Origin: a virus
Reading direction: 5' to 3' (one strand)
DNA: 30,416 bases
IMG/VR virus record: IMGVR_UViG_3300025000_000323
Span: 1 to 30,416 of that record
The position numbers and the translations under genes were made by a program. The notes below the pieces were generated by a model. The model was not told the origin of the DNA. It ran no database searches and saw only the letters and a program-made list of their open reading frames with translations. The stretch's first letter is position 1; every line of letters starts with the position of its first letter. Below, piece after piece: positions 1 to 30,416 of this stretch.

Positions 1-324
1 CTCGATGTTGTCAAAGCTGTTTGGCCCATAGAGAGTCCACGAGACTTGAAGGGGACGAGTGTAGGATGTTATCTCATTAACCTCGGAATCACTGTTCGGC
101 GTGTATTCGATGTCGCGTTGCTTGGAGTAGGAGTTATTCGTCGCCACAACCCTGAGAAACGTTACATCCTCAGTTATCTTCCACCCGGGAGCTCCGCCAG
201 TAGGCCATGCGAGGCGAACCTTGTCATTATTAATAGGACTGGTGGGGTTAAGCCCTAAGGTCGTGCAGGTTAGGTTCCGAAAGATATCCTCTAACTGCTT
301 GAGAGTAAGTATTGTGTCGGCCAT
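1..324 (-). CDS. Phage neck terminator (gp12-like) protein, C-terminus cut by window
   Basis: The reading frame starts at an ATG at 324 directly after the TAA stop of the previous gene and stays open to the window edge, so only the first 108 residues are visible. It begins MADTILTLKQLEDIF and contains the motif VRLAWPTGGAPGWKITEDV. I recognise this pattern from the neck-terminator family (gp12-like) that closes the head-tail connector in tailed phages. Its place as the last of a run of connector genes after the major capsid gene fits. In related phages the next genes are tail sheath and tube, which lie outside this window. The family call rests on pattern memory, not alignment. The C-terminus is missing only because the window ends. 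Confidence 0.72.
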   Translation of the reverse strand, partial: MADTILTLKQLEDIFRNLTCTTLGLNPTSPINNDKVRLAWPTGGAPGWKITEDVTFLRVVATNNSYSKQRDIEYTPNSDSEVNEITSYTRPLQVSWTLYGPNSFDNIE

Positions 325-687
325 TTAAGTTCCTCCCATCGAGGTCCCGTAAGCCTTGTAGTAACCGAAGTCAGACCAGTCTTTGATTTGAAGGAGCCTA
401 TAACGCTCACCATGCCACTCTATTTCGTCGGATGTTCCTTTACCCTGCGCATCATCGTGTGTAACATATAGGGGCCGAGTGGAGTGGAACACCATGAGTT
501 GGGACGTTCTGTCACCCTCGGGTACCTGCAGAATATCCTTAGTCCCTGCTGCAGTTACCACACCTGACATAGAGATCGATGTCTCAGTTTCTACGAAACG
601 TCCTGCTACCCAATCGCCTGTTTTGCGCCAGACGGTGAAAGGTTGAGAGAATTTTGAACTACCAATTACCCTGCTAACGTTTAGCAT
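325..687 (-). CDS. Head-tail joining / head closure-like protein
   Basis: A 120-residue protein starting at ATG 687, with a GGGAG-type ribosome site inside the end of the preceding gene. It ends TAA right against the ATG of the next gene. The sequence is beta-rich (VWRKTGDWVAGRFVETETS, then SGVVTAAGTKDILQVPEGDR, then a C-terminal EWHGERYRLLQIKDWSDFGYY). This is the layout of small head-completion proteins that form a ring under the portal: a short SH3-like barrel, with a conserved aromatic 'Y+LLQIKDW' strand near the end. The position between the gp10-like and neck-terminator genes supports that role. I cannot assign a named family with certainty; a tail-completion protein is the main alternative. 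Confidence 0.65.
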   Translation of the reverse strand: MLNVSRVIGSSKFSQPFTVWRKTGDWVAGRFVETETSISMSGVVTAAGTKDILQVPEGDRTSQLMVFHSTRPLYVTHDDAQGKGTSDEIEWHGERYRLLQIKDWSDFGYYKAYGTSMGGT

Positions 688-691
688 GTCA

Positions 692-1267
692 TCACTTCTC
701 CCGAATTACGTAGGTTACGGCCTTACGGAGTTGATTTGTGTCGATCATGGGTTGCGTCATACCTTCCAACCCTGTAATATCCTCTAACTTACCTCCCTCG
801 TCAACGTACCTAACGGCATCCTTCGCAATGGATGAATTTGTTTTCTGTAGTTTTGTTAAAACGGTATAAGGGGAGTTTGGAGCCCAATTATTCTTTGGAT
901 TCGTAAACCAATCTCGAACGGCGTTTTGTCCCTGCATTCCAGCTCTAACTAAGGCCTTACTCATTTTGTCCTTATCTCCATCAAGGGCAGACTCTACGGC
1001 TTTCCTTAGTTCAACAGATATCATTTCCGCATTCTCGGAGTCTTCAATGGCAGGTTCGACGAAGGGTCTTGGTGGTATCTTGTTAAGTGGAGATCCCTTA
1101 GTGTGGATGAAGGCAAGCTCGGCATTTGTTACCTTGCCGCCTTCACGACTAGATTCCTCTTCGGGTATTCCGACTAGTACGTCGATCTTGGAGAGGTTTT
1201 TCAAGGACTCCATGATGCGACTTAGGCCATCTCCGGATGAACTAACACCCACGTTTCCGCCGATCAT
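692..1267 (-). CDS. HK97 gp10 / virion-morphogenesis-like neck protein
   Basis: The open frame could begin at 1351, but the first 28 residues would lie inside the preceding gene. I start it at ATG 1267, which overlaps that gene's stop by four bases (ATGA), giving 191 residues. The segment [25 protein letters not shown] is the hallmark of gp10/Mu gpG-like morphogenesis proteins: an aliphatic 'ELAFIHEYG'-type stretch followed by IPPRPF. A helical middle and a C-terminal '[16 protein letters not shown]' (typically 'L.DTG.L..SI.Y.V') complete the match. These proteins sit at the head-tail interface. The family match is convincing; the exact position in the virion is inferred from neighbours. Confidence 0.78.
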
Positions 1268-1785
1268 CTGACCATCATCCCGCCTTTGGAAACCATCCGT
1301 CCAATCGTGGCGAATTGTTGACCATACGAAGTAAGATTCCAAGCTGCCCAACTACCCAGAGACTGAGCAATTACACTGTAGTCTGTGCTAACTGATACTC
1401 CGTCTACGCTCTCCGAGGTAGTGAGTCCTTGCGCCTTACCAGCTTCGAGAACTTGTGCAGCCGATGATCCCGGGCTTGCAGTGCCTTGTAAATACAGCGT
1501 GGCAAAATGGGCTATAAAGAAACCTATACAGACCATCCACGAGCTACGATAGCGAGCTTGCTTCACGGTTGCGTTAGCGAGGTCGATGTACATTTGTAAG
1601 ACAATAACAGGTACCAAGTAATTATCATCGGCGTCTGGTCCAAACTGAGGATAAACAGCCAAGAAATCACTTATTGCATAGCTTGGGTTTGTTCCGTTAA
1701 TGATGTTTGATGCAACAGCTTTTAGATTTTCAACTCTCGCATCAACGTTTTCACCATATGGGCTTGGCGAACCGTAGATAGTCAT
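1264..1785 (-). CDS. DUF4054 family head-tail connector
   Basis: A 173-residue protein. The stretch [18 protein letters not shown] is followed by a helix '[38 protein letters not shown]'. This is the signature of DUF4054: an F..+P.F terminus, a helical bundle with a conserved W, and an aliphatic 'IAHFATLYL' helix. Members are small connector proteins encoded just after the major capsid protein. The rest (residues about 105-173) is Ser/Gly-rich with '[24 protein letters not shown]', which in relatives reads 'Y...L..TPYG..Y'. It overlaps the next gene by four bases, which suggests translational coupling. The hydrophobic helix is probably buried in the connector rather than in a membrane. Confidence 0.8.
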
Positions 1786-1794
1786 GCACTCACC

Positions 1795-2196
1795 CTATTT
1801 CTTAGACTTGGTAATTTTTTCTGCCGTAATATCTGCCGGAGGCGCATCTGTCTGAGCGTCATCGGACGGAGCTGGCCCAGCCTGATCATCGGGGTCGTGG
1901 GTATTCCCAGAACCATCCCCTTTGACCATTAGGTCTCGCTTTTCTTCCAGCACCGCAATTTCGGATCTAAGGGCTTCGAGCTTTTCCATTTCTTTAAGCA
2001 CTGTTTCGCTTTCGCTTGAAGACCCGACTGCCAGAATAGATTTATCTTTTTTTGCCGCAATAAAGTAGGGATCCTTTTCCACCCAATTTGGCAGTTCACA
2101 AAATCCAACTACCGTTTTTACTCGTATTAAATTTCCTTTAGAGTCCTTTTCTCCTTGGCTAAAGGCTAAAACCTTATTTGCTAACACTTTAATCAT
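1795..2196 (-). CDS. Hypothetical structural-region protein with coiled coil and acidic/proline tail
   Basis: A 133-residue protein with a good ribosome site (GGAGGG, five bases before ATG 2196). I do not recognise the family. The first ~60 residues are a compact beta-like domain (MIKVLANKVLAFSQGEK, then VGFCELPNWVEKDPYFIAAKKD). Residues ~63-90 form a short charged coiled coil (LKEMEKLEALRSEIAVLEEKR). The remainder is a disordered tail rich in D, P, A and K ending KKITKSKK-like. It sits between the major capsid protein and DUF4054, where many phages encode a small accessory protein of just this make-up. A role in head assembly is inferred only from position. Confidence 0.6.
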   Translation of the reverse strand: MIKVLANKVLAFSQGEKDSKGNLIRVKTVVGFCELPNWVEKDPYFIAAKKDKSILAVGSSSESETVLKEMEKLEALRSEIAVLEEKRDLMVKGDGSGNTHDPDDQAGPAPSDDAQTDAPPADITAEKITKSKK

Positions 2197-2213
2197 AAGT
2201 ACCCTCCAAAGTT

Positions 2214-2243
2214 AAAGGTAGTCGCTATCCAACGACTACCTTT
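2214..2243 (-). terminator. Stem-loop after the major capsid gene
   Basis: An 11 bp perfect inverted repeat, AAAGGTAGTCG and CGACTACCTTT, separated by an 8 base loop, lies in the 75 bp gap between the major capsid gene and the next gene. On the coding strand it is followed by AACTTT rather than a run of T, so it is at best a leaky terminator. It may equally be an RNA processing or 3' end protecting hairpin that keeps capsid message more abundant than downstream messages. Confidence 0.55.
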
Positions 2244-2271
2244 GTTATTTATTATGTTTTAGGGCTAGGGC

Positions 2272-3330
2272 CTAGATACCATCTACATACTCTGCGCAGG
2301 TGTAATAGAGGAATTTTACCTGCGAGAACTGAGATGCGAATACGGTCTCGTAACTCACGGTCCCAGTATTCGGCGCGGTCATTACGCGAGACAATGGGAC
2401 GGTAAGGTCGATGTTCACGCGATTCTCGGCTTTGCGATAACCAATCATCCGCTGAGTCTCACCTACACCGGCACCAGTGCACCAGCTTAAGGGGAAAATC
2501 TTGAGTTCCCCACCCTGATTAGTGGCAATGTTGTTTTCCAAGAGGTAATTAAGGATAGATTGCGTCCCTGCAATCGTTACGGGTGTGTTGGCAATGTATG
2601 CGTAATTAGCCCAGTCGATCAAGATGCGGTTCGCCATACCATCTAAGGACCACCCAGAGTTGATAACCGTCTGAGTCAGAATTTGGTTAACGTCGTTCAT
2701 TATTTCAACAGGGGTTTTATTAACCCAAAGCTTGGACCCTGATGCTCCAGTTGCTGCGCTTGACGCAGTAATAAGAGGACTATTGATCAGTCCGTAGGTA
2801 CCCGTTTTAGAAATACCAACATAAACGTTGCGGTCAATCATTTTAGAGTGGTGCAAACGAATGCCATCATCCAAAATCGTTGCGAGCGACTTGCCGATTT
2901 GCTGAAGCTTCTGCTCGTCAAATAACGGGGCACGAAGGATCTCTGAAAACGTGTGGACCTTAAATACGTCTTTGGAGAGGTTGGCTTGGCTGACTGGGAT
3001 GTTATTTGTTTCGCTGCCAATGATTGAGTCTTCATCAGACCCGGACATAGCATAATCGACGAATACATTGGAGGTGATCGATGTCCAGCCTCCTCCAGCC
3101 TTCATATCGATGTCACGGGGCGCGGTAATAGTGGTCAGCGGTTCGAGCAAGCGAGGGTCTTGCTTTTCGAGTTCACCTGCAAGAAACACTAGACCGGTGC
3201 TCGTTCCACCTGCGTCCATACCAGGACCGTATATTACTCCGGGAGCGCTGGGGAATACAGCTCCTAGCTTTCCGGATTGCATAATTGCATCCATTGTCTG
3301 TTTATAGATTGGGTTAAATGCTTTATTCAT
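2272..3330 (-). CDS. Major capsid protein (DUF2184-like)
   Basis: A 352-residue protein starting at ATG 3330 behind a strong AAGGAGG site. It begins MNKAFNPIYKQTMDAI. Residues ~55-75 (LEKQDPRLLEPLTTITAPRDI) followed by 'GGGWTSITSNVFVDYAMSG' match the N-terminal part of the DUF2184 capsid family. 'LSKDVFKVHTFSEILRAPLFDEQKLQQIGKSL' and 'ILDDGIRLHHSKMIDRNVYVG' match the spine region. The C-terminal half carries 'RILIDWANYAYIANTPV' and ends in a beta-rich A-domain-like part. The size (about 38 kDa) and position directly after protease/scaffold and cement genes are as expected. No N-terminal cleavage site is evident, although a protease is encoded upstream. Confidence 0.86.
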   Translation of the reverse strand: MNKAFNPIYKQTMDAIMQSGKLGAVFPSAPGVIYGPGMDAGGTSTGLVFLAGELEKQDPRLLEPLTTITAPRDIDMKAGGGWTSITSNVFVDYAMSGSDEDSIIGSETNNIPVSQANLSKDVFKVHTFSEILRAPLFDEQKLQQIGKSLATILDDGIRLHHSKMIDRNVYVGISKTGTYGLINSPLITASSAATGASGSKLWVNKTPVEIMNDVNQILTQTVINSGWSLDGMANRILIDWANYAYIANTPVTIAGTQSILNYLLENNIATNQGGELKIFPLSWCTGAGVGETQRMIGYRKAENRVNIDLTVPLSRVMTAPNTGTVSYETVFASQFSQVKFLYYTCAEYVDGI

Positions 3331-3347
3331 GTTATCCTATTCCCTCC

Positions 3348-3917
3348 TTATGCGTTTAATTGGGATGTCAAGACTATTTCAGTAATGCCCGTAGCCGAAT
3401 CCATTTTACCGTTCGTAAAACGAGCATTGGTAAGCTGGATAGCGGTTCCACCCGCTGGGGTTGCCGTAGCGACGAACGCGCCAACAGGGGAGGTTGTGCC
3501 CTCAACCGTCACGAGGTACACTAGTCCATTTGCGGTTGGAGTTCCCTCTGTACAGATAATGGTAGTTGTTCCAACCTGAAGGGCATCACACGGCGTATTT
3601 GGCTCGAACTGACCATTACCGCCTACGTCGGCACCATATCCATAGGTCATGGATTGCTTGACCTCGGATACGGCAATACCGCCGAAGTTAGCGAGAGTAG
3701 CAGCGGATACACCGGTTCCTGACTCCCCAAAGAGAGAATAGGTATTATCTGCATTAGTCACAACGACTGCACCAAAGGGAATGGCAGACTGAGTTTCAAG
3801 TCCATTTCCATCGAGGATTGACTTAACCTGACGGGCATTAATTTTAGTGAATGGGTTGCGGGATACCTTGCCTGCAAAACCTAGGCTGAGGTTATGTCCG
3901 ATAACTGTTCCCGGCAT
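3348..3917 (-). CDS. Structural cement protein Gp24-like (capsid decoration)
   Basis: A 189-residue Gly/Thr/Ala-rich protein. The N-terminal 'GFAGKVSRNPFTKINARQV' followed by 'IPFGAVVVTNADNTYSLFGESG' and 'FGGIAVSEVKQSMTYGYG' is the pattern of the Gp24 structural cement family, in which a beta-rich tail 'GQFEPNTPCDALQVGTTTI' follows. Such proteins cap the surface of capsids and stabilise them. The gene lies between protease/scaffold and major capsid protein, the usual place for a cement protein. The ribosome site is weak (GGTGG within the previous stop region), which suggests coupling to the upstream gene. The family call is good; its stoichiometry on the head is unknown. Confidence 0.78.
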   Translation of the reverse strand: MPGTVIGHNLSLGFAGKVSRNPFTKINARQVKSILDGNGLETQSAIPFGAVVVTNADNTYSLFGESGTGVSAATLANFGGIAVSEVKQSMTYGYGADVGGNGQFEPNTPCDALQVGTTTIICTEGTPTANGLVYLVTVEGTTSPVGAFVATATPAGGTAIQLTNARFTNGKMDSATGITEIVLTSQLNA

Positions 3918-3920
3918 ATC

Positions 3921-4616
3921 TTACTTACCACCCTTCATAGTTTCGCCCTGAGTGTTCCAAGCCTTAGCTGCTGCTTCGGCTCGTTCTCCGACGGATTGTT
4001 GCTGAGTCACGTGAGCGTCTATGGCGGCGTGTTTATTCGAGGCCACGGCTTGGATTATAGCCCCATAACCACTTGATGCACGGTAGGCACGCTGATCTTG
4101 CACCGCTGATCTGAAGCTCTTTGCGGCTTTGAGGCGTGCTTTCTCATCAGGAATAGCCATAATGACTGGCTTCATGTCCTGCACAAACTTACGGAGTACA
4201 AAGTCGGCAGCGGCTCCCTTGGCTGGCCCTTTCTCCGGGTCGGCATCCTTGGCTGACTCCTTATCCTTCTCTGGGTCTGGGTCAGCATCCTCGGCTGGCT
4301 TGTCGAGATCCTTCTCCATGGCATCCATAACCGAGTCGGCTGATTCACCTTGTTGGGCTTCTTCACGTTTCTCTAACTTTTCGATGCGGTCAAGGACTTT
4401 ATTCATCATGTCAATAAGCTGAGCGCCCTGCCCGGGGTCAGCATCTTTTACTGGATCTTTCTTGTCCTCTGGATCTGCGTCCTTAGTTTCCTTCTTTTCC
4501 GGATCATCCTCATTCATCGCATCCATAGCCTTGGCGATGTCCTCCGGTTCTGCGTCTTGGGCATAATGCTTAAATCCAATTGCCGCCAACAGTTTCTTGG
4601 TGATCTTTGCAGGCAT
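3921..4616 (-). CDS. Nested scaffold protein from an internal start
   Basis: An in-frame ATG at 4616 (codon 192 of the protease gene) is preceded by GGGAGGT at 4627-4633, ten bases upstream. This is as strong a ribosome site as those of the separate genes here. The 231-residue product begins MPAKITKKLLAAIGFKHY and contains all of the acidic, coiled-coil scaffold part without the protease. Lambda gene C/Nu3 uses the same nested arrangement, so scaffold is made in excess of protease. That it is used here is inferred from the internal site, which falls exactly at the domain boundary. Confidence 0.55.
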   Translation of the reverse strand: MPAKITKKLLAAIGFKHYAQDAEPEDIAKAMDAMNEDDPEKKETKDADPEDKKDPVKDADPGQGAQLIDMMNKVLDRIEKLEKREEAQQGESADSVMDAMEKDLDKPAEDADPDPEKDKESAKDADPEKGPAKGAAADFVLRKFVQDMKPVIMAIPDEKARLKAAKSFRSAVQDQRAYRASSGYGAIIQAVASNKHAAIDAHVTQQQSVGERAEAAAKAWNTQGETMKGGK

Positions 4617-5189
4617 AGTTTTTTTACCTCCCGTTTTTGTTTTTTGCTGTTCTAGCGAATCACCAGGTAATGAGTCCATAATCGCCACTTCTGATCCAGC
4701 TCGTCCGGCAGGAACAACAGCTACGTGATTACCTGTTATCTCCCTTTGTTCATATTTTCCTTCTCCGATCTTGTGCCATGAGCAGTTATATCCAGAGGAT
4801 ACTTCACGCTTGATTTTGTTTTGCACCTCAGATACAAGTCCAGCATCTTTAATAAAGAGATCGGCAACTAAAAAATTGCCATCACGGCGAACATTTTGGA
4901 CATGGCCACGCTCGGTCATGGGAGCTGAATTGATGTCGAGTAACGATGTAGGATGTGTATTGGTGACCGATTTCCCTTCGAAGCTTGCAATTGTATTGGG
5001 GCTAAATAACTCCTCCGGACTTCGGTATACCTCCACCCATACGCCTATTGGCTCCCCGAAGTCAGAAGGAATCTCTTGTCCGAGATATCTCATCCAACCA
5101 GTTCTACCGATTGGAACATTTGAGCAGATCAGGAACGATTCTGGCGTAAGCGCCATATTCTCAGATATTTTGTCGCCGTAATAATTCAA
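3921..5189 (-). CDS. Prohead protease (DUF2213) fused to acidic scaffold
   Basis: A 422-residue protein. The start is TTG 5189 behind GGGAGGTG; no better start is near. Residues ~1-170 are a DUF2213 protease domain: 'FEGKSVTNTHPTSLLD' gives a likely catalytic His at 79, 'KREVSSGYNCSW' a likely Ser at 131/132, and 'ITGNHVAVVPAGRAG' matches the HK97-type prohead protease strand. Residues ~192-422 are scaffold-like: low in hydrophobics, with repeated 'DADPE/DADPD' acidic units, a coiled coil 'MMNKVLDRIEKLEKREE' and a basic C-terminus. The enzyme would mature the capsid and remove the scaffold. A second translation start for the scaffold alone lies inside it. Confidence 0.83.
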   Translation of the reverse strand: MNYYGDKISENMALTPESFLICSNVPIGRTGWMRYLGQEIPSDFGEPIGVWVEVYRSPEELFSPNTIASFEGKSVTNTHPTSLLDINSAPMTERGHVQNVRRDGNFLVADLFIKDAGLVSEVQNKIKREVSSGYNCSWHKIGEGKYEQREITGNHVAVVPAGRAGSEVAIMDSLPGDSLEQQKTKTGGKKTMPAKITKKLLAAIGFKHYAQDAEPEDIAKAMDAMNEDDPEKKETKDADPEDKKDPVKDADPGQGAQLIDMMNKVLDRIEKLEKREEAQQGESADSVMDAMEKDLDKPAEDADPDPEKDKESAKDADPEKGPAKGAAADFVLRKFVQDMKPVIMAIPDEKARLKAAKSFRSAVQDQRAYRASSGYGAIIQAVASNKHAAIDAHVTQQQSVGERAEAAAKAWNTQGETMKGGK

Positions 5190-5218
5190 CGTGTTACACC
5201 TCCCTTACGGCAGACGGT

Positions 5219-5797
5219 TTATGTCCAGGCAGTTATTTCAGCAACAACAGCCGCCTGAGACGATGCTAGGTACAAGGTTCCTTCGGCAATATCTACGCCC
5301 TCTACGCTGTACGGTAAGTCTTCGGTTAAGTAGACGTAAGGTGCGGTAGGCGTTGCTACCTTGCCAGTAACAAACGCAAGTCGATAATTGTCTCCGACAA
5401 CGCCACTCCGAATTGAGACAAGAAGTTTTTTTGTGTCAGCAGGGAGGGCTTGTGAATACTCCGTGTCTGCATTAGTAAGTGTTACGTTGAATACGGTTGG
5501 CACGCTGGGAGCCGCAGTACTTACCAAAGCTAACGCCACTGGCATAGGGTTAGCTGTACTCACCAAAGCGGAATTGGCTGTAATGGTAACCGAACCGATA
5601 AGGGCTGATCCTGCGGCAATTACTACCCCTGCTAAGCGACTATAAATACCACTTAACCATCCAAGGATCCCGAGCCCGCCTGTTGGTATGGTAATCCCAG
5701 TTGCTCCGTTACCGCCGTTTGTGTCTTTTACGGGGAAAGGATTTGATGTGCTGATTCCTAAACCAAGAGTTTCTACTCCGACGTTCAAATCTGGCAT
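5219..5797 (-). CDS. Hypothetical virion protein, Ala/Gly/Val-rich
   Basis: A 192-residue protein with ATG 5797 behind a strong AAGGAGGTAATT site. I do not recognise a named family. The N-terminal ~90 residues are Gly/Ser/Ala rich with 'GGLGILGWLSGIYSRLAGVV', an aliphatic stretch that could be a membrane-like or oligomerising helix. Residues ~100-192 are a beta-rich domain (VFNVTLTNADTEYSQALPADTKKLLVS, 'YRLAFVTGKVATPTAPYVYL', 'SVEGVDIAEGTLYLAS') of the kind seen in capsid decoration or fibre heads. The domain order, low charge and place beside the protease gene suggest a head-surface protein. The function is inference from context only. Confidence 0.6.
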   Translation of the reverse strand: MPDLNVGVETLGLGISTSNPFPVKDTNGGNGATGITIPTGGLGILGWLSGIYSRLAGVVIAAGSALIGSVTITANSALVSTANPMPVALALVSTAAPSVPTVFNVTLTNADTEYSQALPADTKKLLVSIRSGVVGDNYRLAFVTGKVATPTAPYVYLTEDLPYSVEGVDIAEGTLYLASSQAAVVAEITAWT

Positions 5798-5889
5798 TGC
5801 TTAATTACCTCCTTATGTTTTGTGACGATTAGGTAAAGTGTTAAGTGGGTGATCTGGATGGTTTCATGAGAGACACCGCCTTTCAAATA

Positions 5890-6063
5890 TTACGCTCGTG
5901 GAAGAACTTGTGTAAAATACCACTCGCCGTTGCCAAATATATAAATCTTACTCGTATCTAATTCAGTAAAACTAGAACCAGGATTTACATTGACGGTGGG
6001 TTTATCGTCTGTTGATAAACCGTATAGTTCAGCTTTTTGACCTATTGCGGCTTCGACTGTCAT
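5890..6063 (-). CDS. Small hypothetical protein in the head module
   Basis: A 57-residue protein, MTVEAAIGQKAELYGLSTDDKP and on, ending WYFTQVLPRA. A GTG nine bases upstream is in frame, but it overlaps the AGGAGG ribosome site. ATG 6063, eight bases after GGAGG, is the better start. The pattern 'GSSFTELDTSKIYIFGNGEWYFTQVLP' looks like one small beta sandwich. Similar short proteins occur next to head fibre or decoration genes, but I know no function. It is the first gene after a terminator hairpin at 6091-6117. Confidence 0.6.
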   Translation of the reverse strand: MTVEAAIGQKAELYGLSTDDKPTVNVNPGSSFTELDTSKIYIFGNGEWYFTQVLPRA

Positions 6064-6090
6064 AGTGGTCACCTCCTAAAAATGGGTATA

Positions 6091-6117
6091 AGAAAAACAC
6101 CTCGGGAGGAGGTGTTT
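6091..6117 (-). terminator. Rho-independent terminator after Mu F-like gene
   Basis: On the coding strand AAACACCTC and GAGGTGTTT form a 9 bp stem with a 5 base loop. The stem is followed by a short T-rich run (TTCTTA, five T in a row counting the stem). It sits in the 62 bp gap between the Mu F-like gene and the 57-residue gene. It probably lowers transcription across the portal/head boundary rather than stopping it, since no new promoter was recognised downstream. Confidence 0.65.
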
Positions 6118-6125
6118 GGTAATAA

Positions 6126-6956
6126 TTACGCTATCTTTTCAAACTGACTTCTCGTCATCCTTGTTATCGCCCCGCCATAATAAACCTTCGCGGGCCATTG
6201 CACATAATCCAAATTAACCATCAGCTCAGGATAGCACCTGCAATTATAAATATTCCCTGCGTGGTATGGTGCCGGAGGGTTTTTCTTGCCAATCAACCGT
6301 TCAGGAGATGGTGGATTACGCCAGAATACAATCACGCCGTCCATGTGTCTGTGAGAGTCTCTTACCCTTCCGTCCTCTGACGTGCGCCAGATATATGCAG
6401 GTATCCCAACGCTCTCCGCTCTTGCCCTAGTTAACGCTGTCGAGGTTTTACTTGTCTCAGTTCTAGCTATCAACGCTGCCTTCTTGCGAGTTACATCAGG
6501 AAACTTGGCGATAAGATCCTCGGCTATCGCACTAGCCCTACGCCCCTTCATAGATTCTTCACCGATATACTTCGTCATTTGATCAGCAATGTCCATCGGC
6601 ATAGACTTAATAATTTCGGCATTGCGCTTAAATTGAGCGTGTACCTCCATGCCGACAGGTCCCTGCATTTCTTTTCGTAGGGCCTCGTAGATCACCCGGC
6701 CATTCGATGACTCGCGGGCCGCTTGCCGCCAAGTCTTATTGCCCGAGTTGAGCACACCAGCGACTAACTTACTAGCTAGATCATCAGCAAATTGGTGGAA
6801 GGTCATATTCGATAACCAACCACGAACTACGTTAGTAATATCGACTGGATCAGTGAGTCCTTCGATTGCATTCTGCAAGGTAAGTGTTTTGTCCGTTAGG
6901 GCACGCTGAACATTTAGTTCTAGGCGGCGTTTTGGGGACCATTCATTGTTGTCCAT
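6126..6956 (-). CDS. Phage Mu F-like minor head protein
   Basis: A 276-residue protein whose ATG shares one base with the portal stop (TGATG). The C-terminal half is the Mu gpF-like domain: 'ALIARTETSKTSTALTRARAESVGI', 'YIWRTSEDGRVRDSHRHMDGVIVFW' and the cysteine motif 'NIYNCRCYPELM'. The R-T-E, D-x-R-V-R-x-S-H and CRC elements are the conserved core. Such proteins are a few-copy head component made next to the portal, thought to act in head assembly or to be injected with DNA. The N-terminal 120 residues are helical and variable, as is usual for the family. It is followed by a terminator. Confidence 0.87.
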   Translation of the reverse strand: MDNNEWSPKRRLELNVQRALTDKTLTLQNAIEGLTDPVDITNVVRGWLSNMTFHQFADDLASKLVAGVLNSGNKTWRQAARESSNGRVIYEALRKEMQGPVGMEVHAQFKRNAEIIKSMPMDIADQMTKYIGEESMKGRRASAIAEDLIAKFPDVTRKKAALIARTETSKTSTALTRARAESVGIPAYIWRTSEDGRVRDSHRHMDGVIVFWRNPPSPERLIGKKNPPAPYHAGNIYNCRCYPELMVNLDYVQWPAKVYYGGAITRMTRSQFEKIA

Positions 6957-8422
6957 CAGTCGTCATCACTACCAGAATTTACCGACTGTGCCGGTCCATC
7001 CCCAAACCCAACATCCCCCATCGACTCATCCCCCATACCAAACGAATCATCTGCCTTTTCAATATCCTCATCCGTGATCGAGGTAAACATGCTCGTTGTG
7101 TACGATAGCTCGTGTAACTCTGTCAAGGACATTTTCTGATTGATTATCCCGGCACTGAACGCCTTAACGACCGACTCGACTTTCTTCTCAACAATCTCTG
7201 CCACCTTATCCTCAGTAGGAGTTGCAAGAGGATTAAACTTAATATCTAGATCGTCTGGAATGTACCCAAACTCTGACATAAACATAACGGGCAGTACCTT
7301 ATTAATCGCAGGCTTAAGTTTCGTCTCTTGCTGCTGCCCCAACATGTCGCGATAGTTCTGCATATCGGACTCGCCGGTTGCGTTCATTCCGGCCGGAGAC
7401 CGACCAAACAATCTTGTGACCGGGATATCCGATGCGCCCGACACATCCATCATTTGTGAGTCCGATATATCCGAGAGTCCAGCGAAGGTATACTGAATAG
7501 GAGTTATCTCTTCATCCTTACCGATGATCATCATGCCGTTATTCGAGCGCATTTGATTTTGCGCAGATTTGACGTTATAGAAATTTGCCTGCACTTCAGG
7601 GTCTGTGGCAGCGAGCATCTGATCCATTCCCTCTATCCTGTTCACCAAGAGGTTAGCCTGAAACACCAAAGAAGCTATATTCCAAGATGTGGAGTCGCGC
7701 TTAACTAACTCCTCATAAACATGCTCCATGATTGAGCTACCCCAGTGGATCTCGGTAATTTCCTCGTAGAAGGGGAGTTTCTTACCTATAAATCTGAGTA
7801 CGCGAGAGTGATGGACCTTGGAGATAGATCGATCGGATGCGTGGTCTCTGACCTCATAATATTTTGGTAATCCCATTTCAGGGTCACGGTGATCTGTGAT
7901 TAATTCTAAGGATGGATAAATACCCGACCATCGATCAACGACCATAAGACCACAGAACGAGTCGGGCATGATATCTTCGTAATCCAAGGGTGTATCGAGC
8001 TTATCTTCGTGACCATCGATAACTATGATGGCGGCTGCACCGCCGTAGAGTCGTCCCCAGTAAAGTCCTTCGAGTATTTTCTCCTTAACCATTGTGCGCT
8101 GTTCCAGTTTATGAATCCTGTCTGTTTCCTCAGGCTTAAGCTCCGCGGTGATCGCATACCAGTTTTTGCACATATCCTCCGGTATAATGTTCACGATTTT
8201 ATTACAGATCCACGAGTTACGGTAGAGGGAGTTCATGAGGGTGTAGTTACGAGTTAGACGAGTTAGGGGATATGTTGCGGCTGAGATGATGTTGTTGGAT
8301 GCACTGCCGAGGCGAGCGAGTTGGTTTTGGAAGGAGTCGAAGGCTGAGCCGCGATGAGGTGAAGTGGGTGGAGGTGTGGTTTTTTGCACTCGCTGTGTTC
8401 TGTTTTTGTTTCGCTTACTCAA
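6956..8422 (-). CDS. Portal protein (DUF1073 family)
   Basis: A 488-residue protein. The start is TTG 8422, seven bases after GGAGG; no ATG lies near. 'LMNSLYRNSWICNKIVNIIPEDMCKNWYAI', 'LYWGRLYGGAAAIIVIDG' and 'VHHSRVLRFIGKKLP' are characteristic of the DUF1073 portal family, followed by 'GASDIPVTRLFGRSPAGMNATGESDMQNY', the strongly conserved tunnel-region motif. The tail (residues ~440-488) is acidic and Gly/Asp rich. Portals form the 12-mer ring at one head vertex through which TerL pumps DNA. It lies between TerL and the Mu F-like protein, and its stop overlaps the latter's start. Confidence 0.88.
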   Translation of the reverse strand: MSKRNKNRTQRVQKTTPPPTSPHRGSAFDSFQNQLARLGSASNNIISAATYPLTRLTRNYTLMNSLYRNSWICNKIVNIIPEDMCKNWYAITAELKPEETDRIHKLEQRTMVKEKILEGLYWGRLYGGAAAIIVIDGHEDKLDTPLDYEDIMPDSFCGLMVVDRWSGIYPSLELITDHRDPEMGLPKYYEVRDHASDRSISKVHHSRVLRFIGKKLPFYEEITEIHWGSSIMEHVYEELVKRDSTSWNIASLVFQANLLVNRIEGMDQMLAATDPEVQANFYNVKSAQNQMRSNNGMMIIGKDEEITPIQYTFAGLSDISDSQMMDVSGASDIPVTRLFGRSPAGMNATGESDMQNYRDMLGQQQETKLKPAINKVLPVMFMSEFGYIPDDLDIKFNPLATPTEDKVAEIVEKKVESVVKAFSAGIINQKMSLTELHELSYTTSMFTSITDEDIEKADDSFGMGDESMGDVGFGDGPAQSVNSGSDDD

Positions 8423-8435
8423 GTTATCACCTCCT

Positions 8436-9758
8436 CTATGCTTTAAAATATTTAACGATTGTTTTTGCCCAATATCTCAGTGCGTCAAGGCAGTGGTCCG
8501 ACTCCTTGACTGGTTCTTCTACTCCTCTTTCGGCTGACTTTACATTCCAAATATAAGCGGGGAATTCCTTGAGTAAATTTGGGCATTTTCGTTTATTAAC
8601 AAACAGCTTTAAGACATGTAGCAGTGTCGAAACCAATCTGATACCATTCAAGACTTCGTTATCTGCGTTGATAAGATCATCTGCTTCGCGAGCCTTGAGC
8701 GAGCGTTTTCTTAGCTCTGCCTTAAAACTGGCCGCGCTCGGGTCGATAATAATCCCTGAGTATCTCTTATCGCCTATAAACTTCTTCAGGTCATCTGCAT
8801 ATTCGGCATCTGTTTTCTGCTTGTTGTGTTTTTTGGAATCATAATAATACTCATCAACCACATAATATTTGGTTACACGTTCGATGGTCTGTTCGACGAT
8901 CTCAAGGCAAGCAAAGGGATTAATCGTTCCATAGTCGATTGTGTACCAACGAGTATAATACAGGTTTAAGTCGGGTCCACCGGTGCCATCTTCGCGCCAA
9001 TTTAGGCCATCTTCATACTGATTGTCAATACAAAAACCTGAGTAGATAACGCCTTCCGCGTTTTTTCTCAGGCCTAGGATATCCCTTTGGTACCAGACTG
9101 ATTTTTTGTCATAACTTATTAATGCCTTTCTTATCTTTTCATCCGAAAGGCTAAGGTTGTCAGCTATTGTGAAGTGCTCATAATTCAGTCCGTAATCTCT
9201 GATTTTGAGATTATTATCTTGATGAACATTAAGTATCTCTGCATAAAACCAATGCAATTCAGCCTTGGGGTTAAGGTCAAACAACAACTTGCGTTTACTA
9301 CTCGATAAGGTGCGGTCAAATACTTCCTTTACGAACGATTGGGCACACTCGTTAACCTCCGAGATATAAACACTCCCGAGGGTTAACCCTTTAATAAACC
9401 GTTCGTCTCCGTTTTTGCCACCACCTGAGATAAGTACTATCTTCTCCCCTGTAACAGTTTGAATGATAACTGCATCTTTATCTTGGTACTTGCCCTGTCT
9501 GCAACGACCTTTGAAGTAATTTAGGACACCAAATCCATCACTGTCGATTATATTAAGCTTGGCGGTCGCTACCGAGACACCAGCAGCAAGGTGTAGTTTA
9601 TCGGGATGGTTTTCAATGATGGTGCACCATGCGATTATGTTGATAATATTCTTAGATGCCCGCTTGCCGCCTTCGGCGACCGAGAGCCAGTATTCGTCCT
9701 GCAGGCATTTGCTTATATAGTCGGTTTGCTTTTGACTGAATGGCGCGTACTCACTCAT
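8436..9758 (-). CDS. terL: Terminase large subunit (PBSX/SPP1 type)
   Basis: A 440-residue protein using ATG 9758, which overlaps the terS stop by eight bases; a TTG at 9767 is a weaker alternative. The N-terminal ATPase carries a deviant Walker A, AEGGKRASKN, and a Walker B region 'GSVYISEVNECAQ' with the catalytic E in 'SE'. The C-terminal nuclease starts 'YYTRWYTIDYGTINPFACLEI', continues 'YSGIIIDPSAASFKAELRKR', and ends 'ESDHCLDALRYW'. The three acidic clusters (D in IDYG, D in IIDPS, D in DHCLDA) are the RNase H-like metal ligands. It packages DNA through the portal encoded next. Confidence 0.9.
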   Translation of the reverse strand: MSEYAPFSQKQTDYISKCLQDEYWLSVAEGGKRASKNIINIIAWCTIIENHPDKLHLAAGVSVATAKLNIIDSDGFGVLNYFKGRCRQGKYQDKDAVIIQTVTGEKIVLISGGGKNGDERFIKGLTLGSVYISEVNECAQSFVKEVFDRTLSSSKRKLLFDLNPKAELHWFYAEILNVHQDNNLKIRDYGLNYEHFTIADNLSLSDEKIRKALISYDKKSVWYQRDILGLRKNAEGVIYSGFCIDNQYEDGLNWREDGTGGPDLNLYYTRWYTIDYGTINPFACLEIVEQTIERVTKYYVVDEYYYDSKKHNKQKTDAEYADDLKKFIGDKRYSGIIIDPSAASFKAELRKRSLKAREADDLINADNEVLNGIRLVSTLLHVLKLFVNKRKCPNLLKEFPAYIWNVKSAERGVEEPVKESDHCLDALRYWAKTIVKYFKA

Positions 9759-10686
9759 CGCTCTCAAGATCCTTTATGCTTCGATTAGGTGCAGGATTAT
9801 TAAGTAACTGGGCGAGAGTTTGTATTTTCTGGATACTTTCATCTATGCCGCCCCCACCGGTTGCCTTTGCCTTATCCATATCAAACTTGGCCTGGTCAAG
9901 CTTAAGTTTCTCATCCTCGATCCGGCGTTTGTGGTGATCTGCAAATAACCCAACGTGTTTTGATAGTGCGTCAAGGGCCTTGATTTTATCATGTAGCTTG
10001 AATGTGAATATTCCCTTGGGTGATATGGATACCTCCTGAATTATAGTTCCATCAACTTCTTCACTGGGCTTCATTTCGATTACCTGCTGATAATCACAAA
10101 CAGGTTTACCTTCATCGTCTGTCTCTATAACGATTTTCTCTGTTCCGAACCTAAGAAAGTCTTTTATGTCGACAAATCCTATTTTGGCATATTCCTGTAA
10201 CACCCGGTCTTGGGTGATTTTATTACGTTGTAGACGTTCGTCCTTTGCTACTTGAATTGATTTTTGAATACAAGTTTTGCCAAGTAGCTCCGGACCAATC
10301 CTGTTTGCTGTTTTAGCAGAATACCCCGCTCTTATGGCAGCCTGAGTTGCATTAAGATCAATGAGGTATTCAGAAACAAAAATACGCTGTTTATCGGTGA
10401 GCTCAGGACTTTCATTAGTTTCTATTTCTTTATTATTTACATCTATTCTAATCTTTGGTTCTCGCTTACCCTTCGTATCCTTGGATGCACCCTGCGTTTT
10501 TTTGGATGCATCTTTGGACGCATCTTTTTTGCCTTTGGATGCATCTTTCTTGGATGCACCCTTTTCCCACTTCTCGCGCTGCTTCCTGCTTTTAACTGTG
10601 GGATATTTCAAGCCGTGTTTCTCGGCCAAATCACTTAACGATATATCAGTCGATTCATATTCCTGTCGTATTACTATCCAATCCAT
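9751..10686 (-). CDS. terS: Terminase small subunit
   Basis: A 311-residue protein. Residues ~1-40 (MDWIVIRQEYESTDISLSDLAEKHG, then YPTVKSRKQREKW) form a PBSX-type helix-turn-helix that would bind the packaging site. Residues ~41-80 are a Lys/Ala/Ser linker made of repeated 'DASK' units. Residues ~95-170 are the Terminase_2 core: 'ELTDKQRIFVSEYLIDLNATQAAIRAGYSAKTANRIGPELL'. The C-terminal part has 'IQEVSISPKGIFTFKLHDKIKALDALSKHVG' and a coiled coil. At 311 residues it is longer than usual because of the linker. The GGGGAGG site is about 15 bases from the ATG, which is rather far. Confidence 0.88.
   Translation of the reverse strand: MDWIVIRQEYESTDISLSDLAEKHGLKYPTVKSRKQREKWEKGASKKDASKGKKDASKDASKKTQGASKDTKGKREPKIRIDVNNKEIETNESPELTDKQRIFVSEYLIDLNATQAAIRAGYSAKTANRIGPELLGKTCIQKSIQVAKDERLQRNKITQDRVLQEYAKIGFVDIKDFLRFGTEKIVIETDDEGKPVCDYQQVIEMKPSEEVDGTIIQEVSISPKGIFTFKLHDKIKALDALSKHVGLFADHHKRRIEDEKLKLDQAKFDMDKAKATGGGGIDESIQKIQTLAQLLNNPAPNRSIKDLESDE
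10481..10558. repeat. Five TTGGATGCA units inside terS
   Basis: The nonamer TTGGATGCA occurs at 10481, 10502, 10535 and 10550, with a variant TTGGACGCA at 10514. It encodes the DASK/GASK linker of TerS. In several headful phages the packaging site lies within the small terminase gene, so the cluster is a candidate recognition site. It may instead be only coding repeat drift. Confidence 0.55.
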
Positions 10687-10724
10687 ACTACATCTTCACT
10701 ACCTCCCCATTGGAGTTTGTTTTG

Positions 10725-10934
10725 TTATTCAGGGAATCTAATCCCCCGATTCGTCCGCATCAGCATATCAAGCGCTTTAAACTTACGAGTTGTCTCGTAC
10801 TCCTTGTACGCGGCGAGGTATTCATCGCACCATACCCCTATACCTTTTGCGCAGTTTCCGCAATATTGCCTGACAGGTACGATAGGGGAATAGTGTTTAC
10901 ATTGGGGTTTATCCATTTCACCCACGGTAATCAT
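10725..10934 (-). CDS. Small zinc-ribbon-like protein upstream of terS
   Basis: A 69-residue protein. ATG 10934 has AAGG five bases before the codon; a second ATG (MDKPQ, at 10916) would give 63 residues. The frame is open further upstream, but that would run through the terminator and tRNA-like RNA, so it is not used. The core 'PQCKHYSPIVPVRQYCGNCAKGIGVWCDEY' has five Cys and one His arranged as a small zinc ribbon, followed by a basic helix 'YKEYETTRKFKALDMLMRTN'. Similar tiny proteins occur beside terminase genes in clostridial phages. The function is unknown. It is the first gene of the packaging block, just after two terminators. Confidence 0.6.
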   Translation of the reverse strand: MITVGEMDKPQCKHYSPIVPVRQYCGNCAKGIGVWCDEYLAAYKEYETTRKFKALDMLMRTNRGIRFPE

Positions 10935-10951
10935 CACCGCCTTATAAGTAT

Positions 10952-10983
10952 AAAAAAGCGAACGCCCCAATTTAGGAGCGCTC
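10952..10983 (-). terminator. Rho-independent terminator upstream of the packaging block
   Basis: On the coding strand GAGCGCTCC and GGGGCGTTC form a 9 bp stem (two G-T pairs) with loop TAAATT, then GC and six T. It lies only 18 bases before the start of the small zinc protein, so the packaging operon needs either antitermination or its own promoter. No convincing vegetative promoter is seen between this hairpin and the gene. Confidence 0.75.
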
Positions 10984-11003
10984 CAAGTAGAGGAGGAGGG
11001 AAT

Positions 11004-11048
11004 ATGACACCGAGCGCGGATTTCTCCGCACCCATCTGTTTGGCATAG
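11004..11048 (+). CDS. Possible 14-codon ORF on the opposite strand
   Basis: A plus-strand ATG follows AGGAGGAGGG by three to eight bases and opens a 14-residue frame, MTPSADFSAPICLA, closed by TAG. It lies between the two minus-strand terminators, in a stretch with no other gene. The ribosome site is as strong as any in the window, but no plus-strand promoter is recognised and no other plus-strand gene exists. The purine run may be chance. It is listed only because of the site. Confidence 0.15.
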   Translation: MTPSADFSAPICLA

Positions 11049-11049
11049 G

Positions 11050-11079
11050 AAAAAGACACCTCCGAGTTGGAAGTGTCTT
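11050..11079 (-). terminator. Rho-independent terminator of the tRNA-like RNA unit
   Basis: An 11 bp stem on the coding strand, AAGACACTTCC with GGAGGTGTCTT (one T-G pair), a 5 base loop AACTC, and a run of five T. It begins six bases after the 3' end of the second tRNA-like module. This is the strongest intrinsic terminator in the window, and it marks the end of the RNA transcription unit that starts near 11376. Confidence 0.85.
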
Positions 11080-11084
11080 GAGTT

Positions 11085-11174
11085 TGTTGTGGGCAGGATT
11101 TGAACCTGCGACATAGGGCCTTTTTGTGACTGACAACAGTCAACCCGTAGCTCTAACCACTGAGCTACCACATG
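11085..11174 (-). tRNA. tRNA-like RNA B with abnormal anticodon arm
   Basis: About 90 nt. The D arm is canonical (GCTC / GAGC around AGTGGTTA, preceded by TA at positions 8-9) and the T arm is canonical (GCAGG / CCTGC around TTCAAAT). The acceptor stem pairs at five of seven positions (TGTGG with CCACA); the outer two pairs are C-C and A-A mismatches, and no CCA is encoded. Where a 17 nt anticodon arm should be there are about 31 nt: a TA-GGG / CCC-TA stem with a bulged C, enclosing a second hairpin (GACTG TTGT CAGTC) and an A-rich run. No normal 7 nt anticodon loop is seen. Either a degraded tRNA or a tRNA-shaped RNA with another job. Confidence 0.6.
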
Positions 11175-11189
11175 TAATTTGTTTATGAT

Positions 11190-11340
11190 TGCAAGGGTAT
11201 GGATTTACACCATACATGAACAACTCAATAAGTGCCGATATTTTGCAAGCTTGCAATGCTTTGGCTGTTTTAGGACGTTTTCTTGTCCAAACAGTTAACT
11301 TGTCTTATTGATTAGCGTCTACATATTCCGCCACCTTGCT
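11190..11340 (-). ncRNA. tRNA(Leu)-like RNA A with ~60 nt extra in the anticodon arm
   Basis: About 151 nt. The ends pair as an acceptor stem (GCAAGG with CCTTGC). After TG at positions 8-9 comes GCGGAATATGTAGACGC, a leucine-type D arm, and near the 3' end a T arm (GTATGG TGTAAAT CCATAC). Between them TCAATAAG pairs with CTTATTGA as a long anticodon-side helix. Inside this helix are two further hairpins: CTGTTT-GGAC with GTCC-(TA)-AAACAG, and TTGCA AGCT TGCAA, the latter flanked by GCC and GGC. No CCA is encoded. A normal tRNA(Leu) is about 85 nt, so this is a tRNA scaffold with a branched insertion, too short for a group I intron or a whole tmRNA. Confidence 0.6.
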
Positions 11341-11342
11341 AT

Positions 11343-11377
11343 TTAAGAGGCAACGCCGTTTTGGGCATGCCTCTTAA
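11343..11377 (-). other. 5' hairpin of the RNA transcription unit
   Basis: A 10 bp perfect inverted repeat (TTAAGAGGCA / TGCCTCTTAA) with a 15 base loop, in which GCC and GGC can pair again. It starts at the predicted transcription start, about seven bases after the -10 box, and ends two bases before tRNA-like module A. There is no T run after it, so it is not a terminator. It would cap the 5' end of the RNA, or could be an operator. Confidence 0.6.
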
Positions 11378-11382
11378 GAGGT

Positions 11383-11412
11383 ATTATATCATGACTAGTC
11401 AAGCTTATTCAA
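11383..11412 (-). promoter_or_regulatory. Strong extended -10 vegetative promoter for the tRNA-like RNAs
   Basis: On the minus strand: -35 TTGAAT (11412-11407), an 18 bp spacer, then TGATATAAT, which is a perfect TATAAT (11388-11383) with an extended TGn. Transcription would start near 11376, at the 5' hairpin. It lies just past the stop of the 134-residue gene and points at the two tRNA-like modules. It is the best housekeeping promoter I could find in the window. Confidence 0.72.
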
Positions 11413-11434
11413 GTGTGTTATGCTTGAGAATTTG

Positions 11435-11839
11435 CTACATTCCAAGAATTTTCATGTACTCCGGGACTTTCCTCTGCGGTTTTTTCGGTACTCTCGATTT
11501 GCTTCCTCCGCCCGGTACGACCGGTCCACTTAAACACGTAATCGGTTCCTTGGAGATTAAATCCTCTGGATGATATTTGTAATACTCCTGCCATCGCTCA
11601 TCCTCGGTCATTGCGTTCAGTCTCTCAGCCCAAGTCCCTCGCACGGAAGGGATAACAATACCTAAGTCAGCCGTGAGTTCTTCAGGACCAGGTGTGAGCT
11701 CAGATATAAGATCTGGGTCCTGTTCGATAGGTTCCGGTTCCGGTACGTATGTGTCAGCTTGACAGACTATGAGGTTAGCACACAGCGAGCAGTCAGTCCA
11801 ACCGTGTGGGCATTCTCTGATTTCGTTTGGGCATTTCAT
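11435..11839 (-). CDS. Hypothetical protein with N-terminal cysteine cluster
   Basis: A 134-residue protein whose ATG overlaps the previous stop by four bases. The first 30 residues, MKCPNEIRECPHGWTDCSLC, carry C3, C10, H12, C17, C20 and C26, a likely zinc or metal site. The middle is acidic and proline rich (PEPEPIEQDPDLISELTPGPEEL). A helical segment 'TWAERLNAMTEDERWQEYYKYH' and a basic C-terminus 'SKSRVPKKPQRKVPEYMKILG' follow. I do not recognise it. It is the last gene of the long early/middle run before the RNA unit, and the RNA promoter begins just after its stop. Confidence 0.6.
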   Translation of the reverse strand: MKCPNEIRECPHGWTDCSLCANLIVCQADTYVPEPEPIEQDPDLISELTPGPEELTADLGIVIPSVRGTWAERLNAMTEDERWQEYYKYHPEDLISKEPITCLSGPVVPGGGSKSRVPKKPQRKVPEYMKILGM

Positions 11840-12111
11840 AGGTTGGTCCCCTTAAGAACTGTTATCGCCATTACGAAAGGTTTTTGAGCTACATAACCAT
11901 CTTGTATTACATGCATAGCCCCTGCTAATGTTTTATTTTGCCCATCTTTCGGAAGCAAGCAACTCGTACACATTAAATCATATTCATCTTCAGTTGCTTC
12001 TTTTAGATAAAAGCTAGCCACCATTTGCATATCATTCACTTGGCAAATCTCAATAATCTGCGCCATTAACGGGCTAATTTTCTCATCGTAAATTTGTTCC
12101 TTGTCGTACAT
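11836..12111 (-). CDS. Hypothetical 91-residue protein
   Basis: ATG 12111 follows GGGGGAGGAAAATGAA, a strong site. The protein (MYDKEQIYDEKISPLMAQI, then VASFYLKEATEDEYDLMCTSCLLP) is acidic at the start and has a helix-strand-strand look, with a CTSC pair near residue 50 and 'PFVMAITVLKGTNL' at the end. The gene is more A+T rich than its neighbours. Short proteins of this form ('A.Y.....D....CTT.....') are common in clostridial phages, but I know of no function. Confidence 0.58.
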   Translation of the reverse strand: MYDKEQIYDEKISPLMAQIIEICQVNDMQMVASFYLKEATEDEYDLMCTSCLLPKDGQNKTLAGAMHVIQDGYVAQKPFVMAITVLKGTNL

Positions 12112-12126
12112 TTCATTTTCCTCCCC

Positions 12127-12357
12127 CTACTTGATATATTTTTCCCAAGGCGAGCTAATCGTTACAAAACAGTAGATAAAGCATATCGCAACTGCAGAAA
12201 TCACCAATTCGTAGACATAAAATCTCCCGATTGTTCCCCATGCCTTAAGGTCTGAGAAGAACAACCAAAGGATATGCTTCTGCGCCATGATTAGGAGGCA
12301 GAATAGGAACGCGAAAACGCTGACTCGGCTGACCGTATCTAAAATTCTGTAGATCAA
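12127..12357 (-). CDS. Small two-helix membrane protein
   Basis: A 76-residue protein with TTG 12357 as the only early start; an AGGAGG lies about 11 bases before it. Two hydrophobic segments are clear: about residues 12-34 (VSVFAFLFCLLIMAQKHILW) and 48-67 (VYELVISAVAICFIYCFVTI), joined by a short loop and ended by 'SSPWEKYIK'. The result is a hairpin in the membrane with a basic tail. It is not obviously a holin, as lysis genes are normally beyond the tail genes, but a holin-like or membrane-anchoring role cannot be ruled out. Confidence 0.55.
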   Translation of the reverse strand: MIYRILDTVSRVSVFAFLFCLLIMAQKHILWLFFSDLKAWGTIGRFYVYELVISAVAICFIYCFVTISSPWEKYIK

Positions 12358-12363
12358 TTTCCC

Positions 12364-12420
12364 TTATTCCTCCTTCTTTCCGACCGTGTATAGCTCGCCC
12401 TTGTATGTTGCGGTCTTCAT
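12364..12420 (-). CDS. Possible 18-codon ORF bridging two genes
   Basis: ATG 12420 overlaps the upstream stop by four bases (ATGA), and the 18-residue frame (MKTATYKGELYTVGKKEE) ends seven bases before the TTG start of the membrane protein. GGAAGG lies nine bases before the ATG. Its last codons contain the AGGAGG ribosome site of the next gene, so its translation could gate that gene. It is very short, so support is limited to the overlap and the site. Confidence 0.35.
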   Translation of the reverse strand: MKTATYKGELYTVGKKEE

Positions 12421-12659
12421 AGCTTGAACCTTCCGTAGTCTCCCTTACCAATGTAGGAACACGGTCCGCTATATCCACATTCCCCGCACTTCTTCGCTGC
12501 GAATGCAATGGGGTTTAGGCAAGCCCTTGGGTTTTTCAGACTTTCTCCCATGTGGTGCAACTCTTTTTCTAGTCTAAATATTTCAGCTTCAATCGCACCA
12601 ACCTTTGTTTGGAATCTTTCAAGTTCCACGCGCTGAAAGGCTAGGTTATCCAGAATCAT
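12417..12659 (-). CDS. Hypothetical coiled-coil protein with CxxC..C motif
   Basis: An 80-residue protein. I use ATG 12659, overlapping the HNH stop by four bases (ATGA), rather than an earlier start inside the HNH gene. Residues ~1-40 form a heptad-like coiled coil (LAFQRVELERFQTKVGAIEAE, then IFRLEKELHHM). The C-terminal 'KKCGECGYSGPCSYIGKGDYGRFKL' has three cysteines in CGECGYSGPC form, a possible half of a zinc site or iron-sulfur ligand set. No function is known. It is the sort of small phage protein expected to dimerise. Confidence 0.58.
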   Translation of the reverse strand: MILDNLAFQRVELERFQTKVGAIEAEIFRLEKELHHMGESLKNPRACLNPIAFAAKKCGECGYSGPCSYIGKGDYGRFKL

Positions 12660-13057
12660 ACTTTTATCCTGCACTCTTCCCACCTCCGCCACTTTTCCTC
12701 CAATTCATCGAGCCTTTCCGCCACCCCAGGATCCTTGAAACGTTTGAGTCTCAGTCGTTCCATTTCGTTCTGTTCAGCCTTGGGCATGTAGTATGGGTAC
12801 ATCTCCACTTGCCACTGTTTCCAATGCTCTCGCCAGTACGAAGACTCGTGTGGCCCTTCGTTCCCTTGGTGATGCGCATAACAAAGAGTAATAATATTTT
12901 CCACACAAGTAACCCTGTCTCTTGCCTCGGAACGCAATTCAATGTGGTGGTGATTCGTGTCTTGGGATCTTCCGCAACCGGGATGGAGGCAAACTCCACC
13001 ATCCCGCTCATCTACCTTTTTATAGGCGTTTTGGATTTTAGAGCAAGGCTTAGCCAC
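12656..13057 (-). CDS. HNH-like nuclease
   Basis: A 133-residue protein with GTG 13057 as the only possible start (a stop lies in frame just before), behind GAGG. 'CLHPGCGRSQDTNHHHIELRSEARDRVTCVENIITLCYAHHQG' is an HNH fold: a CxxxxC zinc knuckle pair, HHH at 36-38 as the catalytic His region, N54, and C59/H62/H63. The rest is a charged helix rich in Trp, Arg and Glu (YWREHWKQWQ, EKWRRWEECR). It could be a homing-type endonuclease, but more likely it is the phage HNH protein that assists DNA packaging or processing. Here it lies among early genes, away from terminase. Confidence 0.8.
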   Translation of the reverse strand: MAKPCSKIQNAYKKVDERDGGVCLHPGCGRSQDTNHHHIELRSEARDRVTCVENIITLCYAHHQGNEGPHESSYWREHWKQWQVEMYPYYMPKAEQNEMERLRLKRFKDPGVAERLDELEEKWRRWEECRIKV

Positions 13058-13078
13058 CTTAGCCTCGCCTTTGCCCCT

Positions 13079-13125
13079 TTATCCACATTAAGTCCACAGC
13101 TTTATCCACACTGACTCCATCCACA
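13079..13125. promoter_or_regulatory. Cluster of DnaA-box sequences
   Basis: Two perfect TTATCCACA 9-mers at 13079-13087 and 13102-13110, same orientation and 23 bp apart, with two weaker copies (6/9 at 13090-13098 and 7/9 at 13117-13125). Most of the cluster lies in the short gap before the HNH gene and over the end of the 35-residue gene. Host DnaA would be expected to bind, giving either an origin-like element or transcription control. Confidence 0.55.
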
Positions 13126-13209
13126 CGCCGAATCGGGGCACTGCTTGCATCCGCAGGTATAGATTACTGTCGCACCACAACTAGAACACGCTTTCGGGTC
13201 TTGACTCAT
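13102..13209 (-). CDS. 35-residue cysteine-rich zinc peptide
   Basis: ATG 13209 overlaps the upstream stop by four bases, and GGAGGG is seven bases before it, an excellent site. The peptide starts MSQDPKACSSCGATVIYTCG and has seven cysteines in CxxC, CxC, C, C and C positions, including CSSC and CGCKQC. Such tiny proteins are single zinc-ribbon or double-knuckle modules. Its stop codon falls inside a DnaA-box sequence. I know no function. It fits the run of mini zinc proteins in this part of the window. Confidence 0.62.
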   Translation of the reverse strand: MSQDPKACSSCGATVIYTCGCKQCPDSACGWSQCG

Positions 13210-13430
13210 TTACTAACCCTCCATTTCTCTTTGGCGTTTGCAACGGATCCGCAGTTTAGGCATTTGTACTTAGCCCTGCTAATTCGTTTTCTCCCCTTAG
13301 CTTTAACGCCAACAATCTTGATACTGCCGCAAACTCCGCATTCTTGGATGATTCCGCAGTTTAGCTGGTTGGTCATTAGCCAGTAGGCTATTCTGAGCTT
13401 TTTGAAGATGGTTGGGGTTTGTTTAGGCAT
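13206..13430 (-). CDS. Small zinc-ribbon protein
   Basis: A 74-residue protein. ATG 13430 overlaps the upstream radical-SAM gene by eight bases; the site GGTGG is weak, so translational coupling is likely. The sequence is basic, with a helix 'TPTIFKKLRIAYWLMTN' and a classical ribbon 'IQECGVCGSIKIVGVKAKGR', then 'YKCLNCGSVANAKEKWRVSK'. The two CxxC knuckles about 22 residues apart form one zinc site. A nucleic-acid-binding accessory role is plausible, but no family is recognised. Confidence 0.65.
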   Translation of the reverse strand: MPKQTPTIFKKLRIAYWLMTNQLNCGIIQECGVCGSIKIVGVKAKGRKRISRAKYKCLNCGSVANAKEKWRVSK

Positions 13431-14175
13431 TGGAGCCACCGTTCATCTCTAACCTTAGATCCTCTTTGATGTAATAATTCCAACCTTTTTCTTTGCAGAT
13501 TCGTTCTGCTTCAGTTCCGAACATTTTCCAATCAGTTGAACTCTTCCAATTAAAATGATTTAACTTTCCGATTTTCAACAATGTGTCAGGCCTAACCATA
13601 GACGGCAATGTTTTTATTGCCTCTAATATTTCCGATGGGTTGATAACCGGCTCGAAGCTTGCCCAAGTCTTAACTCCTGCTTTCGCGACATCCTGCAACG
13701 TCGCAACCCTTTCTGCTGGTGATGCCGCACATGGCTCCTGTTCATTTGCAACTTTCGCCGATAAGCAGGTTAACGTGATTCCAAAACTATCCTCCGAATC
13801 AAGGAGATCAAAGTCTCTCCTTGCTCGATCTCCACCCTTGGTGAGGATTTGAACATGAGCGCCTGCTTCCTTAATGGCCATAATTACTTCACGCGTTACG
13901 GATGTGTCGATTAGTGCAGGGTACGGGTCACAGGTAAAACAGAGCATGATAGTTTTCCCTGCGTGTTTACCTTTGGATAATTGCTTTTTGGTAGCCTCAA
14001 CTATTCCCTCACGCGGCTTTACGTCTTCTCCAAAGGTTTCATTCGGGCGCCAACGCTCGAAGTTCTTTTTACTGAAACAGTACCAGCATCCGTGATTACA
14101 GGAAGTGTAAATATTTAAAGCAAAATCCGCATATTCTCCAGCCCTTCCCTTTGGTACATATATCGGATTATTCAC
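13423..14175 (-). CDS. Radical SAM protein, SPL / Rv2578c-like
   Basis: A 250-residue protein using GTG 14175, eight bases after GGAGG; the start overlaps the preceding small gene's stop. 'NIYTSCNHGCWYCFSKKNF' supplies the canonical CX3CX2C cluster (C26, C30, C33). Further conserved steps are 'TIMLCFTCDPYPALIDTSVTREVIMAIKEAG', 'VQILTKGGDRARRDFDLL' and 'FGITLTCLS', followed by 'KTWASFEPVINPSE'. This set is typical of the spore photoproduct lyase-like radical-SAM branch common in phages. The true substrate in phages is unknown; DNA repair or modification is guessed from similarity. At 250 residues it is a compact, complete domain. Confidence 0.82.
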   Translation of the reverse strand: MNNPIYVPKGRAGEYADFALNIYTSCNHGCWYCFSKKNFERWRPNETFGEDVKPREGIVEATKKQLSKGKHAGKTIMLCFTCDPYPALIDTSVTREVIMAIKEAGAHVQILTKGGDRARRDFDLLDSEDSFGITLTCLSAKVANEQEPCAASPAERVATLQDVAKAGVKTWASFEPVINPSEILEAIKTLPSMVRPDTLLKIGKLNHFNWKSSTDWKMFGTEAERICKEKGWNYYIKEDLRLEMNGGSNA

Positions 14176-14306
14176 GCTTGCTTCCTCCTTTTTATCTCAT
14201 CCCACCGACAATCCCCAGTGTAGACATATTTGCAGTCTTTCTTACCTTTGCAGTCATTGCATACGCAAGCTTGTCCCTTACAGGAGGTTAGGCACTTACA
14301 AGGCAT
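14172..14306 (-). CDS. 44-residue cysteine-rich protein
   Basis: ATG 14306 overlaps the end of the previous gene by 11 bases and has GGGAGG eight bases ahead, a strong site. The peptide starts MPCKCLTSCKGQACVCNDCK and has nine cysteines in 44 residues (CKC, CKGQACVC, CNDC, KDCK, TGDCRW) plus many lysines. Its stop shares four bases with the GTG of the radical-SAM gene, so the two are coupled. It could be a metal-binding partner of that enzyme, or an independent zinc peptide. The assignment is inference. Confidence 0.62.
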   Translation of the reverse strand: MPCKCLTSCKGQACVCNDCKGKKDCKYVYTGDCRWDEIKRRKQA

Positions 14307-14520
14307 CTGCTTTGCCTCCCACGATCAACTTCAGAGTATGAGCTAAATCTTTAACTACGCACATCCCTGTGCTAGATACCCACCAAGCGCATCCTTCCTC
14401 TTTGCACGGAATATATCCGCCACTAATCATTGAGAGTGCACATGCCTTTTTGGTTGACATTCCAGCCAGAATTTCTTTAACCTTTTCTTGGTTTACTGGC
14501 ATTTGATTAGGTTCCATCAT
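14296..14520 (-). CDS. Hypothetical protein with two cysteine pairs
   Basis: A 74-residue protein starting at ATG 14520 (a second ATG is next to it at 14517), with GGAGGGGG about 12 bases ahead; this choice overlaps the preceding gene by 14 bases. 'VNQEKVKEILAGMSTKKACALSMI' is a helix, and 'IPCKEEGCAWWVSSTGMCVVKDLAHTL' has CxxxxC and C...C spacing, suggesting a small metal or disulfide knot beside a Trp pair. This CAWW-type pattern is common in short phage proteins. Function unknown. Confidence 0.58.
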   Translation of the reverse strand: MMEPNQMPVNQEKVKEILAGMSTKKACALSMISGGYIPCKEEGCAWWVSSTGMCVVKDLAHTLKLIVGGKADAL

Positions 14521-14758
14521 TGCAAGGCACCCCCTCCTTCGCCTTAATAACCTCAATCCGCTTAAGGACTATCTTCCCTCGCATAACCGAGCTGAGTATG
14601 GCCCCTAGAATGGTGTAGAGAGCATCTTGGCTCTTGATAATTACCGCATCAGATCGGTTGGCGCTTAGGTCCTTGCTTGTCCCTGCATAGTACAGGTCGT
14701 TGATGACTAGGAGTTTATTCGCGAACTTGGTTGAATTAGCGCATCCCTCATTACTCAT
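14507..14758 (-). CDS. Hypothetical 83-residue protein
   Basis: ATG 14758 overlaps the upstream stop by four bases. The sequence has a predicted strand-helix core, 'FANKLLVINDLYYAGTSKDLSANRSDAVIIKSQDALYTILGAILS', then 'VMRGKIVLKRIEVIKAKEGVPC'. No motif or family is recognised, and it is not cysteine-rich like its neighbours. The alternation of short aliphatic strands could be a small alpha/beta domain. Confidence 0.55.
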   Translation of the reverse strand: MSNEGCANSTKFANKLLVINDLYYAGTSKDLSANRSDAVIIKSQDALYTILGAILSSVMRGKIVLKRIEVIKAKEGVPCNDGT

Positions 14759-15249
14759 TTTTCCACCAAATATCCTTTCTTTATCAACTTCTCCTCGTGT
14801 AATTTCTGCTGTTCATCAACCGAAATGCCAAACTTATCCGCAATAGCATAAATCATCGTTACTGCGCTCTGGGCTACATCAAAGGCTTCTTCAATTAGCC
14901 TGAGCGGATTGTTTTCACCTGTTTTTAATCTAGGTTTTTCTCCGCTCATCTGATTACCTTTACTGATAATTTGGAGCAACTCTCCCAACTCTTCGATTAG
15001 CTTATAAGTGCATGATTCGATAGTTGGGTAGAGACCATTAAGGCGGTCAAAGGATATAAATTCATCCTTGGAAACTTCATCATCCTTGGGTATAAACCAC
15101 TCTCTGTGGAGGCATAATGTGCCGTTGCAATTCACCCTCTGACAATCGGTGCAAATTTCCTTTCGTTCCCACCCCTTCTGATTTTCTGGAGTGCAATCGC
15201 TTTCGCACTCCGGTTTTTCATGATTACCACAATTTTCACAGGTTTTCAT
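14755..15249 (-). CDS. MazG-like NTP pyrophosphohydrolase with N-terminal zinc region
   Basis: A 164-residue protein, ATG 15249 with GGAGGG six bases ahead. Residues 1-50 hold many cysteines (CENCG, CESDC, CTDCQRVNCNGTLCLH), a treble-knuckle zinc part. Residues ~80-160 are MazG-like: E86-E87-x-x-E90 in 'LIEELGELL', then E120-E121-x-x-D124 in 'RLIEEAFDVAQSAVTMIY'. These acidic residues bind Mg and hydrolyse nucleotide triphosphates such as (d)NTPs. In phages such enzymes may clean the pool of odd nucleotides or lower the alarmone ppGpp. The fused zinc N-terminus is unusual. The enzyme class is inferred from these motifs. Confidence 0.72.
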   Translation of the reverse strand: MKTCENCGNHEKPECESDCTPENQKGWERKEICTDCQRVNCNGTLCLHREWFIPKDDEVSKDEFISFDRLNGLYPTIESCTYKLIEELGELLQIISKGNQMSGEKPRLKTGENNPLRLIEEAFDVAQSAVTMIYAIADKFGISVDEQQKLHEEKLIKKGYLVEK

Positions 15250-15578
15250 GCTTTACCCTCCGTTTCTATCCTTGTAAGTTCATTCTCAAGGCCTTTAAGT
15301 TTCCTAGTATAGAAATCCATAGAGTCCTTTAGGTTTAACCGTGTGTCCGATATCGCTTGTCGAAGCTCTTGGGCTCCGCATAGTTTAAGAAACTGACTCT
15401 CGTTCATGCCATGTCGGCGTTTAAGATAATCCGATGTGCACCTAGAGTGCATGATGATGTTGTCGAAGATCCTCCACTCGTCTTCCCAAACAAGGTCGTC
15501 ACATACAGGACAAGTGTCAACGATACAACCCGAGGCCACGACTAGCTTCCCTCTGTAATGCCTGCCCGTAATGCGCAT
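15246..15578 (-). CDS. Hypothetical protein with zinc site and coiled coil
   Basis: About 110 residues from ATG 15578; a GTG at 15539, just after the preceding stop and about ten bases after GAGGG, would give 97 residues and is equally plausible. Early comes 'VVASGCIVDTCPVCDDLVWEDEW', with a further cysteine in 'MHSRCTSDYLKRRHGM', forming a plausible zinc site. The last ~45 residues form a coiled coil (DTRLNLKDSMDFYTRKLKGLENELTRIE). It resembles the small 'recombinase-accessory' type proteins seen near RusA in phages, but I do not recognise a family. Start uncertain. Confidence 0.55.
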   Translation of the reverse strand: MRITGRHYRGKLVVASGCIVDTCPVCDDLVWEDEWRIFDNIIMHSRCTSDYLKRRHGMNESQFLKLCGAQELRQAISDTRLNLKDSMDFYTRKLKGLENELTRIETEGKA

Positions 15579-15772
15579 TCCGTACAAGCTGCAGTACAAC
15601 CCTGAGCCTTAACCTGACGCGTGAGATCTGATTCCCAACATTCAGCACCGCACACTGGGCAGGTAACAAGTTTCCAATCTTTGTGTCGACTAGCGTCCGG
15701 TATATTGCGCTTCAAGGGCATACATGCGATCCCCCTGTCTCCCGGCTTATGTGGTGTGATCTTTATACTCAT
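15542..15772 (-). CDS. Hypothetical zinc-finger protein
   Basis: A 76-residue protein starting at ATG 15772, overlapping the RusA stop by four bases. The middle and end carry 'VTCPVCGAECWESDLTRQVK' and 'CTAACTECALRAG', which give two CxxC pairs about 20 residues apart plus extra Cys, a clear zinc knuckle pair. The front half is basic with prolines (KITPHKPGDRG, LKRNIPDASRHKDWK). Its position directly after RusA is where phages often have a DNA-binding helper. The role is not known. Confidence 0.62.
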   Translation of the reverse strand: MSIKITPHKPGDRGIACMPLKRNIPDASRHKDWKLVTCPVCGAECWESDLTRQVKAQGCTAACTECALRAGITEGS

Positions 15773-16140
15773 GGTGACTCAACCTCCCAAATCTCGATTT
15801 CCATCCGTTCTTGCTTTTCATGCTGACAAGGTATCTTTTCAACCGTAGCTTTCTGCACCTGTCGGTCGTCAATCCATGCGACTTTATTGCAACCATCTAA
15901 TGCACTTTTCAAATAATTATCTACGTCGCCATCCAAGCCCATCGGTGTAGAGACGCCATGTAGGTACACTTTGACATTCACGGTTACTGGATTAAAAATC
16001 GGTCTTCGCGTCTGGCTTAATGCCGTCCAACTTATCTGCTCTTTATAAGCAAGGTATCTGGCCGCCGCAGGTTTGATGAACTTACCCCGGCCGGTCATTC
16101 TGACAGCTGGGATCGGGCGGCCGGGGATTGTTATGAGCAT
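15769..16140 (-). CDS. rusA: RusA-family Holliday junction resolvase
   Basis: A 123-residue protein, about the E. coli RusA length of 120. 'MLITIPGRPIPAVRMTGRGKF' is the family start (P.P..R.R). 'GLDGDVDNYLKSALDGCNKVAWIDDRQV' has the metal-binding acidic set D70, D72 or D74, and D91/D92 with the conserved K78. It would cut four-way junctions arising in replication and recombination, cleaning branched DNA before packaging. It overlaps the YopX gene by ten bases. No strong ribosome site is evident, so coupling is likely. Confidence 0.86.
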   Translation of the reverse strand: MLITIPGRPIPAVRMTGRGKFIKPAAARYLAYKEQISWTALSQTRRPIFNPVTVNVKVYLHGVSTPMGLDGDVDNYLKSALDGCNKVAWIDDRQVQKATVEKIPCQHEKQERMEIEIWEVESP

Positions 16141-16556
16141 TTAGGGTCCCCTAAGAGCTCTGGGTGTTCGAAGATATTACCGATGACTTCGATCTGGGTA
16201 AATTTCAAAAACAAAGAGGCATCGTAATGCTTTAACCCTCCGATATGCCGTAACCAATACATTCCGTTCTTGTATTTCACAACCCGTATATAAGACTTTT
16301 CTTTTCCATCCAACGGGCTTATATACGAATATTTAACAATATCTTCCTGGTATATTTCCTTGCCGTTTTTGTCGCAAACCCCAGCGAACTGCAAATAAGT
16401 TATTTTTGATGCATACGGTCCCCTTGGCTTAACCCCACTGTTTTTGAAAATATCATTGATATCTCCATGGAATTCAGGGTGATAATTCATGTACGACGGT
16501 ATATTGTCTGAATTACATTCAACCCATGCCCGAAACTTAATCTCTCGACTACTCAT
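16131..16556 (-). CDS. YopX family protein
   Basis: A 141-residue protein with ATG 16556, 12 bases after GGAGG; an upstream TTG would sit on the ribosome site and is rejected. The start 'MSSREIKFRAWVECN' and the segment 'YLQFAGVCDKNGKEIYQEDIVKYSYI', with 'VIGNIFEHPELLGD' at the end, are the defining YopX pattern (IKFRAW, L.QFTGL.DKNGKEI+EGDIV, VIGNI+E.PELL). YopX proteins are small phage proteins of unknown function, common in Gram-positive phages. Its start overlaps the DUF3789 gene by eight bases. Confidence 0.88.
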   Translation of the reverse strand: MSSREIKFRAWVECNSDNIPSYMNYHPEFHGDINDIFKNSGVKPRGPYASKITYLQFAGVCDKNGKEIYQEDIVKYSYISPLDGKEKSYIRVVKYKNGMYWLRHIGGLKHYDASLFLKFTQIEVIGNIFEHPELLGDPKCS

Positions 16557-16659
16557 AGCTCTTCCCAACCTCCTCGTCTGACCTACTCGACGCTACCATC
16601 AGTGCAGTTGTTATCATCCCGATCACGCCGCCAAGGAATAAACCTAGTCCAAATAACAT
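16549..16659 (-). CDS. DUF3789-like 36-residue membrane protein
   Basis: The ATG at 16659 shares one base with the methyltransferase stop (TGATG). The peptide has one strong membrane helix, MLFGLGLFLGGVIGMITTAL, then MVASSRSDEEVGKSYE. This one-helix Gly-rich start with a short 'ASS/ASR..DE' tail is the DUF3789 pattern from Gram-positive phages. Function is unknown. It overlaps the YopX start by eight bases. Most gene finders miss it because of its size. Confidence 0.7.
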   Translation of the reverse strand: MLFGLGLFLGGVIGMITTALMVASSRSDEEVGKSYE

Positions 16660-18260
16660 CAAGTTTCACTCTCCTCGCCTGAAAGCATCAGTAAGTTTTC
16701 TGAACTGTAAATGAAATAGTCCCGTTTTTCCAAAACCCTTTCGTATTCTTTCTCTCCCTCAAATCCATCTATGACAGCTTTTTCCTCGTTGCTCATGTCC
16801 TTGTACTGCGCCTTACCATAACTAGGAGGCAACCATCCTTTACGCTGGCTTCCGAACAGGTTGAACTTCTTGAGGATGTCGAGATTCGTGAACTCGATAT
16901 GGCAGGTTCCCTTTTTGAAAAACGTCACGGTAAAGTATTTGAGTTGGATCTTTTTGGTTTGCAATTCCTTACGAGCCTTATCAAGAATCTCTTTCAGTTC
17001 GATATGTTCCGTAAGCCCGCCATCAAGGTAGTTGAAAACTTTTTCAGTATCCCTCAATTTACTTACCACTTGGTAATCGTTGGGTGTATATTCTCCTCCC
17101 CAGCGAATATCATTAAACCCCTTCAAAGGAATAATGACTTTTTTGTTAATGATCCACGCCTTATTTGTCTTCCAGCCATCGTAAAAATGAATATTCTTAG
17201 ACATTTCATCATGCCAATGGTGCTTGTTGGAGAACTCCTCGAACAGGGCAAGAATGGTACTCTCAACACTCTTCATCATCAACTTGGATATATCTTCTCG
17301 GATCTGGTAGATATTGTAGAGCGAGAAATCGTAACCCTGAAGTTCTTTGATTTTCTCCATGTACTGCTTCTGCAATAAAGATGTGAATAAACTGGCAAAT
17401 ACATCGGATTGAAATAGTGTTTCCCAATATTTATAGCGAACCTTCTCGATAAAAGCATCCTGCATAGTTGGCGGATCATCGTTCTCGTCAATAGATAAGT
17501 GAAGGATAGGAGAACTATTTCCTTTGTTAGAAACAAGGAAGAACGGCCTCATGGCGTAGTATTCGTTAATTAATTTGATACCCACCTTAACCTCGAAGTT
17601 GTATTGCTCGACAATTCTCCTTAGAAAATCAGCACTTGTTACAGATTGGGAACTTTTCTCCTGCGTCTTGTGTATTTCTTCTTTCCTTAAGCCTTCGAGA
17701 ATAACGCTTTGCTTATCAGCTTTTGGAATATCAACCTTGATTAGAGCAATCATTACGTCAGTCTTTCGTTCTGCATCAGCAAATGCTCCGTCCATGAACT
17801 CAATATCCGCCTCGTATTCGTCCAACTTACGACAGAGGTCTTTGCGGATGTTAGAATAGGGATTCCTTACCGTTTCAGCGTTTAGTAAGCAAACTACCTT
17901 GCCGCCGTCTTTTTGCATCTCCAAGGCCTTGAGGAGGTGCTTGTCACCTGTTGAAAATGGGGGATTCATTATGATTGCATCGTAGGCCTTAAATGTCTGA
18001 AGTGTAAGAAAATCGTCATGAATAACTCTAAATCCCTTACCCTTGAGAATGTGGCGAAGATTATCGTCGATTTCTACGGTATCAATTTTTTGTCGATAAT
18101 TACTACAATTATTGGACGTACGTTCCTTGATCGCCTCTGCGATATCACCTTTTCCTGCGCTTGGTTCAAGTATTGTTTTTATTTCTCCAAGCTTGATTCC
18201 AGAGAGCATTTTACGGATTACATTTGGTGGAGTAGGATAAAATTCAGTTGCACCAAACAT
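16659..18260 (-). CDS. DUF4942-containing DNA adenine methyltransferase-like protein
   Basis: A 533-residue protein whose ATG follows the sliding-clamp stop directly. Residues ~5-165 are a SAM methyltransferase domain: 'TEFYPTPPNVIRKML' start, 'ILEPSAGKGDIAEAI' (motif I), 'VEIDD' (motif II), 'YDAIIMNPPFSTGDKHLLKALEM' with NPPF (motif IV, N6-adenine type). The rest has the DUF4942 region, with 'FYDGWKTNKAWIINKKVIIPL' and 'YFKKGTCHIEFTNLDILKKFNLFGSQRKGWLPP'-like blocks. It probably methylates phage DNA against restriction. No nuclease partner is encoded nearby, so it is a solitary enzyme. Confidence 0.85.
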   Translation of the reverse strand: MFGATEFYPTPPNVIRKMLSGIKLGEIKTILEPSAGKGDIAEAIKERTSNNCSNYRQKIDTVEIDDNLRHILKGKGFRVIHDDFLTLQTFKAYDAIIMNPPFSTGDKHLLKALEMQKDGGKVVCLLNAETVRNPYSNIRKDLCRKLDEYEADIEFMDGAFADAERKTDVMIALIKVDIPKADKQSVILEGLRKEEIHKTQEKSSQSVTSADFLRRIVEQYNFEVKVGIKLINEYYAMRPFFLVSNKGNSSPILHLSIDENDDPPTMQDAFIEKVRYKYWETLFQSDVFASLFTSLLQKQYMEKIKELQGYDFSLYNIYQIREDISKLMMKSVESTILALFEEFSNKHHWHDEMSKNIHFYDGWKTNKAWIINKKVIIPLKGFNDIRWGGEYTPNDYQVVSKLRDTEKVFNYLDGGLTEHIELKEILDKARKELQTKKIQLKYFTVTFFKKGTCHIEFTNLDILKKFNLFGSQRKGWLPPSYGKAQYKDMSNEEKAVIDGFEGEKEYERVLEKRDYFIYSSENLLMLSGEESET

Positions 18261-19328
18261 CTATGCCACCCTAACCGGTAACACAATGTGAATATATCCC
18301 TCATCCCTAATCAAGACCGGAGAGTACATCCCGTTAAACTCCATCTCTACCGTTTCCCCAACTGAGTCCAAGGCATCTATGATAAATCGAGCATTAACGG
18401 CAATATCAATCGTTTCTCCGCTGTGTTCTACGTCGATACGCTCGTTAATCTTCCCCTTTTGGCTTGCTCCGGCTATGGAAATACTATCTGATCCCTTCAG
18501 CTTAATAACCTTTGATTCTCCATCGGTGAAGAGTGTAGATCGATCAATTGAACCTTTAAATTCACTGTTCGATACCTTTATGGCTGATAAGTACTCCTTT
18601 GGAATAACCTGTTTGTAATTCGGAAATTGACCCTCGATCGTACGAACAAAAATCTTAGTGGGACCAGATTCGAGAATTAACTGTGAACCATGCGCCACTT
18701 TCAGTTTCATGTCACCGCTAAATTTCAAAGCCTCCACAAGCGCCTTTGCTGGCACAATACCTTTCCACTCATCCGCCGAATCAATGTCGCTCGTTACGAT
18801 AGCTAGTCGATGTGTATCAGTGGCAACAAACTCTATCTTTCCATCCTTGATCGCTATCAAGATCCCTGTAAAAATCGGTCGATTGGCTTCAAGGGAGACC
18901 GCCTTAATCGTTTTAGTTACACCTTTTTTAAGTATTTCAGCAGGGATGTTTATCTCACCGTCTGATATTTCAGGAAGTAGCGGAAACTCATCCGTTGGCA
19001 AGGTTTGTAGCTCAATAAACGAACCCTTGTACTTAATAGTCATTGTTCCATCTTCGACACTAATACTGACTTGAGAATTTGGAAGTTTTTTAATTATGTC
19101 CGTGAATATTTTGGCCGGAACAACGCACGAACCCTCTTCCTCTGTGTCGATAATCTGAACCGTGTGTTGTATGCCAATCTCTAAGTCTGTTGTTGAAAAT
19201 TGAAGGTATCCATTTTCTAAATTTATAAGAACACCTTGAAAGATGGGATTAGATGATTTCGATGATACAGCCTTTTGCACGACCGATATCGCATCGTTTA
19301 AGATCGATTTGTGGCATGAAAATCTCAT
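18261..19328 (-). CDS. dnaN: DNA polymerase III beta subunit (sliding clamp)
   Basis: A 355-residue protein from ATG 19328 behind GGAGGAG; a longer frame (377) has no ribosome site. Host clamps are about 366 residues. Family marks are 'AVSSKSSNPIFQGVLINLEN', 'LEIGIQHTV', 'ADDTHRL'-type 'VATDTHRLAI', 'FPNYKQVIP', and the last strand 'YSPVLIRDEGYIHIVLPVRVA' (host: '..M.P.RL'). Three domains are present. A phage-encoded clamp replaces or competes with the host clamp and suggests a phage-guided replisome. The closest host form could not be checked. Upstream of it is a leader inverted repeat. Confidence 0.9.
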   Translation of the reverse strand: MRFSCHKSILNDAISVVQKAVSSKSSNPIFQGVLINLENGYLQFSTTDLEIGIQHTVQIIDTEEEGSCVVPAKIFTDIIKKLPNSQVSISVEDGTMTIKYKGSFIELQTLPTDEFPLLPEISDGEINIPAEILKKGVTKTIKAVSLEANRPIFTGILIAIKDGKIEFVATDTHRLAIVTSDIDSADEWKGIVPAKALVEALKFSGDMKLKVAHGSQLILESGPTKIFVRTIEGQFPNYKQVIPKEYLSAIKVSNSEFKGSIDRSTLFTDGESKVIKLKGSDSISIAGASQKGKINERIDVEHSGETIDIAVNARFIIDALDSVGETVEMEFNGMYSPVLIRDEGYIHIVLPVRVA

Positions 19329-19349
19329 TTTGCTCCTCCGATCTAAGTG

Positions 19350-19396
19350 ATTTGAGGGGCCCTGTTGGTATGTAGTTGGCCCCAATGCTGTCAAAT
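19350..19396 (-). promoter_or_regulatory. Inverted repeat and TTGACA box upstream of dnaN
   Basis: In the 77 bp gap before dnaN, ATTTGA pairs with TCAAAT and GGGGCC with GGCCCC, giving a two-part hairpin (7 nt asymmetric gap on one side). On the minus strand a perfect -35 box TTGACA (19394-19389) lies in the upstream arm, but only a poor -10 follows. It may be an operator or an RNA hairpin controlling clamp synthesis. The start site is not assigned. Confidence 0.4.
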
Positions 19397-19405
19397 AGTA
19401 TTTAC

Positions 19406-20119
19406 TTACTCGGTTATTACGACTTTTCCGGATTCGACCAGATCGGCAAGCGCGATTTCAAAGTACAGCTTGATATTCCTTCTAGCCCGAATCTTCCAAG
19501 CTCCACCGTCAGCCTCGAACAGCGCGGCATCCGGTCCAGTGCGTACTCTGAGTAAGAATTCGGAAACCGGTTGTTCGACTTCAAGGAATGTTCGGAAAGG
19601 AGCTAGTTTAACGATTGGCTGCAACCATGCATTTTCAAGCATCTGAACACCCTTTTTGGTGGTAACTTTTTGAGTGATCCCGTCGTCTGCCGTAATTTTT
19701 ATGTCTTCTTCGGTTATTTTGGCAAGATTAGCAATGAGCGCATCGCTTAATTCCGTTTGAACAAATGCACTTTTTAGCAAAATGTTCATTTGTTCGATAT
19801 CCATAAAGCTTCCAAGGGAAATTTGGGGCAATTCAGCCACCGCAGAGTAAAGATTAAAACGTTCAAAGTCACCACGTAGTGTAGTTAAGACAATTACTTT
19901 TGTCGGGCTTTCTACATGCACCACAAGATCATTAAGGCCCTCATGGTTGCATTCCTTGACGATTAGCTCAACTAAGCTAGCTAAGGTCTTGGTCGAGAAT
20001 ACCGATGGTTTGTTTTCTGGAACCATTACGAGCTGCTTATTGGTGAATTGATGGCCGTTAAACTCAAACTTCTCGACATCACGCAGGCTTAAAAGTTTCT
20101 CGATAGCTGCTTTAATCAT
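19406..20119 (-). CDS. Conserved phage protein, possibly DUF2303-like
   Basis: A 237-residue protein with ATG 20119 about 11 bases after GAGGAG. It contains 'FTNKQLVMVPENKPSVFSTKTLASLVELI', 'VHVESPTKVIVLTTL', and the end block 'LAPFRTFLEVEQPVSEFLLRVR' with 'ALFEADGGAWKIRARRNIKLYFE'. The PFRTF.E.EQP.S.FL.R and LFEADGG.WK blocks are the strongest family marks, and they recall the DUF2303/YfdQ group. That group is of unknown biochemical role and often sits next to recombination genes. It lies upstream of the clamp gene. The family call is from memory of the pattern. Confidence 0.6.
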   Translation of the reverse strand: MIKAAIEKLLSLRDVEKFEFNGHQFTNKQLVMVPENKPSVFSTKTLASLVELIVKECNHEGLNDLVVHVESPTKVIVLTTLRGDFERFNLYSAVAELPQISLGSFMDIEQMNILLKSAFVQTELSDALIANLAKITEEDIKITADDGITQKVTTKKGVQMLENAWLQPIVKLAPFRTFLEVEQPVSEFLLRVRTGPDAALFEADGGAWKIRARRNIKLYFEIALADLVESGKVVITE

Positions 20120-20160
20120 AAAATTACACGCTCCTCAAATTTTAATTCTTTCCTTTGGAC

Positions 20161-20520
20161 TTAGTTGTTCACGAGCTTCAGTACATTTACTTCCGGTTCG
20201 ACAAACATGGATTCCTGATTCGGGTCGCTCTTGGTTAACTCCCTGGCCTTTGGCTTACCGTTGTTATCTTCCTCGACAAAAATACTTGTTACGATGGATT
20301 TAACGGGTGCAAGGGTTGATTTAGCTTGTGCCGTGGTTTGCGTGATTTGGCGGTCCTCGTTGGGTTTGAAGGTCAAGGTCACCGTCAACTTACGCGCCAC
20401 TGTCGGTACCGTATTTGGGTCTATGATATTTGCCATGATCTTATTGGCTTCGTTGTTGATCTGTTCTAGGATCGCCCCCCCGGCCATCTCTAAGATGTTA
20501 ACCTCACGTATCTTTACCAT
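20161..20520 (-). CDS. Conserved phage protein annotated elsewhere as replication terminator-like
   Basis: A 119-residue protein behind AAGGGGTG. 'MAGGAILEQINNEANKIMANIIDPNTVPTVARKLTVTLTFKPNEDRQ' and 'TTAQAKSTLAPVKSIVTSIFVEEDNNGKPKARELTKSDPNQESMF' are familiar: a short helical start, 'NI.DPNT....RK+T+T', and 'LAP.K...T.++ E' features. Close-looking proteins in clostridial phages often carry the label 'replication terminator protein', but I know of no experiment that supports the name. It sits between the coiled-coil gene and the DUF2303-like gene, in the replication-recombination zone. Confidence 0.65.
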   Translation of the reverse strand: MVKIREVNILEMAGGAILEQINNEANKIMANIIDPNTVPTVARKLTVTLTFKPNEDRQITQTTAQAKSTLAPVKSIVTSIFVEEDNNGKPKARELTKSDPNQESMFVEPEVNVLKLVNN

Positions 20521-20535
20521 TCATTTCACCCCTTC

Positions 20536-20970
20536 TTATCTCGTTAGGTCCTTATCCAACTTCGCCGATCCGAGGGCAATTACTAACGAGTTATGCTTTG
20601 CCCTCAGAGTATCTGCCACTGCGTCCATGAAGAAATACCTTTCCTCAGCGATGTTCAGGGCATCCTCAATCGTCAGATCCGAGTCTCCGACCTTTCTCTT
20701 TCTCGCGAACTGGACAGCCATAGCCTCTCGATCTTTTTGGGTACCTGTCGCGAGTAGGTACGACTCCGTCTTCGTGTCCTTCCAAAGTCGGTTGGCTCGC
20801 TCGAAGACAGCTTTTGCTCTAGCTAGGTCAAAACGTGCCTTCGAGTACATTGTGTCAATCTGACTTTCCAAACGCGTTATATCCGTCTTGTCCGGCTCTT
20901 GAGGAACTTTTATTGCGGATACTTCACGTTCGTAGGTTTTCATTTTTTCTGCCCAGGTGTTATCTGCCAT
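20536..20970 (-). CDS. Hypothetical helical protein
   Basis: A 144-residue protein. I use ATG 20970 (MADNTWAEKM), eight bases after GAGGTG, instead of a start six codons earlier. It is almost all helix: 'YEREVSAIKVPQEPDKTDITRLESQIDTMYSKARFDLARAKAVFERANRLW', then a basic middle and 'EDALNIAEERYFFMDAVADTLRAKHNSLVIAL'. It looks like a two-helix bundle that would dimerise. It is similar in build to small phage recombination or ssDNA helper proteins, but no family is recognised. Confidence 0.58.
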   Translation of the reverse strand: MADNTWAEKMKTYEREVSAIKVPQEPDKTDITRLESQIDTMYSKARFDLARAKAVFERANRLWKDTKTESYLLATGTQKDREAMAVQFARKRKVGDSDLTIEDALNIAEERYFFMDAVADTLRAKHNSLVIALGSAKLDKDLTR

Positions 20971-21036
20971 TGCTTGTCCACCTCTCATCGGGTTCGATTT
21001 CCCCAGTTGGTGGGGAACGATTCTTTATCTGCATCG

Positions 21037-21921
21037 TTAGATGCTTTGAGAGTACGTGGCTTGGGATCGGGCTCTCAATACCTTCGCAATCTTCGTTGTA
21101 ACAATTTGAGGTCTACACCATTCTCTCTGAAACTTAGCCCACGTTTCATCTACTGTCCCTTTCTCATCCTTAAACAGCATCGCATACGGTACAAAACCAG
21201 CCTTTATGGTATCGGTAAGTCTTTTTAACGCCTTATCGAACGTATCTCCCCTGTATCCAATCAACACGTAACAACACATGATATGACTCGACATCTTAAA
21301 CCCTGCTTTTAGCAACAATCTCCCAGCGTACACTAACGGCTCGTAGTCATCTGGGGTGTCGTAGGCGAAGTACATTCTTTTTGTTTTTACCTCATGCAAT
21401 CTTTCTGCGTGCCAAGTTTTAAGGATTTTAGCTTCAAGACCTCCGGTAAATTCAGGGTGTTTCTCCTGCCTAGATAACATCTCGAAAACAGATTTTACAT
21501 GACCGTCTGAGCAAGCTAGTAAATTATCGTCAAGGACATTCCATCCGTCTTTGATTGGCAACTCTCGGAGTTCATACCCTTCCCTTTCAGGTACCATGCA
21601 TTTCTGACCATCTGCATAAACGCATCGATTTGGGCATCCTCGGCTTGTTATCGTGTAACCCAACTTAAGATACATACCAGGAATAAAATCCCCACCCCGC
21701 TCATTAAATGCCGGCCCGCCCATCTTGACTGGAACACCAACCGATTTCCACTGCATCGCTAACCAATCCGCTTGCCCCATGTCGTAAGTAAAGGCCACTG
21801 ATATATGGACTTCATCAATTTCCATCGGGAACATGGGGGGGCAATTAGTGAATACAAGATCGTCATTTGGGGTTGCTTTTGTTTTCCTCGGGAATACTCT
21901 TGCAATTTTCAGTTTCTTCAC
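21037..21921 (-). CDS. Radical SAM-like protein with non-canonical cluster motif
   Basis: A 294-residue protein with GTG 21921. 'TITSRGCPNRCVYADGQKCMVPEREGYELRELPI' aligns with the usual phage radical-SAM loop RGCPNxCxxC...VPKREG, but the third cysteine position (103) is Ala (codon GCA) and the next cysteine is at 108, giving CX3CX7C. Other family features are intact: 'DGWNVLDDNLLACSDGHVKSVFEMLSRQ', 'FTGGLEAKILKTWHAERLHEVKTKRMYFAYDTPDD', and 'VLIGYRGDTFDKALKRL'. The target is unknown. It may hold an altered cluster, or have lost activity. Its position between methylase-type and clamp genes fits nucleic-acid modification. Confidence 0.75.
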   Translation of the reverse strand: MKKLKIARVFPRKTKATPNDDLVFTNCPPMFPMEIDEVHISVAFTYDMGQADWLAMQWKSVGVPVKMGGPAFNERGGDFIPGMYLKLGYTITSRGCPNRCVYADGQKCMVPEREGYELRELPIKDGWNVLDDNLLACSDGHVKSVFEMLSRQEKHPEFTGGLEAKILKTWHAERLHEVKTKRMYFAYDTPDDYEPLVYAGRLLLKAGFKMSSHIMCCYVLIGYRGDTFDKALKRLTDTIKAGFVPYAMLFKDEKGTVDETWAKFQREWCRPQIVTTKIAKVLRARSQATYSQSI

Positions 21922-21944
21922 CTACTTTATTTTCCACCCCTAGA

Positions 21945-22307
21945 CTACAACGACAGCGCGGTTCGACTGGTTTCAGTTCGAATAAACTCTAACCCTTCCG
22001 TTCCAGTCTGACCAGGTATATACCCATCTGTGAGCTTGTACACCTTCACCTCTTCGTAGCGGCCACCATACATTTCCTTAATCCTTGCGTCTATTTCGCC
22101 GTCTGTTAGATCGCAATTGTTTTTACGCGGTCCCCTTGCCCTAGTTTGCGGACCGAGTCTCAGGCTTCTGGCGTAGTCAGTAAGGCATTGTTTTCGTATC
22201 CCAAGTTCTCTGGCCAGATTAACCTTGCCACCAGCCGCCTCCGCAGCTATTTCAATCGATTCTGGGGTTGGGTATTTTCTGCGTAGTCTGGCAGTGTTGT
22301 TTTCCAT
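21945..22307 (-). CDS. Helix-turn-helix DNA-binding-like protein
   Basis: A 120-residue protein. ATG 22307 follows AGGAGAGGG; a longer frame begins inside the methyltransferase gene and is rejected. The N-terminal 'LRRKYPTPESIEIAAEAAGGKVNLARELGIRKQCLTDYARSL' reads as a helix-turn-helix: helix, 'GGKVNLARELGI' turn, recognition helix. The C-terminal half is 'LTDGEIDARIKEMYGGRYEEVKVYKLTD'. It could regulate early genes or help modification. No name is known. It is 32 bases downstream of the methyltransferase. Confidence 0.6.
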   Translation of the reverse strand: MENNTARLRRKYPTPESIEIAAEAAGGKVNLARELGIRKQCLTDYARSLRLGPQTRARGPRKNNCDLTDGEIDARIKEMYGGRYEEVKVYKLTDGYIPGQTGTEGLEFIRTETSRTALSL

Positions 22308-22339
22308 CAATCCCTCTCCTCCTGACCAAGACAATCTTT

Positions 22340-23992
22340 TCACGAACTCAAGGTCCGTATTTCTCCCAACGATTTCTTTGGGCTTACCCAAATATCATTT
22401 GCGCTCATTTCCCAAGCGTTCTCCGATGCGACCAACAGAGCGTGTAAGACAACTTCTGCCATTGCTCGTGCAGCTGGAGGGGGAACCATATTGCCAATTG
22501 CCTCTCTCGATCTTGCATCTGAGTTACCAGCAAGTTTCAGTGGCTTTCCGTTAATCATCACTGGTAATCCCTGAAGTGCCGCCAACTCCAATGTTGTCAG
22601 AGGTCTATGCCAAGTGCCGTCTAAGGAAATAATCGCAGGCGGCGGATCTAATGTTTCGTTGTCTTTCGGGATACGCGGATCTGCTATTGCCGCCGAACCT
22701 GAATGAACATCCCCCGCACCAATAACCGTCTTACCTGGTTCATCCCATCTCTGAACTCCCATCATCCCAGAACGTGGCGAACAACTCATCCTTGGATCCG
22801 CGATACTTATCGCTCCATTGTTCGGTCGATGAGCACCCGTAACGGTGGCAGCCTCTTTATCCCATTTGTTTACTTGGTAGATAGCCGTGTGTGTACTGTC
22901 CTTAAATCCTGTTCTAGGATCTGATATAGCAATTGCTCCACTGCCAAACCTTGTCCCTGTCACGCACGGTGCTGGTTCATCGAATTTAACTACCCGATAA
23001 ACTCCCGGGTGCCTTCCTTCTCGCTCAGTCAGTCTAGGATCTGCAACGTTTGATGCCGTGGAACCATTAGCTTTCGCCCTCCCTGTGACCGTGTGGCTAG
23101 GTTCATCCCATTCTTGTACTCCGAAAGATCCTCCACCTCGAGGAACATGCTCAAGTCGATACTCTTCGGCGGCAATCTTCTCCAAGTCTCTCCAATCTCC
23201 ACCGGCTGGGATTAAGGCCAATCTAACCCATGTTTTCCACTGAAGCTTTGGGAGTCTGTGTAGGGGCCCCATACTTTCGGTACCCGGTAACGGCAAGGGG
23301 CCAAGGACCTCACCAATTGACTTCACTCGCTGCTTGGTTGGCTTATAGATAAACGAATCCATCTTAGCCTTGTTTCTGGCGATAAGCAGGTATCTTTTCC
23401 GGTGCTGGGCTAATCCGCCAATCTCTCCGCAATCATGGTCTTGGTCGTCGATAACGTATCCGTAGCTCTGGAGCATACCTTTGATCGTGTTAAGTAGTTT
23501 CTGACCGCGTGTTCGTATGCGTGGTACGTTTTCGAGTAGAATCACTGAAGGTAAGTCGTCCCTGAACGCTTCAAGAGTAAGGAATATCCCCCGAGTTACC
23601 AATCGATTTAGAGCCTGGTATTTATCCGTAGCTGCGGATGCTTGGGGTAATAATCCACTAAATCCTTTGCACGGCGGGCTTAGGAATATCGCATCCGGAT
23701 GTTCTCCACCTGCAGCTATCACGATATCCTCGGGTGTTGCTTCTTTCCAGTCAGTCGGTGGTTCTTGACCATGGAAGGCTATGAAGTCGCGTCGTTCAAA
23801 CAGATCCATGCAGACCGCTTTGCCTCCGGTTATATACTCGTAATCCTCGCAAGCTTTCGGGTCCACATCAATTCCAGCTAGTGTTCGGAATCTACCATTT
23901 AGACCTTTCCACTCTCCGATAGCTTGCTGAAAACCAAGAGAACCACCGCCTATTCCTGCGAACAAATGCAATATTTTGTACTCTTTCAACAC
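22340..23992 (-). CDS. C5 cytosine DNA methyltransferase with repeated recognition domain
   Basis: A 550-residue protein, GTG 23992 behind GAGGGGG. Motif I is FAGIGGGS (11-18), the catalytic loop SPPCKGFSG (105-113) has the nucleophile C108, motif VI is ENV (154-156), and motif VIII QHRKR is at 196-200. The end carries 'LTTLELAALQGLP' and 'IGNMVPPPAARAMAEVV'. Typical enzymes are 350-450 residues; the extra length lies between VIII and IX in four ~40-residue units built on 'W-DEP..TVTG....NGA..IADPR'. It is likely to protect phage DNA from restriction. The operon gap to the upstream gene was opened by an inserted element. Confidence 0.88.
   Translation of the reverse strand: MLKEYKILHLFAGIGGGSLGFQQAIGEWKGLNGRFRTLAGIDVDPKACEDYEYITGGKAVCMDLFERRDFIAFHGQEPPTDWKEATPEDIVIAAGGEHPDAIFLSPPCKGFSGLLPQASAATDKYQALNRLVTRGIFLTLEAFRDDLPSVILLENVPRIRTRGQKLLNTIKGMLQSYGYVIDDQDHDCGEIGGLAQHRKRYLLIARNKAKMDSFIYKPTKQRVKSIGEVLGPLPLPGTESMGPLHRLPKLQWKTWVRLALIPAGGDWRDLEKIAAEEYRLEHVPRGGGSFGVQEWDEPSHTVTGRAKANGSTASNVADPRLTEREGRHPGVYRVVKFDEPAPCVTGTRFGSGAIAISDPRTGFKDSTHTAIYQVNKWDKEAATVTGAHRPNNGAISIADPRMSCSPRSGMMGVQRWDEPGKTVIGAGDVHSGSAAIADPRIPKDNETLDPPPAIISLDGTWHRPLTTLELAALQGLPVMINGKPLKLAGNSDARSREAIGNMVPPPAARAMAEVVLHALLVASENAWEMSANDIWVSPKKSLGEIRTLSS
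22673..23122 (-). repeat. Four coding repeats in the methyltransferase recognition region
   Basis: Residues 291-320, 332-360, 372-401 and 412-440 repeat a core of W/F-D-E/K-P/E, then TVTG or CVTG, then a Gly/Asn/Ser stretch and IADPR or ISDPR. The DNA repeats are diverged, so the duplication is old. They occupy the target-recognition region between motifs VIII and IX. Confidence 0.75.
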
Positions 23993-24011
23993 TTACCCCC
24001 TCACTTAAAAC

Positions 24012-24555
24012 GGCTATTCGGATTATCGTATTGAAACTGGCATTTTAATTTCCAGCTAGATATCCTTATGTGATATAAAATTCTTGTAATGCGTATTAAC
24101 TATTCAACATTTAACCCTAACGCTAACAACTGTTGTTTATGTGCTTCAATTAAATTTTCTCCTGCTTCCTTTGCTCCGCTTTCCGTTTCAAAACAAGTAA
24201 TCTGCCATTTTTTCAATACCCAATCTAAATCACCTAACGCAAATACAAAAGGCAGAGCAGAATGCAATTTTGTATGGCAAGGCATGTCTACACTACATCT
24301 ACCTCCTTCTTTTGAGGGAAACACGGAGTTAAATTTTTCTGCTTGCAACATACAAGCATCATTACAAGCTGTAATAATTCTATATAATGTTGCACCTAAA
24401 GGAACGGGTAGATTAATTGTTTTTTTATCTTCACTTATGAAATTCAAATCATTTTCCTCCTTGAAATTACTTCTTAATATACAAAATATTCAGTAGCATT
24501 GTTTTACATTTCTGGGTATCTAGAATTTTATCTCAACACGATAATCCGAATACCC
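24012..24555. mobile_element. 544 bp transposon-like element with 25 bp inverted ends and 8 bp target duplication
   Basis: Termini GGCTATTCGGATTATCGT (left) and GGGTATTCGGATTATCGT (right, reversed) continue to 25 bp with 22 matches; the inner 15-mer TATTCGGATTATCGT is identical. Directly outside both ends is CTTAAAAC (24004-24011 and 24556-24563), an 8 bp direct repeat. The element is more A+T rich than its surroundings and carries only the 115-residue ORF, with no transposase. Removing it with one duplicate restores a ~17 bp gap with the ribosome site of the methyltransferase. Eight-bp duplications and GG-start ends occur in IS families such as ISL3, IS6 and IS1595, but the family is not identified. 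Confidence 0.75.
24100..24447 (-). CDS. Element-borne hypothetical protein
   Basis: A 115-residue protein, TTG 24447 eight bases after GGAGG. It starts MNFISEDKKTINLPVPLGATLY, then 'RIITACNDACMLQAEKF', a middle with further cysteines ('GGRCSVDMPCHTKLH'), and a helical end 'CFETESGAKEAGENLIEAHKQQLLALG'. Several short phage proteins have a similar plan: a strand with 'TVY+I', a Cys cluster, then '+F+TREEA...L' helix. I therefore suspect it is a relative, carried as cargo. It is not a transposase: no DDE or HUH pattern. Codon use is A/T-rich relative to neighbours, consistent with late gain. Confidence 0.6.
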   Translation of the reverse strand: MNFISEDKKTINLPVPLGATLYRIITACNDACMLQAEKFNSVFPSKEGGRCSVDMPCHTKLHSALPFVFALGDLDWVLKKWQITCFETESGAKEAGENLIEAHKQQLLALGLNVE

Positions 24556-24556
24556 C

Positions 24557-25291
24557 TTAAAACAATCTAAGATTCGCAAAATAACCATTAGCCTTATCAT
24601 TCTCTAGCCCTAAATGCCATTCGATATTGGCGGCCGTGGAATCTTCTCCAACTTTAGCCATCCTCCTGTTTCCGCTTCCGGTCATTACTTCGCCGAATTT
24701 TCGACCAATCAGCCATTTTGTCGAGTCTGCACTGTCCCATGGGTATTTCTCTAGCAATAATTTAGTTGTCAATCCTAGCGCATGAAATTGTATCCCTGGG
24801 AATCTCTCTCGCCCGTCCTTGTCAAAAAACACACTAGGCAGCCATTTATCCAAAGACGAGTTCGATACCGGTACCATTCCGCCTACTCCAATACGTTTGT
24901 ATTGACGTGTGATAATGCGTAGTGTCTCTAACGGCTCGCCGTAGTGGAACACCGGAATTGGTGCGAGACCTTGTGATTCTAGGTAATCCTGATTATCCCA
25001 AGTTCGGTCGAAATCTCCGATAACATCAAGCCCGAAATATCCCTCGAAATAGTTACCCCAGCGAGTAATGAACTCTGCGTATTCCGTAGCTGATAATTTA
25101 ATCCCTCGTGTATAAGCAGAGTAGGCCCCCGAGTCGAGCACAATATTGAATTGATACTTATCTAGGTGTTTGGCAAACAAGGTGAAAGAAGACCTGAAAT
25201 CAGCGTATGAGATGAGTATTTTATCGACTCCGCATCTCCAGAGGTCTTCCAAAAAACTAGGTCGGTCTACTCCGGCGAAATATATCCGCAT
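24557..25291 (-). CDS. TGT-fold / DpdA-like protein
   Basis: A 244-residue protein. 'FNIVLDSGAYSAYTRGIKLSATEYAEFI' corresponds to the tRNA-guanine transglycosylase 'DSGGF' active-site Asp, and 'YFGLDVIGDFDRTWDNQDYLESQGLAPIPVFHYGEPLETLRIIT', then 'YKRIGVGGMVP', match the barrel core of the phage DpdA-type branch. DpdA enzymes put 7-deazaguanine bases into DNA. The precursor pathway genes (QueC, QueD, QueE, FolE) are not in this window, so precursor would come from elsewhere or the enzyme does something else. The ribosome site is weak. Its stop codon lies within the target duplication of the element downstream. Confidence 0.68.
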   Translation of the reverse strand: MRIYFAGVDRPSFLEDLWRCGVDKILISYADFRSSFTLFAKHLDKYQFNIVLDSGAYSAYTRGIKLSATEYAEFITRWGNYFEGYFGLDVIGDFDRTWDNQDYLESQGLAPIPVFHYGEPLETLRIITRQYKRIGVGGMVPVSNSSLDKWLPSVFFDKDGRERFPGIQFHALGLTTKLLLEKYPWDSADSTKWLIGRKFGEVMTGSGNRRMAKVGEDSTAANIEWHLGLENDKANGYFANLRLF

Positions 25292-25300
25292 CTAATTTTC

Positions 25301-25531
25301 TCATTTCCCCGCCGCACGTTTTCCCTGTTTCCAATCCTGATACTGAATATTTTTCCTTTGCTTTTTTCCATCCTCTGTAATCGGAAGTCCTATCCAAACT
25401 TTCATGAAGAGACGAACATCAGGCTTCGATCCTGCTTCTTTCGCCACATTACTTGCCTGTAATAAGGTGTGGAGGAATATATTCATTTCCTTGGTTTGAG
25501 ATGGTGTTAGAGTTTTCGAATAATGAATCAT
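25301..25531 (-). CDS. Hypothetical 76-residue protein
   Basis: ATG 25531 is eight bases after GGAGG. The protein (MIHYSKTLTPSQTKEMNIFL, then HTLLQASNVAKEAGSKPDVRLFMKVWIGLPI) is basic and helical, ending 'KKQRKNIQYQDWKQGKRAAGK'. No motif is recognised. It lies between the PP-loop protein and the DpdA-like protein, with gaps under 30 bp. It may belong functionally with them, but only position says so. Confidence 0.55.
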   Translation of the reverse strand: MIHYSKTLTPSQTKEMNIFLHTLLQASNVAKEAGSKPDVRLFMKVWIGLPITEDGKKQRKNIQYQDWKQGKRAAGK

Positions 25532-25558
25532 CTTGCCGACCTCCTCTGTCCTCGCTCC

Positions 25559-26800
25559 TTAAAATAATGCCGTTCCGTATTGTAGGTCTTCGAGTATATT
25601 CTTTCTCGGTGTCAACCTATCGAACGCGCATGGTCTCATGTCTAATAGCCAATCATGCTCTAAGGCGTTTAGCTTTATGTCGTCACTGATAGCACAGGCA
25701 AAAGTTTTCATTTCCCTTGCCATGCCGTATTTCATTAGAGCCGTCCATTTTTGCAGGTAATGCTTGCGTAGGATTTCAATGTTATTTCCCTCGTAGGCAA
25801 GGCCGGTGCCACAAGTGTAGCAACCATTACGCTCGAACAATTTTTTACCGTCATCATCTGTCAGATCATACAATGGCGCATATGGCACATTGAATTTGTG
25901 TATATAATCCCAAACATCAACATCATTCCAAATTGATAAAGGGTTTGAGTACAAGTATTTGTCAGCCGTATTGTACAGAAATCCATAGTCGAGAAAGGTA
26001 AAAGTCCTGCGCCTCGATTCACTTGCCAACAGGCCTCGAAAGAGCGTGTCGCATCCGAGTTTCTTTTGGAGTTTTTGTGAAGGTCGCTCCTTGATGAAAT
26101 TGCAACAACTATGCGATATTCTCATATCTAGGAACTTTCTCAGCATTTCGTAATATCTGTCGTTACCCTTCGACTGTTCCGGGCTGTACTTCAGAAACAC
26201 GTTAATGTTAATCCGTGGAGCATCAAGTTTTGTGGCGTCTTTGCCCAAGATAGGAAAGCCGTACTGCTCTGCGATGAACCAAAAGCTGACGAGCGTTCCT
26301 TTCTCCCAAACAAGCTTGCGTTGGCGAAAGTCTTCCCACATCTCGGGAGTCACGGCTTCATTAAGCTTGTCTGTAGAAAGTAAACGGCCTTTCTTATTTA
26401 GGTATCTTCCGATTTCTCCGCGCTCCTCGATCAGTGACAATACTTCTTTTTGCGCTTCGTATCTCAACCGTGGTACCTTCAGTCGATCTAGCTTCGTCTC
26501 GTAGAAGTTCCCGCCACCCCAATCCTTACCTATTTTCCGGGCAAAATTGAGGCTTTCTGGATACTCAACACCCGTATTTCCGAAGATAACAACCATATCC
26601 TTAGCTTCCTCTGGACAGGTTGTAAGGATCAAATGCCATAGAGCCGTTGAGTCTTTTCCACCAGAAAAGGCAAGAGCGATTTTTTTACCCTGCTTAAATG
26701 TTTCGTGAATTACTTCTTTGGCTGCTTCAATCTTTTTATCGAGTTCCCATGATTGCATTTCCTGTAACTCGGCATATTTGAATATGCTTTGTTTTTTCAA
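25559..26800 (-). CDS. PAPS-reductase-like PP-loop protein
   Basis: A 413-residue protein with TTG 26800 about 11 bases after GGAGG. The PP-loop 'IALAFSGGKDSTALWHLIL' (SGGKDST at 46-52), 'MVVIFGNTGVEYPESLNFARKIG', and 'FRGLLASESRRRTFTFLDYGFLYNT' with 'SNPLSIWNDVDVWDYI' match the phosphoadenosine phosphosulfate reductase family. Cysteine pairs at 'SHSCCNF' and 'NGCYTCGTG' may bind a metal. Such proteins are widely found in phages and in DNA sulfur modification systems (DndC-like), but no DndA, B, D or E is seen. Its neighbours, a DpdA-like protein and methyltransferases, suggest a DNA-modification role. Confidence 0.83.
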   Translation of the reverse strand: MKKQSIFKYAELQEMQSWELDKKIEAAKEVIHETFKQGKKIALAFSGGKDSTALWHLILTTCPEEAKDMVVIFGNTGVEYPESLNFARKIGKDWGGGNFYETKLDRLKVPRLRYEAQKEVLSLIEERGEIGRYLNKKGRLLSTDKLNEAVTPEMWEDFRQRKLVWEKGTLVSFWFIAEQYGFPILGKDATKLDAPRININVFLKYSPEQSKGNDRYYEMLRKFLDMRISHSCCNFIKERPSQKLQKKLGCDTLFRGLLASESRRRTFTFLDYGFLYNTADKYLYSNPLSIWNDVDVWDYIHKFNVPYAPLYDLTDDDGKKLFERNGCYTCGTGLAYEGNNIEILRKHYLQKWTALMKYGMAREMKTFACAISDDIKLNALEHDWLLDMRPCAFDRLTPRKNILEDLQYGTALF

Positions 26801-26906
26801 TACCTAGTTCACCTCCACGACTGTTTACTCCGAATAGCCAACCTCTTATCCGCCTACCTGAGCAAATAACATCGACCTTTGATTTATTCAGGCCAACTCT
26901 TCCCCC

Positions 26907-27548
26907 TTACACAGCTTTCAGTCCCCGATACATTGTCCTTTCCCCTAAATCCATATTGAGTCCATACTGCCTTGCTGATTCGAGCAAATATCTCTCCATT
27001 CGTCCGATACTAACCTGCGATATACCCATGGCGTCTCCCACCTCTTGCTGGGATAAACCCATCTCCCTAAGTTTGTATACCCTCCGCAATCTTGGTCCAA
27101 TCTGACTAAGGAAATCCCTTACAACCACCTGTTCTCCATAATCGTAATGTCGTAGCTCGATAACATCTCCAAGTGTTCTGTTTTCCCCTTCTGTCAACGG
27201 ACAATCTAAGCTATCGACATCTAGAAAATTACTGCTCTCTCTGCCTCTCCGGATCGTGCGTCCATAGTCTCGTATGTGCCTAAGAATTTCTCCGCGAATC
27301 TTCTGCACCGCGTAGGTGGAAAACTTAATTGGATCTCCATCCGTTCCGGTGAAACCCGTTGGATTATAGCCTTTGTACGCTTTGACTAGTCCTATATACG
27401 CGATACTCAAATAGTCGTCTTTATCAAATTTCAGGCTCTCGTCTTTTCCTGCCTTCTTGATGAATTCCCAAGCTACGTATTGAGCTAGATTCATGTTTGC
27501 TTGGATGTATTCATCCGGTGTGCCTGGTAGATATGGATTGGTTTGCAT
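26907..27548 (-). CDS. Phage-encoded sigma-70 family sigma factor
   Basis: A 213-residue protein, ATG 27548 six bases after GGAGG. Region 2 is 'EYIQANMNLAQYVAWEFIKKAG', then 'DDYLSIAYIGLVKAYKGYNPTG', with 'IKFSTYAVQKIRGEILRHIRDYG'. Region 3 is short. Region 4 'VYKLREMGLSQQEVGDAMGISQVSIGRMERYLLES' is a clear helix-turn-helix. It resembles sporulation-type alternative sigma factors (SigF/G/B/K group) of Firmicutes. It would direct host RNA polymerase to phage middle or late promoters. None of those promoters is recognised here, so its consensus is unknown. Confidence 0.87.
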   Translation of the reverse strand: MQTNPYLPGTPDEYIQANMNLAQYVAWEFIKKAGKDESLKFDKDDYLSIAYIGLVKAYKGYNPTGFTGTDGDPIKFSTYAVQKIRGEILRHIRDYGRTIRRGRESSNFLDVDSLDCPLTEGENRTLGDVIELRHYDYGEQVVVRDFLSQIGPRLRRVYKLREMGLSQQEVGDAMGISQVSIGRMERYLLESARQYGLNMDLGERTMYRGLKAV

Positions 27549-27559
27549 AGCCTACCTCC

Positions 27560-27973
27560 TTAATCTCCGTACTCCTTGATCAAGTCACCCTTGTTGTCGA
27601 AATACTTCATCCTCCACCATGGATGGCAGTTTCCAGCCCAATGTTGTCCGTCAAGGCAAACATCTAAGTTTAAACTGCTGTTGTATCCAACAATTACGCC
27701 GGGCTTTCCGTTAACCTCAGTCTTCATGCCTAATTGGGCAAACTCGATACCTCTGAGTATTTTCATGCGGTTAAATCCTTCGACATTCTTGGTAAACAAG
27801 TCTTGAACTTTGAACTTATGGAGAAGTTTGCATTTTGCATATTTAACAAATTCCCCAAAACTAAGAAAGTCTCCGAATTCTTCATTCAGGAAAAGATCAT
27901 ACTTTGACTTTGCTGCCGTTTCTCCAATCGAGTTATAGATATGACCGTTGAAAGTGATCGCGTAAGTGTTCAC
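27560..27973 (-). CDS. Conserved phage hypothetical protein
   Basis: A 137-residue protein with GTG 27973 behind AGGAGG. Its start 'MNTYAITFNGHIYNSIGETAAKSKYDLFLNEEFGDFLSFGEFVKYAKCKLLHKFKVQDLF' is a pattern I know from short proteins next to replication genes in Firmicutes phages. The second half has 'RGIEFAQLGMKTEVNGKPGVIVGYNSSLNLDVCLDG' and 'CHPWWRMKYFD', beta-like with a Trp pair. No function is established. It is between the helicase loader and the sigma gene. Confidence 0.6.
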   Translation of the reverse strand: MNTYAITFNGHIYNSIGETAAKSKYDLFLNEEFGDFLSFGEFVKYAKCKLLHKFKVQDLFTKNVEGFNRMKILRGIEFAQLGMKTEVNGKPGVIVGYNSSLNLDVCLDGQHWAGNCHPWWRMKYFDNKGDLIKEYGD

Positions 27974-27987
27974 GGCTCGTCCGCCTC

Positions 27988-28593
27988 CTAATCCTTGTCG
28001 TCCTCTTCCATTTCCTTTTTCAACTCATCCAAGTGTTCTTTCCATTCCTCGTTTTTAAGTCTCTTAATTTCCTCTTCCTTGGTTGGCGGAGACAGAAATC
28101 TACTGTCCATCTTCGCTATGACATCCTTCAGGGATTGAGGTGTTTTAAGATCCATCGTCTCCCTGCGTTCCAACGCTTCGTATGCCATCCTGAACTGACC
28201 ACGAATAACATCCGGTTCTTCGCTCAGACAAAGGTCTTTCCAGCCGATGGCCAGTGTAGCTTTTCTCGTTAAGGGGGATAAACTCTCTAAAGCTTCAGTC
28301 TCTCGATATGATCCAAAGTTGCGTATTGCTCGTAATACCTCGGCGTATGCAGTGGGGAAAGATACCGCAACCTGTCCTGTGACATCTAGCGCCATTCCTC
28401 GGAATACTGCCGGCATCGGTAAAAAGGGATTTTCAAGAGTGGCTAATACTTTTTTGGCCGCTACCATAGCTACTTTGAAATCTAAATCGTTCAAGATATC
28501 CCAGTACACTTGAGTTCTTTCGGGGCTTGGATTCGTGTCGGTCGTCACGCTGGTAATGTATTTGAAAAACTTTTTAAATTCATCCTTGTTCAT
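27988..28593 (-). CDS. G39P-like replicative helicase loader
   Basis: A 201-residue protein. ATG 28593 overlaps the upstream stop by four bases (ATGA) and follows GGAGG by ten; an earlier start 10 codons upstream has no site. 'MNKDEFKKFFKYITSVTTDTNPSPERTQVYWDILNDLDFKVAMVAAKKVLATLENPFLPMPAVF' fits the G39P (SPP1 loader/inhibitor of the G40P helicase) N-terminal domain, where ...YP.F......W...L....... A..........PFLP.... is typical. The end is acidic and helical (LKKEMEEDDKD). It would pair with a replicative helicase to load it at the origin. The DnaD-like gene directly precedes it. Confidence 0.72.
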   Translation of the reverse strand: MNKDEFKKFFKYITSVTTDTNPSPERTQVYWDILNDLDFKVAMVAAKKVLATLENPFLPMPAVFRGMALDVTGQVAVSFPTAYAEVLRAIRNFGSYRETEALESLSPLTRKATLAIGWKDLCLSEEPDVIRGQFRMAYEALERRETMDLKTPQSLKDVIAKMDSRFLSPPTKEEEIKRLKNEEWKEHLDELKKEMEEDDKD

Positions 28594-29471
28594 TCGATTG
28601 ATCCCTCCGTTAACTTGTCCCACTCATCGATAGCGTCAAAGGATTTTGGCCGATTATGTTGGGGATTACCCGCTTTTCCAGTTGGTTTCATACCCATCGT
28701 CAGTTGATCGAACTTTTCCCTAAGCTTGTCCGCAGATAGAATGTTTTTGTGCCAAAAATTGTCCCGCTGGCACCAATTCATCACATTGCGGATATCAGCT
28801 AAACTCCTCTTATCCCTGCGAATCATCAAGTCGAAGGATTTTGCCCAAGTCTGTAAATTAGGCTTCTTTGCCTTAGGATTATTTTCAAGTATCAAATTAT
28901 AAAGTTCGCGTGCCAACAAAATTTCAATTGCATCGTCCGCAAACTTGTTTGTCGGACAAGAAGATATATCTAGTTCTGGTGAAGGTGAAGGTGAAGGTGA
29001 AGGTGAAGGTGAAGGTGACACGTGGAATTCTCCGTGAAACTCCGTGGAATTTCCACTGGAATTCTCCGCTACTTTCCGTGGAATTTCCACTGGAATTACT
29101 GCGGTATCCGTAGTATGTTCTAACCTTTTCCTCTGCTTATCCTTCTCTTTCTTTTTGATGTATTCGTAGAAAGGCTTATTGAAGTCCCCCCAATCATGCA
29201 AATACATCTTCCCTTCATGCTCATCAATCCATCCTGTTTCAACCAAAGCTCTATACAATAACCCGGGATCTCCCCTCCAATATGCCGCATCTGCAATATC
29301 TTCCTTTGTTACAGACAAGAGCTCTCCCTCTTGGTTACAGTTATCGATCGCCCATGTCCATATAAGGGTTAGTGTCCCTATCGCTTCTGCCCGATTGACT
29401 TTTAGAGTTCTGAATAGATCCCTAATTTTTCTGTGATCCCTTATTTGCTGGTGGACTGATATCCAAGCCAT
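28590..29471 (-). CDS. DnaD-like replication initiation / replisome organiser protein
   Basis: A 293-residue protein. Residues ~1-110, 'AWISVHQQIRDHRKIRDLFRTLKVNRAEAIGTLTLIWTWAIDN', are the winged-helix N-terminal domain of phage initiators, with 'LLSVTKEDIADAAYWRGDPGLLYRALVETGWIDE'. A linker follows containing a Ser-Pro run and the repeats described below. The C-terminal domain has 'WAKSFDLMIRRDKRSLADIRNVMNWCQRDNFWHKNILSADKLREKFDQLT', a phage-typical C-terminal initiator motif (FW..NI.S...LR.KF). It would bind the origin and recruit the helicase and loader encoded next. The two replication genes overlap. Confidence 0.85.
   Translation of the reverse strand: MAWISVHQQIRDHRKIRDLFRTLKVNRAEAIGTLTLIWTWAIDNCNQEGELLSVTKEDIADAAYWRGDPGLLYRALVETGWIDEHEGKMYLHDWGDFNKPFYEYIKKKEKDKQRKRLEHTTDTAVIPVEIPRKVAENSSGNSTEFHGEFHVSPSPSPSPSPSPSPELDISSCPTNKFADDAIEILLARELYNLILENNPKAKKPNLQTWAKSFDLMIRRDKRSLADIRNVMNWCQRDNFWHKNILSADKLREKFDQLTMGMKPTGKAGNPQHNRPKSFDAIDEWDKLTEGSIE
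28979..29018. repeat. Six-base microsatellite coding for Ser-Pro repeats
   Basis: GGTGAA is repeated more than six times, encoding seven Ser-Pro pairs in the linker of the DnaD-like protein. It is in frame, so copy-number changes alter linker length without a frameshift. Confidence 0.9.
29041..29097. repeat. Two 23 bp direct repeats, possible origin iterons
   Basis: TCCGTGGAATTTCCACTGGA continues to 23 bp at 29041-29063 and is repeated exactly at 29075-29097, 34 bp apart. A shorter related unit lies at about 29029-29037 (CACGTGGAA), and each copy contains the palindrome GTGGAAATTCCAC-type core. The repeats lie inside the initiator gene, where lambda-like phages also keep their origin. Use as an origin is inference. 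Confidence 0.6.
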
Positions 29472-29515
29472 CGCTCTCTCACCTACTCCTTGGATGATTC
29501 CTTCTGAGACCTAAC

Positions 29516-29722
29516 TCATCTCTTCCTCCGCTTCCTTTTCTCGCGTCTCTCGAAGAAACTATCAAAGCGGCTCTTTGGTAAAACTGGGGCAAACTCGATA
29601 TACCAAAAACCTTCTGGTCCTAGTTGCCACTCTGCTCCGCAAGAGCATCTAGCCTTTACCTGACCCTCTGGGAAGTTGATGAATTGTTTACATCTGCACG
29701 TTTGGATTGGTTGTTTTAACAT
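29516..29722 (-). CDS. Small zinc-binding protein
   Basis: A 68-residue protein. I prefer ATG 29722, ten bases after AAGGAG, to the first ATG of the open frame (29767), which has no site. The start MLKQPIQTCRCKQFINFPEG is followed by 'VKARCSCGAEWQLGPEGFWY': two CxC pairs about 15 residues apart form one zinc site. The end is very basic (SFFERREKRKRRKR). It may bind nucleic acid. No family recognised. Confidence 0.6.
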   Translation of the reverse strand: MLKQPIQTCRCKQFINFPEGQVKARCSCGAEWQLGPEGFWYIEFAPVLPKSRFDSFFERREKRKRRKR

Positions 29723-29851
29723 AAAGAATCTACTCCTTTTTGTTAAATTATTGGCATTAAATCGCATCTACTTTCATAGACTGTAAAGATTGCCTTTAAA
29801 GATGTGAAAAAGGGTAAAAAAATATATTAATGCCCCTTTTCACTTTTAGGC

Positions 29852-30416
29852 CTACTCTTCATCTGCCTCATCTTCGCTTTCATCCAATTCAATGGCCTCG
29901 CTGAGATCAATTTGTTCTTTTGCGAGTTGAATAGCCAGCTTGTATGTTCGTTCATGTTTTGTTCCGGCGTGGGTTTCCTGAACAGCTTTCTCGAAATCAT
30001 CAACGCTACCAAAGAAACATCCGCAAACGACATGGATTTGATTAGTTTTGATCCGGAAAAAAGTCGTAAATCCGTTCCGTGATCCGATAGCTCCGAGTTG
30101 AAAAAGGTGGGTAACTTTAGAGACCCAAGCATTGCCAGAGACCCAAGCATTGCCATAGACCCAAGCATTGCCAGAGACCCAAGCATTGCCATAGACCCGA
30201 GCATTGCCAGAGACCCAAGCATTGCCAGAGACCCAAGCATCGCCATAGACCCGAGCATTGCCAGAGACCCGAGCATTGCCAGAGACCCGAGCATTGCCAG
30301 AGACCCAAGCATTGCCAGAGACCCAAGCATCGCCATAGACCCGAGCATTGCCAGAGACCCAAGCATCGCCATAGACCCGAGCATTGCCAGAGACCCAAGC
30401 ATCGCCATAGACCCGA
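29852..30416 (-). CDS. Hexapeptide-repeat protein with conserved phage C-terminal domain (N-terminus cut by window)
   Basis: The frame is open to the window edge, with no start inside, so the 5' end is missing. The first ~100 visible residues are a repeat with unit R/W-V-Y/S-G-D/N-A, for example RVYGDAWVSGNARVYGDAW, a left-handed beta-helix pattern. They are followed by 'VTHLFQLGAIGSRNGFTTFFRIK', 'HVVCGCFFGSVDDFEKAVQETHAGTKHERTYKLAI' and an acidic end ESEDEADEE. This C-terminal block is common in Firmicutes phage proteins of unknown function. Two other minus frames across the repeat are also open, but they lose this domain and are not the gene. Confidence 0.82.
   Translation of the reverse strand, partial: RVYGDAWVSGNARVYGDAWVSGNARVYGDAWVSGNAWVSGNARVSGNARVSGNARVYGDAWVSGNAWVSGNARVYGNAWVSGNAWVYGNAWVSGNAWVSKVTHLFQLGAIGSRNGFTTFFRIKTNQIHVVCGCFFGSVDDFEKAVQETHAGTKHERTYKLAIQLAKEQIDLSEAIELDESEDEADEE
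30117..30416. repeat. 18 bp tandem repeat array
   Basis: About sixteen 18 bp units based on CCAAGCATTGCCAGAGAC, with variants such as CCGAGCATCGCCATAGAC, are visible and continue past the window edge. They code for hexapeptide turns of the beta-helix. Near-identical units point to recent expansion or homogenisation. Confidence 0.92.

Follow-up and report, generated by a model that had tools for sequence, protein, structure and literature searches.

The closest described relative of the RNAs reported here is class-II tRNA-Leu, whose variable stem ends 2 nt before the T-arm. What we call shell RNAs share with it the acceptor stem, D-arm, T-arm and A15-U48 pair, usually G18G19 and A73, and a terminal helix that ends 2 nt before the T-arm in the manner of a variable stem; unlike it, they lack an anticodon arm, and the variable region has given way to about 25-190 nt of unrelated structures. 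In tmRNA (RF00023) a tRNA-like end likewise has its anticodon stem exchanged for other structure, but shell RNAs have a D-stem, show no recognisable tag frame and are much shorter. The YrlA bacterial Y RNAs, tRNA mimics bound by Rsr, are also noncoding RNAs that resemble tRNA; shell RNAs differ in occurring mostly in phages and in being far more variable, and the only Rfam family that their elements match at cut-off is tRNA, the shell family itself being absent from Rfam. Plant-virus tRNA-like structures are another case of viral tRNA mimicry, and are chargeable, but they form the 3' ends of RNA-virus genomes, whereas shell RNAs are predicted to be separate transcripts of DNA phages. Ordinary phage tRNA genes often share clusters with shell RNAs and have the same arrangement of promoter, terminator and small transcript, but carry a readable anticodon; plain ARAGORN calls a tRNA in only 5 of 174 distinct shell elements. 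Experiments on E. coli tRNA-Leu are pertinent to all that follows: lacking both anticodon and variable arms it is still leucylated in vitro, provided that A73 and the D/T-loop contacts are kept, and A15-U48, G18G19 and A20a matter for leucylation while the variable arm does not (PMC9976931).

The stretch of DNA analysed here, the window, is a virus record of 30,416 nt (30.4 kb) from a tailed phage, with TerL, TerS and portal detected by Pfam. It also encodes a DNA polymerase processivity factor and a sigma-factor-like protein (18261-19394 and 26907-27548, by PHROGs), and a tandem-repeat protein (WVSGNARVYGDA repeats) at 29852-30416 that continues past the contig end. The first-pass annotation had described, ahead of the terminase genes, a promoter, a 5' hairpin, two tRNA-shaped modules and two terminators, and all of these are present where it placed them, on the minus strand (Table 1). 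Promoter-like sites in the region number 1 against 2.1 expected, so that the count alone is no excess over chance. Among close relatives (contigs with 92-100% identical TerL), the promoter is kept in L007, while in L006 and L002 its spot is taken by another good promoter ahead of a different leader hairpin, an argument for genuine transcription units. In the window ARAGORN detects no tRNA, and none at normal stringency even when introns up to 250 nt are allowed. The open frame 11171-10725 runs across module 2, but its conservation in relatives is known only from the ATG at 10934 onward, so that the RNA unit contains no evident protein gene, in agreement with the earlier reading. The conserved part, a small ORF, matched no PHROG family.

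Table 1. Features of the RNA unit and its surroundings in the window.
Feature	Position	Strand	Basis
Extended -10 promoter, TTGAAT-18-tgaTATAAT	11383..11412	-	Identical in L007; TTGACA-17-TATCAT instead in L006
5' leader hairpin at likely transcript start	11344..11376	-	Fold -19.3 kcal/mol, z -6.9
Module 1, tRNA-Leu-shell RNA	11189..11340	-	Model R1 66.3 bits, E 1.5e-16
Acceptor stem 5' strand, AGCAAGG	11334..11340	-	Pairs with 11196-11190; A1.A72 unpaired
D-arm, GCG-GAATATGTAGA-CGC	11315..11331	-	Covariation; window alignment to R1
Inner domain replacing anticodon and variable arms	11216..11314	-	Fold; L006 comparison
T-arm, GTATGG-TGTAAAT-CCATAC (6-bp stem, UGYAAAU loop)	11197..11215	-	Covariation; compensatory change vs L006
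Module 2, second tRNA-shaped module	11085..11174	-	Rfam RF00005 39.7 bits; fold z -3.8
Intrinsic terminator 1, 11 bp and T run	11050..11079	-	Hairpin 11079-11053, z -5.5
Intrinsic terminator 2	10952..10983	-	Hairpin 10983-10960, z -3.9
Small Cys-containing ORF between RNA unit and terS	10725..10934	-	Conserved in relatives

Module 1 retains the acceptor stem, D-arm, T-arm and 15-48 pair of a tRNA-Leu, as judged by covariation and by alignment of the window, while some 99 nt of other structure replace the anticodon/variable region. Its fold, computed as a 169-nt stretch, has a z of -2.9. The inner domain contains one helix at 11311-11304/11231-11224, another at 11293-11285/11276-11266, a hairpin at 11256-11243, and a CAT at its end. 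The window and L006 differ at 11 positions; in the predicted helices 3 pairs have changed at both positions, 1 has turned into a wobble and 0 are broken, and the 11293-11266 helix by itself shows two compensatory pair changes and none broken. In both sequences the main inner helix stops 8-9 nt before the T-stem, and the window lacks a feature that is common in the family, though not defining for it, namely a terminal helix whose end is 2 nt from the T-arm. There is no 5-bp anticodon stem with a 7-nt loop such as a decoding tRNA has. Lacking an anticodon, the RNA is unable to decode; module 1 is not a decoding tRNA.

A D-arm motif, GCAAGGTGGCGGAAN(0,14)AGACGCTAA, searched in 2.9 million viral contigs, yields 23 loci, and 23 of 23 are abnormal shells in which acceptor stem, D-arm and T-arm surround an unrelated middle; no normal tRNA-Leu is among them. 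The same motif gives 1 match in 84,980 bacterial and archaeal genomes. A wider D-arm motif finds at least 120 stretches, with about 130 of 137 elements abnormal among the matches listed, and in Bacteroidota genomes it matches 2 of 395, one of them a genome already known. Motif matches thus show a specific signature that is frequent among viral contigs and almost missing from cellular genomes. A T-arm motif of the window's type, TCATGTANGGTGNAAATCCNTACCC, occurs at 119 or more loci; 88 of 119 among the matches listed have the exact D-arm together with a paired acceptor, and in most others the D-arm is a close variant, the D-stem being compensated in several (GTG/CAC, GAG/CTC, CTG/CAG, ATG/CAT). 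The collection amounts to at least 205 elements, at least 174 of them distinct, with 115 inner-domain groups (about 115 unrelated inner domains), values that, like the uniformity of the shell, are lower bounds partly shaped by the motifs that seeded the searches. The D-arm search did not impose the T-arm or the acceptor 3' strand, and the T-arm search imposed neither D-arm nor acceptor. In blast searches of INPHARED, whole single elements were mostly without a match, whereas queries made of the shell only, its middle masked with N, gave matches.

In an alignment of 53 shells, 98.6% of cells in the acceptor, D and T helices are paired, and there are 180 double-sided changes against 43.5 in shuffled alignments, with 0 of 500 shuffles as high. 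The covariation score is 0.567, against 0.131 when shuffled and 0.03-0.10 in slid controls. A covariance model, R1, was trained on 26 members including the element of Bacillus phage SPP1 but neither the window nor L006 and L007; besides recognising the window (Table 1) it gives 55 bits to the Enterococcus phage EFDG1 element, 51 to that of LP65 and 78 to SPP1, a training member, against 28-39 bits for ordinary phage tRNA-Leu. The earlier proposal of a single RNA unit of roughly 325 nt, built of tRNA-shaped modules and serving some purpose besides decoding, is supported, and covariation among homologues is strong. In 88 of the 115 inner-domain families the 3' strand of a helix stops exactly 2 nt short of the T-arm; this position has a mean score of 12.7, compared with 7.8 in dinucleotide shuffles, and for helices ending 0-5 nt before the T-arm the combined p across families is about 3e-22. 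Because the terminal helix ends where a class-II variable stem does, most members resemble a tRNA-Leu that has lost its anticodon arm and had its variable arm rebuilt.

With high confidence we assign module 1 to a family of RNAs that is specific to phages, does not decode and descends from tRNA-Leu. Acceptor stem, D-arm, T-arm and A15-U48 are present in every member, usually along with the D-loop GG; the anticodon arm has been lost, and a structured domain that is hypervariable and exchangeable takes its place. No description of such a family was found among open-access PMC papers, and membership of a very large, unrecognised phage RNA family is beyond what the first-pass annotation had in view.

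The family has two branches, whose names follow the hosts of named carriers and one Sphingobacterium genome rather than the host of the window phage. The Bacteroidota-type branch has U48 in 97%, the D-loop GG in 82% and A73 in 82%, with T-loops that are mostly UUCGAAU or close variants. In the Firmicutes-type branch the T-arm has a 6-bp stem and a UGCAAAU loop, with G55 in all instead of U55; positions 47-48 are AU in 98 of 105, GG is usual, and position 73 is A in 63% and U in 29%. Positions 18/56 in that branch are GG/C in 88 and AG/U in 4, against 4 mixed, and the apparent correlation between G18-C56 and A18-U56 involves too few independent events for a claim. By sequence, the elements of a LeuRS substrate (A73, A15-U48, G18G19, D/T-loop contacts) are mostly present, with exceptions. 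The window itself has U18, G19, U56 and the A1.A72 mismatch, and these, together with the frequency of A73 and the G55 of the Firmicutes-type branch, suggest that charging may not be general.

Inner domains behave as modules. One inner-domain family, X54, is present in about 30 contigs and almost always within a tRNA-Leu shell. In family B the arrangement ACUGUAAUG-hairpin-CACGUUAAA...GCGCAGAAGUGCG is kept, and its hairpins covary across shells that differ in acceptor and D-stem; this domain is seen once outside a tRNA shell, in MT835839 (L160, about 1480-1590), where a 14-bp stem, AAGTAGTTTATCAG/CTGATAAACTACTT, closes it. EFDG1 and L350 both have the inner domain of L007, in which a helix covaries and a GUCGG/CCGAC complement is conserved. 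Domains are also swapped among close relatives, as between L006 and L007, and among the Schiekvirus phages EFDG1, 113 and EFP01, which have three different domains at one locus within the same shell (acceptor GTCACTG). The shell of phiFL2A (L353 1497-1550), between an ArpU-type activator and terS, apparently has almost no inner domain, so an inner domain may not always be needed. A general pseudoknot of the 5' linker with the inner loop (Fisher p 0.015 over 86 families, and suggestive by eye in several members) is weakly supported and is not claimed. Some members (L199, L220, L225, L253, L283, L234 and L198) have a second long insert within the D-loop, and at L025 12523-12644 the middle of a tRNA shell that is not of the Leu type includes a second T-arm-like hairpin (GACGGTTCGAGTCCGTT).

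Among close relatives the locus shows itself to be an exchangeable slot. L006 has a homologue of module 1 there, and L007 has the window's shell ends (AGCAAGGTGGCGGAA..GACGC and ..CCTTACTCTTGCAA) around a wholly different inner domain of about 150 nt. L002 and L004, whose TerL is 100% identical to that of the window, have only a leader hairpin and T run, the absence of the RNA being read directly; L003, also 100% identical in TerL, gives no blastn match to the RNA unit. An RNA missing from relatives with identical TerL is not required for packaging, and the terminase-linked or cos/pac role that had been among the options offered for this unit is not supported. The expectation that relatives would not carry ordinary tRNAs here holds for module 1, where the shell RNA is kept, and fails for module 2, whose place in L006 and L007 is taken by an ordinary tRNA-Ile(TAT).

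Module 2 is itself irregular, with a hairpin inserted in the anticodon arm and a weak, degenerate acceptor with two mismatches. R1 does not recognise it (12.4 bits, E 0.16), and neither L006 nor L007 has a homologue of it at this locus. We propose that it is a second, unrelated non-canonical tRNA on the transcript of module 1. In SPP1 a second tRNA-like hairpin (ACGGAC..CGGG-TTCAATT-CCCG..GTCCGT) directly follows the shell RNA, and tandem units may therefore be a wider habit.

Named phages carry the shell RNA in varied settings, and their records usually leave it unannotated. In SPP1 it lies between genes 9 and 11 of the head operon (X89721 3423-3532); the SPP1 genome revision does not mention a tRNA (PMC6316719). 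Other carriers are the Lactobacillus phages phiJL-1, 8014-B2 and LP65, Latilactobacillus TMW 1.1397 P1 and L. paracasei JNU_P10; the Listeria phages LP-101, B054 and B025; an SPbeta/phi3T hybrid; Leuconostoc Ln-9 and phiLM33_01; Weissella PWc; and Enterococcus EFDG1 with its relatives, and phiFL2A. Cultured phages in this set include SPP1, LP65, phiJL-1, Ln-9, LP-101, B054, EFDG1 and phiFL2A. The element stands among tRNA genes in EFDG1, LP65 and L025 and among head genes in SPP1, and some records have two or more copies.

We favour a model in which the shell serves as a scaffold. The RNA would be transcribed from its own promoter and matured by host tRNA machinery (RNase P, 3' processing and CCA addition), and would be stable because it is tRNA-like. 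The shell would then dock on a host factor that handles tRNA, most likely leucyl-tRNA synthetase, which requires neither the anticodon nor the variable arm. The inner domain would be the effector or decoy part, varying between phages because its target, a system of host regulation or defence, varies. Membership of the tRNA-Leu-shell family and the scaffold idea, taken jointly, are in our judgment rather probable. The narrower reading of function, with a shell bound or charged by LeuRS and a swappable effector or decoy domain, is tentative and somewhat unlikely when taken on its own. It is possible, if short of probable, that phages of Firmicutes, Bacteroidota and others share a platform of tRNA-Leu-shelled RNA effectors, host-processed and perhaps leucylated, whose exchangeable domains act in host takeover or anti-defence; such a platform, if true, would be the RNA counterpart of the small hypervariable anti-defence proteins of phages.

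The shell RNA might instead be a decoy for defences that target or sense tRNA, soaking up a nuclease or sensor, with the missing anticodon making it uncleavable or non-decoding. The anticodon loop, on which most known toxins against tRNA act, is exactly what shell RNAs lack, and no target was found. A decoy would fit an accessory RNA that is rapidly gained, lost and swapped, is largely phage-specific, is hypervariable as in an arms race, and is located among tRNA genes in three of the records named above. A published tRNA-cleaving defence also exists in Septu, which is reported to cleave the variable loop of tRNA-Tyr (PMC13096335). We consider this explanation unlikely.

Less likely again is a leucine-charged carrier or LeuRS titrator, for which leucylation is the main activity and the inner domain mostly filler that blocks decoding. 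A15-U48, G18G19, A20a and A73 are largely kept, in vitro charging tolerates the loss of both the anticodon arm and the variable arm of tRNA-Leu (PMC9976931), and phiFL2A has a shell nearly without cargo, but filler would hardly be as structured and conserved as the inner domains are, and in the Firmicutes-type branch the U73 of 29% and the universal G55 fit charging poorly. That the RNA is a cis-acting leader or attenuator of the late operon is improbable. It precedes terS in the window, and several temperate or cos phages have it after a regulator, of ArpU type or another, with HNH/terS on its other side; the window unit, however, has its own promoter and two terminators, and elsewhere the RNA is found in tRNA clusters or inside the head operon, in some records more than once.

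A role in packaging, or as a cos/pac element serving the adjacent terminase, is very improbable: the RNA adjoins terS in the window and lies near genome ends in Ln-9, phiJL-1 and LP-101, but it is not near the terminase in EFDG1 and Weissella PWc and among head genes in SPP1, and the natural deletions described above already mostly refute such a role. That the elements are tRNA pseudogenes in decay, or tRNA genes whose introns are removed, can be set aside with similar assurance, since, for all the clear tRNA-Leu ancestry, compensatory changes and inner domains more conserved than the D-loop are not products of decay, the labels that ARAGORN with introns allowed gives to 69 of 174 elements scatter over 17 different identities and look like chance, inserts down to about 25 nt are too short for self-splicing introns, and Rfam gives no intron match in the four records searched (the window, L007, L018 and L350).

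Several specific candidates were considered and rejected. For a group I or other intron there is no Rfam match at E up to 5 in the window, L007, L018 or L350, and the window's insert, at only 99 nt, compares with about 200 nt or more for a group I intron in tRNA-Leu with its P3-P7 core. A tmRNA scores 12.4 bits in Rfam against a cut-off of 47, and ARAGORN -m reports none. A conserved short D-arm ORF (GTGGCGGAA..TAA) fails because variation in D-loop length breaks the frame. Rfam matches to ncr982, NmsRb, GP20-b and SpF41 are below cut-off and are read as chance.

If the assignment to a shell family is right, a whole class of structured RNA stands unannotated in some of the best-studied phages, SPP1 included, overlooked because tRNA finders reject shell RNAs or call them pseudogenes. 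It would also mean that the tRNA body has been separated from decoding on a large natural scale, and that about 115 natural RNA domains are available on one scaffold, some of them in genetically tractable phages suited to functional tests.

Some of the carriers have further RNAs or reading frames near the element. Between its genes 9 and 11 SPP1 has just one sense ORF longer than 45 codons; this ORF, of 55 codons (L325 2529-2696), runs over part of the shell RNA (2596-2705). It probably corresponds to what has been annotated as gene 10, with a product called unrelated to known proteins, and gene 10 may not be a protein gene. EFDG1 has an unannotated tmRNA gene (L323 2145-2495, Rfam 140.6 bits) directly upstream of the shell RNA, and SsrA is annotated in some of its relatives. 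In Listeria phages LP-101 (L320 1103-1528) and B025 (L327 752-1325) rli62 lies upstream of the shell RNA, together with a sub-threshold match to rliG, and mcrA RNA lies downstream; in LP-101 this makes a dense RNA region ahead of HNH/terS. A cluster in Tenacibaculum phage pT24 (L157 1700-2760), annotated as tRNA-Undet and tRNA-Sup, may hold other non-canonical tRNA-shaped RNAs.
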